64,000 nucleotides of DNA from Burkholderia diffusa (GTDB lineage: Bacteria; Pseudomonadota; Gammaproteobacteria; Burkholderiales; Burkholderiaceae), in NCBI RefSeq assembly GCF_001718315.1, contig NZ_CP013363.1, positions 1,736,001 through 1,800,000 on the forward strand, given 5' to 3'. Of this stretch, positions 1 through 64,000 are shown one piece after another. The notes beneath the pieces were generated by a model, which was not told the origin of the DNA, did no database searches, and saw nothing but the letters and a program-made list of their open reading frames with translations. The number at the start of each line of letters is the position of its first letter. Position 1 is the first letter of the stretch. The position numbers and the translations under genes are program-made.

Positions 1-64
1 CGCCCATTCGGAAGCGCTCGAGGCCATGCGCCGCTGGCTGTTCGCGCAATACGCGGACGCGTGA
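1..64 (+). CDS. 3' end of an unidentified gene (partial)
   Basis: Only the last 20 codons are visible, ending in TGA at 62-64 and read in the frame starting at position 2. The fragment ends in an amphipathic stretch (EALEAMRRWLFAQYADA). Such a tail is compatible with the final helix of a LysR-type regulator, but the piece is too short to assign a family. Confidence 0.5.
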   Translation, partial: AHSEALEAMRRWLFAQYADA

Positions 65-208
65 CGCGCTGATGCCCCGACCGATCAACAACCCCACTCG
101 CGTCAGTGCCTTCGCGCATATCGCATTTTTCCGATATATGATTCGCCCATCGACGATACCCGTTTGCACCGGTTTTCCAGCAGAACGCCCCGAACGCCAT
201 ACCCTTCC

Positions 209-517
209 ATGCCGACCGAACTCGACATCGACGCGATCCTGAAAGCGCTTTCGAACCCCGTGCGCCGGGAAATCCTCGTCTGGCTGAAAACGCCGGGCGC
301 GCATTTCCCGGAGCAGACGCTGCCGTACGACCACGGCGTCTGTGCCGGACAGATCGACGCGCGCTGCGGGCTGTCGCAGTCGACCGTCTCCGCGCATCTG
401 GCGACGCTGCAGCGCGCCGGGCTCGTGACGTCGACGCGGATCGGCCAGTGGGCGTTCTTCAAGCGCAACGAGGCCGTCATCGACGCATTTCTCGACGCTC
501 TGCGCCGCGAACTCTGA
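209..517 (+). CDS. ArsR-family winged-helix regulator
   Basis: A 102-residue DNA-binding protein of the ArsR/SmtB type. The start MPTELDIDAILKAL at 209 puts the conserved helix (ALSNPVRREILVWL) near the N-terminus, as in the family; an earlier in-frame ATG at 164 adds only low-complexity residues. The recognition helix region reads CGLSQSTVSAHLATL. Two cysteines, one in GVCAGQ and one in DARCGLS just before the recognition helix, could sense a metal or an electrophile, but no full ArsR metal motif (CxC) is present. It lies 71 bp upstream of an ene-reductase gene in the same direction, so it probably controls that gene. The ligand is unknown. Confidence 0.85.
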   Translation: MPTELDIDAILKALSNPVRREILVWLKTPGAHFPEQTLPYDHGVCAGQIDARCGLSQSTVSAHLATLQRAGLVTSTRIGQWAFFKRNEAVIDAFLDALRREL

Positions 518-588
518 CCCAGGCCATGCGGGCCGCACGCCGCGCACGACGCGGCGGTCATCCCGCCTTTCTGAAGAGGTTATCTGCC

Positions 589-1650
589 ATGCCCACCCTG
601 TTCGATCCCGTTACCCTCGGCGACCTGACCCTGCCGAACCGCGTCGTGATGGCGCCGCTCACCCGTGCCCGCGCCGGCAGCGCGCGCGTGCCCAACGACC
701 TGATGGCCCGCTATTACGCCGAGCGCGCGTCGGCCGGCCTGATCATCAGCGAAGCGACCTCGGTCACGCCGCAAGGCGTCGGATACGCGGACACGCCGGG
801 CATCTGGTCCGACGAGCAGGTGGAAGGCTGGAAGCGCGTGACGCAGGCCGTGCACGCGGCCGGCGGCCGCATCGTGCTGCAGCTCTGGCACGTCGGCCGG
901 ATTTCCGACCCGATGTTCCTGAACGGCGACCTGCCGGTCGCGCCGAGCGCGATCGCCGCCGGCGGCCATGTGAGCCTCGTGCGGCCGCCGCGCCCGTTCG
1001 TGACCCCGCGCGCGCTCGAACTTGATGAAATTCCGGGCATCGTCGCCGCGTACCGCAACGGTGCCGAGAATGCGAAGAAGGCCGGGTTCGACGGCGTCGA
1101 GATCCACGGCGCGAACGGCTACCTGCTCGACCAGTTCCTGCAGGACAGCACCAACCACCGCACGGACGCATACGGCGGCCCGATCGAGAACCGCGCGCGC
1201 CTGCTGCTCGAGGTGGTCGACGCGGCGATCGACGTGTGGGGCGCGGGCCGGGTCGGCGTGCATCTCGCGCCGCGCGGCGACGCGCATACGATGGGCGATT
1301 CCGATCCGGCCGCGACGTTCGGTTACGTCGCGCGCGAACTCGGCCGCCGCAAGATCGCGTTCATCTTCACGCGCGAATCGTATTCGGGCGACCAGTTGAG
1401 CCCGCGTCTGAAGGAAGCGTTCGGCGGCCCGCTGATCGCGAACGAGCAGTTCACGCTCGACTCGGCGCAGGAAACGCTCGCGAGCGGCCAAGCCGACGCG
1501 ATCGCGTGGGGCAAGCTGTTCATCGCGAACCCGGACCTGCCGCGTCGCCTCGAGCTCGGCGCGCCGCTGAACAAGCCGGTGCCGGAGACGTTCTACGCCG
1601 AAGGCGAAACGGGTTACACCGACTACCCGGCGCTCAGCGACGCGGCCTGA
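589..1650 (+). CDS. Old Yellow Enzyme-type alkene reductase (NemA-like)
   Basis: A 353-residue FMN-dependent ene-reductase that would reduce activated C=C bonds of electrophiles with NAD(P)H, in the cytoplasm. Visible family signatures are [15 protein letters not shown] near the start (Thr25 matches the FMN-tuning Thr), [22 protein letters not shown] with the His/Asn substrate-anchoring pair and the proton-donor Tyr, and a C-terminal ETGYTDYP. The start at 589 has GAAGAGG 9 nt upstream; the upstream extension in this frame is not family-like. The stretch that is normally G(I/V)R(L/I)SP reads GVHLAPRG, so the usual FMN-contacting Arg is replaced by His. It follows the ArsR gene and is probably induced by electrophilic stress. 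Confidence 0.93.
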
Positions 1651-1663
1651 CGGCCGGCGACAC

Positions 1664-1691
1664 GTTCATGCGCGCACGTCCGCGCGCATGA
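1664..1691. terminator. 11-bp inverted repeat between convergent genes
   Basis: GTTCATGCGCG (1664-1674) and CGCGCATGAAC (1681-1691) are perfect inverted arms with a 6-nt loop. The repeat sits 14 bp past the ene-reductase stop and includes the last codons of the convergent GNAT gene. There is no T-run, so function as a bidirectional terminator is only a guess. Confidence 0.35.
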
Positions 1692-2193
1692 ACACGCGCT
1701 GCGTCTCGTCGAGCCCGCGTGCAACGTGATGCGCGCGAATGGCGCGCAGCGTGTCGTCGAGCGACGCGTCATCGATGATGTCGAAGCCGAGGCGCACGTA
1801 GTACGGCGCATTCCAAGGCGCGGCGCGGAACGTCGACAGCACGACTTCGGCGATGCCGTCTTGCGCGGCGCGCGTCATGACCCGTTCGATCAGGCGCGCG
1901 CCGATCCGCTGCCCGGCGTGCGACGGCGCGACATCCACCTCCTCCAGATAAAGCCGCCGCGCATCGAGCAGCCGGTAGAACGCAAAGCCCACGCACGCCC
2001 CCGCTTCGTCCGTCGCGACATACGCACGACCGTCGTCAATGCGCATCCGCACGTCGGCCGCGTCGGTCGGCTCGCCTTCTGCGATGTCGGGCATGCCGAT
2101 GTCGCGAAAGCGCTGGGCGGCGGCCACTTCCACGACGGCCATCGCGGCCGCGTCTTCCCGCGTGGCGGGACGAATCCGGATCGATATTGTCAT
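1666..2193 (-). CDS. GNAT-family N-acetyltransferase
   Basis: A 175-residue acetyl-CoA-dependent N-acetyltransferase. The N-terminus IRIRPATREDAAAMAVV is a typical GNAT first strand and helix; the middle LYLEEVDVAPSHAGQRIGARLIERV contains the acetyl-CoA-binding Q/R-x-x-G/A loop (QRIGAR); the end has the PYYVRLGFDII strand. The ATG at 2193 was chosen over an adjacent GTG at 2196. It is convergent with the ene-reductase gene and divergent from the LysE-family exporter. Substrate not predictable. Confidence 0.88.
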   Translation of the reverse strand: MTISIRIRPATREDAAAMAVVEVAAAQRFRDIGMPDIAEGEPTDAADVRMRIDDGRAYVATDEAGACVGFAFYRLLDARRLYLEEVDVAPSHAGQRIGARLIERVMTRAAQDGIAEVVLSTFRAAPWNAPYYVRLGFDIIDDASLDDTLRAIRAHHVARGLDETQRVFMRADVRA

Positions 2194-2276
2194 CACGACG
2201 AGGTAGGCAGGCAGGAACGGCCGTCACTATAATCGAAAGCTCATACGTTTCGAACGCCCTGCCCACGAGGTTCGTC

Positions 2277-2888
2277 ATGACGCTGTCCGCGCTCGCCGTG
2301 TTCGCCATCGCCCTGCTCGTCACCGCCGGCACGCCCGGCCCAAGCGTCGCCGCGCTCGTCGCGCGCGTGTTGACGAACGGCGTGCGAGACGTGCTGCCGT
2401 TCCTCGCCGCGATGTGGATCGGCGAGGCGCTGTGGCTCACGCTGGCCGTCACGGGGCTTTCCGCGTTCGCGCGCACGTTCGAGACCGGCCTGCTCGTGCT
2501 CAAGCTGCTCGGCGTCGCATACCTGCTGTTCCTCGCGTGGAAGATGTGGACCGCGCCGACCGACACGCCGGCGGGCGACCTGCCGCGCGGCCAGTCGCCG
2601 TCGCGCATGTTCGTCGCGGGCACGCTGGTCACGCTCGGCAATCCGAAGATCGGTCTCTTCTATCTTGCGCTGCTGCCGACCATCATCGACGTGACGCGCG
2701 TCAGCATCATTGGTTGGGCCGAACTCGTCGCCACGATGCTCGCCGTGCTGATCACCGCGGATTGCGCGTGGGCGTTCGTCGCGACGCGCGTGCGCAAATT
2801 CATCATCACGCGGCGTGCGATCAAGATCGCAAACCGCACCAGCGCCGCCGCAATGGCGGGTGCCGCCGTTTCCATCGCCACGCGGTAA
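2277..2888 (+). CDS. LysE/RhtB-family amino-acid exporter
   Basis: A 203-residue inner-membrane exporter. The N-terminal helix carries the family motif GTPGPSVAALVARVL, followed by about five more hydrophobic segments (for example LLVLKLLGVAYLLFLAW and LGNPKIGLFYLALLP). The ATG at 2277 has CGAGG 6 nt upstream. Family members export homoserine, threonine, lysine or related compounds; the substrate here is unknown. A TATAAT at 2228-2233 lies upstream, but no good -35 box is at the right distance. Confidence 0.9.
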   Translation: MTLSALAVFAIALLVTAGTPGPSVAALVARVLTNGVRDVLPFLAAMWIGEALWLTLAVTGLSAFARTFETGLLVLKLLGVAYLLFLAWKMWTAPTDTPAGDLPRGQSPSRMFVAGTLVTLGNPKIGLFYLALLPTIIDVTRVSIIGWAELVATMLAVLITADCAWAFVATRVRKFIITRRAIKIANRTSAAAMAGAAVSIATR

Positions 2889-3394
2889 TCCACCACGGCG
2901 AAGCAACCGAAGTGCAAGGTCTACAGCCGCCTCCGTTTTTTCTGACGCGAAGCAGGCTGCGGGGCAGCAGCGCCGAATGACTCGATGGTTGTCATCAGCC
3001 AAGAGCAGCGGAAGCATTTGCAGCGTTGGTTTGCGGTCGTCGACACGAAGAATCATCTTCATGATCCACATCAATAGTTAGGAACGCAAATATTCCCCCG
3101 GGCTCGCAAACCGATTCTGGTTTGCCTCCTGGTTTTCGTGCGCACCAGTGTTGCGACACAGACGATAGCCGATGAGAAGATGATCCGTGCCACGTATCTT
3201 CCGACGGACGGAAAGTCCAAAAAGCAAAGAATCGAGCGAGGTCGCGAATCACATACGCTCGGTGATCTCGCTGAATGACGAGTTGGAAGTAGACCGCGAG
3301 GAGGTGACGAGACCGGTGCGTCGCCGCGACGCATAGCGCCTGGCGATGGGGCTGTGGAGGGTCGGGCGGCCCTCCAAGCGAACAAGTGTTGCCT
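2889..3394. other. Gene-free stretch at the edge of an AT-richer island
   Basis: No convincing gene on either strand. Base composition falls from the surrounding GC-rich background and stays lower to about 8.9 kb. Short frames here lack family-like sequence or a Shine-Dalgarno site. Confidence 0.5.
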
Positions 3395-3619
3395 TTAACC
3401 GCGCGCGTCAACCCAGTTACGTGCCCAGCGTGCCGAGTGCTGCAACGCCTGCTTCTCACTCGAGAAATAATCGAGCGAATAGAATTGGTAGCGGTCTTCA
3501 CCGCACGCGCTGCCAGTGCGTTCGAGCAGCAAGTTGGATGAAAAACTACCGTCCGGCAAGCGATGTGCCGAGGGTTGGACGGCATAGCCGTTGTACTGTT
3601 GAATTCGTTTGTGTTGCAT
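3395..3619 (-). CDS. Small uncharacterised protein, class B island paralogue
   Basis: A 74-residue protein of unknown function starting MQHKRIQQYNGYAV. It shows a short beta-rich first half with a Pro then DGSF, and a C-terminal helix HSARWARNWVDAR. The product of the gene at 8195 shares the same plan: aromatic-x-(I/V)-x-P near the N-terminus, DG(S/Q)(F/Y) about seven residues later, and a closing helix with (R/K)WAxxW(V/L). They are probably paralogues. No strong Shine-Dalgarno is seen before 3619, so the start is uncertain; an in-frame ATG at 3682 is an alternative. It stands 270 bp downstream of csp1. Confidence 0.6.
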   Translation of the reverse strand: MQHKRIQQYNGYAVQPSAHRLPDGSFSSNLLLERTGSACGEDRYQFYSLDYFSSEKQALQHSARWARNWVDARG

Positions 3620-3852
3620 TGTAATTTTAATGATTGTCGAGTGCGCGCGTGCCCGATGAAATGTGCACCGGTTCAGAGCCATTGCGAGCTGAATCCGAAG
3701 CAGTCGGGGAGCGCAAAAGAGACGCTGCTGCCAGAGCGGAGTGTGACGTGCAGCGAGGTATGTGGCGCGTGGAAAGCTGCGGAATAAGCTGAAGCAGCTG
3801 AAAGCGATTGCGCCAACTTTAGGAGTCGATGCTCCGTGAGGGTGTCGCTGCG

Positions 3853-3880
3853 GCCCGGCGTCCGTCGTGGGAGGCCGGGC
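3853..3880 (-). terminator. Hairpin after csp1
   Basis: GCCCGGC (3853-3859) and GCCGGGC (3874-3880) form a 7-bp stem just beyond the csp1 stop. No U-tract follows on the minus strand, so it is at best a weak terminator or 3'-end stabiliser. Confidence 0.35.
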
Positions 3881-3889
3881 GCTTCAAAC

Positions 3890-4093
3890 TTACAGCGGCT
3901 TGATATTGGCCGCTTGCAACCCCTTCGGGCCTTGCTTCGTTTCGAAGCTCACTTTTTGATTTTCAGCGAGCGTCTTGAAGCCGTCGGCACGAATTTCGGA
4001 GAAGTGTGCGAAAAGATCGTCGCCGCCGTTGTCCGGAGCGATGAAGCCAAAGCCTTTGCTGTCGTTGAACCACTTAACGATACCGGTATCCAT
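3890..4093 (-). CDS. Cold-shock domain protein (CspA family), copy 1
   Basis: A 67-residue single cold-shock domain that binds single-stranded RNA and DNA. Both nucleic-acid-binding motifs are visible: RNP1 as KGFGFI (residues about 12-17) and RNP2 as LFAHF. The start [17 protein letters not shown] at 4093 gives the usual family length, with AAGGA upstream. It is very similar to copy 2 at 5743 and shares with it a long leader. The RNA chaperone role is known for the family; cold or stress induction here is inferred from the leader. Confidence 0.95.
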
Positions 4094-4265
4094 GATGAAT
4101 CCTTGAGTTAGATATAAGAAAATTTGCTCGGGTGAAGAGCACATGAAGCGTCAAGGAGGGAAAGGACAACGAATACCGCTGAGGAGGAGCGAGAAATTGA
4201 TGAGCAGCAATCGGACTTCTTGGAACTTCGAAACGAACACTAACTGCCGATGACGGCAGAGTCAA
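4094..4265 (-). promoter_or_regulatory. csp1 promoter and ~140-nt conserved 5' leader
   Basis: On the minus strand, TTGACT (4265-4260), a 17-nt spacer and TAGTGT (4242-4237) form a candidate sigma-70 promoter. The spacer holds the inverted repeat CTGCCG-TCAT-CGGCAG. Two leader blocks match csp2: block A (4230-4207, beginning CGAAGTTCCAAGAAG) and block B (4179-4151, 27 of 29 bases identical). Block B is 57 nt from the start codon, exactly as in csp2. It contains CCCTCCTT, complementary to the AAGGA Shine-Dalgarno sequence, so the leader could hide the ribosome site. Boxes and pairing are inferred by eye. Confidence 0.6.
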
Positions 4266-4530
4266 TAACTATCTTGTAACTGTGTCGCTAGCCAGCACGC
4301 ATCGAGGACGAGGCGATATGGCACTACGCATCGCCAACGCGTCGTCGAGAGGACAACCGCTCCGACCCCACGTCTCGATCGCTACCGACCGTTCACTATC
4401 ATCCGGAGCATCCCTCCTCAGTGCGGTCCGCCCCTCTTCACCGTGACGCGCTTCTTTCCGAAAAACCGATGGTAAATCAGGCGCGCAACGGCGCGGTTCA
4501 CTCAATTGCCTTGGCACCCTGGCAGGGTTT
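4266..4530. other. Spacer between csp1 promoter and the next small gene
   Basis: No supported gene or RNA. The stretch separates the csp1 promoter from the 3' end of the minus-strand class A gene. Confidence 0.4.
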
Positions 4531-4818
4531 TCAAAAATCGACGACCGAAGCTCCGGTTACCTTTCCGTCGATGATGTCCTTTCCCTGCTGCCGGGCGGCA
4601 CGCCTCGCGACTCCAAAATCGGAGAATGTGTCGGCTTGGTTCAGCCGGAAAACGCGGCTTGCGGACGAGCCTGTGATCGAGGCCGGGCGGCATATTCGCA
4701 CCGCAATGTCGTACCCTTCCACGTAACGAGAATGCCTGTCAAAGCGCTTGAATGTACGGGGGAAGACGAGAGGGTGAAGTTCGTACCCCTTGTAGAGAAG
4801 AAACGGATATGTCGGCAT
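4531..4818 (-). CDS. Small uncharacterised protein, class A island paralogue
   Basis: A 95-residue protein of unknown function. It begins MPTYPFLLYKGYELHPLVFP, with a middle YVEGYDIAVRICRP and an end RVFRLNQ...ARRAARQQGKDIID. The same three blocks occur in the 94-residue product at 6627 (YRGFEIHPLIYP, YDAGFDAAVKIF, TFRLRAN...ARRASLRYAENLID), so the two are clear paralogues. The pattern suggests four or five short strands and a final amphipathic helix, a small cytoplasmic fold. The ATG at 4818 has GGAG 8 nt upstream. No function is known to me; the setting near csp and rpsU suggests a stress or translation link. Confidence 0.75.
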   Translation of the reverse strand: MPTYPFLLYKGYELHPLVFPRTFKRFDRHSRYVEGYDIAVRICRPASITGSSASRVFRLNQADTFSDFGVARRAARQQGKDIIDGKVTGASVVDF

Positions 4819-5574
4819 GGCGGTCACTCCACAGGGGGGAAGCTCACTATACATGGGAACAGGTAACGTAGGGCGGGTGGATTTTCTGAATTGGATTGAC
4901 GGAAGATGCCCTCGCGCGTATCGCGATCGCCCAGTCTGCAAGCGGGGGCCATCACAGATGACGCCAGCCATCAGCCAGCGCTGCCCCATACGCATGGAGT
5001 CAGATCGGCGATCGTCGGCGCCTGCAAGCAGCAGCAATCGAGGTTATCGAGCTGACATGCCGCTCCGTCGACCTCGATGTGCCACGTACATCCAGATCGC
5101 CTAAGACTTTCCGCGCCCTGTCATCGCCGAGCAGCCCGCGCACTATATCGCCCCATTTCCGCAACGGGTCGTCGCGGGTCAGGCTCGCTCATTTTCGTCC
5201 GAGTGTCGCGCCATATTTGTTAGCAGTCTTTCAGAAATAGCCTGTCACGCACGCAGAAATCGGAGACGGGCGCTTCGATGATGCTTCGCGACATACCTCT
5301 CCTCCGCCTTGCGACGATGACGACCCAAAGCCTACCGTTGAAGAAACGAAATCGGCTCGCGCGTATGCACTGGCATCGATCGACGAAGCCATGGACGCTG
5401 TTTCGGCCAGCAAACAACGACTAGCGCGATAGCAGACGAGAAAACAAAGCACTCCATACGATCATGTTTTACCCTCCTCCAAGAGCACGCTCCTTGACTA
5501 AACTGGAATGGCGCAAGCAGACACGGAACCCGGCATGAACGGACACGAAGCATGTTCGACTCGACCGAAAACGC
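4819..5574. other. Gene-free island spacer
   Basis: About 750 bp with no convincing coding sequence. Frames here have no recognisable domain and no Shine-Dalgarno support. A TATAGT on the minus strand (4851-4846) could be the -10 box of the class A gene at 4818, but no matching -35 was found. Confidence 0.4.
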
Positions 5575-5742
5575 TTGACACCATCCTTGACGGCGCGTAC
5601 TGTCGGCCACGAAGTACTCAAGAAGCGCGACTGCCACCCATCCTCGACCGCAGCCTGCGGTATTCGTTGCTCTTTCCCTCCTTGATTATTTTTTCGCGTC
5701 GATTCGCGACGCGTACGCTCGTCCATTTTCAGGAGATCTAAC
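5575..5742 (+). promoter_or_regulatory. csp2 promoter and ~130-nt conserved 5' leader
   Basis: TTGACA (5575-5580), 17-nt spacer, TACTGT (5598-5603). Leader block A (5610-5634, CGAAGTACTCAAGAAG...) starts 7 nt after the -10 box, near the expected transcription start; block B spans 5657-5685. Both blocks recur in the csp1 leader at nearly the same spacing. Block B carries CCCTCCTT, able to pair with the AGGAG ribosome site at 5731-5735. Long structured leaders are known for E. coli cspA; here the equivalent is inferred. Confidence 0.6.
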
Positions 5743-5946
5743 ATGGATACCGGTACCGTTAAGTGGTTCAACGATGGCAAGGGCTTCGGCTTCATCACAC
5801 CCGACAGCGGTGGAGACGATTTGTTCGCTCACTTCTCCGAGATTCGCGGCGACGGTTTCAAGACGCTAGCCGAAGGACAGAAAGTCAGCTACGAAACCAA
5901 GAGCGGGCCCAAAGGCCTGCAGGCGTCGAACATTACCCCGCTGTAA
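5743..5946 (+). CDS. Cold-shock domain protein (CspA family), copy 2
   Basis: A 67-residue cold-shock domain, [20 protein letters not shown] at the start. RNP1 KGFGFI and RNP2 LFAHF are intact. It differs from copy 1 at only about a dozen positions. AGGAG lies 7 nt before the ATG. The gene is followed by a strong intrinsic terminator, so it is probably a single-gene transcript. Role: single-stranded nucleic-acid binding and RNA chaperoning in the cytoplasm (family knowledge). Confidence 0.96.
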
Positions 5947-5972
5947 CGGTTTCAGGCGCCGACGCCACTGAC

Positions 5973-6006
5973 GGAGCGGCGCGATACTGCCGCTCCTTTG
6001 TCTTTG
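5973..6006 (+). terminator. Intrinsic terminator of csp2
   Basis: GGAGCGGC (5973-5980) and GCCGCTCC (5989-5996) form a perfect 8-bp stem with an 8-nt loop, followed by TTTGTCTTT. It lies 26 bp after the csp2 stop. Confidence 0.85.
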
Positions 6007-6121
6007 TATCAGGCACTGCCCGTGCACAAGGCCCCTCGTAGTGAGTATGTTCAACCAACCATGCGCGGTTCGATGAATCATGCTCAGTGGGTCGCGCACG
6101 CGACGCAACAGGAGAACTTCC

Positions 6122-6277
6122 ATGACCGGAAATCGGTCTAGTGGCAAGAAGGTGCCTCCACGCGCCAAACAGCTGATGATGTTGCCCAGGCTCGGAACGG
6201 CGTTGAAATGGGTGCCGCCCAAACAGCCGTCGAACGCGAAAGTCCATCAAAAGAAGCGCACGACGTCTGTGCGATAG
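6122..6277 (+). CDS. Tiny basic protein of unknown function
   Basis: A 51-residue, lysine- and arginine-rich protein (MTGNRSSGKKVPPRAKQLMM at the start, ending KVHQKKRTTSVR). GGAG 7 nt before the ATG is a good ribosome site and is the main evidence. The strong positive charge suggests nucleic-acid or ribosome binding, which would fit the neighbouring csp2 and rpsU genes, but there is no recognisable domain. Confidence 0.5.
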   Translation: MTGNRSSGKKVPPRAKQLMMLPRLGTALKWVPPKQPSNAKVHQKKRTTSVR

Positions 6278-6626
6278 CAATCGAGATCACTGCCGCACAA
6301 GCAGCGGCGGGCTTCGTGCAATGCGGCTTCAACGTGGCGCGAAGCCGGCTTCTCAGTCTGACTTCATGTGCGATGGCATAACGCTCGCGCGTCCTTGGAG
6401 GCAGCACAGAATATGTTGGACGCCCAACAAACGATGCGCGTATGATGGACTCATCCGAGCGATCACAAGCATTCCGAGCGCTCCCCCACCGCCATCCGCA
6501 TGCGGCATCGCCGCGCCCTGCATTACCACGTTATCCTCTTCACCTCCCGGTTCGCCCGATGACGGACGAATACCGGCCGGACCAGTTCGGCCATGCCATT
6601 CGCCTGGTCGAACGTCAGGAGTTTTC
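6278..6626. other. Spacer with a weak promoter candidate for the class A gene at 6627
   Basis: No supported gene. TTGGAC (6416-6421) and TATGAT (6441-6446) are separated by 19 nt, a suboptimal promoter that would give a leader near 175 nt. A pyrimidine-rich CTCTTCACCTCCC around 6537-6549 resembles the anti-Shine-Dalgarno part of csp block B, but not closely. Confidence 0.3.
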
Positions 6627-6911
6627 ATGAGCATTCACTTCTACCGTGGATTCGAAATCCATCCACTGATTTACCCGCATGTGCCTGCATTGAATGGCGC
6701 CCCGCACAACTACGACGCCGGCTTCGACGCGGCAGTCAAGATTTTTCTTCGAGACGCCACGGATACGCTAACGCAAAGCCAGACTTTCAGGCTTCGTGCC
6801 AACGCGCCCTTCAATACCGCCGGGGACGCACGCCGTGCATCGCTGCGCTATGCCGAGAACCTTATCGACGACAATCGTGAAACACACGAGTTCTTCCCAA
6901 ATGCGGCCTGA
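6627..6911 (+). CDS. Small uncharacterised protein, class A island paralogue
   Basis: A 94-residue protein starting MSIHFYRGFEIHPLIYP. It is homologous along its whole length to the product at 4531-4818 (shared HPL(I/V)(F/Y)P, (F/Y)D.AV(K/R)I, FRL and a C-terminal ARRA.....E.LID helix). The ATG at 6627 has AGGAG 5 nt upstream. No transmembrane segment or catalytic motif is visible. Function unknown; two copies around the csp genes suggest a shared stress role. Confidence 0.8.
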   Translation: MSIHFYRGFEIHPLIYPHVPALNGAPHNYDAGFDAAVKIFLRDATDTLTQSQTFRLRANAPFNTAGDARRASLRYAENLIDDNRETHEFFPNAA

Positions 6912-7203
6912 AGCGGCTCGCGATGTCGGTCCGACATACCGACATCGTGGGATGTCGAAACGCTAGTCGATGAATTGTGCGACTTGGTAAGACGGCACGA
7001 AATCGCGTGGACCGACGCGGCCTCGCTCACGGGGATGTCGGCTTCGACGCCGTGTCGTCGGCAAGAACCGCACATGGACGTAGCGGTTCATGCGTGCCGA
7101 TTGGCGCCCGATCTTCGGAGTTCAAAGCGGACGAGATAGCGAGTGCCGTCGTCACGACACGACTCGACCAATTTTTCATTGGAACATTTGTACACAGGAA
7201 TCC
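6912..7203. other. Intergenic region upstream of rpsU copy
   Basis: 292 bp without a supported gene. AT-rich TTTTTCATTGGAACATTTGT just before rpsU may be promoter or leader, but no clear -35/-10 pair could be set. Confidence 0.3.
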
Positions 7204-7416
7204 ATGACGACCGTTACCTTGAAAGTCAACGAACCCATCGACGTCGCGCTGCGACGATTCCGCCGCAGCATCGAGAAAATCGGCTTGATTCGCGAATTGC
7301 GCAGTCGGACCAGCTACGAGAAGCCCACGACGGAACGCAAGCGCAAGAAGGCCAGTGCCGTGTCCAGGCAGCGCCTGCTGGCGAAGCGCATGTTACCGCC
7401 CCGCAAAATGTACTAG
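7204..7416 (+). CDS. rpsU: 30S ribosomal protein S21 (accessory copy)
   Basis: A 70-residue bS21 protein: [19 protein letters not shown] at the start, the hallmark [15 protein letters not shown] helix, [12 protein letters not shown], and a basic tail ending MLPPRKMY. S21 sits at the mRNA exit site of the 30S subunit and favours initiation. AGGA precedes the ATG. It lacks the usual rpsU-dnaG-rpoD context and lies in the csp island, so it is probably an additional, condition-specific S21. The SD of the next small gene overlaps its stop codon. Confidence 0.92.
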
Positions 7417-7425
7417 GAGAACATC

Positions 7426-7632
7426 GTGTTCAACTTGCCGGCCGACGTCCCTCCGTTTTTCCCGCTGACGAAATGCGAAGTGGATTTCGATCGAAAGAAG
7501 GACATGGTGACGCTACTGCCGAGCTTCTATGCGTTCGGATGTGAGTACACCAGCCGCGGCCTCCTGATCGGCCGCGACGACGCATTCAAATTGATCGCGG
7601 CAATAGAGAAGGCGCTCAGTACGCACGGATGA
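7426..7632 (+). CDS. Small protein co-transcribed with rpsU
   Basis: A 68-residue protein beginning (GTG) MFNLPADVPPFFPLTKCEVD and ending in a helix DAFKLIAAIEKALSTHG. AGGAG (7415-7419) overlaps the rpsU TAG, 7 nt before the GTG, which implies translational coupling. No domain recognised; two Cys (KCEVD, FGCEY) are present. The tight linkage suggests a role with the S21 variant. Confidence 0.7.
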   Translation: MFNLPADVPPFFPLTKCEVDFDRKKDMVTLLPSFYAFGCEYTSRGLLIGRDDAFKLIAAIEKALSTHG

Positions 7633-8194
7633 TACGGGTACGGGCGCATTCACGAATATCGAAACAAGAAGACCATCATGCGCTTTGCGACCAGGTACGT
7701 GGATTTGCTCTGTTTCCTTGTTGCAATGCAACTCGTCACCAAAAGGAAAACTCGTGAGTGGCTGTCGCCGTTTCAGCTTGTTGAATCGTTGCAGGCATGG
7801 CTTGTCGTCCATCGCGCGAAATGCGAGTGGCGTGATCGTGTCTGGATAGGTCACGCCTCTCTTCAGATCGCGAAGTCAGTCAGCTCCGTGGACAAAACCG
7901 CGTGCGCGGAACAGTTTCTCGGCATGGAAGATGGCTCGCCAATCCGCCCGCGAAGCGCGTTCGCGAATCGGCTGAGCCTGCGGTCGAAGTGTATCCACTA
8001 CCTTCGGGAACACGTCTGATCGTGACCGCACTTGCACGGGGCCAAACTTCCGGGCAACAGCAGCCAGCCAGCGAGATGCCGTCCTCATCGCCGGCTCGAT
8101 CGTCGCGCATAGGACAACAGCTCGTTATGCCGGGTTCTATTTCCGACTGTTCCGTCGACGCGTAGTTCGCCGCGACAACGCAATCTGGAGGCGT
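7633..8194. other. Island spacer, no supported gene
   Basis: About 560 bp. Reading frames of 110-140 codons on both strands overlap one another, lack family-like sequence and lack a ribosome site, so none is called. The last bases carry the SD of the next gene. Confidence 0.4.
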
Positions 8195-8410
8195 ATGCTC
8201 TTCAATTCGACACGATTCCGCATCGATCCGGCGCCACGCAGGGCTGACGGGCAGTACGTCGCACACGCGAGAATTACCACGATACTTGTAGACGGATCCG
8301 AATGGGAAGTACATGCTAGTGGCGATCTGGCCGCCTTCAATCGTCGCGACGATGCAGTTGAGTACGCAACGAAATGGGCGGAGGGGTGGCTGACGTCACA
8401 GTTTGGTTGA
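8195..8410 (+). CDS. Small uncharacterised protein, class B island paralogue
   Basis: A 71-residue protein, MLFNSTRFRIDPAPRRADGQ at the start and EYATKWAEGWLTSQFG at the end. It resembles the product at 3395-3619 in the P......DG(Q/S)(Y/F) block and in the closing KWAEGW/RWARNW helix. TGGAGG (8186-8191) is an excellent ribosome site. Function unknown; likely a small alpha/beta domain. Confidence 0.75.
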   Translation: MLFNSTRFRIDPAPRRADGQYVAHARITTILVDGSEWEVHASGDLAAFNRRDDAVEYATKWAEGWLTSQFG

Positions 8411-8547
8411 AGAACCGCAATGTCGGCCCACGAACGGAAAAAAAACGGCATACCTCCTTCTTCTTCCGCATCGCAACCCTATATCGATGGCCGTATCGGA
8501 AGGGATCTGACTTGCTAACGCCATCTCGAGAAAAGGTAACGCCGGTG

Positions 8548-8832
8548 ATGACAATCGACCAAAGTTCCATACCCCACTACGTAGTTGTGTTGGGCGGCTG
8601 GCGGCCCTATGTGTTGGATATGGACCGTATCGTTATCCGACGCGACGCAAGCCGGTTGTTGCTTGCCTTTGCGCGCACCCGCGGAAAACTCGAGCGTATC
8701 GACGGTGACGAATGGAACATGTTTTCCGAGACGCAGAATCTTTCATTGCTTGAGCGTCGCGAGGCACGGTTTTACGCACTCGTAAACGGGACCGAGACCC
8801 TGCACCAACTGCGGCTGCTTGCGATTCTCTGA
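8548..8832 (+). CDS. Small uncharacterised protein
   Basis: A 94-residue protein starting MTIDQSSIPHYVVVLGGWRP. A first half of short strands is followed by RDASRLLLAFARTRGKL and an end rich in Leu and Arg. AAAGG is 12 nt upstream of the ATG; a longer in-frame start at 8374 overlaps the preceding gene and is less likely. It ends the island. No family recognised; it shows no clear homology to classes A or B. Confidence 0.5.
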   Translation: MTIDQSSIPHYVVVLGGWRPYVLDMDRIVIRRDASRLLLAFARTRGKLERIDGDEWNMFSETQNLSLLERREARFYALVNGTETLHQLRLLAIL

Positions 8833-9012
8833 CATCAGCATCGCGGATGGGGACAGGGTGCCCTACACCTGAAAGTGTTCGAAGCGTGACGATGGCGCCG
8901 GTGCAGTCGCTAACGGGCATGCATTCGCGACTTCCGAATTCGGGTCTTTGTCTAACGTCCATCAAGAAGCTACGCTACTCGACACAATCGGCCCGCCCGC
9001 CCTGCCAGTCCC

Positions 9013-9936
9013 TCACCCACACCCCGCTGGCCTGCACCCGTTACCCGGCTCGGGCACGTGATCGTTGCACTCGACCAACGCCCGCACCAACGCCCAGTCA
9101 TCGTCGTCGCAGAAGTCGAGCAGCATCGCGCCATACGAACCAGGTTGCGCGCGCAACCGCTGCGCGAGCCGCGCGTGAATCCCGTGCACCCTGCCGTCGC
9201 CACGCGCGACCACCGACGGATTCGCGCCCATCCCCGTACCGCTGCAGAAATTGATCGCCCAACGGCTGCTTTCCGGCGACGGCATGCCGGTCAGCAGCGC
9301 ATCGATCACGCGCCACTTGTAGTTGATCGACCCGGCAACAGGCACGCGGTATTCGTCCTGGATCACGAACGCCGCATCAGGATGATCGATCGTGAACGTC
9401 GCGTTGTCGGGCCACGCGGTCAGGTCGATGCCCAGCGGCCGGCTGCTGCGGAACCGCCGCAACAGCACCACCGCGCCGCGCACGTCGCCGAGCGCCGGCA
9501 GCGCGCCACCTCCATGCCAGCGCAATCGCGGATGCCGCGCACGATGCGCATCGAACGTTGCATCGAAACTGCGCGTGCACGCCTGGCCGGGCCATTCGTC
9601 CTTCACCGACATCACGATGCACTCGCCCGGATGCGCATCGAGAAAGCGCGTACAGTCCGCGAGCACATCGTCGAACGACACGCCGAGCGCGATTCCACCG
9701 TGATGGATGTCGAACGCATCGCACCGGTGCCGGCAGCGGATGTCGAGCAGCCGCACGCCGTGCGCGAGCTGCGCGGCAAGCGGCGCGCGCTGCGTGCGCA
9801 CGAGGGGATCGTCGACCGTATACGCACAGGTGTCATGGCTGCCCGGTAGGGTCAGCGTATGCAGCGGCCGCGCGTCGTCGAGCGCCGACATCCAGTCGGC
9901 CAGCGGCGTGGAAGCTTCGTGTCGCGAAGGGATCAT
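9013..9936 (-). CDS. PI-PLC-like phosphodiesterase (PLC X domain)
   Basis: Up to 307 residues with a bacterial phosphatidylinositol-specific phospholipase C X domain. LTLPGSHDTCAYTV carries the first catalytic His, VRLLDIRCRHRCDAFDIHHG the Asp/Arg pair and second His, and SVKDEW and the late MLLDFCDDDDW fit the rest of the barrel. The family cleaves phosphoinositides by phosphotransfer. There is no obvious signal peptide, so its location is unclear. The ATG at 9936 is only 6 bp from the divergent lacI start; an ATG at 9891 (MSALDDARPLHTL) leaves room for control and may be the true start. Linked to a sugar-type ABC importer. Confidence 0.82.
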   Translation of the reverse strand: MIPSRHEASTPLADWMSALDDARPLHTLTLPGSHDTCAYTVDDPLVRTQRAPLAAQLAHGVRLLDIRCRHRCDAFDIHHGGIALGVSFDDVLADCTRFLDAHPGECIVMSVKDEWPGQACTRSFDATFDAHRARHPRLRWHGGGALPALGDVRGAVVLLRRFRSSRPLGIDLTAWPDNATFTIDHPDAAFVIQDEYRVPVAGSINYKWRVIDALLTGMPSPESSRWAINFCSGTGMGANPSVVARGDGRVHGIHARLAQRLRAQPGSYGAMLLDFCDDDDWALVRALVECNDHVPEPGNGCRPAGCG

Positions 9937-9942
9937 GAATCG

Positions 9943-10965
9943 ATGACTGACAAGGAAAGAAAAACGTGGGTGACCGCATCGGATGTCGCCGCGCGGGCCG
10001 GCGTGTCGCGCTCCGCGGTGTCGCGCGCGTTCTCGCCCACGGCGAGCATCGCACCCGAAACGCGCGAACGTGTGATGGTGGCCGCGCGTGCGCTGGGCTA
10101 CCAGGTCAACCTGATCGCGCGCGACATGATCACGCAGCGCAGCAGCATGATCGGCGTCGTGACGGCCGGGTTCGAGAATCCGTTCCGCGCGCGGCTGCTG
10201 TCGGACCTGATGGCCGCGCTCGGTCAGCGCGCGTTCACGCCGCTCGTCACCAATGCGGACGATCCGCACCAGGTCCGGCAATCGCTCGAACGCCTGCTCA
10301 GCTATCGGATCGCGGGCCTCGTGATGACGTCCGCGTCGCCGCCGCTGTCGGTCGCGCGGCAGTATCTCGATCACCGGATTCCCGTCGTGATGATCAATCG
10401 CGAAGCGAACCTGCCGGGTGCGGATGTCGTCATCAGCGACAACGCGGCGGGCGCGGCCCATGCCGCGCAACGGCTCGTGCGCGCCGGCGCGCGCCGGCTC
10501 GCGTTCGTCGGGCCGCGTAGTACGAGCTATAGCGCGCGCGCCCGGTCGGACGCGTTCGAGCAGGCACTTCATCGCGGCGACGTGTTCGATGCGACGCTCG
10601 CACGCATGATCGATACGCGCTCCGACACGCATGCGTGCGGCATCGACGCCGCGCGGCAACTGTTCGCATCCGGCGAGCGCCCGGACGGCGTGTTCTGCTC
10701 GTCCGACCTGCTCGCGCTCGGCGTGATCGACGCCGCCCGCGACGCATTCGGCCTGCGCGTGCCCGGCGACCTGCGCGTGATCGGCTTCGACGACATCCCC
10801 GCCGCCGAATACGGCGCGTATCGACTCACGACGTTGCGCCAGGACACGCAAGGCCTCGCGCATGCGGCCGTCGATCTGCTCGCCGACCGGATCCAGACGT
10901 TCGACGGCGCATCGCGCATGCGCGTCGTGCCCGTTACGCATGTGGTCCGGCACAGCTGCACGTAA
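9943..10965 (+). CDS. LacI-family transcriptional regulator
   Basis: 340 residues. The N-terminal LacI HTH reads VTASDVAARAGVSRSAVSRAF followed by the hinge helix region RERVMVAARALGYQVN, then a periplasmic-binding-protein-like effector domain (SSMIGVV..., VIGFDDIPAAEYGAYRLTTL). The start at 9943 has GAAGGG 12 nt upstream. It faces the PI-PLC gene head to head and ends 9 bp from the convergent ABC permease gene. It probably binds a sugar or polyol and controls the importer; a CG-centred 32-bp palindrome upstream of the binding-protein gene is a candidate operator. Confidence 0.93.
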   Translation: MTDKERKTWVTASDVAARAGVSRSAVSRAFSPTASIAPETRERVMVAARALGYQVNLIARDMITQRSSMIGVVTAGFENPFRARLLSDLMAALGQRAFTPLVTNADDPHQVRQSLERLLSYRIAGLVMTSASPPLSVARQYLDHRIPVVMINREANLPGADVVISDNAAGAAHAAQRLVRAGARRLAFVGPRSTSYSARARSDAFEQALHRGDVFDATLARMIDTRSDTHACGIDAARQLFASGERPDGVFCSSDLLALGVIDAARDAFGLRVPGDLRVIGFDDIPAAEYGAYRLTTLRQDTQGLAHAAVDLLADRIQTFDGASRMRVVPVTHVVRHSCT

Positions 10966-10974
10966 CGCGACGCG

Positions 10975-11835
10975 TCACTTCAGCCCGCCCGCGAAGCCGC
11001 GCAGCAGGTAGCGCTGAACGTAGCCGGCCACGGCAAGCGTTGGCAGCGACGCCAGCAACCCCGCGCTCATCAGGTCGCCCCAGTCGATGCCGTTCTCCGT
11101 CACGTAGCCGGCAATCGCGAGCGGCAGCGTGAAGCGGCTCGGCGTCGACATGAACAGCAGCGCAATCAGGAACTCGTTCCAGGCGACGATGAACACGAAG
11201 ATCGCGGTCGCGATCAACCCCGGCGCGCACAGCGGCAGCACGATCTGCACAAGCCGCCGCGCGAGCCCAGCCCCGTCGATGCACGCCGCCTCCTCGTATT
11301 CGAGCGGCACGTCGCGCACGAACGCGAGCAGCATCCAGATCGCCATCGGCAACGCGTAGATCTGGTAAGCGAGCATCAGCCCGAGCGTCGAATCGAGCAG
11401 ATGCAGCCGCTTCGCGAGCGCGAACAGCGGCACCGCGATCGTGATCGGCGGCATCAGCTTCAATGCCAGCACGAGCATCAGGAACAGCACGTCCAGCCGC
11501 GCCGGAAACCGCAGCCGAACGAGCGCATACGCGGCCGGAAACGCGAGCGTCAGCGCGAGCAGCGTCGTGCCGAACCCAACCAGCAGCGAATTGGCGAGCG
11601 GCGCGCCGATGCCGTTCGACCAGACCGACGCGAAATGCTCGAGCGTCGGCGCGGTCGGCAAGATCCGCAGCGGATGATCGAGGCGTTCGAGCGTCGGCAT
11701 GAACGCCGCGCCGGCCATCCACAGGCACGGCAACAGCAACAGCGCGAGTGCGATGGCGCGCAGAATCCAAGGCATCGCACGGCCGAATGCGGCCCCCGCT
11801 CGCGCGTGCACGATGCCTGCGGATCGCGCCGTCAT
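10975..11835 (-). CDS. ABC sugar-type importer permease (MalG/UgpE-like)
   Basis: 286 residues, six hydrophobic segments, with the cytoplasmic EAA loop EYEEAACIDGAGLARRLVQI that contacts the ATPase. The ATG at 11835 overlaps the upstream permease stop in an ATGA, so the two are translationally coupled; a longer start at 11862 is less likely. It is the last gene of the binding protein-permease-permease operon. The substrate class (sugar, polyol or glycerol-phosphate) follows from the CUT1 family, not from a specific residue. Confidence 0.92.
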   Translation of the reverse strand: MTARSAGIVHARAGAAFGRAMPWILRAIALALLLLPCLWMAGAAFMPTLERLDHPLRILPTAPTLEHFASVWSNGIGAPLANSLLVGFGTTLLALTLAFPAAYALVRLRFPARLDVLFLMLVLALKLMPPITIAVPLFALAKRLHLLDSTLGLMLAYQIYALPMAIWMLLAFVRDVPLEYEEAACIDGAGLARRLVQIVLPLCAPGLIATAIFVFIVAWNEFLIALLFMSTPSRFTLPLAIAGYVTENGIDWGDLMSAGLLASLPTLAVAGYVQRYLLRGFAGGLK

Positions 11836-12701
11836 GCGCGCCGCTTGCGAACCGTCTGCCATACGTACCCCGAAACAAGCAGCGCGGACGCCGCGAGCAT
11901 CAGCACCGACGCGGCACTCGCCGGCCCGACGTTGAAGAAGCGGAAGCCCGTGTCGTAGATGTAGGTCGACAGCGTCTGCGTCGCGTTGCCGGGGCCGCCC
12001 CCCGTCAGCGCATAGACCTTATCGAACAGCTTGAACGTGTCGATCGAGCGCAGCAGCAGCGCAAGGCCGATCTGCGGCGCCGCGAGCGGCAACGTGATGT
12101 CGCGCAGACACTGCCACTCGCTCGCGCCGTCGGTGCGCGCGGCTTCGTACAGCTCCTGCGGGATCGACTGCAATCCGGCCAGCACGATCAGGAACGCCAT
12201 CGGCGTCCACTGCCACACGTCGACGAGCGCGAGCGACCACAGCGCGAGATGCGGATCGGACAGCCAGCGCACGCCTTCGACGCCGCACGCGGCGAGCAGC
12301 GCGTTGAGAAACCCGTCGAAATTGAGCCAGTTGCGCCAGATCGCCGAGCACACGAGCGTGGACAGCATCATCGGCAGGATCGCGAGCGGCAACGCAATGC
12401 GCCGCCCCGGAAAAGCGCGCACGAACAGCAGCGCGAGCCCGAAGCCGAGTGCGACTTCGACGAGCGACGCCGCGATCGTGAAGCGCAGCGTGTTGCCGAA
12501 GCCGGCCGCGAATGCGTCGTCGCCGAGTACCGCGCGATAGTTCGCGAACCCTGCGAACGCGCGTCGGCCGGCCGTGTAGTCGACCTGGCAGAACGAGTCG
12601 ATCAGCACCTGCGCGACGGGGTACAGCGCGAGCGCGGCCAGCACCAGGAGTGCTGGCCCGAGCAGCGCGACGAACGGCATGCTTCGGCCGAGGGCTTTCA
12701 T
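11832..12701 (-). CDS. ABC sugar-type importer permease (MalF/UgpA-like)
   Basis: 289 residues, starting MKALGRSMPFVALLGPALLV. Six membrane segments are visible with the EAA motif ELYEAARTDGASEWQCLRDITLP. The ATG at 12701 follows the binding-protein stop by 34 bp. It pairs with the 10975 permease in a heterodimeric CUT1 importer. No ATP-binding gene is nearby, so the ATPase is probably a shared MsiK/UgpC-type subunit encoded elsewhere. Confidence 0.93.
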   Translation of the reverse strand: MKALGRSMPFVALLGPALLVLAALALYPVAQVLIDSFCQVDYTAGRRAFAGFANYRAVLGDDAFAAGFGNTLRFTIAASLVEVALGFGLALLFVRAFPGRRIALPLAILPMMLSTLVCSAIWRNWLNFDGFLNALLAACGVEGVRWLSDPHLALWSLALVDVWQWTPMAFLIVLAGLQSIPQELYEAARTDGASEWQCLRDITLPLAAPQIGLALLLRSIDTFKLFDKVYALTGGGPGNATQTLSTYIYDTGFRFFNVGPASAASVLMLAASALLVSGYVWQTVRKRRA

Positions 12702-12735
12702 GCGCGGATTCCTGACGATACGCGGCGGCGAGCCG

Positions 12736-13974
12736 TCACTTGCCGGCCGTGGCCATCGCCTGCGCGATCTTCTGCTGCGCCTGGCGCAGCGCGGCATCAG
12801 GCGCGGCCTGCCCGGTCAGCGCGAGCTGCAGCTCGTCGCCGAGAATGCTCTCGACCTGCTGCCAGTCCTTCACGCGCGGCCGCGCACGGCCGGCCTCGAG
12901 CGCCTTCAGCTGATCGGGATACCAGCGGTACTGGCGCACCAGCGCAGGATCGGCGAACACGCTGCGGCGCGTCGGCGGAATGCCGATTCCGGCGAGGCGC
13001 GTTTGCGTGTCGCGCGAGCTCAGGTAGGCCAGGAAGTCCTGTGCGAGCTTCGCGTGCGGCGCATCCTTCGGAATGCCCATCTGCCAGATGCCAAGCATCG
13101 GTGCCGGCCCGGCCGTCTGTCCGGGCGGCGGCTGCAACGCGATCTGCCCGACCACGCGCGACTGCTTCGGATCGTCGAGCGCCGGAATCCACGCCGGCCA
13201 CACCTCGATCGACTGCGCGGCCGTGCCGCGCTGCAGCGCATCGCGCACTTCGGCGGCGCCGTACACGTCGACATCCTTCGGTGCGGAGGCCTTCAGTGCG
13301 AGAAAGGTCTTCAGCGCAGCCTGCGACTCGCGCGAATCGATCGTCACGTTGCCGGCACGGTCGAACACGTCGCCGCTATACGCCCACAGGATCGGCAGGA
13401 AGCCTGTCACGACCGGATTGCCCTTGGTACCGCGGAACACGACGCCCGACATGCTCTTGTCCGCGCCACCGACGGTCTGCGCGATCTTCAGCACGTCGTC
13501 CCAGTTGCGCGGCGGCTGCAGCTTGTATTTCGCGAGCAAATCCTTCCGGTACGCGAACATCTCGACGTTGCCGACGATCGGCAGCGCGTACAACGCGCCC
13601 GCCGCGTTGCGGCCGAGCGCGACCGCCGACGGCACGAGATCGGCGTCCGCGAGCGATGCCGGCAGCGGCTTCAGCCAGCCGTTGCCGATGAATTCGGGCG
13701 CCCACGTGTCGTCCATCATCACGAGGTCGTACGTGCCGGTGCCTTCGCGCATCGACAGTTTCAGCTTCTGGTACAGGTTCGCGTTCGGCAGCTTGAGCAG
13801 CTCGACGTCGGTGCCCGGATGCAGCTTGATGAAGCCTGCGACGGCGTCGGCGAGCCCCTTGCCATAGATGTCGTCGCGGCCCGCGATGACGAGATCCGCC
13901 GCGAAGGCGTGCGAGGCGGCAAGGGACAGCGCAACGGCGGCGGACAGCGCGCGCAGGCGGCTCAGCAGGGTCAT
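12736..13974 (-). CDS. ABC importer periplasmic solute-binding protein (family 1)
   Basis: 412 residues. The N-terminus MTLLSRLRALSAAVALSLAA is a signal peptide with an AFA-A cleavage site. The mature protein starts ADLVIAGRDDIYGKG and shows family 1 features: LVMMDDTWAPEF and VEMFAYRKDLLAKY. It would capture a sugar, polyol or phosphodiester for the two downstream permeases. The start at 13974 follows a weak GAGAG. Two inverted repeats lie 34-90 bp upstream. Confidence 0.92.
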   Translation of the reverse strand: MTLLSRLRALSAAVALSLAASHAFAADLVIAGRDDIYGKGLADAVAGFIKLHPGTDVELLKLPNANLYQKLKLSMREGTGTYDLVMMDDTWAPEFIGNGWLKPLPASLADADLVPSAVALGRNAAGALYALPIVGNVEMFAYRKDLLAKYKLQPPRNWDDVLKIAQTVGGADKSMSGVVFRGTKGNPVVTGFLPILWAYSGDVFDRAGNVTIDSRESQAALKTFLALKASAPKDVDVYGAAEVRDALQRGTAAQSIEVWPAWIPALDDPKQSRVVGQIALQPPPGQTAGPAPMLGIWQMGIPKDAPHAKLAQDFLAYLSSRDTQTRLAGIGIPPTRRSVFADPALVRQYRWYPDQLKALEAGRARPRVKDWQQVESILGDELQLALTGQAAPDAALRQAQQKIAQAMATAGK

Positions 13975-14007
13975 GTGGTCTCTCTCGATCGGCGTGGTGG
14001 CGGGTCG

Positions 14008-14039
14008 GCCTCGCGTTGCACACGTGTGCAACGCGAGGC
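14008..14039. promoter_or_regulatory. Perfect 32-bp palindrome, candidate LacI operator
   Basis: Two perfect 16-base arms meet at a central CG (core TTGCACACGTGTGCAA). It begins 34 bp upstream of the solute-binding-protein start. CG-centred palindromes are typical operators of LacI-family repressors, and one is encoded at the far end of the cluster. It could also form an RNA hairpin in the leader. Confidence 0.6.
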
Positions 14040-14041
14040 GT

Positions 14042-14062
14042 CGCTTCGGGCGCCCCGAAGCG
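14042..14062. repeat. Inverted repeat beside the 32-bp palindrome
   Basis: CGCTTCGGG (14042-14050) and CCCGAAGCG (14054-14062) are perfect 9-bp arms with a 3-base loop. It may be a transcription end for the porin gene or part of the operator region. No U-tract follows on the minus strand. Confidence 0.45.
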
Positions 14063-14163
14063 AACGCCATTGTTCACGTCGATCGTTAAGAATTTGTGGC
14101 ACGCGGCGCCACTGGCCGGCCATCGCAGCCGGCCGCTGCGCCCGCTTCGCCACATGCGCGCCG

Positions 14164-15372
14164 TCAGAAATTCACGCGAATCCCGGCCATCACCGCGAGC
14201 TGCCGGCTCGAATTGCTGTTCGCGAGCACCGGAATCTGCGCGTAATTCACGGCATTGCCGTTTGCGTCGCTGCCGAGCCCCGTGCCGCTCGCGATCTGGC
14301 CGATCGCGACCGCATACAGCGCGGTGCGCTTCGACAGGCTGTAGTTCGTGCCGACGTTGACCTGATGGAAGCGCGTCGCGCCGCGCCCGTCGGTGTGCGC
14401 GGCATTGAAGATGTACGCGACGCCGCCCTGCAGCGCGGGCGTGAACATGTACGTGACATTCAGCTCGCCGATGTCGAACGTGAATGCTTGCCTGCGTGGC
14501 TGCGCGTCGGTCGAGAAATAGCGGCTGTCGCCCAGGCGTGTGTGCGTGTAAGTCAGCGCGATCGTCGCCGCGCCGAGCGTCACCGAGCCACCGGCGCCGA
14601 ACGCGCGCATCGAGCCGGCGTCCTGCAACAGGCAGTACATCGCGCCCGGGTTGCTGCACGCGAAGTCGCCAATGTAGCCGCTCGCGCCGCCGAGCGCCGC
14701 GTCGAGCGGCTGGTGCAGGTCGAGATAGCCGACCGAGAACGCGACCGGCGCACGCGTGTAGGTCGCGGCGACCGCATAGCCGCGCTTCGCGGAAAAATCG
14801 CCGGCCTGCCCGCCGAAGCTGAACGTGCCGCCGAACGTGAGGCCGTTGAAGTCCGCGCTGGTGAACTTGACCGCGTTGTTGAAGTTGAATGCGGCGTTCA
14901 GGTTGTCGACGTCGCCGAGATGCGAGCCGTACGGCGTCGCCCAGTTGTTGCTCGACACGTACGCGCCGAGCATGTCCGTGTACGAGTCGTATTGCCGGCC
15001 GAAGCCGAGCGTGCCGATCGAATCCTGGCGCAGCCCGACCCACGCCTGCCGGCTGAACGCGGTGCCGCCCTGCAGCGCCTGCCCGTTCGCGGACAGGAAT
15101 TGCTGCTCGAGCGAAAACACCGCGTCGAGCCCGCCGCCGAGCGGCTCGGCGCCCTGAAAGCCGAAACGGGACGGCACGAGGTTGCCGCCGCCCATCTGCC
15201 ACGCATGACCGCTGCCCGTGCTGCCGTCGGCCCGCGTGAACTGCTGGTTGGTCGAATAGATGATGCCGGTGTCCACGGTGCCGTACAGCGTCACGCTGCC
15301 GGAAGTCTGCGCCTGTGCGTGCATGCAACCCAGCGTGGCCGCGGCCGCCGCCAGGCTTCGTCCGATCTTCAT
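14164..15372 (-). CDS. Gram-negative porin (Porin_4 type)
   Basis: 402 residues, an outer-membrane trimeric beta-barrel. A signal peptide ends at AQAQ; the mature protein starts SGSVTLYGTVDTGIIY, the classic first strand of Burkholderia porins. Later blocks SRFGFQGAEPLGGG and AWVGL are also typical, and the protein ends in the C-terminal Phe (RVNF) needed for BAM recognition. It lies just downstream of the EutR-like regulator. A CAAATCAGCAA site 100 bp upstream links it to the amine locus. Confidence 0.94.
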   Translation of the reverse strand: MKIGRSLAAAAATLGCMHAQAQTSGSVTLYGTVDTGIIYSTNQQFTRADGSTGSGHAWQMGGGNLVPSRFGFQGAEPLGGGLDAVFSLEQQFLSANGQALQGGTAFSRQAWVGLRQDSIGTLGFGRQYDSYTDMLGAYVSSNNWATPYGSHLGDVDNLNAAFNFNNAVKFTSADFNGLTFGGTFSFGGQAGDFSAKRGYAVAATYTRAPVAFSVGYLDLHQPLDAALGGASGYIGDFACSNPGAMYCLLQDAGSMRAFGAGGSVTLGAATIALTYTHTRLGDSRYFSTDAQPRRQAFTFDIGELNVTYMFTPALQGGVAYIFNAAHTDGRGATRFHQVNVGTNYSLSKRTALYAVAIGQIASGTGLGSDANGNAVNYAQIPVLANSNSSRQLAVMAGIRVNF

Positions 15373-15438
15373 GTCCCGCCCCTCTGATGTCATCGATTCG
15401 CAGTGCAGACCGATGGAGTTGTCGATATGGGTGACAGG

Positions 15439-15471
15439 ACTCTATCCAGCGAAAATTCCGGACCTCTATCC
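15439..15471 (-). promoter_or_regulatory. Direct repeat upstream of porin, candidate AraC site
   Basis: GGATAGAG occurs twice on the minus strand (15447-15440 and 15471-15464), with a 24-bp period, 68-100 bp upstream of the porin start. AraC-type activators bind direct half-sites about two helical turns apart, and the neighbouring gene encodes one. Function is inferred. Confidence 0.4.
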
Positions 15472-15482
15472 CAAATCAGCAA
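15472..15482 (-). promoter_or_regulatory. Regulon motif, site 4 (porin)
   Basis: CAAATCAGCAA on the plus strand matches the core CAAATCGGCAA at 10 of 11 bases. It lies 100 bp upstream of the porin start, in the same orientation to its gene as the other three sites. Confidence 0.45.
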
Positions 15483-15539
15483 ACGGTGCAGCGAACGGAC
15501 GCCATGCGGCGGCGGCCGCACCGTCGCGATACGCGGACG

Positions 15540-16484
15540 TCATTCCGGACGCAAGGTTTGCGACGGCAGCTCGCCGAACAGGTCGCGATACTCGCGTGCG
15601 AAATAGCCGAGATGGGTGAAGCCCCAGCGGGCGGCGGCCTCGCCGACGCCGAGTTGCCGCGCCGAGGTCGTGCGCAGCAGGCGCCGCACCGCATTCAGCC
15701 GGATCGTGCGCAGATAGCCGACGGGCGTGACGTCGGCGACGCGCTGAAAGCTCGTCTGCAGCGTGCGGCGGCTGCAGCGCAGTGCGCGGCACAGTTCGAG
15801 CACGGTGACGGGTTCCTCGGGTCGCTCGCGGAGGTGTTTCTCGCAACGGCTGACGATATCGCTGTAGGTCGCGTGCGTGATGTCGCGGCGCTCGGCGCCG
15901 ATGCCCTGATCGAGGGCATCGAGGAACATGCCGAGCATCGCGTCGCGGAACATCTTGCGGGTGGCCGCGTATTCGAGGCAGTCGGGATTGCGCTGCGCAT
16001 CGTCGATCAGCGACGACAGCCGCACGCCGAGCGCGACGCCTTGCGCATCCGACAGCCGCGTGACGTGCCGCAGCTTGCGCGCGCCGGCCGCGCCGAACTC
16101 GGCTTCGCAGAGCTCTTCGATCATGTCCGACGCGGCGCTGATCCCGACCAGCCCCATCCCTTCCGGCGTGTGGAATTCGAAATCCTCGCCGGCGCGCAGC
16201 GCGAGCAGCGCATAGCCGTCGACCGGCTGGCTCTGGAACGTGCCGGCGAGCGGCATCGACAGCGGCACCGCGAGCGACGTGCGTCCGGCCGGCGCGACAC
16301 CGGTTTGCGCGACCCGCCGATTGGTCGTCTCGCGGAAGAAATGGAACTCGTCGTACAGCACCTGCGTGACGGTGCCCCTGAACCGGCCCGGCGTCATCTG
16401 GCGGTAGACCTGATGCCAACCCGCGATCGCGAGCCCGTGGTCGTGCACGTCTTCGTGTGAGCGTGACTGGAACAGCATCGGCAT
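15540..16484 (-). CDS. AraC-family regulator, EutR-like
   Basis: About 314 residues. The N-terminal domain (HDHGLAIAGWHQVYRQMTPG, then EFHFFRETTN) matches the plan of the E. coli ethanolamine regulator EutR, and the C-terminal AraC DNA-binding domain has the two HTHs (VTVLELCRALRCSRRTLQTSF and GEAAARWGFTHLGYFAREY). GGAG sits 6 nt before the second ATG at 16478, so that start is equally possible. It lies between the porin and the amine permease genes. No ethanolamine ammonia-lyase genes are present, so the effector is more likely another amine. Confidence 0.88.
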   Translation of the reverse strand: MPMLFQSRSHEDVHDHGLAIAGWHQVYRQMTPGRFRGTVTQVLYDEFHFFRETTNRRVAQTGVAPAGRTSLAVPLSMPLAGTFQSQPVDGYALLALRAGEDFEFHTPEGMGLVGISAASDMIEELCEAEFGAAGARKLRHVTRLSDAQGVALGVRLSSLIDDAQRNPDCLEYAATRKMFRDAMLGMFLDALDQGIGAERRDITHATYSDIVSRCEKHLRERPEEPVTVLELCRALRCSRRTLQTSFQRVADVTPVGYLRTIRLNAVRRLLRTTSARQLGVGEAAARWGFTHLGYFAREYRDLFGELPSQTLRPE

Positions 16485-16538
16485 CTCCGGTGAAACCCTG
16501 AATCCACGTTGCGCCCGCACGGCGCGCAACGGCACAGC

Positions 16539-17129
16539 TTACCCTTGCAAAATTCCGTGCAGCGCAGTTTCGAATGCAACGCAAGCCGCCGACAGCGCGG
16601 CGGCCTGGTCGCCGGTCAGCCGAACATAACGGCGAAACGACGGCATCCGGTTCACGACCTCGCTGCCGCCGAACGGCACGACGGCGAGCGTCCAGCGCCC
16701 ATCGCGCGCGGCGATCGTGCAGTCGGTCAGGTGCAGCGGACGCAGCGCGTCGGCAAGTGACGAATCGGCGACGAGCGCGGCCACTGCCCGCATGAAGCCG
16801 GGGTCGCATCCCGGCGCGGTCTCGGCCGCGATGCCGGTGCGCCGCAGCCAGCCGGTCTGCAGCACGCGCGCATGGCCGTGCCCGGCCGGGCCATCTGCGT
16901 CGATCGACACCCGTACCGCGACCGTATGCATCAGGAACTGACGGTCGACGCATTCGTCGATACGCACGCGCACGCCGTTCGGCAGCCGGGCCAGCGCTTC
17001 CGCAGTGCCTCCGTTCGCATCGCGTACCGCACCGAGGTCCGCCAGCACGCGCGCGGCGACCGCGCCTGGCCGATGGCCGGGCGGCGGGGAGTCGGGCGCC
17101 CTGCGCCACCGGGCGAAGGCGAGCCTCAC
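16539..17129 (-). CDS. Uncharacterised protein (possibly DUF3156) coupled to APC permease
   Basis: 196 residues from a GTG start that overlaps the permease stop (GTGA), so translation is coupled. It begins MRLAFARWRRAPDSPPPGHR and has a central RVLQTGWLRRTG block and an end GDQAAALSAACVAFETALHG. No signal or membrane segment. I believe this matches the DUF3156 family found beside amine permeases, but that is recall, not a search. A role in amine use is inferred from position only. Confidence 0.7.
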   Translation of the reverse strand: MRLAFARWRRAPDSPPPGHRPGAVAARVLADLGAVRDANGGTAEALARLPNGVRVRIDECVDRQFLMHTVAVRVSIDADGPAGHGHARVLQTGWLRRTGIAAETAPGCDPGFMRAVAALVADSSLADALRPLHLTDCTIAARDGRWTLAVVPFGGSEVVNRMPSFRRYVRLTGDQAAALSAACVAFETALHGILQG

Positions 17130-18628
17130 GACGCGACGTGCTCGTTGCGCAGCACTTCCTCGACCGGCACCGGTTTGAACGGATGCCGGCGCTGCACGAC
17201 GACCGTCCAGAACAGCGCATACAGCGCGGTGAGCCCGAGCATCGCGCCGAACGGCACGTAGATGTCGCGCGCGTTCATGCCGGGCGGCGTGATGTACCAG
17301 ATCGCGAGCACGATGCCGACGCTCGACACGATCTGCGGCAGCGGAAACAGCGGCGAGCGATACGGGCGCGGCAAGTCCGGGCGACGAATGCGCAGCATCA
17401 CGACCGACGCGGTGACGAGCAGATACGCGGTGCCCCACGCGCAGGTCGCGGCGAGCACGAGGTGCAGGATGCTGTCGAGGTTGCCGTTGATCAGCCACGC
17501 ATGGAAGATCGGCACGATCGCCGACGCGACGATGCCGACCACCGGCGTCTTGAAGCGCGGATGCAGATACGCGAAGCAGCGCGGCAGCGCGCCGTCGATC
17601 GCCATCCCGTACAGGATGCGCGGCAGCCCGGCCATCAGCGTGTTGATCGTCGCGGCGCCCGCGCACAGGAACGCGATGCCGAACCACACGCGGCCGAAGG
17701 GCCCGAGCACCTGCAGCGCGAATGCGGGAATCGCGCCGGGCGTATCGAGCAGATGCGTGAGGCCGTCGGCGCTCACCGGCACGTTCGCGACCTGGCGGCG
17801 GATCGCCGCGCCGTACAGGAACATGCAGATCGCGACGCCGACGAGGCCGAGCGCCATCGCGCGCGGGATCGTGCGGCCGGGCGCCTTCATTTCCGGCGCG
17901 AGCGGTGTGACGAATTCGCAGCCGACGAACATGAACATCGCCATCCCGACCAGCGACAGCACGGCCGGCACCGACGTGCCGACTTCCGAGCCGCCGAACC
18001 AGCCGTCGAGATGCACGGCCGGCGCCGCGGCGAGCCCGAGGATGCCGAAGATCATCAACGAAAGCCACATGCCGGCCGTCAGCACGATCTCGAGCTTGCT
18101 GAACACCTTGATGCCGATGATGTTGGTGATCGCGAACGTGACGACGAGCCCGACGCCGACCAGCCACGAGCTGTTGTGCTTCTCGAACGCGGCGTTCAGC
18201 GACTCGAAGTTCACGAGCGCCATGATGCCGCTGAGGATCGTCTCCGCCGTGCCGGCGAACACGTGCACAAGGAAATACGCGGAAATCGTGCCGGTGATCG
18301 CCCAGAAGCGGCCGAGCCCGCACGACAGGTAATCGTAAACCGAGCCGGCGGTCGGCAGCATCGCGGCGGCTTCGGAGAACGTCGTCGCCTGCGCCTGCAT
18401 CATCACGAACGCGATGATCATCGCGACCGCGAACGCCCAGCCGCCCATTCCGAAGCCCGACGTCGCGGTGAGAATCACCGGGCTCGCCATGATGAGGCCG
18501 ACGGCGCTCGCCAGCGCGGTCGGAAAACCGACCGCGCCCGCCTTCAGCACCGTGCCGCCGCCTGCTTCAGCCGACGCACCGGCGGGCGTATCGCCTGCGG
18601 CGCCGGTCACTCCAGACCATCCCGACAT
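17126..18628 (-). CDS. APC-superfamily amino acid/amine permease
   Basis: 500 residues with about 12 membrane helices. The first helix VGLIMASPVILTATSGFGMG has the unwound glycine-rich start of APC transporters, and FVGCEFVTPLAPEMKAPGR is the typical TM6 region. It would import an amine or amino acid by proton or sodium coupling. The start MSGWSGVTGAAG at 18628 is the only good one. Upstream are a shared CAAATCGGCAA motif and the aminotransferase gene in the same direction. Substrate inferred: an amine handled by the aminotransferase and aldehyde dehydrogenase. Confidence 0.9.
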   Translation of the reverse strand: MSGWSGVTGAAGDTPAGASAEAGGGTVLKAGAVGFPTALASAVGLIMASPVILTATSGFGMGGWAFAVAMIIAFVMMQAQATTFSEAAAMLPTAGSVYDYLSCGLGRFWAITGTISAYFLVHVFAGTAETILSGIMALVNFESLNAAFEKHNSSWLVGVGLVVTFAITNIIGIKVFSKLEIVLTAGMWLSLMIFGILGLAAAPAVHLDGWFGGSEVGTSVPAVLSLVGMAMFMFVGCEFVTPLAPEMKAPGRTIPRAMALGLVGVAICMFLYGAAIRRQVANVPVSADGLTHLLDTPGAIPAFALQVLGPFGRVWFGIAFLCAGAATINTLMAGLPRILYGMAIDGALPRCFAYLHPRFKTPVVGIVASAIVPIFHAWLINGNLDSILHLVLAATCAWGTAYLLVTASVVMLRIRRPDLPRPYRSPLFPLPQIVSSVGIVLAIWYITPPGMNARDIYVPFGAMLGLTALYALFWTVVVQRRHPFKPVPVEEVLRNEHVAS

Positions 18629-18795
18629 CTTCGTCTCCTTCCTTTTTCAGGCCGGAGCGCGCGCCACGGCGCCCGCTCCGTTCCATGCTTCGCGATTGGC
18701 CCGGGGTGGCGCTTCAGCGCGTCACCACCCGGCCCCTGTCGATCCAATCCTGATCCGATGTCGAAAAAATACGCAGGCAAAATAATCCGTTCATA

Positions 18796-18809
18796 GCGCA
18801 AATCGGCAA
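18796..18809 (-). promoter_or_regulatory. Regulon motif, site 1 (APC permease)
   Basis: GCGCAAATCGGCAA on the plus strand, about 170 bp upstream of the permease start. It is near-identical to sites at 21908 and 22846. Confidence 0.55.
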
Positions 18810-18880
18810 ACCGGCGATGGCGCACGGGTTATCCCGCCCCCACCGCCGGTTCGGCGTCATGCGATTTCCGCGTCACGGCC

Positions 18881-20221
18881 TCACGCGAACGGCACGGCCT
18901 CGAAGCCTGCCGCGAGCGCATCGACGATCCTGTCGAGCTGCTCGCGCTGGATCACGAGCGGCGGCGACAGGATGATCTTCGTGCCGACCGGGCGCACCAG
19001 TACGCCGTGCTCGCGCGCCACTTCCGCGACCGCGTTCGCATAGCCGGAAAGCGGGTCGATCGGCTCGCGGGTCTGCTTGTTCGCGACGAGATCGAGCGCG
19101 AGCATCAGCCCCTTGCCACGCACCTCGCCGACCGCCGCGAAGCGTTCGGGGAACGATCGCAGCGCTTCGAGCAGATACGCGCCCTGCTTCGCCGCATTCG
19201 CCGGCAGGTCTTCCTTCACGACGATGTCGAGGCTTGCGATCGCGGCCGCACATGCGACCGGGTGCCCGGCGTACGTGTAACCGTGCATGATCGCGCCGCC
19301 GAAGTCGGCATTCGCGGCGAACGCATCCTCGATCCGCGCGTTCACGGCCGTCGCGCCGAGCGGCACGTAACCGGACGAGATTCCCTTCGCGAGACACATG
19401 ATGTCCGGGCGCACGCCCCAGCCGCGGCTGCCGAACAGGCTGCCGCTGCGGCCGAAGCCCGTCACGACTTCGTCGGCGATCAGCAGCACGCCGTAGCGGT
19501 CGCACACCTCGCGCACGAGCGGCCAGTAGTTGGCCGGCGGCACGATCACGCCGCCCGCGCCCTGCACCGGCTCGGCAATGAACGCGGCGACCGTGTCCGG
19601 GCTCTGGAACTGGATTTCGCGCTCCAGCATTTCTGCGCAGATCCGGCCGAGTTCCTCCGGATCCTGCGTGAACGGATTGCGGTACAGCCACGGCGTCTCG
19701 ACGTGGAAGCAGCCGGGCAGGTTCGGTTCGTAATTGCGGCGGAACACGGTATTGCCGTTCACCGACGCGCCGCCAAAGTGCGTGCCGTGATACCCCTGCT
19801 TCAGCGAGATGAACTTCGTGCGATCGGCCTGGCCGCGCACCTTCCAGTACTGGCGCGCGATCTTCAGTGCCGTCTCGATCGAATCGGAGCCGCCCGAGCT
19901 GTACAGCACGCGCCGCATCCCTTCCGGCTCCAGCATGTCGATCAGCTTCTTCGACAGCTCTTCCGCGCGCGGATGCGAGATGCCGTCGAACAGCTGGAAG
20001 TATTCGAGCTCGTCGAGCTGGCGCACGATCGCGTCCTTCACTTCCTGGCGGTTGTGGCCGACGTTCACGTTCCACAGCCCCGCGACGCCATCGACCAGCT
20101 GCTTGCCGGTTTCGTCGAACACATAGCAGCCGTCGCCGCGCACGATGCGGATCGGCTTGCGCCGTTTCATTTCGTTCGGGTGCAGCATCGGGTGCCAGAA
20201 TTTTGCTTCGTTGTAGCTCAT
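18881..20221 (-). CDS. Class III (omega) aminotransferase, PLP-dependent
   Basis: 446 residues. Fold type I features: YSSGGSDSIETALKIARQYW, QGYHGTHFGGASVNG, AEPVQGAGGVIVPP, LLIADEVVTGFGRSG and the PLP lysine in CLAKGISSGYVPLG. It would move a terminal amino group to pyruvate or 2-oxoglutarate and yield an aldehyde. The ATG at 20221 has GGAG 8 nt upstream and is preferred to a GTG at 20233. It lies 93 bp downstream of the aldehyde dehydrogenase and is probably co-transcribed with it. Confidence 0.93.
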   Translation of the reverse strand: MSYNEAKFWHPMLHPNEMKRRKPIRIVRGDGCYVFDETGKQLVDGVAGLWNVNVGHNRQEVKDAIVRQLDELEYFQLFDGISHPRAEELSKKLIDMLEPEGMRRVLYSSGGSDSIETALKIARQYWKVRGQADRTKFISLKQGYHGTHFGGASVNGNTVFRRNYEPNLPGCFHVETPWLYRNPFTQDPEELGRICAEMLEREIQFQSPDTVAAFIAEPVQGAGGVIVPPANYWPLVREVCDRYGVLLIADEVVTGFGRSGSLFGSRGWGVRPDIMCLAKGISSGYVPLGATAVNARIEDAFAANADFGGAIMHGYTYAGHPVACAAAIASLDIVVKEDLPANAAKQGAYLLEALRSFPERFAAVGEVRGKGLMLALDLVANKQTREPIDPLSGYANAVAEVAREHGVLVRPVGTKIILSPPLVIQREQLDRIVDALAAGFEAVPFA

Positions 20222-20314
20222 TGCAGTCTCCACTTTCGGATAGTTCGAGCCCCGATCGAGCGATCGAGGATTGAAGTTCGAGGTTGCCGGGATGTTCGGA
20301 ACGGGCGCCGCGCG

Positions 20315-21817
<1,503 letters not shown>

Positions 21818-21907
21818 GGGCGTCTCGATGATTGTCATGGCTGGGCCGCGTGCGCTTCGGCATGCGGGTGTCGAACCACTGTATCGACGAGGGATCGCGC
21901 CCGGTGA

Positions 21908-21921
21908 GCGCAAATTGGCAA
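21908..21921 (-). promoter_or_regulatory. Regulon motif, site 2 (aldehyde dehydrogenase)
   Basis: GCGCAAATTGGCAA on the plus strand, 91 bp upstream of the aldehyde dehydrogenase start; one base differs from sites 1 and 3 within the core. Confidence 0.55.
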
Positions 21922-22034
21922 GCGCGTGAGGATCGAAAAGCAGGTGAGCCAGGAACGTGGAATGGCGGCGTGCGAGCGCCGCGCTATCGTCGGATGAATC
22001 GCGCGGGGGGCATGCGGGTGCGGCGCGGAAAGAA

Positions 22035-22775
22035 CTACAGGAACAACGCGCCGACGAGCTCGGTGCGGTTCGACACGCCGAGCTTCCGGTACATGCGCAT
22101 GAGATGCGTCTTGATGGTCGGCTGACCGAGCGCGAGATCGCGCGCGATCTCCTTGTTCGAGCGGCCGTCGCGCACGAGGCGGGCGATCTGCTCCTCGCGA
22201 TAGGTCAACCGCTCGTCGCAACCGATCCGGTGAATCCCGCGCCGCGCGCGCAGCAACGGGGCCAGCGCGGCTTCGGCGACTGGCTGCAACCGCGCCAGCG
22301 CATCGATCTCGCCCGGCGCGAACCGGCCCGCCGTGCCGTTGCCGGGGCCGCCGCCCGCATTGATCTTCCCGAAGCGCAGCAGCGAAAACGCGCCGACCGT
22401 CCGGCCCGCGTCGTCGCGCAGCCAGATCTCGACAACGTCGGCGACATCGTGCCGCCGCAGGAAACGGGTCCAGTACGCGGACGCATCGCGTCTTTCGTCA
22501 GGCAATTGGGAAGCAAGCGTCACGACGGCGTGAGCGCCTGCCGCGCAGCGCGACGGATGCAGCGGATCGAGCATCCGGTAGCGCGCGATGTAGGTGCGAT
22601 GCATCGACTCGGGCATGCCGAACAGCTCGAAATCGGCCGGCTCTCCGCTCAGGTCGAGCCGGTAGAACACGATCGCCGACGGGCTCGCGAACGCGTCGAA
22701 CGCGTCGACGCACGCGCGCAGCGCACGCTGCCAGTCGGCGGCTTCTTGATCGGCGGAAACGGGTGAGGTCGGCAT
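22035..22775 (-). CDS. LuxR-family regulator
   Basis: 246 residues. The last 65 carry the LuxR/GerE HTH (LTYREEQIARLVRDGRSNKEIA followed by QPTIKTHLMRMYRKLGV). The first 170 residues show no receiver or recognised acyl-HSL domain, although a GAF/PAS-like fold is possible. The start at 22775 (MPTSPVSADQ) is upstream of a hydrophilic first helix. It is the first gene of the amine block, and its own promoter carries the shared motif, so it may be the autoregulated controller. Confidence 0.88.
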   Translation of the reverse strand: MPTSPVSADQEAADWQRALRACVDAFDAFASPSAIVFYRLDLSGEPADFELFGMPESMHRTYIARYRMLDPLHPSRCAAGAHAVVTLASQLPDERRDASAYWTRFLRRHDVADVVEIWLRDDAGRTVGAFSLLRFGKINAGGGPGNGTAGRFAPGEIDALARLQPVAEAALAPLLRARRGIHRIGCDERLTYREEQIARLVRDGRSNKEIARDLALGQPTIKTHLMRMYRKLGVSNRTELVGALFL

Positions 22776-22845
22776 GATGGCAGCGGCCGGCGGCCGAACG
22801 CGTCGAAGTTCCGGCCAGCCTACCGGCGCCGAAATGGGCCGGTGA

Positions 22846-22859
22846 GCACAAATCGGCAA
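22846..22859 (-). promoter_or_regulatory. Regulon motif, site 3 (LuxR gene)
   Basis: GCACAAATCGGCAA on the plus strand, 71 bp upstream of the LuxR start. Same orientation relative to its gene as the other sites. Confidence 0.55.
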
Positions 22860-22943
22860 TTCATCCGTGCGTGGCGGAAGGATCCCCGCCGTATCGCGAC
22901 GACGCCGAAAATCAGCGATCGCCCCGCCGGCAGCCGCATGCTC

Positions 22944-23087
22944 GGCGGGTCGGCGCTTCGGCGCTTCGGCGCTTCGGCGCTTCGGCGGTTCGGCGCTTCG
23001 GCGGTTCGGCGCTTCGGCGGTTCGGCGCTTCGGCGGTTCGGCGGTTCGGCGGGTCAGCGGGTCAGCGGGTCAGCGGGTCAGCGGGTC
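22944..23087. repeat. 8-bp tandem repeat tract, 18 units (VNTR)
   Basis: Eighteen uninterrupted 8-bp units. The unit is GGCGCTTC or GGCGGTTC, alternating in the middle, with GGCGGGTC at both edges and four AGCGGGTC units at the right end. It lies in the 447-bp gap between the LuxR start and the metallopeptidase 3' end; I see no gene in that gap. The variant order suggests growth by 16-bp steps. Confidence 0.95.
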
Positions 23088-23222
23088 GGGACGGCAATCG
23101 TGCCGTGTGACACATCGCGCACGCGAACCGCGCGCGATCAGAACGATCGGCGAATTGCGCGCAAGCGCCTGCACTCGCCGCCTCGCGACGCAAGCGCGGC
23201 GAACGCGCCCGCCCTGTCCGCG

Positions 23223-24101
23223 TCAGTGCGCGTTCGCGGCGAACGTGTCGCAGGCGCTCAGTTCGCCCGATTCCATCCCGCGCCGCAGCCAGTACACGCG
23301 CTGCTCGCTGGTGCCGTGCGTGAAGCTTTCCGGCACGACGTAGCCCTGCCCTTGCTGCTGCAGCCGATCGTCGCCGATCGCGGCGGCCGCCTTCAGCCCC
23401 TGTTCGAAATCGCCGGGCTCCATCAGCCGCTGGTTCGCGCGCTGCGCGTTGTTCGCCCACACGCCGGCGAAGCAGTCGGCCTGCAGTTCCATCCGCACCG
23501 ACAGCGCGTTCGAGCGCGCTTCGCTCGAACGGCGGCGCGCGGCATCGACCTTGTCCGAAATGCCGAGCAGGTTCTGCACATGATGGCCGACTTCGTGCGC
23601 GATCACGTAGGCCTGCGCGAAATCGCCGCCCGCGCCGAATCGCTTGCGCAGTTCGTCGTAGAAGCCGAGATCGATGTAGACATTGCGGTCGCCCGGACAG
23701 TAGAACGGCCCCATCGCGGTCTGACCGGTGCCGCATGCGGTCGGCGTCGAGTTCGTGAACATCACGAGCTTCGGCGGTTGGTACTGCGCATGCAACTGGG
23801 TGTTGAAGACGTCCGTCCACGTGCGCTCGATGTTGCCGAGCACCTTGCGCGTGAACACCGCGCCGGGATCGTTCGCCGGTGCACCCTGGCGCTGCGTGGG
23901 CGCGGGCTGGGCCTGCTGCTGCCGGCCCTGCAGCGCGGAGGCGCCCTCCAGCACGACGCGCGGGTCGATCCCGAAGAAATACGATGCGGCCAGCGCGACC
24001 ACGATCGTGCCGATGCCGATCGTCGCGCGCCCGCCGCCGAACCCGCCGCCGCCGCGTCGATCTTCGACGTTCACGCTTTCTCTTTCGTCGTCCAGCCTCA
24101 T
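23223..24101 (-). CDS. YpfJ-type neutral zinc metallopeptidase
   Basis: 292 residues. A short cytoplasmic N-terminus rich in Gly is followed by one hydrophobic segment (ATIGIGTIVVALAASYFFG), then the peptidase domain with the zinc motif HEVGHH in QAYVIAHEVGHHVQNLLG and a downstream ELQADCFAGVW holding a likely third ligand. The C-terminal FTHGTSEQRVYWLRRGMESG is typical of this family. It is a membrane-anchored protein with a periplasmic domain; its substrate is not known. Confidence 0.92.
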   Translation of the reverse strand: MRLDDERESVNVEDRRGGGGFGGGRATIGIGTIVVALAASYFFGIDPRVVLEGASALQGRQQQAQPAPTQRQGAPANDPGAVFTRKVLGNIERTWTDVFNTQLHAQYQPPKLVMFTNSTPTACGTGQTAMGPFYCPGDRNVYIDLGFYDELRKRFGAGGDFAQAYVIAHEVGHHVQNLLGISDKVDAARRRSSEARSNALSVRMELQADCFAGVWANNAQRANQRLMEPGDFEQGLKAAAAIGDDRLQQQGQGYVVPESFTHGTSEQRVYWLRRGMESGELSACDTFAANAH

Positions 24102-24528
24102 TGCCGGCCCCTCCCTGTTCTTGTCGATGGTCCGGCCGCGCGATGCGCGACCGGGCGATCAGCCACCGCGCCCTGCGCCACCGGCAGACGCGATGCATCC
24201 GGATCGGGCGCGTTCGCACGCCGATCTTGCCGCCCGCCGCTCCGCTTGCACGACGGAATCGGCCGGCCGTCGCGCCACGCACCGATGCGCGGGCGCGCCC
24301 GCGCCATTTTGCCGGGCTTTTGCGACTTATCGCAAAAATACGGAGGATAGAGCGATTCGGCGCCGAACATCGTCAGCCTTTGCAAAATGATCGCGACCTG
24401 GCGAATCGGCCCCGTGCGGGATACCGCCCTCGACCGTTCGGCCGGTTCGCGTTCATCCTTTCGGCGGATACCGGCGTGCGGCGGCGCGGCCTAAAGTGAC
24501 CGGAAACGATGCTCTTCCGGAGAACGAC
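24102..24528. other. Divergent intergenic region with an inverted repeat
   Basis: 427 bp between the metallopeptidase and SDR starts. The clearest element is TTTTGCGA-CTTA-TCGCAAAA at 24318-24337 (8-bp arms), an operator-like site. A 12-bp palindrome TTCGGCGCCGAA is at 24356-24367. No gene seen. Confidence 0.45.
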
Positions 24529-25320
24529 ATGACGCACCCGCAACCCCGTACGATCGCGATCACCGGCGCAGGCACCGGCATCGGCGCCGCGTGCGCGCGC
24601 CGCTTCTCCGCCTGCGGCGATCGCGTCGTGCTGATCGGGCGGCGTCGGGCGCCGCTCGACGCGCTCGCCGCCGAGACGGGCGGCCTCGCGCTCGCCGGCG
24701 ACGCCGCGAGCACGGCCGACTGGGCCCGTTTCCTGCCCGAGATCGCCGCACGGTTCGGCCCCGTCGATGCGCTCGTCGCATGCGCGGGCGGCCACGGTCT
24801 CGGCCGCGCGGACGAAACCGGCGACGCGCAATGGCGCGACGCGATGCATGCGAACCTCGACACCGCGTTCGTCAGCGCGCGCGCGTGCCTGCCCGACCTG
24901 ATCGCGCGGCGCGGCAGCATCGTGCTCGTCGCATCGATCGCCGCGCTGGCGGCCGGGCCCGGCGTATGCGGCTATACGGTCGGCAAGCATGCGCTGCTCG
25001 GGCTCACGCGTTCGCTTGCACGCGACTACGGCCCGCATGGTGTGCGCGCGAACGCGGTGTGCCCGGGCTGGGTTCGCACGCCGATGGCCGATGCGGAAAT
25101 GGAACCGCTGATGTCCGCGTACGGCGACACGCTCGACGGCGCTTATGCGCGCGTCAGTGCCGACGTGCCGTTGCGGCGCGCGGCCGATCCGGACGAGATC
25201 GCGGCCGTGTGCGCGTTCCTGGCCTCGCCCGACGCATCGTTCGTGACCGGCGCGACGCTCGTGGCCGACGGCGGCGCGATGGTCGTCGATGTGCCGACGC
25301 TCGCGTTCGACAAGCCGTGA
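24529..25320 (+). CDS. Short-chain dehydrogenase/reductase
   Basis: 263 residues with a Rossmann TGAGTGIGAA motif near residue 12, the IVLVAS strand, the catalytic YTVGK and NAVCPGWVRTPM. CGGAG is 9 nt before the ATG. NAD(P)-dependent oxidoreductase of unknown substrate. It opens a same-strand block of five genes that also encodes a LysR regulator, an EthD-like protein, an MHS transporter and a DUF2848 protein, probably one catabolic function. Confidence 0.9.
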   Translation: MTHPQPRTIAITGAGTGIGAACARRFSACGDRVVLIGRRRAPLDALAAETGGLALAGDAASTADWARFLPEIAARFGPVDALVACAGGHGLGRADETGDAQWRDAMHANLDTAFVSARACLPDLIARRGSIVLVASIAALAAGPGVCGYTVGKHALLGLTRSLARDYGPHGVRANAVCPGWVRTPMADAEMEPLMSAYGDTLDGAYARVSADVPLRRAADPDEIAAVCAFLASPDASFVTGATLVADGGAMVVDVPTLAFDKP

Positions 25321-25512
25321 CGCCTGGAGACACGAAGCCCGCGTGACACCTCGTTGCAGGCGGCCGCGCGACGTTGGGCGCGTGCATTCCTGCACTCGAA
25401 TGCCCGCTCCCCTGCTCCGACACACGCCGCGCACGTCTCCCGCCCCGGAAATCCGCTAACATCGGCCGATCCCGCCGCCCCCGCGCGGCCCTGCCTCACC
25501 GCTCGGAATGCG

Positions 25513-26556
25513 ATGAACATCCGGTTTCTTGAAACCTTCGTCTGGCTCGCGAAGCTGGAGAATTTCCGGCTCACGGCCGAGAAACTGCACACGACGCAGG
25601 CGGCCGTATCGAGCCGCATCGCGTCGCTGGAAGAGGCGTTCGACGTGCGTCTGTTCGACCGCAACACGCGCTCGGCCACGCTCACGCCCGCGGGCCGGCG
25701 CATGCTCGCGTACGCGGAGCGGATCGTGCGGCTCGACAGCGAGATGCGGCGCGACATCGACGCGGCGAGCGACGCGGGCCTGATCCGGATCGGCGTGATC
25801 GAGTCGATCGTGCACAGCTGGTTTCCGGCGTTGATGGCGCACTTGCGCGAGCGCTATCCGCGCCTCGACGTCGAAATCACGAGCGACACGACGCTGCACC
25901 TGATCCGCCTGCTCAGCACCGACGGCGTCGACCTGATCCTGCAGACCGACCCGGTGCCGGGCCCCGACTTCACGAATCTGCCGCTGTGCGAATTCCCGGT
26001 GCGCTGGGCGGCGAGCCCGCGCCTCGGGCTCGGCGGCCAACGGCTCGACGTCGCGCGGCTTGCCGCGTACCCGATCATCAGCTTCTCACGTCATTCGGGG
26101 CCTCACGCAACGATCGAACGGCTGTTCGCGGCCGTCGAACGGCCGGCCAGCATCAATTGCATCACGTCGGTCGCCGCGATGATCCGGCTCGTCGCCGACG
26201 GCTTCGGCGTGGCTGCGCTGCCGCCCGCGATCATCGGGCGCGAACTGCAGGAAGGCGCGCTCGAACTGCTCGACGTCGAACCCGAGTTCCCGGCGCTGCC
26301 GCTCGTCGCGTCGTATCGCACGCAGGGCCTGCCGGTCGCCGCGCGCATCGCCGAACTGGCGAGCGAAGTGGCGCGCGCGATGCCGGCCGCATCGGGTCAT
26401 GCGAAGACGGGCGCATCGGCAAAGGCAAGAGCCGATGTCGATGTCGCCAACGCTCCGGCCCGCTCGGCAAGAAAAACCGGGACCGAGGCGGCAAAACGCA
26501 CGCCGAAATCCGCACCGCCCGCCACCCCGGCGAAACGCCGTCCGCCCCGCTCATAA
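25513..26556 (+). CDS. LysR-family regulator with a basic C-terminal tail
   Basis: 347 residues, longer than the usual 290-310. The HTH is at the N-terminus (MNIRFLETFVWLAKLENFRL, TTQAAVSSRIASLE). The effector domain runs to about residue 292 and is followed by about 55 residues rich in Ala, Lys, Pro and Arg (AKTGASAKARADVDV..., AKRTPKSAPPATPAKRR). Such tails resemble bacterial histone H1-like and AlgP tails and may add nonspecific DNA binding. It probably controls the flanking SDR/MHS block. Confidence 0.93.
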   Translation: MNIRFLETFVWLAKLENFRLTAEKLHTTQAAVSSRIASLEEAFDVRLFDRNTRSATLTPAGRRMLAYAERIVRLDSEMRRDIDAASDAGLIRIGVIESIVHSWFPALMAHLRERYPRLDVEITSDTTLHLIRLLSTDGVDLILQTDPVPGPDFTNLPLCEFPVRWAASPRLGLGGQRLDVARLAAYPIISFSRHSGPHATIERLFAAVERPASINCITSVAAMIRLVADGFGVAALPPAIIGRELQEGALELLDVEPEFPALPLVASYRTQGLPVAARIAELASEVARAMPAASGHAKTGASAKARADVDVANAPARSARKTGTEAAKRTPKSAPPATPAKRRPPRS

Positions 26557-26655
26557 GAAAACCTGTTCACCGCGAATTTGTTTTCTTGTTGGACGGGTGC
26601 GGCCCGTCTTCGGGACACTGCGGTTCCAGACACACCCCGTCACGAAGAACCCGCA

Positions 26656-27342
26656 ATGACCCGCCTTTCCCTTCCACACGGCCAGCTCTGCGTCTGGACG
26701 GACATCGACCCCGCGCACGAAGCCGATTTCAACGCGTGGTACGACCGCGAGCACATGCAGGAGCGTGTCGCGATTCCCGGCTTCACGCATGCGCGGCGGT
26801 TTCGCGCGACCGACGGCGGCCCGCGCAAGTATCTGGCGCTGTACGTGACGGACACGCTCGACGTGTTCCGCAGCGACGCGTATCGGCGCGCATTCACCCA
26901 GCAAACCGCGTGGTCGCTCGCGAATTTCGAACGGATGACGGGCACGCAGCGGCGCGTCGGCGACCTGACGATCGAGGCCGGCGACGGCGAAGGCACGCAT
27001 CTCGCGCTGTTCGTGCTGCCGCCCGAGCGCATCGACGTGCCGCACCTGCGCGAGCGCTTCGATGCGGTGCTGACAGAAACCGGCATCCATGCGGCACGGC
27101 TGTTCCGCACCGTGCCCGACCTGTCCGCGCCGATCGGCGCCGATGCGGCCGCGCGTCCGGCGGCCGACGCGCTCGTGCTGATCGAGGGCAGCGATGCGGC
27201 GGCCGCGCGCCGCGTCGCCACCGCCATCGCCGGTCACGACGAGGTGCGCAGCTTCGACCTGCTGTGGCGCGCCGCCGCGCCGCTGCCGGCTGCCGGCCGC
27301 GATGCCGCAACGAAGCCGGCGGCCACCGCGCTGCCCGCCTGA
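26656..27342 (+). CDS. EthD-like alpha/beta-barrel protein, unknown function
   Basis: 228 residues. The first half has the pattern of dimeric ferredoxin-like barrels (VWTDIDPAHEADFNAWYDREH, VAIPGFTHARRFRAT, YLALYVTDTLDVFRS); the second half repeats it loosely (HLALFVLPPERIDVPHLRERF ... ARLFRTV). The duplicated plan suggests an internal dimer. The start MTRLSLPHGQL at 26656 has little SD. Related proteins occur in aromatic and terpene breakdown operons; the role here is unknown. Confidence 0.65.
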   Translation: MTRLSLPHGQLCVWTDIDPAHEADFNAWYDREHMQERVAIPGFTHARRFRATDGGPRKYLALYVTDTLDVFRSDAYRRAFTQQTAWSLANFERMTGTQRRVGDLTIEAGDGEGTHLALFVLPPERIDVPHLRERFDAVLTETGIHAARLFRTVPDLSAPIGADAAARPAADALVLIEGSDAAAARRVATAIAGHDEVRSFDLLWRAAAPLPAAGRDAATKPAATALPA

Positions 27343-27422
27343 ACGCCGATTTCGCCACCGGCCGCGTCGTCGGTCATCGGCACGCGCGCCATCCCGTCAT
27401 CCTTCACGACATGCCCGACATC

Positions 27423-28730
27423 ATGAGCACTCTCGCCCAGCCCGCCGCTCACGCACCCCGCCGCGTCCGCAACAGCCGACTCGCGACCGCGAGCATGATC
27501 GGCACGTCGCTCGAGTGGTACGACTTCACGATCTACAACACGCTCGCCGCGCTCGTGTTCAACCATCTTTTCTTTCCGTCGGTCGATCCGCTGGCCGGCA
27601 CGATCCTCGCGTTCTCGACCTATGCGGTGGGCTACGTGTCGCGTCCGCTCGGCGGCTTCGTGTTCGGCAACCTCGGTGACCGCATCGGCCGCCGCGCGGT
27701 GCTGATGCTCACGCTCGTGCTGATGGGCGTGACGACCGCGCTGATGGGCGCGCTGCCGACCTATGCGCAGGCCGGCATCCTGAGCCCGATCCTGCTCGTC
27801 GCGCTGCGCTTCGTGCAGGGCGTCGCGCTCGGCGGCGAATGGGCCGGCGCGGTGCTGCTGTCGGTCGAGCACGGCGACCAGAAGCGCCGCGGGCTGTCCG
27901 CGTCGTGGACGCAGATCGGCCCGTCGTTCGGCACGCTGCTCGGCACCGGCTGCATCGCGCTCGTCACGCTTTCCACCACGTCCGACACTTTCCTGTCGTG
28001 GGGCTGGCGCGTGCCGTTCGCGGCCAGCGCGCTGCTCGTCGTGTTCGGTTTCTGGCTGCGGCGCGGCGTCGACGAAACGCCTCAGTTCGAGCAACTCGCG
28101 CAATCGCACGCGACCGCCGAGGTGCCCGTCGCCGAAGTGCTGAAGTGTCACTGGCGGCGCCTGCTGATCGCCGGCGGCTCGCGGATCGGTTCCGACGTGC
28201 TGTACGCGCTGATCGTCGTGTTCACGCTGACCTACGTGACGACCGTGCTGCACCTGTCGCGCCCGGTCGCGCTGACGGCCGTGATGGTCGGCACGGCCTG
28301 CAACGCGCTCGCGGTGCCGTTCTTCGGCGCACTGTCGGACCGCTTCGGACGCCGCCCGGTGTACCTCGCCGGCGCGATCGCCGGGATCGTGTGGGCGTTC
28401 GTGTTCTTCACGATGCTCGATTCGGCGCGGCCCGGCGCGATCGTCGCGGCGGTGGCGATCGGCCTCGTGATCCATGCGGTGATGTACGGCCCGCAAGGCG
28501 CGTTCGTCACCGAACAGTTCCCGACGCGCGTGCGTTACGCGGGCTCGTCGCTGGCCTACACGCTCGCGGGCATCGTCGGCGGCGGCTTCGCGCCGCTCGT
28601 GATCGCGACCCTGTTCCGCCAGACGGGCACGACGACGGCCGTGTCGCTGTACGTCACCGCGGCGCTCGTCGTCACGTCGATCGCACTGCTGGCCGCGCGC
28701 GAGACCGCGCACCGGCCGCTCGCGGATTGA
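27423..28730 (+). CDS. MFS transporter, metabolite:H+ symporter (MHS) family
   Basis: About 435 residues with 12 helices. MHS signatures: ATASMIGTSLEWYDFTIYN in TM1, RPLGGFVFGNLGDRIGRR in the first cytoplasmic loop and RFVQGVALGGEWAGA in TM4. Family members import organic acids such as citrate, shikimate or aromatic acids. The ATG at 27423 or the one at 27411 could be used; neither has a clear SD. It lies between the EthD-like and DUF2848 genes and probably imports the substrate of this block. Confidence 0.92.
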   Translation: MSTLAQPAAHAPRRVRNSRLATASMIGTSLEWYDFTIYNTLAALVFNHLFFPSVDPLAGTILAFSTYAVGYVSRPLGGFVFGNLGDRIGRRAVLMLTLVLMGVTTALMGALPTYAQAGILSPILLVALRFVQGVALGGEWAGAVLLSVEHGDQKRRGLSASWTQIGPSFGTLLGTGCIALVTLSTTSDTFLSWGWRVPFAASALLVVFGFWLRRGVDETPQFEQLAQSHATAEVPVAEVLKCHWRRLLIAGGSRIGSDVLYALIVVFTLTYVTTVLHLSRPVALTAVMVGTACNALAVPFFGALSDRFGRRPVYLAGAIAGIVWAFVFFTMLDSARPGAIVAAVAIGLVIHAVMYGPQGAFVTEQFPTRVRYAGSSLAYTLAGIVGGGFAPLVIATLFRQTGTTTAVSLYVTAALVVTSIALLAARETAHRPLAD

Positions 28731-28778
28731 CCCTCCTGCCGATCGTCTCGTTCATTCGCACTTCAAACGGATACCCGC

Positions 28779-29480
28779 ATGCAAGCCCTGTCGTTCAACG
28801 TAATGTCCGCGCACGGCGCACCGGCCCAGGTGGACGTCGAGATCGAACGCGCCGTGATCGCCGGCTGGGCCGGCCGCGATCCGGACGCGATCCGCGCGCA
28901 CATCGACGAACTCGCGGCGCTCGGCGTCGCGCCGCCGTCGACCACGCCGTGCTTCTACCGCGTGTCGTCCGCGCTGCTCACGCAGGCGCCGTCGATCGGC
29001 GTGCTCGGCGCGCGCTCGGGCGGCGAGATCGAGTGCGTGCTGGTCGACAGCCCGGTCGGTACGCTGGTGACCGTCGGTTCCGATCATACGGATCGGGAAG
29101 TCGAGGCCTACGGCGTCGCGGTGTCGAAGCAGGTATGCGCGAAACCGCTCGGCCGCGATGCGTGGCGCCATGCGGACGTCGCCGAGCACTGGGACGCGAT
29201 CGAAATGCGCTCATGGCTGGTCAAGCCCGGTGGCGAACGCGTCGTGTATCAGCACGGCGCCGTCAGCGGGCTGCTTGCGCCCGATTCGCTGTGGCAGCGC
29301 TTCGACGACCGGCGCACGATGCCCGCGCGCTGCGCGATGTTCGGCGGCACGGTCGCCGTGCACGGCGCGATCGCGGCGATGGGCGACGGTGATGCGTTCG
29401 AGATGGAGCTGCACGATCCGGTGCTCGGGCGCAGTCTTCGGCATCGATATGCGGTCGAGGTGTTGCCGGTCGTCGCGTGA
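28779..29480 (+). CDS. DUF2848 family protein
   Basis: 233 residues. The block VGSDHTDREVEAYGVAVSKQ with a conserved His-Thr-Asp and the VAKP/CAKP region after it are typical of DUF2848. I recall a fold related to fumarylacetoacetate hydrolases, which would suit cleavage or isomerisation of an organic acid. It follows the MHS transporter by 48 bp and ends the block. Confidence 0.8.
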   Translation: MQALSFNVMSAHGAPAQVDVEIERAVIAGWAGRDPDAIRAHIDELAALGVAPPSTTPCFYRVSSALLTQAPSIGVLGARSGGEIECVLVDSPVGTLVTVGSDHTDREVEAYGVAVSKQVCAKPLGRDAWRHADVAEHWDAIEMRSWLVKPGGERVVYQHGAVSGLLAPDSLWQRFDDRRTMPARCAMFGGTVAVHGAIAAMGDGDAFEMELHDPVLGRSLRHRYAVEVLPVVA

Positions 29481-29556
29481 CGAACGGTGGCCGGTGCGCC
29501 TGCGATCAACGACATGAACCGCATGCACGCGCGCCATCCGCCTGCGCGGCTCGATG

Positions 29557-30537
29557 TCATCGCAAGCAGCCCAGCCCGGCCAGCGTCGCCTCCACCGCGG
29601 TATCGAGCGGCGTCATCGGCTCGTGGCCCAGCACCGCCGTTACCCGCGCGTTGTCCATCCGGAGCGGCTCGCGCCACAGATAGCGCATTTCGAGCATCTC
29701 GCGCATCGTCGTGACGAACGGTGCCGCGGCCCACACGAGCCACCAAGGGAACCGCCGCACCGTCGGCCGCATCCCGTACCGCTGCGCGACGCGGCGCACG
29801 GCCTGCGCCATCTGCGTGCCATCGGCATCCCAGTGCCCGCCGAGATGGAAGCGCGCGAACGGCTCCAGCGTGTCGCGTCGCTCGAGCAGTTCAACCATCG
29901 TGCGCGCGACGTCAGGCAGGTACGCCCATTGATGGCCGACGCCGGGCCGGCCCGGCACGCTGATGGCCGCGACGGGCCGGCCGGCCTTGACGAGCCCCTG
30001 CCCGAACCAGTTGTTGCCCGCGTGCGCCCCGAAGAAATCGCCGGCCCGCACGATGATCGTGCGGACGCCGTGCGCGGTCGCCGCCTGCAACCGCCGCTCC
30101 ATCTCGACGCGGATCGCGCCCTTGCGCGTCACCGGATGCTGCGGCGCCTCTTCGCGCAACACGGGAAACGCGTCGGGACCGTAGTTGTAGATCGTCCCCG
30201 GCAGCACGATGGTCGCCTGAGCCGCCGTCGCCGCCGCGATCGTGTTGTCGAGCATCGGCAACACCTGCGTCGACCAGTTCCGGTAGCCGGGCGGGTTCAC
30301 CGCGTGCACGATCACAGTGCAGCCGCGCGCCGCGCGGACCACCGCGCCGCGGTCGAGCGCGTCGCCGCGCATCCATGCGATCCCGTCGCGCTCCGCCGTC
30401 TCGGCGGCGAGCCCGCGCTTGAGCGCGCGCACCTGCCAGCCGGCATCGCGCAACTGGCGCGCGACCTCGCCGCCGATGCCTCCGCTCGCGCCGAGCACGA
30501 GTGCCTGTCGTTGCGTTCCGCCTGCGTTCACCGCCAT
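29557..30537 (-). CDS. NAD(P)-dependent epimerase/dehydratase-like protein
   Basis: 326 residues. Extended-SDR Rossmann start ALVLGASGGIGGEVARQL, VIVHAVNPPGY, LPGTIYNYGPDAF where the Tyr of the catalytic YxxxK is displaced, and RAGDFFG. Likely an atypical or NmrA-like dehydrogenase. The start MAVNAGGTQ at 30537 precedes the Rossmann motif by about 8 residues. It is divergent from the LysR gene at 30637 (99 bp gap) and is its probable target. Confidence 0.85.
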   Translation of the reverse strand: MAVNAGGTQRQALVLGASGGIGGEVARQLRDAGWQVRALKRGLAAETAERDGIAWMRGDALDRGAVVRAARGCTVIVHAVNPPGYRNWSTQVLPMLDNTIAAATAAQATIVLPGTIYNYGPDAFPVLREEAPQHPVTRKGAIRVEMERRLQAATAHGVRTIIVRAGDFFGAHAGNNWFGQGLVKAGRPVAAISVPGRPGVGHQWAYLPDVARTMVELLERRDTLEPFARFHLGGHWDADGTQMAQAVRRVAQRYGMRPTVRRFPWWLVWAAAPFVTTMREMLEMRYLWREPLRMDNARVTAVLGHEPMTPLDTAVEATLAGLGCLR

Positions 30538-30636
30538 GGCCGTTCTCCGTGAATGAACCGTTGTCTGCACGCATTCTGGCGTGGGCCGGCCTGACAAGGA
30601 ATTGCCGAACCCAATGGATCGGCTATACATTTATGC

Positions 30637-31536
30637 ATGACCACCGATCTGAACTGGGAACGCTACCGCACCTTCCTCGCCGTGCTGACGGAAGGCTCGC
30701 TGTCGGGCGCGGCGCGGGCGCTCGGCATCACGCAGCCGACGGCCGGCCGGCACGTCGCGGCGCTCGAGGCCGCGTTCGGCCAGACGCTGTTCACGCGCTC
30801 GCCGTCGGGGCTGCTGCCGACCGAGGCGGCGCTCGCGCTGCGCGGTCACGCCGAGGCGCTGCGCAGCGCGGCCGCCGCGTTCGAGCGCGCGGCCGCGAGC
30901 CACGGCGCGGGCGTGCGCGGCACCGTGCGGATCTCGGCCAGCGACGTGATCGCGGTCGAGGTGCTGCCGTCGATGCTTGCGCAGTTGCGGCGCGACCATC
31001 CTGGGCTCGTCATCGAACTGGTGCCGACCGATCGCATCCAGGACATCCTGAACCGCGAGGCCGACATCGCGGTGCGGATGGCGCCGCCCGCGCAGGAAGC
31101 GCTCGTCGCACGGCGCATCGGCGAGATCGACGTCGCGCTGCATGCCCGCGACGACTACCTGGCGCGCAACGGAACGCCGTCGTCGGCGGACGAACTCGCG
31201 CATCACGCGCTGATCGGCTTCGATACGGTGACGCCGTTCATCCGCTCGGCGGGGCGCGCGATGCCGCTGTGGAAGCGCGATGCGTTCGCGCTGCGCACCG
31301 ACAGCAATCTCGCGCAGCTCGCGATGATTCGCGCGGGCTGCGGGATCGGCTTCTGCCAGAACCGGCTCGCGCAGCGCGATGCGCGGCTCGTGCGCGTGCT
31401 GCCGGACGGACCCGCGATGAAACTGGAAACCTGGGTGGTCATGCACGAGGATCTGCGGGCGAGCCCGCGTTGCAGGGCCGTGTTCGACGCGCTGGCGAAC
31501 GGGCTGCGCGCGTATGCCGAAGGGACGGCCGACTAG
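30637..31536 (+). CDS. LysR-family regulator
   Basis: 299 residues. N-terminal HTH (FLAVLTEGSLSGAARALGIT, PTAGRHVAALE) and a regular effector domain (RISASDVIAVEVLPSMLAQL). Standard length. The upstream gap has TATACAT at 30624-30630. Its arrangement with the divergent epimerase-like gene is the classic LysR layout. Confidence 0.93.
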   Translation: MTTDLNWERYRTFLAVLTEGSLSGAARALGITQPTAGRHVAALEAAFGQTLFTRSPSGLLPTEAALALRGHAEALRSAAAAFERAAASHGAGVRGTVRISASDVIAVEVLPSMLAQLRRDHPGLVIELVPTDRIQDILNREADIAVRMAPPAQEALVARRIGEIDVALHARDDYLARNGTPSSADELAHHALIGFDTVTPFIRSAGRAMPLWKRDAFALRTDSNLAQLAMIRAGCGIGFCQNRLAQRDARLVRVLPDGPAMKLETWVVMHEDLRASPRCRAVFDALANGLRAYAEGTAD

Positions 31537-31578
31537 GCCGTTCGCACTCGCCGCGCACGGGCATCGTCGCGACGCGCG

Positions 31579-31899
31579 CTATTCGTAAATCTTGCCGGCG
31601 AACAGGATGTCGGCCATGCGTCGCCACGGGTTGTCGGGCACGTCGTAGCCGCGCAGCCCGTCCTCGGACGCCTCGGCCCAGTCGACCATCGCCTCCAGGT
31701 ACTCGCCGATCGAGCGGTTTTCCCAGCCGAGCGCGGCTGCCGCGAACGGCGACGGCGGCACGTCGGCGTCGAGCTGGCGCTCCTTGTGCCAGTCATGGCC
31801 GAGCACGCGCAGGAAATGAATCAGCGTGCGTTCGTCGATCACCCGCTCGAGCGCGTGCTGCAGCCGCGCGGCCATCTCGCCTTTCAGTTCGTCGTTCAT
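31579..31899 (-). CDS. Small hypothetical protein
   Basis: 106 residues, acidic, soluble. WENRSIGEYLEAMVDWAEAS and a Trp/Arg-rich end (NPWRRMADILFAGKIYE) are distinctive; proteins with a WEN-x(5)-L-A-W helix occur as small hypothetical or immunity-like proteins. Start MNDELKGEMAARL. The next gene on the same strand (31925) is also a small acidic protein. No function known. Confidence 0.65.
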   Translation of the reverse strand: MNDELKGEMAARLQHALERVIDERTLIHFLRVLGHDWHKERQLDADVPPSPFAAAALGWENRSIGEYLEAMVDWAEASEDGLRGYDVPDNPWRRMADILFAGKIYE

Positions 31900-31924
31900 G
31901 CGTATCGCCCCTGCTACGCAACGT

Positions 31925-32191
31925 TCAGAAAGCTTCCACCTCGCACCAGCCGGGATACGTTTGCTCGACGATGAAGCAATCGTCGAAGCAGACGTGCCCG
32001 AGGCGCTCGAGCGACCTCATGCACGCATCCGCAGCATCGCCGCCGAAGAACGGGCCGAGCGACACCAGCCGGTCCGACTCGTCGAAACAGTCGGCGAAAT
32101 TGAATTCGCGCATGACCGCGGACAGGTCGACCGCTTTCTCGGCCAGCGCCGCGCGCCGAGCGACGATTCCGAAATCTCTCGATATTTTCAT
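31925..32191 (-). CDS. Small hypothetical protein
   Basis: 88 residues from MKISRDFGIVARRAALAEKA. It contains four Cys (FADCFDE, DACMRS, HVCFDDCF region) and ends PGWCEVEAF. It sits 25 bp upstream of the previous small gene, so the two may be one unit. No family recognised. Confidence 0.55.
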   Translation of the reverse strand: MKISRDFGIVARRAALAEKAVDLSAVMREFNFADCFDESDRLVSLGPFFGGDAADACMRSLERLGHVCFDDCFIVEQTYPGWCEVEAF

Positions 32192-32243
32192 CGGCACCGA
32201 CTCCCGTCGAATACGTTCTTGCGCGCCGACGCGCATGCCTGCT

Positions 32244-33116
32244 TCACATCAGCAATTGCCGCGACAGCACCTCGCGCGCCTGCGTGACCGTCTCGCGTTC
32301 ACCCGGCATCGGCGGCGTCAGCGAGAACACGGCGTCGGGCAGCGCCGGCAGCCGGTATTTCGCGCCGAGCCGCACGAGGCCCTCGCCGATCGCCGACGCG
32401 CACAGGCAGCCGACACCGAGCCCCGCCGCCAGCATCGACTGCAGCCCCGCGACGCCCGACGCGCTGTGCACGAGCACGTACGGCGCATGCTGCTCGTCAA
32501 GCGAGCGCACGGCGATCTGATGCATCATGCAGTCGTCCGGCAGCAGCACGAGCGGCAACGGCTCGGGCAACTGCTCGGCGAGCGCGGGCGATGCGACCCA
32601 CGACAGCGGCTCGCGTCGCAACACCCAGCGCGTATCGGCCGACGCGGGCCGGAACGGGCCGCTCGACAGGTTCATGACGACGCCGAGATCGATCTGTCCG
32701 CGCGCATGCGCGGCTTCGATTTCCGCGCTCTTCATCGCGCTCACGTGCAGGCTCAGTTGCGGGTAGCACTCCCGCAACCGCGCGAGCAGGCCCGCGACTT
32801 CATGCGTCCGGTAGTAATCGGTGATCGCGACGCGCAACTCGCCCTTGATCGCCTGTCCGCGAACTTCGTCGAACGCTGCCTCGTTCAATGCAACGATGCG
32901 CCGCGCATGCTGCAACAAACGTGCGCCGGCCGGTGTCGGCTCCACGCCGCGCTTGCTGCGCACGAACAGCGGCACGCCGGCGCGCGATTCGAGCTTGCGC
33001 ACCTGCTCGCTCACCGTCGACTGTGACAGATGCAGCAGCGGCGCGGCCGCCGTAAGGCTGCCCGCATCCGCCACCGCCGCGAAAGTGCGCAACTGATCCA
33101 GGTCGAAACCACGCAT
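32244..33116 (-). CDS. LysR-family regulator
   Basis: 290 residues. HTH FAAVADAGSLTAAAPLLHLS then STVSEQVRKLE, followed by a normal effector domain (LRVAITDYYRTHEVAGLLARL). The start at 33116 (MRGFDLDQL) is preferred to 33128, which overlaps the operator-like repeat. It is divergent from an MFS exporter gene at 33276 and probably regulates it. Confidence 0.92.
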   Translation of the reverse strand: MRGFDLDQLRTFAAVADAGSLTAAAPLLHLSQSTVSEQVRKLESRAGVPLFVRSKRGVEPTPAGARLLQHARRIVALNEAAFDEVRGQAIKGELRVAITDYYRTHEVAGLLARLRECYPQLSLHVSAMKSAEIEAAHARGQIDLGVVMNLSSGPFRPASADTRWVLRREPLSWVASPALAEQLPEPLPLVLLPDDCMMHQIAVRSLDEQHAPYVLVHSASGVAGLQSMLAAGLGVGCLCASAIGEGLVRLGAKYRLPALPDAVFSLTPPMPGERETVTQAREVLSRQLLM

Positions 33117-33125
33117 CGCCCTCTC

Positions 33126-33150
33126 CATCCATCGAGTAATCCGATGGATG
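33126..33150. promoter_or_regulatory. LysR operator candidate
   Basis: CATCCATCG (33126-33134), 7 nt, CGATGGATG (33142-33150): perfect 9-bp arms containing ATC-N9-GAT, a form of the LysR-box T-N11-A. It lies between the LysR gene and the divergent exporter. Confidence 0.6.
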
Positions 33151-33275
33151 CTACCACCAATTCCCGCTTTTCCGATTCATCGGCAATCCGCAGAATGTTG
33201 GTTCAACGGCCCGCGCGCGCCCGATCCAACGGTTTCGACCTGCGTTGCAGCCCTCATCCTTCCGGACTTCCGTTC

Positions 33276-34736
33276 ATGACCGACAACACCCTCGCCCCTT
33301 GCGCGCCGGCCGGCACGGCCGCCGCGGCACCGCCGCGCAGCCATCATGGCTGGGCGCTCGTGGTCCTGCTGGTCGGCGCCATTCTGCCGCCGCTCGACTA
33401 CTTCATCGTGAATCTCGCGCTGCCGGCCATCCGCGACGGCATCGGCGCACGACCGGCCGAGCTGCAGCTCGTCGTGTCGGCCTATGCGTGCGCGAACGCG
33501 GTCGTTCAGATTACCGGCGGGCGTCTGGGCGACCTGTACGGCCGCAAGCGGATGTTCATGATCGGGATGGCCGGTTTCGTCGTCGCATCGACGCTGTGCG
33601 GGCTCGCCGGCAGCGGCGCGGTGCTGGTCGGCGGCCGCGTGCTGCAGGGCCTCTTCGCAGCGATCCTCGCGCCGCAAGTGCTCGCGACGATCCGCAGCGT
33701 GTTCAGCCCGCAGGAGCAGGTGCGCGTGATGGGTTTCTACGGTTTCGTGTTCGGCCTCGCGGCCGTGATCGGCCAGCTGGGCGGCGGCGCATTGATCAGC
33801 CTGCACCCGTTCGGGCTTGGCTGGCGCGCGATCTTCCTGGTCAACGTGCCGATCGGCATCCTCGCGCTGCTCGGCAGCTGGCGCTTCATCCCGGAAAGCC
33901 GGCCGCCGCGCGGCCAGCGCATCGACGCGCCCGGCATGGCGCTGATGTCGCTGTTCCTGCTGATGCTCGTCTATCCGCTCACGCACGGACGCGAGGCGGG
34001 CTGGCCGCTGTGGATGGTCGCGTGCGTCGCCGGCGCGCTGCCGATGCTCGGCGCGCTGCTGGCGGTCGAAGCGCGCCGGCTCGCCGCCGGCGGGGAGCCG
34101 CTGCTCGACGTGCGCCTGTTGCGCAACCCGGTCGTCGCGCTCGGGCTCGCGCTCGCGTTCCTGTTCTACATGCTGAGCGCATTCTTCCTGAGCTACGGAA
34201 TCTATCTGCAGGGCTGCCTGAACTGGTCGCCGCTCGCGTCGGGGCTGGCGATCCTGCCGCTCGGCATCGGCTTCCTCGCGAGCCCGCTGCTGATGCCGCG
34301 CCTCGTCGACCGGTTCGGCGGCCACCGCGTGCTCACACTCGGCTTCACGATGCTCGCGGCCGGCGTCGCGACCGCCGCCGCACTGGCCGGCGAACGCGCG
34401 CCCGGCCCGGGCTTTTACGCGGGCATCGCGGCGATCGGCATCGGGCAAGGTCTCGTGCTGCCGTCGGTCGTGCGGATCGTGCTCGCGGAAGTCGACGCGG
34501 CGCGCGCCGGGGTCGCATCGGGCATGGTCAGCACGATGCTGCAGATCGGCGCGGCCGTCGGGGCGGCGACACTCGGCGGGCTGTTCTTCGCGCGGCTCGG
34601 CGCGCAGCCGGGTGCGCCCGACTATGTGCGGGGGTTCAGCACGGCAATGTGGGCGCTGACGGTCGTGCTGCTCGTGTGCGTCGCGTTGTCGGCAGCGCTC
34701 GGGCCGCTGCATCGTCGGGTGCGGGCCGGCGCGTGA
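33276..34736 (+). CDS. MFS drug exporter, DHA2 (EmrB/QacA) type
   Basis: 486 residues, 14 helices predicted from hydrophobic spacing. TM1 holds LPPLDYFIVNLALPAIRDGIG (the DxxIVNVALP-type motif D1) and the first loop has GRLGDLYGRKRMF. The family expels drugs, dyes or organic acids using protons. ATG 33276 is within a suitable start region. Probably controlled by the divergent LysR regulator. Confidence 0.92.
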   Translation: MTDNTLAPCAPAGTAAAAPPRSHHGWALVVLLVGAILPPLDYFIVNLALPAIRDGIGARPAELQLVVSAYACANAVVQITGGRLGDLYGRKRMFMIGMAGFVVASTLCGLAGSGAVLVGGRVLQGLFAAILAPQVLATIRSVFSPQEQVRVMGFYGFVFGLAAVIGQLGGGALISLHPFGLGWRAIFLVNVPIGILALLGSWRFIPESRPPRGQRIDAPGMALMSLFLLMLVYPLTHGREAGWPLWMVACVAGALPMLGALLAVEARRLAAGGEPLLDVRLLRNPVVALGLALAFLFYMLSAFFLSYGIYLQGCLNWSPLASGLAILPLGIGFLASPLLMPRLVDRFGGHRVLTLGFTMLAAGVATAAALAGERAPGPGFYAGIAAIGIGQGLVLPSVVRIVLAEVDAARAGVASGMVSTMLQIGAAVGAATLGGLFFARLGAQPGAPDYVRGFSTAMWALTVVLLVCVALSAALGPLHRRVRAGA

Positions 34737-34805
34737 CGACACGGGCCCGATGACGGATCGCCGGCAGCCAATCAGGGCAAGCGCGGCCGCTTGCCCGCAT
34801 CAAAC

Positions 34806-35015
34806 TCACTTGTGGTGCTTGCGTTGCGCGTGCCGCGCTTCCCATTCGGCCAGCTCGACGCGATAGCGCGCGAGCGCTTCGTCGTACAGATCGAACACGC
34901 ACGGCGAGCAGCCGCTGTTGCAGCAGTCTTCCAGTTCGGGTTGTTCGGGCGGGGTCGGACGCGGATCGTCGGCGAGCGTATCCGCGGAGGCAGGCTTGGT
35001 CACGGCTTCAGTCAC
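34806..35015 (-). CDS. Small oxidoreductase-like domain protein (PF09791-like)
   Basis: About 69 residues from a GTG. The core PPEQPELEDCCNSGCSPCVF followed by DLYDEALARYRVELAEWEAR is the Cys-rich oxidoreductase-like signature (CCxSGCxxCV). It may coordinate metal or form disulphides. The upstream in-frame extension to 35174 is Arg-rich and not family-like. No clear SD is seen, so the start is uncertain. Confidence 0.75.
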   Translation of the reverse strand: MTEAVTKPASADTLADDPRPTPPEQPELEDCCNSGCSPCVFDLYDEALARYRVELAEWEARHAQRKHHK

Positions 35016-35177
35016 ATGATGTCGAACGATCAGTATACGGTGATGGTCGGCGGCATGCAGGCATGCCGGCCATACGCGGCGGAGCAACCCGCCGATCGAA
35101 AGCGCGGCGATCGCGGCAATTCCGCGTGTACTTCGCGCGCTCTCGCGTCGTACTCGGGTGCGATCGCCCGCCAACCG

Positions 35178-35891
35178 CTACGCCACGCGACCACTCACGG
35201 GAATCGATGCGCCGGTGATCGCCTGCGCGTCCGTCGACAGCAGGAATCCGATCGTCGCGGCGATCTGTTCGGGCCGGACCCAGCGCGTGAAATCCGCATC
35301 GGGCATGTCCGCACGGTTTGGCGGCGTGTCGATGATGCTCGGCAACAGCGCATTGACGGTCACGCCGCGATCGAGCAGTTCCGCCGCCAGCGCCTCGGTG
35401 AGTCGCGCGACGCCCGCCTTCGCGGCCGCATACGCGCCCATCCCCGCGCCGGCCTTGAACGCCGCGCCCGCGCCGATGTTGACGATGCGGCCCGCCGGGC
35501 TCGCCACCAGGTACGGCAGCGCGGCCTTCGACGCGTTCAGCGCCGTCTTCACGTTCAGTTCGTACATGCGGTCCCACGTGGCCGCGTCGCCGTCGGCGAT
35601 CGTCTGCCACACGAACGCGCCTGCAATGTTCAGCAGCGCGTCGACCCGGCCGAATTCGCGATTCACGGTGTCAAGCGCGCGCGCAGCTGCCTGCGGATCG
35701 ACGAGATCGATGCCGCCAATGCGCAGCGCATCGGCCGGCACGCCGGGCAACGCCTGCGCGTCCGGCGCTGCGCCACGGCCGATCAGCGCGACGCGAGCGC
35801 CGTGCTGGCCAAGCCACGCGGCTGTTGCGCCGCCGAGATGGCCGAATCCGCCGGTAATCGCGACTGCCTTGCCTTTCAGGTCGTGTTCCAT
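35178..35891 (-). CDS. Short-chain dehydrogenase/reductase
   Basis: 237 residues. Rossmann motif is TGGFGHLGGA rather than TGxxxGIG. The active-site region reads RIVNIGAGAAFKAGAGMGAYAAAKAG: Tyr and Lys are present but the usual Ser on the preceding strand is replaced by Gly/Ala. Activity may be altered. The gene is divergent from the DapB-like gene. Confidence 0.88.
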   Translation of the reverse strand: MEHDLKGKAVAITGGFGHLGGATAAWLGQHGARVALIGRGAAPDAQALPGVPADALRIGGIDLVDPQAAARALDTVNREFGRVDALLNIAGAFVWQTIADGDAATWDRMYELNVKTALNASKAALPYLVASPAGRIVNIGAGAAFKAGAGMGAYAAAKAGVARLTEALAAELLDRGVTVNALLPSIIDTPPNRADMPDADFTRWVRPEQIAATIGFLLSTDAQAITGASIPVSGRVA

Positions 35892-36212
35892 TGAAGTGCT
35901 CTCCTGGATCGAAGGGAGGTGGATGATACGCGGTTCGGTGCGCGGCCGGCCGCGACACGGACGTGCCCGGCGGCGTTTCGACAGCGTAGCGCCGTTCGCG
36001 CTGCCCTGCGTTCTGCGACAGATGCGTCACCGTCGACGAAATCGCCCGGTTGATCCGCCGCAGGCCTGCATGTGCTCATCGCGCATGACGGCATGTGGCC
36101 GGGCATAATGCGCGATCACGGTGCGGCGCGCCATGCGCCGTGATCGCGTCGGAACCTTGAACGGCCCGCGCCGTTTCCGTATCGAAACCCGAACCTCGAA
36201 TCCGTCTACCCC
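35892..36212. other. Divergent intergenic region with an 11-bp inverted repeat
   Basis: 321 bp with no gene. CGCGATCACGG (36111-36121) and CCGTGATCGCG (36138-36148) are perfect arms around 16 nt, 65 bp before the DapB-like start. It may be an operator or an RNA hairpin in the leader. Confidence 0.5.
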
Positions 36213-36890
36213 ATGCAAGTACTCGTCGTTGGCACCGGCAAGCTGGCAACCGAGCTGCTCGGCTCGCACCGGCTCGACCCGGCAACCTGTCGCGTGATGG
36301 CCTGGTCGGCCCCCGCACGTGGCAACGACCGTTCGATCGTCGTTCACGCCGGATCCGGCCGCGAGCTGCCTGCCGCGATCGAATTCTGCCGCGCAACCGG
36401 CTCGACGCTCGTCGAGCTGTCCACCGGCTCCGACCTCGAAACCGGATCGCACGACTTCCCCGTCGTGCTCTGTCCGAATACGAACATCCTGATGCTCAAG
36501 TTCATGAGCATGCTGGAAACCAGCGGCCATCTGTTTCGCGACTGCCGCATCAGCGTGACGGAGTCGCACCAGGCCAGCAAGACGTCCGTGCCCGGCACCG
36601 CGGTCGGCATCGGTCAGTCGCTCGGCGTTCGGGCGCAGGACATCCGTTCCGTGCGGGACCCCGCCGAGCAGCGCGATGCATTGCAGATTCCCGACGATCA
36701 GCTCGGCCGCCATGCGTTCCACCGGATCCGCATCGAGGACGGCGCATGCAGCCTTCAATTCGAATCCCGCGTGTACGGCGCGTCGCCTTACGCGGACGGC
36801 GTGTCGCGGATCGTCGAGGCCGTCCGGCAGCACGAACTCGAACCGCGCCGGTATTCGATCGTCGAGTTCATTCACAACGGCTGGCTGTAG
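36213..36890 (+). CDS. Compact DapB-like reductase homologue
   Basis: 225 residues, shorter than the usual 265-275 of 4-hydroxy-tetrahydrodipicolinate reductase. The N-terminus MQVLVVGTGKLATELLG is a Rossmann start. The active-site stretch reads VTESHQASKTSVPGTAVGIGQSL, aligned with the DapB EAHHRHKxDAPSGTA motif: one His, the Lys and the GTA survive, the second His is Gln. It is therefore unlikely to be the housekeeping DapB; a related imine or carbonyl reduction is possible. Confidence 0.8.
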   Translation: MQVLVVGTGKLATELLGSHRLDPATCRVMAWSAPARGNDRSIVVHAGSGRELPAAIEFCRATGSTLVELSTGSDLETGSHDFPVVLCPNTNILMLKFMSMLETSGHLFRDCRISVTESHQASKTSVPGTAVGIGQSLGVRAQDIRSVRDPAEQRDALQIPDDQLGRHAFHRIRIEDGACSLQFESRVYGASPYADGVSRIVEAVRQHELEPRRYSIVEFIHNGWL

Positions 36891-36971
36891 GCGCGACGGT
36901 GCGCGGATCGCGCGGACGGCCCCTGCCGACACGCTCGACGGCCGTGATCGCACGATCGCGCATGCGCGCCC

Positions 36972-37781
36972 TTACCCGTCACCCAGCACGGCCCCGCTCT
37001 CCGGCAACGTCGCGCCGCCGTCGACGACGATCGTCTGCCCGGTGATATACGCCGCATCGGCCGACGCGAGAAACAGCATCGCGTTCGCGATGTCCTCCGG
37101 CTCGCCCATCCGCGCGAGCGGAATGTCGCGCGCGATCTGCGCGGCGACCGACGCATCGCCGAGATTGCCGGCCGCCGGCGTGCGGATCATCCCCGGCTCG
37201 ACACCGTTGACCGTCACGTTGCGGCGCGCGAGTTCGAGCGCCGCTGCGCGAATGAAGCCGTTCACGCCTGCCTTCGACGCCGCGTAGTGCGCGAGCCCCG
37301 GATAGGCCACGCGCGGCCCGGTCACCGACGACGTGACGAGCAACCGACCCGCCCCCGCACGCTCGAATGCCGGCAGCGCGGCCTGGGCGAGCCAGAACAG
37401 CGCCGACAGGTTGACCGACAGCGTGCGCTCGAGCACCGGTGCATCGATCTGCTCGAACGGAGTCAGCGGGAAGTACGCGGCGTTGTGAACGACGATGTCG
37501 AGCCGTTCGCTGTCGCGCTCGACCGCCGCGACGAGCGCGACGAGTTCGTCGCGGCTCGCGGCGTCGACGCGATACGCGCGCGCATCGCCGCCCGCGCAGA
37601 CGAGCGCGTCCGCCTGAGCGGCAGCGGCATCGATGTTGAGATCGGCGAGCGCGACGCGTGCGCCGGATTGCGCGAAACGGCGCGCGATTGCCGCGCCGAT
37701 CCCCTGAGCGGCGCCCGTGACGAGCACGACTCGGCCGCTGAAATCCGCACGCAGGCGGCCGCTGCCCAGCACGGCGTTCAT
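36972..37781 (-). CDS. Short-chain dehydrogenase/reductase, MoaE-like
   Basis: 269 residues. TGAAQGIGAAIARRF, VVHNAAYF, LLVTSSVTG with Ser, HYAASKAG and VNGVEPGMIRTP all match classical SDRs. The ATG overlaps the upstream moaF-like stop (TGATG), so translation is coupled. In Klebsiella the tyramine/monoamine regulon has an SDR gene (moaE) beside moaF; this pair repeats that layout. Substrate not shown. Confidence 0.88.
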   Translation of the reverse strand: MNAVLGSGRLRADFSGRVVLVTGAAQGIGAAIARRFAQSGARVALADLNIDAAAAQADALVCAGGDARAYRVDAASRDELVALVAAVERDSERLDIVVHNAAYFPLTPFEQIDAPVLERTLSVNLSALFWLAQAALPAFERAGAGRLLVTSSVTGPRVAYPGLAHYAASKAGVNGFIRAAALELARRNVTVNGVEPGMIRTPAAGNLGDASVAAQIARDIPLARMGEPEDIANAMLFLASADAAYITGQTIVVDGGATLPESGAVLGDG

Positions 37782-38611
37782 CACTGCGCCTCGCCAGCGA
37801 GCCGATGCACGGTTTCGTTCAGCACCTGCGCATGCGCGCCGATCGGGAAGTTCGACAGCGTGCCGAAATCGGTGCCCTGGTATCCGAATATCTTGCCGTC
37901 CGTCTTGCATTGCGCGAGGTCGATCAGTACGACGCCGAGCGTCGGCACCACCTTCTCGCGCCATACGAACAGATACAGCTGCTCGGCGAGCCTGAAGTAA
38001 TGGCAGCGGTCCACGTCGGCCAGCCCGCCTTCGACGCCCTGCAGACATTGCCATGCATAGAAGTTCTCGTTCAGGTAGATGTGCTCGTAGCATTCGGTCG
38101 GGCTGTAGCGATACATCGTCCGCTTGCCGATCAGTTCGCGCGTGGGCCCGTGCAGCGGGCCCGGTTGCGCATGGCCACCGAGCGTGCCGTGCCGGAAAGT
38201 CGCATCGACGCCTGTCAGCGGCAGCCCGCGCTTGACGCGCGTGAACGCGTCGACATGCGTATCGGTTTCGGTCGGCAGCGTGCCGATCACCGACGTCCAC
38301 ACGCCGTCGCCGACATCGATCACGAGACTGACCGACGTCGCGCGTGCTGCCGGGTCGATGTAGTCGACGAAGTACAGGTCGTCGCGCAGCCGCGTGACAC
38401 GGCAACGCGCACGGCCGCCCGCGCCGGTCGCCGCGTCGCGCCATTTCAGCGCGCCCGCCTCGAACGTATAGATGCGCCATGCGCCCGCTGCGTCGCCGAG
38501 GGTCAGCGACCGCCCGACGAGCGCGTCCACGGGCGCGAGGACGTTCGCGTCCGGCGCGAAGCCGTCCGCGAGCGCGCCAACCTGAATGAATACCGGATCC
38601 AGTTGTTCCAC
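37781..38611 (-). CDS. MoaF family protein
   Basis: 276 residues from a GTG (VEQLDPVFIQVGALADGFAP), chosen because AGGAGA lies 6 nt upstream; an ATG at 38635 has no SD. Two lipocalin-like halves are seen: N-terminal FEAGALKWRD...YFVDYIDP, C-terminal YRYSPTECYEHIYLNENFYA and DGKIFGYQGTDFGTLSNFPIG. MoaF was named in the Klebsiella monoamine operon; the molybdenum cofactor label in databases is doubtful. Likely binds a small aromatic or amine ligand. Confidence 0.85.
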   Translation of the reverse strand: MEQLDPVFIQVGALADGFAPDANVLAPVDALVGRSLTLGDAAGAWRIYTFEAGALKWRDAATGAGGRARCRVTRLRDDLYFVDYIDPAARATSVSLVIDVGDGVWTSVIGTLPTETDTHVDAFTRVKRGLPLTGVDATFRHGTLGGHAQPGPLHGPTRELIGKRTMYRYSPTECYEHIYLNENFYAWQCLQGVEGGLADVDRCHYFRLAEQLYLFVWREKVVPTLGVVLIDLAQCKTDGKIFGYQGTDFGTLSNFPIGAHAQVLNETVHRLAGEAQ

Positions 38612-38781
38612 CTGCCGTCTCCTGCGCAGCTTCATGCCCGGCGGGCCGTGTACGCTGCTCGTGTGCACATGGTGCGGGCTGCGCGCGACGCGCGGTATCG
38701 GCCAAAAGGATGAAGGGCGCGCGGCGCCGGAACGCGCTAAAGTGCACGTGATCCGCGCCGCTGCCGGCGCGAGGAGCGCCC

Positions 38782-39576
38782 ATGCACCGTGTCACCCATT
38801 ACCGACGCACCGATGAAGGCATCGAGGCGATCAGCCTCGAGTCCGACCGCGCGTTTCCGCGGCATGCGCACGACGAATTCGGGGTCGGCGTGATCGTCAG
38901 CGGCGCGCACCGGTCCTGGAGCGGCCGCGGGCAGGTCGATGCACTGGCCGGCGACGCGATCATGGTCAATCCTGGCGAGATGCACGACGGCATGCCAATC
39001 GAAACGGGAACCGGCCGGCGCTGGCGGATGCTGTATCTCGCGCCCGCGCTGGTCGCGGGCGTCGCGGCGGAAGAAGGCCTCGGCGGTGTCGAGCTCGCGC
39101 ATCCGGCCGTGCGTGATGCTCGGCTCGCAGCCGCGTTCGGCCGGCTGCACGCACGGATCGTCGCAAGCAACACGCTGCCGCTCGCCCGCGACGAGGCGCT
39201 CGTGACACTGGTCGCCGGGCTGCTTGCGCGGCACTCCAATCGCGTGCTGCCGCCCGCCGGCGTCGCACCGGCGATCCGCGTCGCCCGCGAGCGGCTCGAT
39301 GCCGCACCGGCCGTACCCGTTTCGCTGGCCGAACTCGCCGGCCTGAGCGGCGTGAGCCGCTTCCAGTTGCTGCGCGGATTCGCACGCGAGCTCGGCATCA
39401 CGCCGCACGCGTATCTGATGCAGTCGCGCACGCGGCTGGCGCGCGCGCTGCTCGCAAACGGCCGGCCGATCGCGGATGCCGCGGCCGAAGCCGGTTTTGC
39501 CGACCAGAGCCACCTGACGCGCGCATTCGCACGTCAGTTCGGAATCACGCCCGGACGATTCACGCAGGCCGGCTGA
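38782..39576 (+). CDS. AraC-family regulator (cupin sensor)
   Basis: 264 residues. N-terminal cupin with PRHAHDEFGVGVIVSG and NPGEMHDG, C-terminal HTHs (VSLAELAGLSGVSRFQLLRGF and ADAAAEAGFADQSHLTRAF). It faces the moaF-like gene (170 bp) and is followed by an EamA exporter. Such AraC proteins often control a neighbouring exporter, so either partner is possible. Confidence 0.9.
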   Translation: MHRVTHYRRTDEGIEAISLESDRAFPRHAHDEFGVGVIVSGAHRSWSGRGQVDALAGDAIMVNPGEMHDGMPIETGTGRRWRMLYLAPALVAGVAAEEGLGGVELAHPAVRDARLAAAFGRLHARIVASNTLPLARDEALVTLVAGLLARHSNRVLPPAGVAPAIRVARERLDAAPAVPVSLAELAGLSGVSRFQLLRGFARELGITPHAYLMQSRTRLARALLANGRPIADAAAEAGFADQSHLTRAFARQFGITPGRFTQAG

Positions 39577-39776
39577 CGAGCCTCGCGGTCGCGTCGTGGC
39601 ACCTGGCGCACGACGATGTCGCTCGTCGCCGTTCGGCGGCAGCGGCTCCCGATGAGCGCGCGACCGGTCAGCCGGCGACACCGGACACATCGCCGTTCCG
39701 CTCACCCGGCTTACCCGCCGACGCCGCTGCAATTTCGTTCAAGACGCCCGCGCCGCCGCACGAGACGATGCGGCAC

Positions 39777-40700
39777 ATGAAAACACGACTGATCGGCTAT
39801 CTCTATCTCGCCGCTGCAATGGCGGGCGTCGGCAGCACCGTCATCGCGAGCCGCCTCGCGGCCGGCGGCCTGCCGCCGTTCGCGGCCACCGCGCTGCGCT
39901 TCCTGATCGCAACCCCGCTGCTGTTCGCGCTGATGCGCGCGCAGCGAATGCGATGGCCCCGGGTCTCCACACGCGACGCCGTGCTGCTGCTCGTGCAGGC
40001 TGCAGCGGGCGGTGTCGGCTATACGGTGCTGCTGATCAGCGGCACGAAGCTGTCGTCGCCCGTCGATGCAGGCGTGATGCTGGGCACGCTGCCGGCGATG
40101 TCGACGCTGATCGCGGCGGTCGTGCTGCGCGAGCGGCAAACGCCGCGCGACTGGGGCGCGGCCGCGCTCGCCACCGCCGGCGTCCTGTTCGTCACGTTCG
40201 CGCCCGGCCAGGCCATGCCGTCGCTCCGGACGCTCGCCGGCGACGCGCTGGTGCTGGCCGCCGTCGCCTGCGAGGCCGTGTTCATCCTGCTCAACCGGCG
40301 GCTGTCGGCGCCGTTGCCGCCGCTCGCGCTATCGACGGCGATGTCCGGCCTCGGCTTCGTGCTCGCGCTGGTGCCGGCCGCGTTCGAATGGCACGCGCTG
40401 ACGACCGGCTGGAACATCGGCGCGGTGTTGGCGATCGCGTACTACGCGCTGGTGCCGACCGTGCTCGGCTATCTGTGCTGGTACGCGGGTTCGGCTCGCA
40501 CGAGCGGCACCGAAGCCGCGCTGTTCACGGCGGTCGCGCCGGTCTCGGCCGTGCTGTTCGCGGTCGCGCTGTTCGGCGAGACGCTCGGCGGCACGCGCCT
40601 GCTCGGCATCGCACTCGTCGTCGCGGGGATGCTGGTGGGTGCGACGCGGCGACGCGCGCCGCCGGCACGCGTCACGTCAGCCGGTTGTCTCGATGGCTAG
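39777..40700 (+). CDS. EamA/DMT-family transporter
   Basis: 307 residues with ten hydrophobic helices in two EamA repeats (AAMAGVGSTVIASRLAAGGL; AIAYYALVPTVLGYLCWYAG, EAALFTAVAPVSAVLFAVAL). Likely an exporter of a metabolite. The ATG at 39777 (MKTRLIGYLYL) or one at 39768 could be used. It follows the AraC gene by 200 bp. Confidence 0.9.
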   Translation: MKTRLIGYLYLAAAMAGVGSTVIASRLAAGGLPPFAATALRFLIATPLLFALMRAQRMRWPRVSTRDAVLLLVQAAAGGVGYTVLLISGTKLSSPVDAGVMLGTLPAMSTLIAAVVLRERQTPRDWGAAALATAGVLFVTFAPGQAMPSLRTLAGDALVLAAVACEAVFILLNRRLSAPLPPLALSTAMSGLGFVLALVPAAFEWHALTTGWNIGAVLAIAYYALVPTVLGYLCWYAGSARTSGTEAALFTAVAPVSAVLFAVALFGETLGGTRLLGIALVVAGMLVGATRRRAPPARVTSAGCLDG

Positions 40701-40835
40701 CCCGTTCGTCAATCAACAACGACTGTAGGAATGTGTCCGCTCGCGGCAAAATCGTTGCGTACCGTCGCGCAAGATGCAATATTCGCGTGGCCGGGCCATA
40801 TATACGACAACCATCGAACAACAATTCGCATCGCC

Positions 40836-41384
40836 ATGAACAAGAAGGAAGCCAAAACAAGAATCGCGGCGCTGCTGTCCGCGGGCGCGAGGAAAGCCGA
40901 CGTGCTGGCCGAACTGGCCGGACAGGGCCTCAAGGAGAGCGTGCTCGCGCGCCTGATCGCGTCACGCCCCGACCCGGAACTGTGCAGGAAGAACAAAGTG
41001 CATACCCGGGTCCTGATCGCGCTTGGCATCGCGCAGTTGTTGATCAGTCTCGCGCTCGCCTATCTCCTCCGGACGGAGGGGCTCAGCGCCGGCGCCGTGA
41101 TGCTGTTCCTCGCCCTGACGGTACCGCTGTCGCTGCTGTTCATCTGGGGCTTTGCAACCCATCGCGTCGGTGCGTATCACGCGTTCATCATTCTGTCGCT
41201 GCTGCAAGTGCCGAAAACTATCGCCGATCTCGGCCGCGATCCGTCGGCCGCGCTGCCGACCCTCGCGGTGACGGTCATCCTGGTCGGCTACGTCTGGTTC
41301 GTCCGCAACCGGCTGTTTCCGGACTTCGTCTGGTTGACGCCGCGCAAGGTCGAGGGTCGCTACGCGTTCGTGGAAAGCGCCTGA
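40836..41384 (+). CDS. Small membrane protein, unknown function
   Basis: 182 residues. A cytoplasmic N-terminus with repeated charged helices (MNKKEAKTRIAALLSAGARK, DVLAELAGQGLKESVLARLI) leads to four hydrophobic segments (VLIALGIAQLLISLALAYLL, AVMLFLALTVPLSLLFIWGF, HAFIILSLLQVP, LAVTVILVGYVWFV). Function unknown. The region before the ATG has AT-rich ATATATACGACAACC, a likely promoter zone. It ends in a shared terminator. Confidence 0.75.
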   Translation: MNKKEAKTRIAALLSAGARKADVLAELAGQGLKESVLARLIASRPDPELCRKNKVHTRVLIALGIAQLLISLALAYLLRTEGLSAGAVMLFLALTVPLSLLFIWGFATHRVGAYHAFIILSLLQVPKTIADLGRDPSAALPTLAVTVILVGYVWFVRNRLFPDFVWLTPRKVEGRYAFVESA

Positions 41385-41404
41385 CGCCGCCGCGTACCAT
41401 GAAA

Positions 41405-41448
41405 AAGGCGCCGGGCCGTTCCGCGATCGCGGAACGGCCCGGCGCCTT
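41405..41448. terminator. Perfect 44-bp palindrome, bidirectional terminator
   Basis: Arms of 22 bp without a mismatch (41405-41426 and 41427-41448), core CGCGATCGCG. On the minus strand a U-tract (TTTTTC) follows, and the entericidin gene reads into it from that side; on the plus strand TTCTGCATT follows. It separates convergent genes. Confidence 0.8.
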
Positions 41449-41470
41449 CTGCATTCCGGAACCCGGTGGT

Positions 41471-41605
41471 TTACTTGGCCTTCTCGGCCGTATCGCTAAT
41501 GGCCTGGCCACCCTTCGAAATGTCCTGCCCCATGCCTGCAACGGTATTGCAACCGGCGAGCGCGGCGGTCACTACCAGTAGCACTGCAGCAATCGTACGC
41601 GTCAT
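41471..41605 (-). CDS. Entericidin-family small lipoprotein
   Basis: 44 residues. A short signal peptide with the lipobox LAGC (MTRTIAAVLLVVTAALAGCN) is followed by TVAGMGQDISKGGQAISDTA, the entericidin A/B pattern. AAGGAG is about 8 nt before the ATG at 41605. It is a membrane lipoprotein, family-linked to stationary-phase lysis or envelope stress. Downstream lies the palindromic terminator. Confidence 0.9.
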   Translation of the reverse strand: MTRTIAAVLLVVTAALAGCNTVAGMGQDISKGGQAISDTAEKAK

Positions 41606-41776
41606 TCTCATTCTCCTTCGAGTCAACATGCCCGACCGGGCGAATCGTATGCGGCGTGGTGGCCTGCGGCGCGCAGGACACGGGGCCTGACCTGATTATA
41701 CGGAGACAACCGCCGCGCGCCAGTATCGGCCAAGCCGACGTGATGCAGGCCACACGCGCCGCCGCGCAGATTTTCC

Positions 41777-41820
41777 TTGACTTCAGCCGGCCGCGAACTA
41801 ATATACGCATCGCGTATATT
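41777..41820 (+). promoter_or_regulatory. pyrB promoter overlapped by a palindromic operator
   Basis: TTGACT (41777-41782), 16 nt, TAATAT (41799-41804). AATATACGC (41800-41808), ATC, GCGTATATT (41812-41820) is a perfect inverted repeat that covers the -10 box and ends 18 bp before the ATG. A bound protein here would block transcription. The HTH-carrying ATCase itself is the obvious candidate. Confidence 0.65.
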
Positions 41821-41838
41821 TTTCATCAGGTGCCGCCG

Positions 41839-43134
41839 ATGACCGTTCCCCAGCAAGCCTTCCTGCGCGACGCGATGCGCCGCCTCAACATGACCCGCGA
41901 AGCGTTCGCGAACCGTATCGGTGTAAGCCGTCGTGCACTGGATACGTGGCTGTTGCCCGACGATTCGCAGGAATCTCGCGGCATGCCCGAGATCGTCGAG
42001 CGCTTCGTGTCCGAAATCGTCGAACGCCCGGCACCGGAAGGCATGGACTATACGCAAAGCGTAGAAAAGCAGGGGCTCGCTAAGCAATTTCTGTTCGAAG
42101 GCAAGCCGCAGCTGATTTCCGTGGATCAGTTCTCACGGGATTCGGTCGAGGCGCTGTTCCGCGTCGCCGACGTGATGCAGCCGATCGCGCGCCGCCACAA
42201 GATCTCACGCGTACTCGAGGGCGCCGTGCTCGGCAACCTGTTCTTCGAGGCCAGCACGCGCACGCGCGTGTCGTTCGGCGCGGCCTTCTGCCGGCTCGGC
42301 GGCTCGGTGTGCGACACGACCGGCTTCACATTCTCGTCGATGGCCAAGGGCGAATCGATCTACGACACGAGCCGCGTGATGGCCGGCTACGTCGACGCGC
42401 TCGTGATCCGCCATCCGGAGAAAGGCTCGGTCGCCGAGTTCGCGCGCGCGACCAACCTGCCGGTGATCAACGGCGGCGACGGCCCGGGCGAACACCCGAG
42501 TCAGGCGCTCCTCGATCTCTATACGATCCAGCGCGAGTTCTCGCGGCTTGGCAAGATCGTCGACGGCGCGCATATCGCGCTCGTCGGCGACCTGAAATAC
42601 GGCCGCACCGTGCACTCGCTCGTCAAGCTGCTCGCGCTGTACCGCGGGCTGAAGTTCACGCTCGTGTCGCCGCCGACGCTCGAAATGCCCGCATACATCA
42701 TCGACCAGATCGCGACGAACGGGCATGTGATCGAGCAAACGAACGACCTCGCGGCCGGCCTGCGCGGCGCGGACGTCGTCTATGCGACGCGGATCCAGAA
42801 GGAGCGCTTCACCGACGAGTCGTTCGAGGGCTACACGCCGGATTTCCAGATCAACCAGGCGCTCGTCGACTCCGTGTGCAAGCCCGACACGCTGATCATG
42901 CACCCGCTGCCGCGCGACAGCCGGCCCGGCGCGAACGACCTGTCGGTCGACCTGAACCGCGATCCGCGGCTCGCGATCTTCCGGCAGACCGACAACGGCA
43001 TTCCGGTGCGGATGGCGATATTCGCGGTACTGCTCGGCGTCGAGAACCTGGTTCAACATTCGATGCGCGACGCGACGTGGCGCCCGCCTGCGTACCTCGG
43101 GCCGGAGGATGCGGTGTTTCACGGAATCGATTGA
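41839..43134 (+). CDS. pyrB: Aspartate carbamoyltransferase with N-terminal HTH domain
   Basis: 431 residues, about 120 more than E. coli PyrB. The catalytic part has all signatures: FFEASTRTRVSF (carbamoyl phosphate), SSMAKGES (the mobile Lys loop), EHPSQALLDLYTI and HPLPRDSRPGANDLS. It makes N-carbamoyl-aspartate in pyrimidine synthesis. The first 60 residues (FLRDAMRRLNMTREAFANRIGV, SRRALDTWLLP) look like an XRE-type HTH, then a linker MPEIVERFVSEIVERPAPEG. No pyrI gene follows. The start at 41839 is just after the operator-like repeat, which suits autoregulation. Confidence 0.93.
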   Translation: MTVPQQAFLRDAMRRLNMTREAFANRIGVSRRALDTWLLPDDSQESRGMPEIVERFVSEIVERPAPEGMDYTQSVEKQGLAKQFLFEGKPQLISVDQFSRDSVEALFRVADVMQPIARRHKISRVLEGAVLGNLFFEASTRTRVSFGAAFCRLGGSVCDTTGFTFSSMAKGESIYDTSRVMAGYVDALVIRHPEKGSVAEFARATNLPVINGGDGPGEHPSQALLDLYTIQREFSRLGKIVDGAHIALVGDLKYGRTVHSLVKLLALYRGLKFTLVSPPTLEMPAYIIDQIATNGHVIEQTNDLAAGLRGADVVYATRIQKERFTDESFEGYTPDFQINQALVDSVCKPDTLIMHPLPRDSRPGANDLSVDLNRDPRLAIFRQTDNGIPVRMAIFAVLLGVENLVQHSMRDATWRPPAYLGPEDAVFHGID

Positions 43135-43171
43135 CGCGCATCCGGTGTCGCGCGCAGACGTAACGCATACA

Positions 43172-43199
43172 ACGCGCCGCCTTGCACGGCGCGTTTTTC
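43172..43199 (+). terminator. Intrinsic terminator of pyrB
   Basis: ACGCGCCG (43172-43179) and CGGCGCGT (43187-43194) form an 8-bp stem with a 7-nt loop, followed by TTTT. It is 38 bp past the stop. Confidence 0.9.
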
Positions 43200-43349
43200 A
43201 TTTCGACGCGGATGATGCAGGGAGCCGCCAACCTCGCGTCAGCCGGCCCACGGATCGATCACGCGCAGGCCCGCAGCTTCGAACGGCTTGACGTCGTGCT
43301 TGCCGTCAAGCCCTCTGCAACATTCGTCAACATTCCCATCACAAACGCG

Positions 43350-43368
43350 AACAAGAACGCTTCTCATT
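43350..43368 (+). promoter_or_regulatory. Fur-box-like site upstream of the TonB receptor
   Basis: A 19-bp stretch (AACAAGAACGCTTCTCATT) matches 14 of 19 bases of a Fur consensus of the type AATGAGAATCATTCTCATT. It lies 114 bp before the receptor start, with AT-rich sequence after it. Iron repression by Fur is inferred. The remaining 43200-43349 holds nothing I can name. Confidence 0.6.
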
Positions 43369-43482
43369 TAACAAGAAATTACATAGAATGCCGGCTGAAA
43401 ACAAATCGTAATAATTCCCGGCGGCATGCACATTTCCGTTGCGAGTCGTTCCCGGGACCACACCGCGAGGTCGAAGCGCACC

Positions 43483-45726
43483 ATGAAGTCCCGTCCTGAA
43501 GAGCTGAAACTCGGCAAATTCACCACCCTGTGCAGCGTGCTCGCCGCGAGCCCCGCGTTCGCCGACGGCACGCCGCCGGCCGCCCCGGTCGGCACCGAAG
43601 GCCATCTCGCGCCGATCGAGGTCCAGGGCAAGACCGAGCACAGCTACAAGGCCGACTTTTCCGCATCCACGAAATTCACCGCGCCGCTCGTCGACACGCC
43701 GAAGTCCGTGACCGTGATCCCGCAGGAGCTGATCCAGAACAGCGGCGCGGCAACGCTGACCGAGGCGCTGCGCACCGTGCCCGGCATCACGTTCGGCGCC
43801 GGCGAAGGCGGCAACCCGCTCGGCGATCGTCCGTTCATCCGCGGCTACGACACGCAAGGCAGCATGTTCGTCGACGGGATGCGCGACACGGGCGCGACCA
43901 CCCGCGAGATCTTCAACACCGAGCGCGTCGAGATCACCAAGGGCTCCGACGGCGCATACGGCGGCCGCGGCGGCGCGGGCGGCAGCATCAACCTGATCAC
44001 GAAAGCGCCGCACCTCGGCACGACCGCGGCCGCGAGCGCCGGCCTCGGCACCGACCGCTACCGCCGCTTCACCGCCGACGGCAACTGGCAGTTCGCCGAT
44101 CACGCGGCGTTCCGCCTGAACCTGATGAGCCACAACAACGACGTCGCCGGCCGCGACGCCGTCAACAACGAGCGCTGGGGCGTCGCGCCGTCGATCGCGT
44201 TCGGTCTCGGCACGCCGACGCGCGTGACCGCGAGCTACTACCACCTGTCGACCGACGACATGCCCGACGGCGGCATTCCGTACTTCTACACGACGTCGAA
44301 CAAGCCCGCGAACGTCGACACGATTTATCCGGCGCCCGTCGATCGCCACAACTTCTACGGCCTGATCGACCGCGACTTCCGCAAGACCACGTCGGACATC
44401 AGCACGATCAGGATCGAGCACGACATCACGTCGAACCTCACAATGCGCAACACCACGCGCTACACGGAATCGACCCAGGACTACATCTGGACGCAGCCCG
44501 ACGACAGCCAGGGCAACGTGGTCAACGGCAAGGTCTGGCGTCGCAACAACAACCGCAACAGCTCGATCAACAGCCTCGCGAACCTGACCGAACTGTTCGG
44601 CGAATTTCGCACCGGCCCGTTCAAACATAGCTTCACGACGGGCATCGAGCTGTCGCGCGAATGGGGAAAGCGCGATTCGTACACCGTTGCGACCGACAAG
44701 GGCACGATCTGCCAGCAAGGCATCGGCGCGCCGTCCGGCTACAACTGCACGAGCCTGTGGTCACCCAACCCGAACGATCCGTGGGCCGGCGCCATCACGC
44801 GCAACAACGACTATGCGCATGCGCGCACCACCACCAAGTCGATCTACGGTTTCGACACGATCGAGCTCACGCCGCGCTGGCAAGTGAACGCCGGCGTGCG
44901 CGTCGACGACTACTCGACCCGCTTCACCGACACCCGGGCGAACGGCGGCAAGACCTACACGCGCGACGACACGCTCGTGAACTGGCAGGCAGGCCTCGTG
45001 TTCAAGCCCGCGCGCAACGGCAGTATCTATGCGTCGTATGCGACGTCGTCGACGCCCGCCGGCATGCTGCTGGGCGAAGGCAGCGAAACGCAATCGCTCA
45101 CGCCCGGCCGGGGCGGCGTCGGCTCGAACGCCGATCAGCTGTCGCCCGAGAAGAACCGCAGCATCGAGCTCGGCACGAAGTGGAACGTGCTCGACGACAA
45201 GCTGTCGCTGACCGCCGCGCTGTTCCAGATCGACACGACGAATGCACGCGTGACGCTGCCGAACAACCAGTACGCGATGGTCGGCAACAAGCGCTTGCAG
45301 GGTCTCGAGTTGGGCGTCGCCGGACAGATCACGAAGCAGTGGCAGGTATTCGGCGGCTATACGTACATGAAGAGCGAACTGCGCGACAACGGCAAGGATG
45401 CCGCGAACAACGGCCACCGGTTCCCCAATACGCCGAAGCACAGCCTGACGATGTGGTCGAATTACGACGTGACGCCGAAATTCACCGTCGGCGGCGGCGC
45501 GTTCTACATGTCGGAAGTGTTCGGCGATCCCGCGAACCTGCGTGCGGTGCCTTCGTACTGGCGCTTCGACGCGATGGCGCAATACCGGATCAACAAGAAG
45601 CTCGACCTGCAACTGAACGTGAACAACCTGTTCAACCGCACGTACTTCGATCAGGCGTACCCGGCGCATTACGCGTCGATCGCGCCGGGCCGCTCGGCGT
45701 TCGTCACGCTGAACGCGCGCTACTGA
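43483..45726 (+). CDS. piuA: TonB-dependent catecholate siderophore receptor (PiuA/Fiu-like)
   Basis: 747 residues, an outer-membrane 22-strand barrel with an N-terminal plug. Plug motifs: DTPKSVTVIPQELIQNSG, ALRTVPGITFGAGEGG, DRPFIRGYD, MFVDGMRD and YGGRGGAGGSINLITK. The C-terminus NNLFNRTYFDQ ... LNARY fits the barrel end. It imports ferric catecholates with TonB energy; PiuA-type receptors also admit siderophore-linked beta-lactams (established for Pseudomonas). Start at 43483 is 3 nt from its cotranscribed partner's logic: genes for Sel1 and PiuC follow. The gene symbol rests on context. Confidence 0.9.
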   Translation: MKSRPEELKLGKFTTLCSVLAASPAFADGTPPAAPVGTEGHLAPIEVQGKTEHSYKADFSASTKFTAPLVDTPKSVTVIPQELIQNSGAATLTEALRTVPGITFGAGEGGNPLGDRPFIRGYDTQGSMFVDGMRDTGATTREIFNTERVEITKGSDGAYGGRGGAGGSINLITKAPHLGTTAAASAGLGTDRYRRFTADGNWQFADHAAFRLNLMSHNNDVAGRDAVNNERWGVAPSIAFGLGTPTRVTASYYHLSTDDMPDGGIPYFYTTSNKPANVDTIYPAPVDRHNFYGLIDRDFRKTTSDISTIRIEHDITSNLTMRNTTRYTESTQDYIWTQPDDSQGNVVNGKVWRRNNNRNSSINSLANLTELFGEFRTGPFKHSFTTGIELSREWGKRDSYTVATDKGTICQQGIGAPSGYNCTSLWSPNPNDPWAGAITRNNDYAHARTTTKSIYGFDTIELTPRWQVNAGVRVDDYSTRFTDTRANGGKTYTRDDTLVNWQAGLVFKPARNGSIYASYATSSTPAGMLLGEGSETQSLTPGRGGVGSNADQLSPEKNRSIELGTKWNVLDDKLSLTAALFQIDTTNARVTLPNNQYAMVGNKRLQGLELGVAGQITKQWQVFGGYTYMKSELRDNGKDAANNGHRFPNTPKHSLTMWSNYDVTPKFTVGGGAFYMSEVFGDPANLRAVPSYWRFDAMAQYRINKKLDLQLNVNNLFNRTYFDQAYPAHYASIAPGRSAFVTLNARY

Positions 45727-45729
45727 TCG

Positions 45730-46485
45730 ATGGAAACCGTCTCGCTGAAAGCGCTCGCGTCGGTGTCGCCGCGCGCGTTCGCCGACATCCTCGCCGGGCC
45801 GCCCGCGCGCGCCGCCGCGTGGGTCGCGGCAGCCGCCGATAACGGGATCGTCGATGCGCAGGCCGTCTACGGCCAGTACCTGCTCGACGGGCACGGCGTC
45901 GCGCGCGATCCGGCCGCCGCATTCGGCTGGTTCCGGCATGCGGCGCGAGCCGGGCACCCGATGGCGATGAACATGCTCGGCCGATGCTACGAGTTCGGCT
46001 GGGGCACAGCCGCGTGCGCGGCGGTAGCGGTGTACTGGTACCGGCTCGCCGCGCAGGCCGGCCTTGATTGGGGCATGTACAACTATGCGACGGCGCTCGC
46101 ACTCGGCAACGGCATCGACGAGGATCGCACCGCCGCGCTCGACTGGTTTCGCCGCGCCGCCGCGCTCGGCCATGCGAAATCGATCAACCTGATCGGCGGC
46201 TTTTACGAGGACGGCTGGGTCGTGGCCGTCGATGTCGATGCCGCGTTCGACCACTATCGTCGCGCCGCCGAGGCAGGCGATTTTCGCGGCCAGTTCAACT
46301 ACGCGCGGCTGCTCGCCGATCGCGGGCGCGTCGACGAAGCCCTCGTCTGGCTCGCGCGCGTGCCGGCCACCGCCACCCCCGCGTTCGTCGCGAAGATGCG
46401 CGCGTATCTCGCGTCGTCGCCGCTCGATGCGTTGCGCGCGGCGGCGATGCAATTGCCGTCTCATGGCATGGAATCCGAATCATGA
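45730..46485 (+). CDS. Sel1-repeat protein of the piuA-piuC operon
   Basis: 251 residues of tandem Sel1/TPR-like repeats, for example [36 protein letters not shown] and [20 protein letters not shown]. Such solenoids bind proteins. No signal peptide is seen. It starts 3 bp after the receptor stop and overlaps piuC by ATGA, so the three are one operon. A Sel1-type gene next to piuA/piuC is also known in Pseudomonas (from memory). Confidence 0.92.
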
Positions 46486-47165
46486 TGCTTCATATCCCCG
46501 GCGTACTGACCTGCGCACAGGTCGCGCAATGCCGCGAGATGCTCGATGCCGCCGAGTGGATCGACGGCAACGCGACGTCCGGCACGCAGTCCGCACTCAC
46601 GAAACGCAACCGGCAGTTGCCGGAAGGCTCGCCGGCCGCGCGCGCGGTCGGCGATGCGATCCAGGATGCGCTCGCGCGGCATCCGCTGTTCTTTTCGGCG
46701 GCGCTGCCGCTGAAGGTGTTTCCGCCGCTGTTCAATCGTTACGAAGGCGGCGAGACGTTCGGCACGCACGTCGACAACGCGATCCGGCTGCTGCGCGGCA
46801 CGGATTTTCGCGTGCGCAGCGACCTGTCGGCGACGTTGTTTCTCGAGGAACCGCACGCGTACGACGGCGGCGAGCTTTGCGTGGAAGATACATACGGCGT
46901 GCATCGCGCGAAGCTGCCGGCGGGCGATCTCGTGCTGTATCCGGCGTCGAGCCTGCATCATGTGACGCCGGTCACGCGAGGCGAGCGCGTCGCGTCGTTC
47001 TTCTGGATTCAAAGCATGGTGCGCGACGACGGCGACCGCACGCTGCTGTTTCAGCTCGATACGCAGATTCAGGCGTTGTCGGCGGAAAAAGGCGCGCAGG
47101 ATCCCATGGTCATTTCGCTGACGGGGATTTATCACAACCTGTTGAGGAAGTGGGCGGATGCGTAA
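46482..47165 (+). CDS. piuC: Fe(II)/2-oxoglutarate-dependent dioxygenase, PKHD-type (PiuC)
   Basis: 227 residues. The iron triad is visible: [10 protein letters not shown] (HxD) and [19 protein letters not shown] (distal His and the 2-oxoglutarate Arg). Early blocks [19 protein letters not shown] and [15 protein letters not shown] are typical of PiuC/YbiX. It hydroxylates an unknown iron-uptake-linked substrate. Coupled to the Sel1 gene by ATGA. Confidence 0.93.
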
Positions 47166-47533
47166 TCGCGGCAATCATGCCCGATACGCATGAGCCATGC
47201 GCAAGCATGTGGGCCAACGCCCCTACCCGCGCGCCGGCATTCATCTAACGAAATCGCCCATGACGAACCACGCGCGGTGCACCGCACTCACCGACGCCGG
47301 TTTCATCGATTGCCCGTCGGAATGGTCGGCATCGATCGTTCGGCGACCGCCATCGACTCGCGATGCAGGGCGAATCGCCCGCCATACGCCCCCCGTCGAG
47401 GAAACCTTCCCCGACGAACGCACCCGCCGACATTCTTTCCGACGACAACACGCCCTCATCGGTAACATCCGCACTTGCCGATCTCCGCCCGCTCCCGCAC
47501 AATCGGGCCACCTGCCTCCCTCCCCCCGCGCCG
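47166..47533. other. Intergenic region, nothing recognised
   Basis: 368 bp after piuC without a gene, repeat or clear terminator. A longer in-frame start for the next gene at 47363 gives a Pro/Ser-rich extension that is not family-like. Confidence 0.4.
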
Positions 47534-48118
47534 ATGTCCTATGCGTCACTCGCCACCGGCGTCCTGCTCGCCGGCGGTCTCGGTCAACGCTTCGACCCAA
47601 GCGGTCTGCACAGCAAACTGCTCGCGCTGCTTCCCGACGGCACGCCGGTTGCGGTCGCGGCTGCCCGTCGCCTCGCCGCGGCCACGGCCGACGTGATCGC
47701 CGTCGTGCGTCCCGGCGCGGAAAAACTCGCGATTCTGCTCAACGAAGCCGGCTGCCAGGTCGTCTATGCGCCCGACGCGATGCGCGGCATGGGCGCAAGC
47801 CTTGCAGCCGGCGTCCGCGCGACGCCGGAAGCAACCGGCTGGCTGGTCGCGCTCGGCGATATGCCCTGGATCGCGGCATCCACCTACGAAGCGGTCACGC
47901 GCGCGCTCGACGCCGACGACGCATCGATCGTCGCCCCCGTCCATCGCGGCGTACGCGGTCATCCGGTCGGCTTCGCCGCGCACCATTACGATGCGCTGGC
48001 CGCGCTCGACGGCGATACGGGCGCCCGCGCGTTGTTCGCGAGCGCACCGGTCAACCTGCTCGCCGTCGACGATCCCGGCATCCTGCGCGACGTCGATACG
48101 CCCGCGGATCTACGCTGA
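47534..48118 (+). CDS. MobA/MocA-like nucleotidyltransferase
   Basis: 194 residues. Nucleotide-binding start GVLLAGGLGQRFDPSGLHSKLLALL (LLAGGxGxRF...K), ALGDMPWI for metal binding and HRGVRGHPVGFAAHHYDAL for the acceptor site. This is the MocA/MobA type that adds CMP or GMP to molybdopterin, or an NTP-transferase paralogue. No molybdoenzyme is nearby, so its partner is unknown. Confidence 0.88.
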   Translation: MSYASLATGVLLAGGLGQRFDPSGLHSKLLALLPDGTPVAVAAARRLAAATADVIAVVRPGAEKLAILLNEAGCQVVYAPDAMRGMGASLAAGVRATPEATGWLVALGDMPWIAASTYEAVTRALDADDASIVAPVHRGVRGHPVGFAAHHYDALAALDGDTGARALFASAPVNLLAVDDPGILRDVDTPADLR

Positions 48119-48317
48119 CATCGGAACGCGCAGGCCGCACTGCGCATCGCGGATGCCGCCTTCGCGCGATCCGGCGCGATACCTGCGCAGGCTCGCATGT
48201 CGCCGGCAATCCGCATGCCGCCGCGAGAATCCCGCTGCAAACACCCGCCCGATTGCCTATAACGGAGACGAGGCGCACCCGCCGCGCCACCGCCACCACG
48301 CATTGCGCGAGTTCCTC

Positions 48318-48461
48318 ATGGACCACACGACCCCGATGCCCGAGCCCCCGGCCGATCCGAACCGCGATCCGGAAGACGATCCGTTGTCGCCACCGCCGCC
48401 GGGGCATCCCCACGACAATCCACAGCAACCCGACGGACCGCCGAGCAAAGACCCGGTCTAG
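48318..48461 (+). CDS. Tiny proline/aspartate-rich protein
   Basis: 47 residues: MDHTTPMPEPPADPNRDPED at the start, then PLSPPPPGHPHDNPQQPDGP. No SD better than GAG. Composition is extreme (about 40 percent Pro). Similar tiny proline-rich proteins are common in Burkholderia annotations; function unknown. Confidence 0.45.
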   Translation: MDHTTPMPEPPADPNRDPEDDPLSPPPPGHPHDNPQQPDGPPSKDPV

Positions 48462-48550
48462 GCGGCATCGACCCACGCGATCTGGCCGGCGCCGGCACTC
48501 GGCCGACAGCCGCCTGCGGCCAGCCGTGCCTGTGGCGCCGCGAGCGTCCG

Positions 48551-49309
48551 CTACCGCGCCGTATACCCGCCATCGATTGCCAGCGACACGCCGCTGATCA
48601 TCGATGCCGCGTCGCTGAGCAGGAACAGGATCGGCTCGACCACCTCGTCCGGCTCCGCGAAGCGCCCGAGCGGAATCGCCGCGAGCATCGGTGCGCGCTT
48701 CTCCGGCTCGCTCCACGCGAACTGCGCCATTGGCGTGAGCGTAACGGTCGGGTTCACGCTGTTCACGCGAATCCCGTGCGCGCCGAGTTCGATGCAGAGC
48801 ACACGCGTCATCGCGTCGAGCGCCGCCTTCGACGCGCAATAGCTCAGATGCGCGGGCAGGCCGACGAGCGCGGCCTGGCTCGACACGTTGACGATGCTGC
48901 CCCGCGCGTGTGCCGCGCCTCGCCCCGCGCGTTCGATCATCTTCCGCGCGACGGCCCGCGCGACCAGCGCCGCGCCGCGCGCATTGACGGCCATCACGTG
49001 ATCGAAGTGCGCCGCACTGACCTCGAGCGCCGGTTCGAGCGACGCGACTCCCGCGCAATTGATGAGCCCGTCGAACGCATCGTGCACGGCGAGCGCCGCA
49101 TCGATCGCGTGTTCGTCGCCGCCGATATCGATGCGCAAGGTTTCGCATGCGATCTCGCTGGCCAGCGAATCGAGCGCGGCCGTATCGCGCCCCGCCGCGA
49201 CGACCCGCGCGCCTGCATGGGCCAGCGCAACCGCGCAGGCGCGCCCGATCCCGCTCGACGCACCGGTAACGAGCACCCGCGCACTGCTGAAATCGAATCG
49301 TGTCTTCAT
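48551..49309 (-). CDS. SDR of the L-xylulose/dicarbonyl reductase type
   Basis: 252 residues. TGASSGIGRACAVAL, NCAGVASLEP, IVNVSSQAAL, SYCASKAALDAMTRV and a C-terminal block RVNSVNPTVTLTPMAQFAWS and IPLGRFAEPDEVVEPILFLL closely match mammalian DCXR. It would reduce a ketose or oxidise a polyol with NAD(P). It overlaps the kinase gene by 4 bp and is the last gene of the polyol operon. Confidence 0.9.
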   Translation of the reverse strand: MKTRFDFSSARVLVTGASSGIGRACAVALAHAGARVVAAGRDTAALDSLASEIACETLRIDIGGDEHAIDAALAVHDAFDGLINCAGVASLEPALEVSAAHFDHVMAVNARGAALVARAVARKMIERAGRGAAHARGSIVNVSSQAALVGLPAHLSYCASKAALDAMTRVLCIELGAHGIRVNSVNPTVTLTPMAQFAWSEPEKRAPMLAAIPLGRFAEPDEVVEPILFLLSDAASMISGVSLAIDGGYTAR

Positions 49310-50853
49310 GATGCCGCGCGCAGTTGGTGCATGATCGGCTTGAGTGCCGGATACAACGCCGTGTAAAGCGCGAAGCGCGCCGCATACGCATTCGCGCGCG
49401 CGGCATCGGGACGCGCGCGTTCGACGAGCGTGACCCAGCCGCCCTGCGCGTCGCCGTGCGACACCAGCCCGGCGCCGACGCCCGCGAGCAGCGCGGCGCC
49501 CATCGCGGCTTCGACGTCCTGCTCGATCGTCCATACCGGAAAGCCCGTCACGTCCGCGATGATCTGCATCCACAGCGCCGAATGCGCGGCACCGCCGACG
49601 ACGATCAACCGGTCGTCCAGCGCCACCGCACCGCGCCGGCCGGCCTCGATGTTGTGCCGCAGCGCGAACGCGACGCCTTCGAGCACCGCGCGATACAGGT
49701 GCGCGCGCGTGTGCGCGAGGCTCAGCCCGACGAATGCGCCGCTCGCCTTCGCGTCCCACACCGGGCTGCGTTCGCCCATCAGGTATGGGAGGAACAGCAC
49801 GCCGTCCGCGCCGGGCGGCACGCTTTCGGCCGCTTCCTCGAGCAGCACGTGCGGATCGCCGTGCGGCAGCAATCGCGCCGCGTCGATCTCCGCATGACAG
49901 AACTGATCGCGGAACCACGCGACCGATGCACCGGCGGTGATCGCGCCGCCGAACACGTACAGGTCGCGCTGACCATTGAACACGTGCGGCATGCTGACGA
50001 GCCCGTGCCGCGCATCGACGTGCTGGTTCACGTAGCCCCAGCACATGCTGGTGCCGATCATCGCGACATGCTGGCCGGTGCGCGTCGCGCCAGCCGCGAA
50101 GGTCGCGACGGCCGCATCCACACCGCCCGCGACGATCGACGTGCCGGCGGGCAGGCCGAGCTGTTCCGTCCATTGCGACAGCAGCCCGCCGACGACGTCG
50201 GTCGATTCGACGAGCCGCTCGGGCATCATCGTCGCGGGGATGCCGAGCATGTCGAGTGCATCATCGGACCACTCGCGGCGCGCGATGTCATACACGCCGC
50301 CGATGTTGCCGGCCGAACTGTGGTCGACCGCGACTTCGCCGGTCAGCAGATAGATCACGTACGCATTCGGCGGCAGGAAATAACGCACGTTCGCCCATAC
50401 GTCCGGGCGCTGCTCGCGCAGCCACAGCATCTTCGTGAACCCGTAATAGCTGTCGACGCCGTTGCCCGTGATCACGCGCAGCCGCTCGACGTTCACGTTC
50501 TCGTTCACCCAGTCGACCTCCGCGGTCGCGCGCCGGTCCATCCAGATCAGGCACGGGTGCAGCGGACGCATGTCGCTGTCGACCGGAATGCCGGAGCCGC
50601 CGTACAGGCTGCTCACGCACACGGCGCGGATCGAGTCGGCCGGCACGCCTTGCGCGCGCGCGTCGCTCACGCAGCCCGCGACGCAGTCGCGCACCGCATC
50701 GAACCACACCTGCGGCCACTGCTCGGCCCACAACGGGCGCGGCGTATCGGGCTGGTAGCCGGCCGAACGGCGCGCGACGATCGTGCCATGCCGGTCGACG
50801 AGCAGCGCCTTGGTGCTCTGCGTGCCGATGTCGACGCCTATCACGTATTCCAT
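49306..50853 (-). CDS. FGGY-family carbohydrate kinase
   Basis: 515 residues. N-terminal ATPase fold VIGVDIGTQSTKALLVDRHG, WMDRRA, SAGNIGGVYD, GVDAAVATFAAGATRTG, then ERSPVWDAKASGAFVGLSLA and VVGGAAHSALWMQIIADVTG in the C-terminal half. It phosphorylates a ketose or polyol (xylulose, ribulose or erythrulose class). The start MEYVIGVD at 50853 is the family start. Its gene lies between the DCXR-like SDR and the zinc dehydrogenase. Confidence 0.93.
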   Translation of the reverse strand: MEYVIGVDIGTQSTKALLVDRHGTIVARRSAGYQPDTPRPLWAEQWPQVWFDAVRDCVAGCVSDARAQGVPADSIRAVCVSSLYGGSGIPVDSDMRPLHPCLIWMDRRATAEVDWVNENVNVERLRVITGNGVDSYYGFTKMLWLREQRPDVWANVRYFLPPNAYVIYLLTGEVAVDHSSAGNIGGVYDIARREWSDDALDMLGIPATMMPERLVESTDVVGGLLSQWTEQLGLPAGTSIVAGGVDAAVATFAAGATRTGQHVAMIGTSMCWGYVNQHVDARHGLVSMPHVFNGQRDLYVFGGAITAGASVAWFRDQFCHAEIDAARLLPHGDPHVLLEEAAESVPPGADGVLFLPYLMGERSPVWDAKASGAFVGLSLAHTRAHLYRAVLEGVAFALRHNIEAGRRGAVALDDRLIVVGGAAHSALWMQIIADVTGFPVWTIEQDVEAAMGAALLAGVGAGLVSHGDAQGGWVTLVERARPDAARANAYAARFALYTALYPALKPIMHQLRAAS

Positions 50854-50886
50854 GATGTCTCCGGTGAGAAGTCGCACGCGCGTCGT

Positions 50887-51975
50887 TCAACGCGCCGGCT
50901 TCAGCAGCACCTTGATCGATTCGGGCGACTTCGCGACGCGGATCGCGTCGTCCCAGTCCTCGAGCGCGAAGCCGTGCGTGACGATGCCTTTCGACGTGAC
51001 GAGCCCGCGCGCGAGCAGGTCGATCGCGACCGGATAGCAGTACGGCCCCAGATGCGCGCCGCGCACGTCGAGCTCCTTGCGGTCGCCGATGATCGACCAG
51101 TCGGCGGTCGTGTCCTCGCCGAACACGCTGAACTCGACGAAACGGCCGAGCTTGCGGATCAGTTCCAGCCCCTGGTTCACGCCGACCGGCGCGCCGGTCG
51201 TCTCGATGTACACGTCGCATCCGTAGCCGTCGGTCAGCGCGCGTACGATCTCGCGCGCATCGTCGCGTGTCGGATTGATCGTCACGTCCGCGCCGTATTG
51301 CCGCGCAAGTTCGAGCCGCTCGTCGATCAGGTCGATCACGACGAGCTTCTTCGGCGTCTTCAGGTGCGCGACCTGCGTCATCATCAGGCCCAGCGGGCCC
51401 GCGCCCGCGATCACGACGACGTCGTCGAGCTGAAGGTCGCCACGGTTCACGGTATGGATCGCGCACGACAGCGGCTCGATGATCGCTGCATCCTCCAGCG
51501 ACACGCCAAGCGGAATCTTGTGCACGATCGCGGTCGGCGGAATGCGCATGTACTCGGCCATCCCGCCGTCGGCAACCTCGCGCTGGAAGCCGAAGATGTT
51601 ATGCACCTCGCACATCCAGTATTGGCCCGACTTGCAGTAGCGGCACTTGCCGCACGGCACGATCTGCTCGGCGATCACGCGGTCGCCCGACGCGACGCCG
51701 AAATGCTCGGCCGCGCCGTCGCCGAGCGCCTCGACGTAGCCGAAGAATTCGTGGCCGGGAATCACGGGGGCCTTTACCCACGGGCTCGGGCCACCCCAGA
51801 ACATCTTCGCGCCCGTATAGCACTTGCAATCGCTCGCGCAGATTCCGCACGCGGCGATGCGGATCACGAGCTCGTTCGCGCCCGCGCGCGGCTTCGCGAC
51901 CTGCTCGACGCGATAGTCCTCGGGGCCGTGGCAAACCACCGCGGTCATGCGCGGCTGGGTTTCGGGTGTCGTCAT
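50887..51975 (-). CDS. Zinc-dependent polyol dehydrogenase (MDR family)
   Basis: 362 residues. Catalytic zinc site CGICASDCKC...GHEFFGYVEA, structural zinc loop CGKCRYCKSGQYWMC and NAD-binding GAGPLGLMMTQVAHL are intact. It resembles erythritol/threitol and sorbitol dehydrogenases. It would oxidise the imported polyol to a ketose, which the FGGY kinase then phosphorylates. Start MTTPETQPRMTAVV at 51975. Confidence 0.9.
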   Translation of the reverse strand: MTTPETQPRMTAVVCHGPEDYRVEQVAKPRAGANELVIRIAACGICASDCKCYTGAKMFWGGPSPWVKAPVIPGHEFFGYVEALGDGAAEHFGVASGDRVIAEQIVPCGKCRYCKSGQYWMCEVHNIFGFQREVADGGMAEYMRIPPTAIVHKIPLGVSLEDAAIIEPLSCAIHTVNRGDLQLDDVVVIAGAGPLGLMMTQVAHLKTPKKLVVIDLIDERLELARQYGADVTINPTRDDAREIVRALTDGYGCDVYIETTGAPVGVNQGLELIRKLGRFVEFSVFGEDTTADWSIIGDRKELDVRGAHLGPYCYPVAIDLLARGLVTSKGIVTHGFALEDWDDAIRVAKSPESIKVLLKPAR

Positions 51976-52021
51976 GAGTTGTCTCTTCCGTTGATGATTC
52001 GGATGGCTGATGAATGAATCG

Positions 52022-53029
52022 TTACCGCGAACGTTCGCGGCTGATGTAGATCGCGAGCAGGATGATTCCGCCCTTGATCACGTTCTGCACATACGGGTTC
52101 ACGCCGATCATGTTCAGCCCGTTGTTGAGCACGCCGAGCAGCAGCGCACCGACGAGCGTGCCGAGAATCGCGCCGCGCCCGCCGGAGATCGACGTGCCGC
52201 CCATCACGACGGCCGCGATCGCGTCGAGCTCGAAGCCGACGCCGGCGTTCGGCTGCCCGCTCATCAGACGCCCGGTCAGCACGATCGCGGCAAGCGCCGA
52301 CGTGAGTCCGGCCAGCGTGTAAACGATCAGCTTCACGCGCGCGACGCGCACGCCGGTGAGCCGCGTCGCCTGCTCGTTGCCGCCGATCGCATACACGTAG
52401 CGGCCGAACGGCATGCGATCGAGCAGCAGCCACGCGATCGCATAGACGACCAGCATGATCAGCACCGGCGCCTGGATGCCGAGCACCTTGCCGCTGCCGA
52501 AGAACGCGACCCAGTCGGGCAGCCCGTCGATCGGATAACCGCCCGTATAGATCAGCGCGAGGCCGCGCGCGATGCCCATCGTCGCAAGCGTGACGATGAT
52601 CGGCGGCATCCCGGCGAACGCGACGAACACACCGTTCAGGAAGCCGAATCCGAAGCCCACCGCGATGCCGATCGCGAGCGCGGCGACCGCATTCATGCCG
52701 GCGACCATCAGCCCGGCCGCGAGCGTGCCGGACAGCGCCATGACCGAGCCGACCGACAGGTCGATCCCGCCGGTCAGGATCACGCAGGTCATGCCGACCG
52801 CGATGATCGCGTTGATCGACACCTGGCGCAGCACGTTCTCCAGGTTCGCGGCGGACAGGAAGCTGGGGCTCGCGATCATCATCGCGACGCACACGACGAT
52901 CAGCCCGACGAGCGGATAGAACAGCGTCGAACGCCGAAATTGCGTCCACGTCGCGCGTGGCGGCGGCGCGTCGCCGGGCGCGGCCGCGAGTGTCGGGGAA
53001 GACGGGGAAGAAGAATCAGGCAGGTTCAT
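52022..53029 (-). CDS. Ribose-type ABC importer permease (RbsC family)
   Basis: 335 residues with about ten helices, [60 protein letters not shown] and [20 protein letters not shown]. These are hallmarks of CUT2 permeases. The ATG at 53029 overlaps the ATPase 3' end by 14 bp. Confidence 0.95.
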
Positions 53030-54536
53030 GGGTCGCTCCTCGCGTGCCGGCCGTGGCATGGGTCATGACCGTGTCGGGATCGATCTCGTCGCCTTCGAGC
53101 GTCGCCTCGATGCGGCCCTGCCGGAACACGGCGACGCGATCGCACATGCCGACGATCTCCGGCAGCTCGGACGAGATCATGATGATGGCGTAGCCGCGCG
53201 CGGTGAGTTCGCGCATCAGCCCGTAGATTTCCGCTTTCGCGCCGACATCGATACCGCGTGTCGGCTCGTCGAAGATCAGCACCGTCGCGTGGTGATTCAG
53301 CCAGCGCGCGATCACGACCTTCTGTTGGTTGCCACCCGACAGCGTCGCGACCTCGGTGTGGATCGACGGCGCCTTCACGCCGACGCGCCGCATCACGTCG
53401 TGCGTCGTGCGCGCTTCGCCGCGGCGATCGATCAGCCAGCGCATCGACCGGTACTTGCCGAGATTGTTCAGCGAAATGTTGTCGCGAATCGAGAACGACG
53501 TCACGAGCCCTTCCGTCTTGCGGCTCTCCGGCAGCAGGCCGATGCCCGCGCGCAGCGCGTCGGCCGGATCGGCAAGCTTCGCCGCCGCGCCGCGCACGCG
53601 CACGTCCTTGCGGTGCGCGCGCGTCGCGCCGATCACCGCGAGCGCGGTCTCCGTGCGGCCCGAACCGACGAGCCCCGCAAAGCCCAGAATCTCGCCCGCA
53701 TGCAGCGCGAATCGGTTGACCGGGCCATCGCGCTCGATCTGCAGCGCGTCGACTTCGAGCACGGCGGGCGCATCGGCGGCGCGCGCCGGCTTCGGCGGGA
53801 AGCTGCTTTCGAGCCGGCGGCCGACCATCATCCGCACCAGTTGCTCGACATCCGTGCGCGCGACGTCGGTGGTCGCGACATACTGGCCGTCGCGCAGCAC
53901 CGTGATGCGATCGCACACCGTGAAAATTTCGTCGAGGTGATGCGAGATGAAGATCATCGCGACACCCTGCCGCTTCAGCTCGCGCATGATCGAGAACAGG
54001 TGTTCGGCCTCGGCCGGCGTGAGGGTTGCGGTCGGCTCGTCGAGGATCAGGATTCTCGCGTCGAGCGACAGTGCCTTGCCGATCTCGACGAACTGCTGCT
54101 GCGCGACCGACAGCGTACGCAGCGGCGCGTCGAGATCGATCGTCACGCCGAGCCGTGCGAAGATGCCGGCCGCCACGCGCCGCATCCGCGCGCGATCGCG
54201 CACACCCCAGCGGGTGCGCAGCTCGCGACCGAGGAACAGGTTATCGACGGCATCGAGGTGCGGGATCAGGCTGAATTCCTGAAACACGATGCCGATGCCG
54301 GCCGCGACCGCGTCGTGATAACTCGCGAAATGCCGCGCGCTGCCGTCGATCTCGATCGTGCCGGTATCCGGCTGGTGGATCCCGCAGAGAATCTTCATCA
54401 GCGTCGACTTGCCGGCCCCGTTCTCGCCGAGCAGCGCATGAATCTCGCCGCGCGCGATCTCGAGGTGAATGTCCGACAGCGCCTTCACGCCCGGAAAGCT
54501 TTTCGTGATGTGACTGAGCGTCAGTATCGTGTCCAT
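53016..54536 (-). CDS. Ribose-type ABC importer ATPase (RbsA family)
   Basis: 506 residues, two fused ATPase domains. First: [14 protein letters not shown] (Walker A), [11 protein letters not shown] (Q-loop), [12 protein letters not shown] (Walker B). Second: a degenerate Walker A ([14 protein letters not shown]), [15 protein letters not shown] (signature) and [14 protein letters not shown]. Powers uptake by the adjacent permease. Start [11 protein letters not shown] at 54536. Confidence 0.95.
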
Positions 54537-54598
54537 CGGCTTCTCCGTGTGAAGGACGCCGGCCCGGCCGCCGCCCTTCACGTCGCGTTGCGCGTCGC

Positions 54599-55540
54599 TC
54601 ACCAGCTGAATCCCTTCGCGTTGCCGCGATCGACGACCTTCACGTCGACTGGAATCGCCTTCGGCACCGTCGCGCCCCACTTGCGCGCGATCGCGATGCC
54701 GAGCGCGATGCGCACCTGGTCGGCCGGAAACTGCGCGGTCGTCTCGATGAACTTCGAGTTCGGCTTCTGGATCGCCGCGATCGCCTCGGGCGCGCCGTCG
54801 ACGCTGGTGAGCCTGATGTCCTTGCCCGATCCCTCGATTGCCGCGAGCGCGCCCATCGACCCGCCGTCGTTCACGCTGAAGATGCCCTTCAGGTTCGGAT
54901 GCGCGGAGATCATGTTCTCCGTCACCGACAACGCGGTCGCGCGCTCCTGCTTGCCGTTCTGCGTGTCGACCAGCTTCACGTTCGGGAATTTCGCGAGGCC
55001 GGCCTTGCAGCCACGCACGCGTTCGAGAATCGGCACGACCGGAATGCCGTCGAGAATCGCCACCTCGCCACTGCCGCCGATCGCCTTCGCGAGGTATTCG
55101 CACGACATCACGCCCGCGTCGTAGTTCTTCGAGCCGACGAACGAATCGACCGGGCCGTTCGCATTCGCGTCGACGGCCACGACCACCGCGCCGGCCTTCT
55201 TCGCCTGCGTGATCGCCGACTGGATACCGGTCGAATCGGTCGGATTCACGAGCAGGATGTCGATCTTCTTCTGCAGCATGTCCTCGACGTCGCTCACCTG
55301 CTTGCTGACGTCGTGATGCGCGTCCGTCACGACGACCTGCGCGCCGATCGACGCGGCCGCGTCGTTCAACGCCTTCTGCATCGTCACGAAATACGGATTG
55401 TTCAGCTCCTGGAAGGTCATGCCGATCCGCAGCGGCGCCGCATGCGTGACCATCGGGAACCAGGTTGCGGCGGCGGCCGCGGCAACGGCCGCGAGGCGGG
55501 CGGCGCGGCGGCGGGATGAAGCGGGCGATGCGTGCGTCAT
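54599..55540 (-). CDS. Ribose-type ABC importer periplasmic binding protein (RbsB family)
   Basis: 313 residues. The N-terminal signal peptide has an Arg-rich start and an [15 protein letters not shown] cleavage zone. Mature blocks: [77 protein letters not shown] and DVKVVDRGN. First gene of the operon, so probably most expressed. Ligand likely a pentose or polyol. Confidence 0.95.
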
Positions 55541-55657
55541 GACGGTGTCTCCGGTTATGTGCGGTTTTTTCGTGGATGAGCGAGCCCCTCGCGACGCGAA
55601 CGGCGCGATCGGCCTGGTAAAACGGCAGGAAAAGTCAGGTGGGCGAGCGCCCGGCGA

Positions 55658-56617
55658 TCATCCGGGTTGCGGCGCGAGCCCGCGTGCGCCTGCCGCGACC
55701 ACGCGCGGCGGCGTCGGATTGCCGGTAAGCGGCGCGTGCAGCGCGAGTTCGCGGCTGCGTGCATTCAACCGCTGCAGCGCGCGAAACTCGGACGGTGCCA
55801 TCCCCTTCACCGCGCGGAACTGGCGGTTGAAGTTGGACACGTTGTTGAAGCCGGCCTGGAAGCAGATGTCGGTGATGTTCGCGTCCTCGGCGAGCAGCAT
55901 CTGGCACGCGGATTCGATCCGCAGCCGGTTTACGTACTGGACGAACGGCAACCCGGTATGACGATGGAACGCGCGCGAGAATGCGCTGACGCTCTGCCCG
56001 GTCAGCTGCGCGAGATCGGATTCGCGCAGCTCGGACGCGAGGTTCTTGCCGATGTACGACAGTGCGTGACTGAGCCGCGTCGGCGTCACGTGCGCCTGGT
56101 CGTACGCGGGGCTCGCGAGCAGCGTGCGTTCGGCCGCGCCGCACAGCCGCTCGAGGATCGCCATGAACAGCGCGATGCGGCGCATCCCGCGCGCGCCCAG
56201 CAATTCGTCGAACAGCGGCGCGATCGCCGCGCTCGTGTCGTCATCGAAACCGACGCCGCGCCGCGCGTCGTCGAGCAGTGCCTGCGCGTCGCGGCATTCG
56301 GGAAACGCGTCCATGCAGCGGCGCACGAACGACGGATCGAACTGGATTACCAGATTGCGACGCTCGACCGTTTCGCCTTCGGCCATGTCGCTGACCCAGT
56401 TGTGCGGCAGGTTCGGGCCGAGCAGCACGAGATGGCCGGGGCCGAACGACCCGATATGGTCGCCGACGAAATACTTGCCGCGTGTCGCGACGATCAGGTG
56501 CAGTTCGAATTCGGGATGGAAATGCCAGCGAATCGTGCGGTACGGATAGCCGTGCGACCAGACCTTGAACGACTCGTCGCGTCGCACGTCGACCACTTCC
56601 AGATCGGGATGCATCAT
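55658..56617 (-). CDS. AraC-family regulator of the polyol operon
   Basis: 319 residues. N-terminal cupin (HFHPEFELHLIVATRGKYFV, GHLVLLGPNLPHNWVSD) and C-terminal HTHs (ESDLAQLTGQSVSAFSRAFH and ITDICFQAGFNNVSNFNRQF). GGAG is about 9 nt upstream of the tandem ATG at 56617/56614. It is upstream of the binding-protein gene in the same direction and probably activates it when the polyol is present. Confidence 0.93.
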   Translation of the reverse strand: MMHPDLEVVDVRRDESFKVWSHGYPYRTIRWHFHPEFELHLIVATRGKYFVGDHIGSFGPGHLVLLGPNLPHNWVSDMAEGETVERRNLVIQFDPSFVRRCMDAFPECRDAQALLDDARRGVGFDDDTSAAIAPLFDELLGARGMRRIALFMAILERLCGAAERTLLASPAYDQAHVTPTRLSHALSYIGKNLASELRESDLAQLTGQSVSAFSRAFHRHTGLPFVQYVNRLRIESACQMLLAEDANITDICFQAGFNNVSNFNRQFRAVKGMAPSEFRALQRLNARSRELALHAPLTGNPTPPRVVAAGARGLAPQPG

Positions 56618-56912
56618 GCTGGCGTCTCCATTCCCATGTCTCGCTGACCAGGCCGTTCGGCGTTTCGCCTCGTTCGCCGCGTGAGTCTTGCGGCAACGCG
56701 ACCGGTCGCATGGGAAGCAATGTAGGTCGATCGCGTGCGCGGCTCCACCAACTTTACGCCTGATTTTCGATACTTTTTTGCGCGTTACGGGTAGAAAGGG
56801 ACACGAAGCGCAAAATTGTGCAGTGCCGCACCCGTCGACCGAGCGCCGGCGCGAAGCATGCGCGCGGCCGGAGAACGGCCGCTGGGCGCGTCGGCGACGG
56901 CCGTCGCCACGG

Positions 56913-57851
56913 CTATGCCGCCCCGCTTTCCCGCGCGACACGCACCTCGTACACCTTCAGGTGGTTGTACGCGATTCGCAGCAACGACAACGCATCCGCC
57001 GCCTGCGGGTCACGGCGCGCAAGGAGGTCGCCGATCACGTGATCGGCTTCGACCGGTGCGCGGTTTTCGACGTCGCGCAGCATCGACGCGGTCAGCGGCG
57101 ACGGCGTCAGCACCATCCGCCGCATCCGCTCGACGGCGGCGGAATCGGGCCGGTAACCGTTGTGCGCGGCGATCGCACTGCATTCGTCGAGCATCGTTTC
57201 GAGCAGGCGGCGACCGTCCGGCGCGGCAAGAATGTCGCCGACCGAACCGCGAAACAGCGACGTGCTCGCCGCGAGCGTGGCGAGGAACACCCACTTGTCC
57301 CACATCCGCGCGGCAATGTCGTCGCTGAGCGTCGCGTCGAAACCCGCGCCGCCGAGCACGTCGGCCACCGCGCGCACACGCGCCGATTCGCCGCCGGCAA
57401 GTTCGCCAAACGACAGGCCCGCCGTGTCGTTCAGGTGCACGATCCGCTGCTCGCGATCGAGCGTCGCCGCGATCACGCACAGGCCGCCGAGCACTTGCGC
57501 GGCGCCGAACCGGCCGCGCAGCACGTCGAGATGGCGCATCCCGTTGAGCATCGGCAGGATCAGCGTCGACGGCCCGACGAACGGCGCGAACGATGCAATC
57601 GCATCGTCGAGGCTGTAAGCCTTGCAGCTCAGCAGCACCAGGTCGAACGGCGCGGCCGCGTCGCTCGCACGCAGCGTCTGCACGTTCGCGAGCGTCAGGT
57701 CGCCGCGCGGGCTGCGGATCAAGAGCCCGTCGCGCGCGAGCGCGGCCGCGCGGCCCTCGCGCACCAGGAACGTCACGTCGCGCCCCGCCGCCGCTAGCCG
57801 GCCGCCGAAGTATCCGCCGACCGCGCCGGCCCCCACCACCAGAATTCGCAT
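56913..57851 (-). CDS. 2-dehydropantoate 2-reductase family protein (PanE/ApbA)
   Basis: 312 residues. NADP-binding start MRILVVGAGAVGGYFGGRL, LVLLSCKAYSLDDAI (Lys), ILPMLNGMRHLD, MWDKWVFLATLAASTSLFRG (second Lys) and a C-terminal NRAPVEADHVIGDLLARR. Ketopantoate reductase paralogues are many in Burkholderia, so the biosynthetic role is not certain. Confidence 0.9.
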   Translation of the reverse strand: MRILVVGAGAVGGYFGGRLAAAGRDVTFLVREGRAAALARDGLLIRSPRGDLTLANVQTLRASDAAAPFDLVLLSCKAYSLDDAIASFAPFVGPSTLILPMLNGMRHLDVLRGRFGAAQVLGGLCVIAATLDREQRIVHLNDTAGLSFGELAGGESARVRAVADVLGGAGFDATLSDDIAARMWDKWVFLATLAASTSLFRGSVGDILAAPDGRRLLETMLDECSAIAAHNGYRPDSAAVERMRRMVLTPSPLTASMLRDVENRAPVEADHVIGDLLARRDPQAADALSLLRIAYNHLKVYEVRVARESGAA

Positions 57852-58044
57852 CGTTGCCTCCTTTCGGGTTCGTTCGACGCCGCCGTCCGCCCGACCATCG
57901 GGGCACGACGCGCAATCGCCATCGCCCGACAGTATAGCGATGCCGCATATGTATATGCATAGATACCCGCACCGCGCTCGGCGGTATCGAGCCGCTGCCG
58001 TTTCTAAGGGATTTCCCGTCTACGGCAACGTCGGTTTCACGCCG

Positions 58045-58072
58045 TCAAAGAGTTATCCCGTCACGCCGTTCC
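58045..58072 (+). promoter_or_regulatory. Candidate sigma-28 (FliA) promoter of the chemoreceptor
   Basis: TCAAA (58045-58049), 15 nt, GCCGTTCC (58065-58072), compared with the flagellar consensus TAAA-N15-GCCGATAA. The spacing is exact and GCCG is intact, but the last bases differ. It ends 34 bp before the ATG. Confidence 0.45.
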
Positions 58073-58106
58073 GGCGCGCTTGTTCGACCGACCGACCTCA
58101 CTACCC

Positions 58107-59660
58107 ATGCGCACCCTTTCCCTGAACCAGAAACTCGCCTCGATGATCGTCATCCTGTGGCTCGGCCTGCTCGTGATCGCCGGCATCGGCGCGTGGCAGA
58201 CACGCGCGTCGATGATCACGGACCGCCGCGACCAGCTTGCGTCGCTGGTTGCGCAGGCGACGAACGTCGCCGACCACTACTACAAGCTGTCGCAACAGAA
58301 CGCCTTGCCGGAAGCCGACGCGAAGCAGAAGGCGCTCGAGGCGATCGCCGCGATGCGCTACGGCGCCGACGGCTACATTTCGATCAACGATTCGAAACCG
58401 GTGATCGTGATGCACCCGATCAAGACCGAGCTGAACGGCAAGGACGTGTCGAATTTCACCGATCCGAACGGCAAGCACCTGTTCGTCGAAATCGTGAAGG
58501 CCGGCAACCTGGACGGCGGCAAGGGTTTCGTCGAATATCTGTGGCCCAAGCCGGGCGCCGACAAGCCGCAGGACAAGACCAGCGCGGTGCAGCGCTTCGC
58601 GCCGTGGGACTGGTATCTCGTGACGGGCATGTACATGAACGACGTACGCTCGGCCGTGCTCGCGAGCGTCGGCCGCTGGCTCGCGATGACGGCCGTGCTC
58701 GGCGCGATCTCGACCGTCGTGATGGTGCTCGTGCTGAAAAGCGTGCGCGCGAACCTTGGCGGCGAGCTCGAAGTGGCGCTCGACGCCGCGCGGCGTATCG
58801 CGCAGGGCGACCTGACCGCGCGCGTGAGCGTGAAGCACGACGATCGCGGGAGCCTGCTGCATGCGCTGCATACGATGCAGAGCGGGCTGATCGACATGGT
58901 GTCGCGCGTGCGGACGGGCACGGAGAACATCAACGTCGGCGCGAGCGAGATCGCGTCGGGCAACACCGATCTGTCGCAGCGCACCGAGGAACAGGCAGCC
59001 GCGCTCGTGCAGACCGCGTCGAGCATGGACCAGATGACCGCGAACGTGAAGCAGAACGCGGACAGCGCCGCCCAGGCCGCGACGCTCGCGGGCCAGGCCG
59101 CGCAAGTCGCGACGCGCGGCAGCGCCGTGGTCGACGATGTGGTGCGCACGATGAACGAGATCACCGGCCGCTCGCACAAGATCGGCGACATCATCGGCGT
59201 GATCGACGGGATCGCGTTCCAGACCAACATCCTCGCGCTGAACGCGGCCGTCGAAGCGGCGCGCGCGGGCGAACAGGGCCGCGGCTTCGCGGTGGTCGCG
59301 GCCGAGGTGCGCTCGCTCGCGCAACGCTCGGCCACGGCCGCGAAGGAGATCAAGTCGCTGATCGTGTCGTCGAACGAAACGGTCGAGCACGGCGCGACGC
59401 TCGTCACGCACGCGGGCGAGACGATGGCCGAGATCGTGCAGTCCGTGCGGCGCGTGAACGAGATCCTCGACGAGATCAGCCATGCCTCGCGCGAGCAGAG
59501 CGCGGGGATCGAGCAGGTCAACCGCGCGGTGGGCGAGATGGACCAGGTCACGCAGCAGAACGCGGCCCTCGTCGAGCAAGCCGCGGCCGCCGCGCATTCG
59601 TTGCGCGATCAGGCCGAAGCGCTGCGCGACGCCGTCACGCGATTCGCGTTGCCGGCCTGA
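58107..59660 (+). CDS. Methyl-accepting chemotaxis protein
   Basis: 517 residues. TM1 ([20 protein letters not shown]), a periplasmic single-Cache domain ([35 protein letters not shown]), TM2 ([19 protein letters not shown]), HAMP, and a cytoplasmic signalling tip [20 protein letters not shown] with the usual Glu/Gln methylation helices. No CheR-binding pentapeptide is at the C-terminus (TRFALPA). sCache receptors sense small organic acids or amines. A sigma-28-like promoter precedes it. Confidence 0.95.
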
Positions 59661-59756
59661 CGTCGCCTCATCCGTCGGCATCCCGCCCGATTCCGACGGA
59701 TTTCGCCTGACGAGCCGGCAAGGCGGGGCCGGCCCCTGCACGACGCAGGCCCTCCC

Positions 59757-59789
59757 GCGCTTGTTCCGCGCTTGTTCCGCGCTTGTTCC
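59757..59789. repeat. Three 11-bp tandem repeats
   Basis: GCGCTTGTTCC is repeated three times without change, directly after the chemoreceptor gene and before the 3' end of the response-regulator gene. Meaning unknown; possibly a slippage product. Confidence 0.85.
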
Positions 59790-59793
59790 GAGC

Positions 59794-60471
59794 TTAGCCC
59801 GCTCCGCCCGGCCGGCTCACGGCCTCGACACCGCCGAACCCCATCCCGGCCGCCCGCTGCACCAGCTCGACGTCGTTGGTCACGCCGAGCTTCTTCATCG
59901 CGCTGATCTTCTGCGCGCTGACCGTCTGCTTCCCCTTGTTCAACCGCTGCGCGATCGTCTTGATCGGCAGGCCGGCCAGATAAAGGCGTATCACCTCGAT
60001 CTCGCGCGTCGACAGTTTCACCGGCGGCTGGTCGTGCCCGGCGACGGCATCGAGCGCACGCCGGACGAGCGGCGACTGATAACGCCCGCCGCTGTAGGTC
60101 GAATGGATCGCGGTGACGATGTGGCCGACTTCGTCGAACTTGCTGACGAGGCTCGCGCCGCCTTTCGCCAGAATCGAGCGGAAGAGCACCGGATTCTCGT
60201 TCCCGACCAGCGCGACGATCCCGACGTTCGGGCGCGTGCTGTGCAGCCAGTCGAACAGTGCGAGACCGTCCATCTCCACGTCGCCGCGAATCGGATAGTC
60301 GACCAGCACGATGTCGCATTCGACGCGGCCGAGCGTCTCGATCAGATCGCCCGAGGTTCGGGAGACGCCGACGAGATCGATTGCGCACGCGTCGCAGGCA
60401 ATGTGCTCCATACCTGCGAGCGTCAGCGGCGAGTCGTACGCGAAAACAGTGCGAATTCTGAATTTCCCCAT
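59794..60471 (-). CDS. NarL/LuxR-type response regulator, orphan
   Basis: 225 residues. Receiver domain: TVFAYDSPLTLAG (acidic), CDIVLVDYPIRGD (phosphoacceptor Asp), GASLVSKFDE (Lys). HTH: LSTREIEVIRLYLAGLPIKTIA followed by KQTVSAQKISAMKKLGV. No histidine kinase gene is adjacent. It is RcsB/BvgA-like in outline. Start at 60471 (MGKFRIRTVFAYD). Confidence 0.92.
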   Translation of the reverse strand: MGKFRIRTVFAYDSPLTLAGMEHIACDACAIDLVGVSRTSGDLIETLGRVECDIVLVDYPIRGDVEMDGLALFDWLHSTRPNVGIVALVGNENPVLFRSILAKGGASLVSKFDEVGHIVTAIHSTYSGGRYQSPLVRRALDAVAGHDQPPVKLSTREIEVIRLYLAGLPIKTIAQRLNKGKQTVSAQKISAMKKLGVTNDVELVQRAAGMGFGGVEAVSRPGGAG

Positions 60472-60845
60472 GCGCAGTCCAAGAAGGTTCGCCGGGCCGC
60501 ACGATGCGGAATGCGCGCGCGGCCGGATCGGCATTGAATCGACATTCAGGATATTTTTATCCCGAACATCATTCTAGGCAGCAACGCACGGTCGGGATAT
60601 GGGGCGGCGTCTGAATTGATCGATGCAGGCGTGATACGAGTTTGATCTCGGCGCCGGTCGGAACGTTCGGCGGCGGCCGGGGTCGGCCGAACGGCCGACG
60701 TTGCGGGCCGCGCGGGCCGTACGGGTGTCACGCGGGGTAAAATTGCGGCCTTTGCATGCCACCCCGGGCGAACGGCCGGCGGCAGCGCGCCCTTTCCGGC
60801 CGCGCGCCCGCCCGTTCGCCGGCTGCCCGTACTCCCCGCTTCCCC
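60472..60845. other. Divergent intergenic region
   Basis: 374 bp without a gene. On the minus strand TAGAAT (60577-60572) could be the -10 box of the response regulator; on the plus strand TAAAAT (60738-60743) could serve the next gene. No matching -35 boxes are convincing. Confidence 0.35.
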
Positions 60846-61337
60846 ATGACCGAATCCGACCTGCAATCCGACGACACCACCATCCACGAAGACGGCCTCT
60901 GGCGCGACAACGGCTGGACGGCCCGCATCATCAAGAACGAGGACGACGACGGCTGGGCCGTCGAGATGATCAAGGACGGCGAAGCCGAGCCCGCGCTCGT
61001 CGGCCCGTGGACGATGGGTCGCGACAAGAAGAATCCGAAGCCGATGGACGCGAACGCGTTCCGCACGCTGGTGAAGACCGTGACCGAGGTGCTGATGCGG
61101 CACGAACAGCAACGCCGTGCGATGCTGCACAAGGAAGTGACGGTGCAGGACGACGACGGGCAGGATGTGTCGGTCACGCTCGACATCGTGCCGGACGAGT
61201 TCGAGCCGTATGCGCAACTGAAGGCGTTCGACCCGTACGGCGAGCTGCTGGCCGACGCGAAGGTCTCCGCCGGGTTCAAGCTCAACAAGGCCAGTGCCGC
61301 ACGCTGGGTCGAATCGGGCTTCGAACGGCCGGCCTGA
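60846..61337 (+). CDS. Conserved acidic protein, unknown function
   Basis: 163 residues, rich in Asp and Glu. It starts MTESDLQSDDTTIHEDGLWR; blocks NGWTARIIKNEDDDGWAVEM and VGPWTMGRDKKNPKPMD are distinctive. No signal or membrane helix. I know it only as the kind of soluble protein conserved in Burkholderiales; function unknown. Confidence 0.8.
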   Translation: MTESDLQSDDTTIHEDGLWRDNGWTARIIKNEDDDGWAVEMIKDGEAEPALVGPWTMGRDKKNPKPMDANAFRTLVKTVTEVLMRHEQQRRAMLHKEVTVQDDDGQDVSVTLDIVPDEFEPYAQLKAFDPYGELLADAKVSAGFKLNKASAARWVESGFERPA

Positions 61338-61395
61338 CGCCGCCGGCCGGCGCCCGCGCGACGCCGGGCTGCATGCCGCGCGGGCGCAACCGGCG

Positions 61396-62817
61396 TCAGC
61401 CGTGCAGGCCGTGCGCGGTCATCAGGCGGTACAGCGTCGCGCGCGAGACACCGAGTTCCGCCGCGACGTCGGCATGCTGGCGCCGATGCCGCAACAACGT
61501 CTCCTCGATCGTGCGCCGCTCCGCCTGGCGGCGCGATTCCGCGAGCGTCGGCAGCCGGTGCGACGTGTACTGGTTCAGTTCGAGATCGACGGCCGAGATC
61601 AGCGGGCCATTCGTCATCACGACCGCGAAGCGGATCCGGTTGATCAGCTCGCGCACGTTGCCGGGCCATGCATAGTTGTGGATCGCCTCGATCGCGCACG
61701 GCATGAAGCCGCGAATCCGGTGCGCACTGTCGCCGCGATAGCGCTGCAATATGTGGTCGGCGAGCAGCATGATGTCGCGGCCGCGCGCGCGCAGCGGCGG
61801 CTCGTCGATACGCAGCACGCAGAGCCGGTAGTACAGGTCCGCGCGGAACCGTCCCGCCCGCATCGCGGCCTCGAGATCGACGTGGGTCGCCGACACGATC
61901 CGCACATCGACCGGAATCGACGCGTGCCCGCCAAGCCGCTCGACCTTGCCCTCCTGCAGGAACCGCAGCAGGCTCGCCTGGCTCTCGAACGGCATGTCGC
62001 CGATTTCATCGAGGAACAGCGTACCGCCGTGCGCGGCCTCGATACGGCCGATCTTGCGCTGATGCGCGCCGGTGAACGCGCCGCGTTCATGCCCGAACAG
62101 TTCGGCCTGCAGCAGCGTCGTCGGAATCGCCGCGCAATTCACGGCGACGAACGGCGCGTCGGCGCGCGACGAATGCAGGTGGATCGCCGACGCCGTCAAC
62201 TCCTTGCCGGTGCCGGATTCGCCGGCGATGAACACGGTGGCGTCGGTGTTCGCGACCTTGCGGATCGTCGCGAACAGACGGCGCATCGCGTCGCACGCGC
62301 CGATCATCGATCCGCCGGGCGGCACGGCATCGACGGCCGGATCGCTTTCCGCCAGTTTCAGCATCCCGTACGCATGGCCGACGAGATAACCGATCGTCGT
62401 ATAGGCCGTCGCATTGCGCACGTAGCCGAAGCAGCACTGGCGGATCAGGCGCGCGATGGTGGCGTCGCGCAGTCGCGGGTCGTCGGCGAGCGCGACCCAG
62501 CCGATCCTCGGATCGCGCAGCAGCGCCTCGAACGACGCGACGTCGGGCGACGCGAAGTCGTCGAAATCCACGATGCCCGCATGCAGGCGGTTCGCCTTCA
62601 CGAGATTGGATGCGTCCGCAACGGATTTCGCGCGCCACACGTCCCAGCCGCGCGACGCGAGAGAATCGACGAGCCCCGCATCGGGACGCTGCGACAGATA
62701 CACGAGCGGGCGTGACGGCACGCCATGGTGACGCCGGACCGCAACGAACGGTGGCGTGCATGCGGCTCGTTCGCTCTCCTGCGGGTCTGACAGTCTGATC
62801 GGGCAGCAATGGTTCAC
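61396..62817 (-). CDS. Sigma-54-dependent activator, VpsR-like
   Basis: 473 residues from a GTG at 62817, supported by GAGG 6 nt upstream. The N-terminal receiver-like domain (PLVYLSQRPDAGLVDSLASR, LHAGIVDFDDF) and FGYVRNATAYTTIGYLVGHA resemble the VpsR group. The AAA+ part has GESGTGKE (Walker A), GAFTGA (sigma-54 contact), GGTLFLDEIGDM (Walker B) and RFRADLYYRLCVL. A Fis HTH ends it (HADVAAELGVSRATLYRLM). Members control exopolysaccharide and biofilm genes, sometimes with c-di-GMP. Confidence 0.93.
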   Translation of the reverse strand: MNHCCPIRLSDPQESERAACTPPFVAVRRHHGVPSRPLVYLSQRPDAGLVDSLASRGWDVWRAKSVADASNLVKANRLHAGIVDFDDFASPDVASFEALLRDPRIGWVALADDPRLRDATIARLIRQCCFGYVRNATAYTTIGYLVGHAYGMLKLAESDPAVDAVPPGGSMIGACDAMRRLFATIRKVANTDATVFIAGESGTGKELTASAIHLHSSRADAPFVAVNCAAIPTTLLQAELFGHERGAFTGAHQRKIGRIEAAHGGTLFLDEIGDMPFESQASLLRFLQEGKVERLGGHASIPVDVRIVSATHVDLEAAMRAGRFRADLYYRLCVLRIDEPPLRARGRDIMLLADHILQRYRGDSAHRIRGFMPCAIEAIHNYAWPGNVRELINRIRFAVVMTNGPLISAVDLELNQYTSHRLPTLAESRRQAERRTIEETLLRHRRQHADVAAELGVSRATLYRLMTAHGLHG

Positions 62818-62927
62818 GATGGCCTCGCCGCATGGGGTTGTCTGGCGGAACGGGCGGCGCGAAACGGTGCGGCGGCAGGCCTCCCTGCCCGCGCGCGACG
62901 CTGCCGGCATGTCCGCTCGGGAAAAAT

Positions 62928-63512
62928 TCATCGGCAGAACACGACACGCTGCATGTAGATCTGCGGTTCGACGACGGGCCGCGCGGCCTGGTTGAGATCC
63001 TCGCGATAAGCACGGTAGGTCTTGCCGTTTACCGTCACTTCCGTCGCAGGCGCCGTCTCGATCGTGTTCAGCCCTTTGCTCTGCCACTCGCTGACTCGCG
63101 CCGACGCGGACAAGCTCGATTCGCCGGCGATCTTCTGCGTGATCGTGCTGCTGTCGCTCCACGGCTGCGTCTGCATGTCCTGTGCGTGCTGCATCGTGCC
63201 GATCGTCTTGCCGGTCGGCGTCGGTCCGTTCTGCGCTTCGAACGGCGCACCACGCCCGTACACCGGCGATTGCCACGACGGTGCGTGACCTTCCGCCGGC
63301 ATCATGTAGATCATCTGCGGATCGCCGACCATCATCATCGGCACGCATGCCGTGTTGTCCGGGCGGCCGAGCGTCGTCAGCGCCTGCTGGACGCTCGCGG
63401 CATTCGCGAGGGTCTGCTCGCTCAGGATGACGAAGACCGCAGGGTTCTGGAAAACCGACTGCGCGGCGGCTTGTGTGCCGTACAGCAGCAGCGCGATCAG
63501 AAAGATCCTCAT
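62928..63512 (-). CDS. Secreted protein of unknown function
   Basis: 194 residues. Signal peptide MRIFLIALLLYGTQAAAQ, cleavage after AAA or AQ. The mature protein has single Cys residues near the middle and at the C-terminus (CVPMMMV, RVVFCR), possibly a disulphide, and a Met-rich stretch (VPMMMVGDPQMIYMMP). Gene lies between the sigma-54 activator and a partial alanine-rich gene. No family recognised. Confidence 0.8.
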   Translation of the reverse strand: MRIFLIALLLYGTQAAAQSVFQNPAVFVILSEQTLANAASVQQALTTLGRPDNTACVPMMMVGDPQMIYMMPAEGHAPSWQSPVYGRGAPFEAQNGPTPTGKTIGTMQHAQDMQTQPWSDSSTITQKIAGESSLSASARVSEWQSKGLNTIETAPATEVTVNGKTYRAYREDLNQAARPVVEPQIYMQRVVFCR

Positions 63513-63542
63513 GATTGAGGCCTCCTTGTACCCTCGTCAGGC

Positions 63543-63579
63543 AAAAAGAGGTGTTGACCTCGGGGATGGGACCAACACC
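63543..63579 (-). terminator. Intrinsic terminator of the partial Ala-rich gene
   Basis: On the minus strand, GGTGTTG (63579-63573) and CAACACC (63556-63550) pair around a 16-nt loop and are followed by TCTTTTTGC. Confidence 0.8.
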
Positions 63580-63668
63580 CGTCAAACTTGCGACGTGCGT
63601 CGCGCCGCGGACCCCGGCCGCTTCCATGCGACCGGCGTGCCGATCGCACGGAAGCGTTGTCCGCATGC

Positions 63669-64000
63669 TTACGACGACGTGCTCGTCGAGATGACGGTCG
63701 GCGCCGGCATCGACGGCGCGGCCGGGGCGGCCTGCTGGTCAACCGCGGCCGGCGTGTCGGCGGACGGCGCGGGCGCGGCAGCGGATTCGCCCGCGTCCAT
63801 CGCCTTCGCATCGGCGACCGGCGTGTCGGCAGCAGCAGCCGCTGGGGCCGGCTGCGCGGCTTCCGGCACAGGCGCTTCGGCTGCTGCCTGCGCTGCCGGT
63901 TCGGCCGCCTTCGCATCGACCGCCGGCGCGGACGTTGCGGCGTTCGCGGCCTGCGGTGCGGCGTCGGCAGCGGCCGGTTCGGATTGCACGATGTCCGGCG
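63669..64000 (-). CDS. Alanine/proline-rich protein (partial, 5' end outside)
   Basis: The last about 110 codons of a gene that continues beyond the window edge; the frame stays open to position 64000 (PDIVQSEPAAADAA). The visible part is low-complexity Ala, Pro, Asp and Glu, ending PTVISTSTSS. It is probably a disordered tail or linker of an envelope protein. Any start within the window (GTG at 63989) is unsupported. Confidence 0.6.
   Translation of the reverse strand, partial: PDIVQSEPAAADAAPQAANAATSAPAVDAKAAEPAAQAAAEAPVPEAAQPAPAAAAADTPVADAKAMDAGESAAAPAPSADTPAAVDQQAAPAAPSMPAPTVISTSTSS

Follow-up and report, generated by a model that had tools for sequence, protein, structure and literature searches.

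Aspartate carbamoyltransferase (ATCase) is a textbook allosteric enzyme, and PutA, BirA, and NadR are enzymes that regulate their own genes via a fused DNA-binding domain. The ATCase analyzed here is predicted to be likewise an active enzyme with a DNA-binding domain and candidate sites at its own gene, although both the enzyme and the fold differ from those of the three proteins. Gene-regulating enzymes are known as trigger enzymes, and PepA, described as the trigger enzyme of carAB, resembles the present case in that an enzyme on DNA controls the pyrimidine pathway; PepA, however, is an aminopeptidase that wraps the carAB DNA (PMC6245113). A DNA-binding and an enzyme domain are also combined in BzdR, in which the N-terminal DNA-binding domain is fused to a shikimate-kinase-like domain, but the enzyme activity of BzdR is described as lost, and the protein controls benzoate-degradation genes (PMC3602430). 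In contrast, the protein encoded in the window (the whole stretch of 64,000 nucleotides that was analyzed) has intact catalytic motifs, and its candidate sites lie at its own gene. Aca proteins are described as helix-turn-helix (HTH) repressors of anti-CRISPR operons, and AcrIF24 and AcrIIA15 as effectors with an autoregulatory function. Aca1, which has the HTH fold nearest to that of the window protein at a sequence identity of 21 to 25%, is a phage or mobile-element protein, as are AcrIF24 and AcrIIA15, and no kinship is claimed.

Bacterial ATCase types differ in what is attached to the trimer, i.e., regulatory dimers, dihydroorotase, or nothing (PMC4581275). The E. coli ATCase has an extra regulatory part too, but this part, PyrI, is a separate regulatory subunit that was not found in the genome of the window. 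Two ATCases have been described in Burkholderia, a long one (~430 amino acids [aa], HPLP) and one of ~340 residues (HPGP), and it was left open in the passages concerned whether one of them is catabolic (PMC4581275). The window protein is of the same type as the long enzyme, the extra ~90 residues of which are unexplained in the passages on it; the terms “helix-turn-helix” and “DNA-binding” have 0 occurrences in the main text of that paper. It is also a full-length member of NCBIfam NF008853 / PRK11891, “aspartate carbamoyltransferase” (430 aa), a family name that refers neither to an HTH nor to regulation. The self-regulating enzyme is a known principle; an ATCase example, be it an HTH-ATCase or an operator of the O1 type described below, was not met in the searches made of the open-access literature.

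The features of the locus are listed in Table 1. The initial annotation had placed the whole feature at 41777 to 43134; its end stands, whereas the stated start is where the −35 hexamer begins, the ATG being at 41839.

Table 1. Coordinates of the HTH-ATCase locus in the window
Feature	Position	Strand	Description or basis
−35 hexamer TTGACT	41777..41782	+	promoter scan
−10 hexamer TAATAT, overlapped by O1	41799..41804	+	promoter scan, sequence
O1, promoter operator (candidate)	41800..41820	.	perfect 9-3-9 palindrome AATATACGC-ATC-GCGTATATT; core TATACGC-NNN-GCGTATA at 41802-41818
HTH-ATCase gene	41839..43134	+	ATG at 41839, 431 aa plus stop
HTH domain (predicted), residues 1-62	41839..42024	+	AlphaFold model, Foldseek matches
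Variable linker, residues 63-88, with recurrent Y-T-Q-S-V encoded by O2	42025..42102	+	alignment, residue counts
O2, intragenic operator (candidate), TATACGC-AAA-GCGTAGA	42049..42065	.	one base off the core; 247 bp downstream of O1
ATCase catalytic chain, residues 89-431, with FFEASTR, RIQKER, and HPLP motifs	42103..43131	+	profile matches, alignment
Intrinsic-terminator-like stem-loop, beginning 37 nt beyond the stop codon	43171..43195	+	weak: 2 in the stretch versus shuffle mean of 1.0

The sole promoter-like site in 41600 to 43300 was TTGACT-16-TAATAT (41777 to 41804), which has 9 of 12 consensus bases (shuffle mean, 0.3). TTGACTT at the −35 position is common to many relatives and absent from others, e.g., L033, L040, and L044. 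If transcription begins some 7 nt past the −10 box, the leader would be only about 28 nt long. The gene is likely a single-gene unit, since a terminator-like stem-loop stands behind it. A frame opening at GTG 41656 (492 aa) was rejected as the gene start because a start codon is retained in relatives at the position equivalent to 41839, and further upstream their sequences diverge except for the promoter and O1. Divergent from the ATCase gene, a small lipoprotein-like open reading frame (44 aa by eye) lies on the minus strand at 41471 to 41605, and we take it to be entericidin-like. Downstream, a TonB-dependent receptor followed by a Sel1-repeat protein (43426 to 46485) looks like an unrelated uptake unit.

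The catalytic chain had been called complete, and profile searches agreed: NCBIfam PRK11891 (NF008853) covers residues 1 to 431 with 894 bits versus a cut-off of 560, TIGR00670 matches with 298 bits versus a cut-off of 237, and both Pfam carbamoyltransferase domains were found from residue 92 onward. The motifs FxExSTR, RxQxER, and HPLP, named as in PMC4581275, are kept in all 23 aligned sequences, which argues against a loss of enzyme activity. These data indicated that the window protein is a complete, motif-intact ATCase and a predicted enzyme.

The HTH-ATCase is not the only ATCase of the cell, since another contig of the same genome encodes an ordinary ATCase (C1:859232; 32% identity); it has an OTCase-like gene too, so named by likeness. 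A search for PyrI gave 0 matches in this genome and was positive in 7 of 14 control genomes, and Rfam gave no match across 41300 to 43400. Along with the short leader, these results are in line, as far as examined, with the earlier proposal that the enzyme acts instead of PyrI or attenuation. In other genomes of the order, the second ATCase mostly scores 127 to 148 bits with the NCBIfam model. The HTH form is the only strong match to that model in eight genomes of family f4 that were checked (G493, G532, G599, G628, G657, G713, G739, and G764) and likewise in the 1.2-Mb genome G010, each of them having one further match of 72 to 93 bits that we read as OTCase. Judged from these matches, the HTH form in those genomes should act in pyrimidine synthesis, provided that the cell produces pyrimidines; since no other ATCase was found in the eight f4 genomes, a biosynthetic role is favored.

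An XRE-type HTH had been suspected in the first 60 residues, and the predicted fold supports this. When the extra N-terminal 62 residues before the catalytic chain were modeled alone with AlphaFold and a 40-sequence alignment, a mean pLDDT of 86 was obtained, with helices at residues 5 to 15, 20 to 27, 31 to 37, and 51 to 62. Pfam HTH_3 stayed below its cut-off of 23 (14.9 bits with the whole protein and 18.2 bits with the domain alone), and 35 of 40 members match it at E up to 1. In the Foldseek search, the top six matches were Aca1 chains (TMq of 0.70 to 0.79), some of them complexed with palindromic DNA, and Aca7, a lambda repressor fragment, and HigA2 came after them. The E values for this short domain were weak (0.02 to 0.11 for Aca1), with 0 matches at E up to 0.001. 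A PDB sequence search by HTH profile returned nothing (best E, 0.25), and no second HTH of the same kind was found in the genome of the window (next match, E of 0.19). By this prediction, the N-terminal domain is a Cro/CI (XRE)-like HTH, and its nearest structures are HTH repressors. The full-length AlphaFold model was poor (pLDDT of 48), so no statement is made on assembly. A free-standing 85-residue relative of the HTH was noticed elsewhere (L202, G015:C2:485433-485627); it has another recognition helix, and no O1-like site was found in the stretch examined there (best, 5 mismatches), so this relative is of little informative value.

The palindrome that had been reported on TAATAT near the ATG is exact: the arms of O1 are complementary at 9 of 9 positions, and the site overlaps the TAATAT box, its last base being separated from the ATG by 18 bases. 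None of 100 shuffled versions of the window contained a match to O1, and a 19-mer of O1, at up to 2 mismatches, occurs at a single place in its own genome (6,857,833 bases), so a general promoter or repeat motif was ruled out. In a sample of 398 genomes and 25 genera of its own family, an HTH-ATCase protein match at E 1e-80 was obtained in 221 genomes and 9 genera. The exact 17-mer TATACGC-NNN-GCGTATA was found in 111 of the 398 genomes, belonging to 7 genera that are all among the 9 with the protein match; none was found in the 16 genera without an HTH-ATCase match, and the exact reversed 17-mer pattern was found in one genome (G348). Among the matches listed, 75 places with an exact site were compared by eye with the coordinates of the gene, 58 from the own genus (57/61 genomes) and 17 from genus g10. 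Every one of them maps to the HTH-ATCase gene, 73 upstream of it and 2 at O2 (one each in G181 and G332), and O1 as a regulon target was discarded, there being no other gene among these compared places. Genus g11, with 0 exact sites, proved to be no exception: all four loci fetched carry O1 with one mismatch.

Conservation was then quantified in sets of loci. The first 50, composed of the 30 best-scoring ones and 20 chosen for diversity, all have O1 at 0 or 1 mismatch. Among 149 HTH-bearing loci, O1 was present at up to 2 mismatches in 147 and at 3 in 2; in a thinned set of 67 loci differing by >8% of coding bases, 65 have the O1 core with 2 mismatches at most. L070, with a decayed HTH, was left out of both sets, and the loci are related, some genomes appearing twice, so that these counts are not independent. 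As a control, 150 palindromes with permuted half-sites, from which those resembling the true half-site had been left out, were searched for upstream of the genes, and they occurred in a mean of 0.03 and at most 2 of the 67 loci. They replaced a reversed-pattern control (at up to 2 mismatches, 24/67 thinned loci upstream and 1/67 inside the gene), which was judged unsuitable because, once shifted, the reversed palindrome looks like the true one. The center of the site, CGC-NNN-GCG, is identical in the 65 thinned O1 sites, save for one base in one site.

Family f4 yielded an HTH-ATCase protein match in 174 of 268 genomes, and the other 94 had none at E 1e-70. O1 was present at up to 2 mismatches in all 64 further loci examined in this family, comprising the 28 best-scoring ones and 36 taken across genera with listed coordinates (g76, g171, g450, and g479 are not among them). 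The palindrome, whose conservation in other Burkholderia had been raised as a check, is therefore kept far beyond that genus and tracks the HTH (65/67 thinned and 64/64 f4 loci). It extends to plasmids as well: O1 was found in all 4 loci fetched of 9 plasmid matches, two from Variovorax, one from Comamonas, and one from Burkholderia cenocepacia. Three HTH-ATCase genes (L204, L205, and L206) are carried by large plasmids from Variovorax paradoxus and Comamonas odontotermitis; upstream of each is a pair of operator-like sites spaced about 31 bp apart, of which the second is weak (4 mismatches) in Variovorax.

Beyond the family, 399 genomes of the order gave 25 matches, of which 21 have the HTH form (L070 counted). 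Of 15 matches in 369 genomes of the class, only that in the genome of the window has the HTH, and in the remaining 14 the match begins at residue 69 to 89. Within these samples, the HTH form was not seen outside the order. When the 18 HTH-less relatives (4 + 14) were scanned from 400 bases before to 600 bases after the match start, O1 was found in 0 of 18, the best sites having 3 to 7 mismatches. A tree of the catalytic part places the HTH-bearing rows in one group with an SH-aLRT value of 86, which is not a strong branch. Inside this group lies L074 (G449, a 2.0-Mb f4 genome), one of the 18 HTH-less relatives and a row without operator, whose place is unsure because of its long branch. Two changes are required on this tree, and the simplest account is that the HTH form was gained once and lost once. 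In L070 (G764, a 0.8-Mb f4 genome with a locus of 33% G+C), the HTH is degenerate and the recognition helix decayed, with GVSLHTLN for GVSRRALD, and no operator site was found at this locus. The match in G1369 (f4, g478) is far weaker than those of its genus mates (E 1.4e-130), possibly reflecting another HTH loss or a fragment.

A second candidate operator, O2, had been overlooked in the initial annotation; it sits in the codons for Y-T-Q-S-V of the linker. At up to 2 mismatches, O2 is present in 53 of the 67 thinned loci, whereas the 150 permuted palindromes never match at its place at that threshold. The codons that make up the site are strongly biased compared with the rest of the same genes: tyrosine is encoded by TAT in 50 of 53 cases versus 33% elsewhere, threonine by ACG in 55 of 58 versus 51%, and valine by GTA in 52 of 53 versus 4.8%. 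Codon choice was also scanned along the gene in 416 six-codon windows with enough data, scored without reference to the motif, and the top seven windows all overlap O2, within residues 69 to 80. Where the linker changes from Q to H or from S to R, the altered bases fall in the three-base spacer of O2. Since the O2 codons form the most constrained block of the gene, the DNA itself is under selection.

Outside Burkholderiaceae, O2 is often weaker, or a second upstream site is seen instead. Among the 64 f4 loci, just 20 have an O2 with no more than 2 mismatches. Four f23 loci, L068, and three Comamonadaceae plasmid loci have no intragenic O2; each instead carries two upstream sites separated by 30 to 46 bp, the poorer of which has 2 to 4 mismatches. 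Sites as poor as this occasionally arise upstream by chance, an extra one with 3 mismatches being present in 3 of the 64 f4 loci. Five thinned loci (L042, L043, L056, L059, and L063) had no second site even when 3 mismatches were allowed. The distance between O1 and O2 ranges from 232 to 276 bp (n = 53), with clusters at 243 to 251 and 254 to 263 and a few values near 236. This spacing is suggestive of helical phasing, but the phasing is loose (R of 0.41 to 0.47, n = 53) and confounded by kinship, for which reason looping is a guess.

Four other readings were weighed against repression of the gene by its own product. It is unlikely, in our view, that a separate transcription factor binds O1 and O2 while the ATCase uses its HTH as a structural domain for oligomerization, away from the DNA. 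HTH-like domains can indeed act as dimerization or docking units, and the Pfam HTH score lies under the cut-off; yet the site has one genomic place, whereas an independent factor usually marks its own gene or others too, and the site and the HTH were gained and lost together in the loci examined and stand together on Comamonadaceae plasmids. The ATCase might also activate its own promoter, or do so in one ligand state, as the weak −35 hexamer in some relatives (L033, L040, and L044) is reminiscent of activator-dependent promoters. We regard this as somewhat less probable still, given that O1 spans the −10 box and presumed start, where a bound protein normally blocks polymerase, and that the promoter of the window gene already has its 9 of 12 consensus bases without help.

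Two further readings question the sites themselves. Were O2 only a conserved protein motif (YTQSV) with an accidental likeness to O1, the fairly conserved Y, T, and V of the linker (53/64, 58/67, and 53/67) and the weakness of O2 in family f4 would be explained. The same cannot be said of the uncommon synonymous codons held there (GTA, 52/53), of a block that tops the whole-gene scan, of varying residues that are spacer encoded, or of the failure of all 150 permuted palindromes to match at this place with 2 or fewer mismatches, and we consider the coincidence very improbable. The poorest prospect of all is an RNA element, such as an attenuator or a leader hairpin, in place of a DNA operator: a 9-bp hairpin with a 3-nt loop is possible if the palindrome is transcribed, but about half of O1 is upstream of the presumed start, Rfam gave no match, O2 lies within the coding sequence, and the best site is further upstream in some f23 and Comamonadaceae loci.

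Repression of the HTH-ATCase gene by its own product through O1 and O2 is thus the reading we prefer, with a probability of roughly 0.8, the operators and the HTH being predicted. A conserved candidate operator is present at the enzyme's own promoter, and, by sequence and prediction, an intact enzyme and a DNA-binding domain are present in one chain. Direct binding, repression, and looping are what we infer from this arrangement, repression in particular from the position of O1 on the −10 box. The HTH domains of the oligomeric enzyme would pair and bind TATACGC-NNN-GCGTATA, and pairs on O1 would cover the −10 box and the presumed start and so block RNA polymerase. O2 probably strengthens repression, most simply because a single oligomer grips both sites and closes a loop of about 247 bp, or else by acting as a roadblock. 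Regulation by this circuit seems limited to a single gene. In transcarbamylases, the trimer is the basic unit (PMC4581275); an oligomer would therefore carry several HTHs, and bridging of two operators would come naturally. A bolder version, which we offer tentatively and hold to be rather doubtful, is that an HTH dimer replaces the PyrI dimer of E. coli, joins two catalytic trimers, and bridges O1 and O2. Carbamoyl phosphate or nucleotides had been named earlier as possible signals; in this version, binding of a substrate or a nucleotide would shift catalysis and DNA binding by one quaternary switch, and the substrate-saturated, active enzyme would release the gene.

Taken together, the analysis suggests that a whole lineage attaches a predicted DNA-binding domain to its ATCase, with matching operators at the enzyme's own gene. 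O2 represents a clear case of a candidate operator kept within a coding sequence by selection on synonymous sites. L070 and L074, along with the moved second sites, provide ready-made natural experiments in which the HTH was decayed, the HTH was lost, or the second site was moved. Moreover, a concrete function is offered here for the longer ATCase of Burkholderia, which bears on the question, raised in PMC4581275, of whether one of the two enzymes is catabolic or not.
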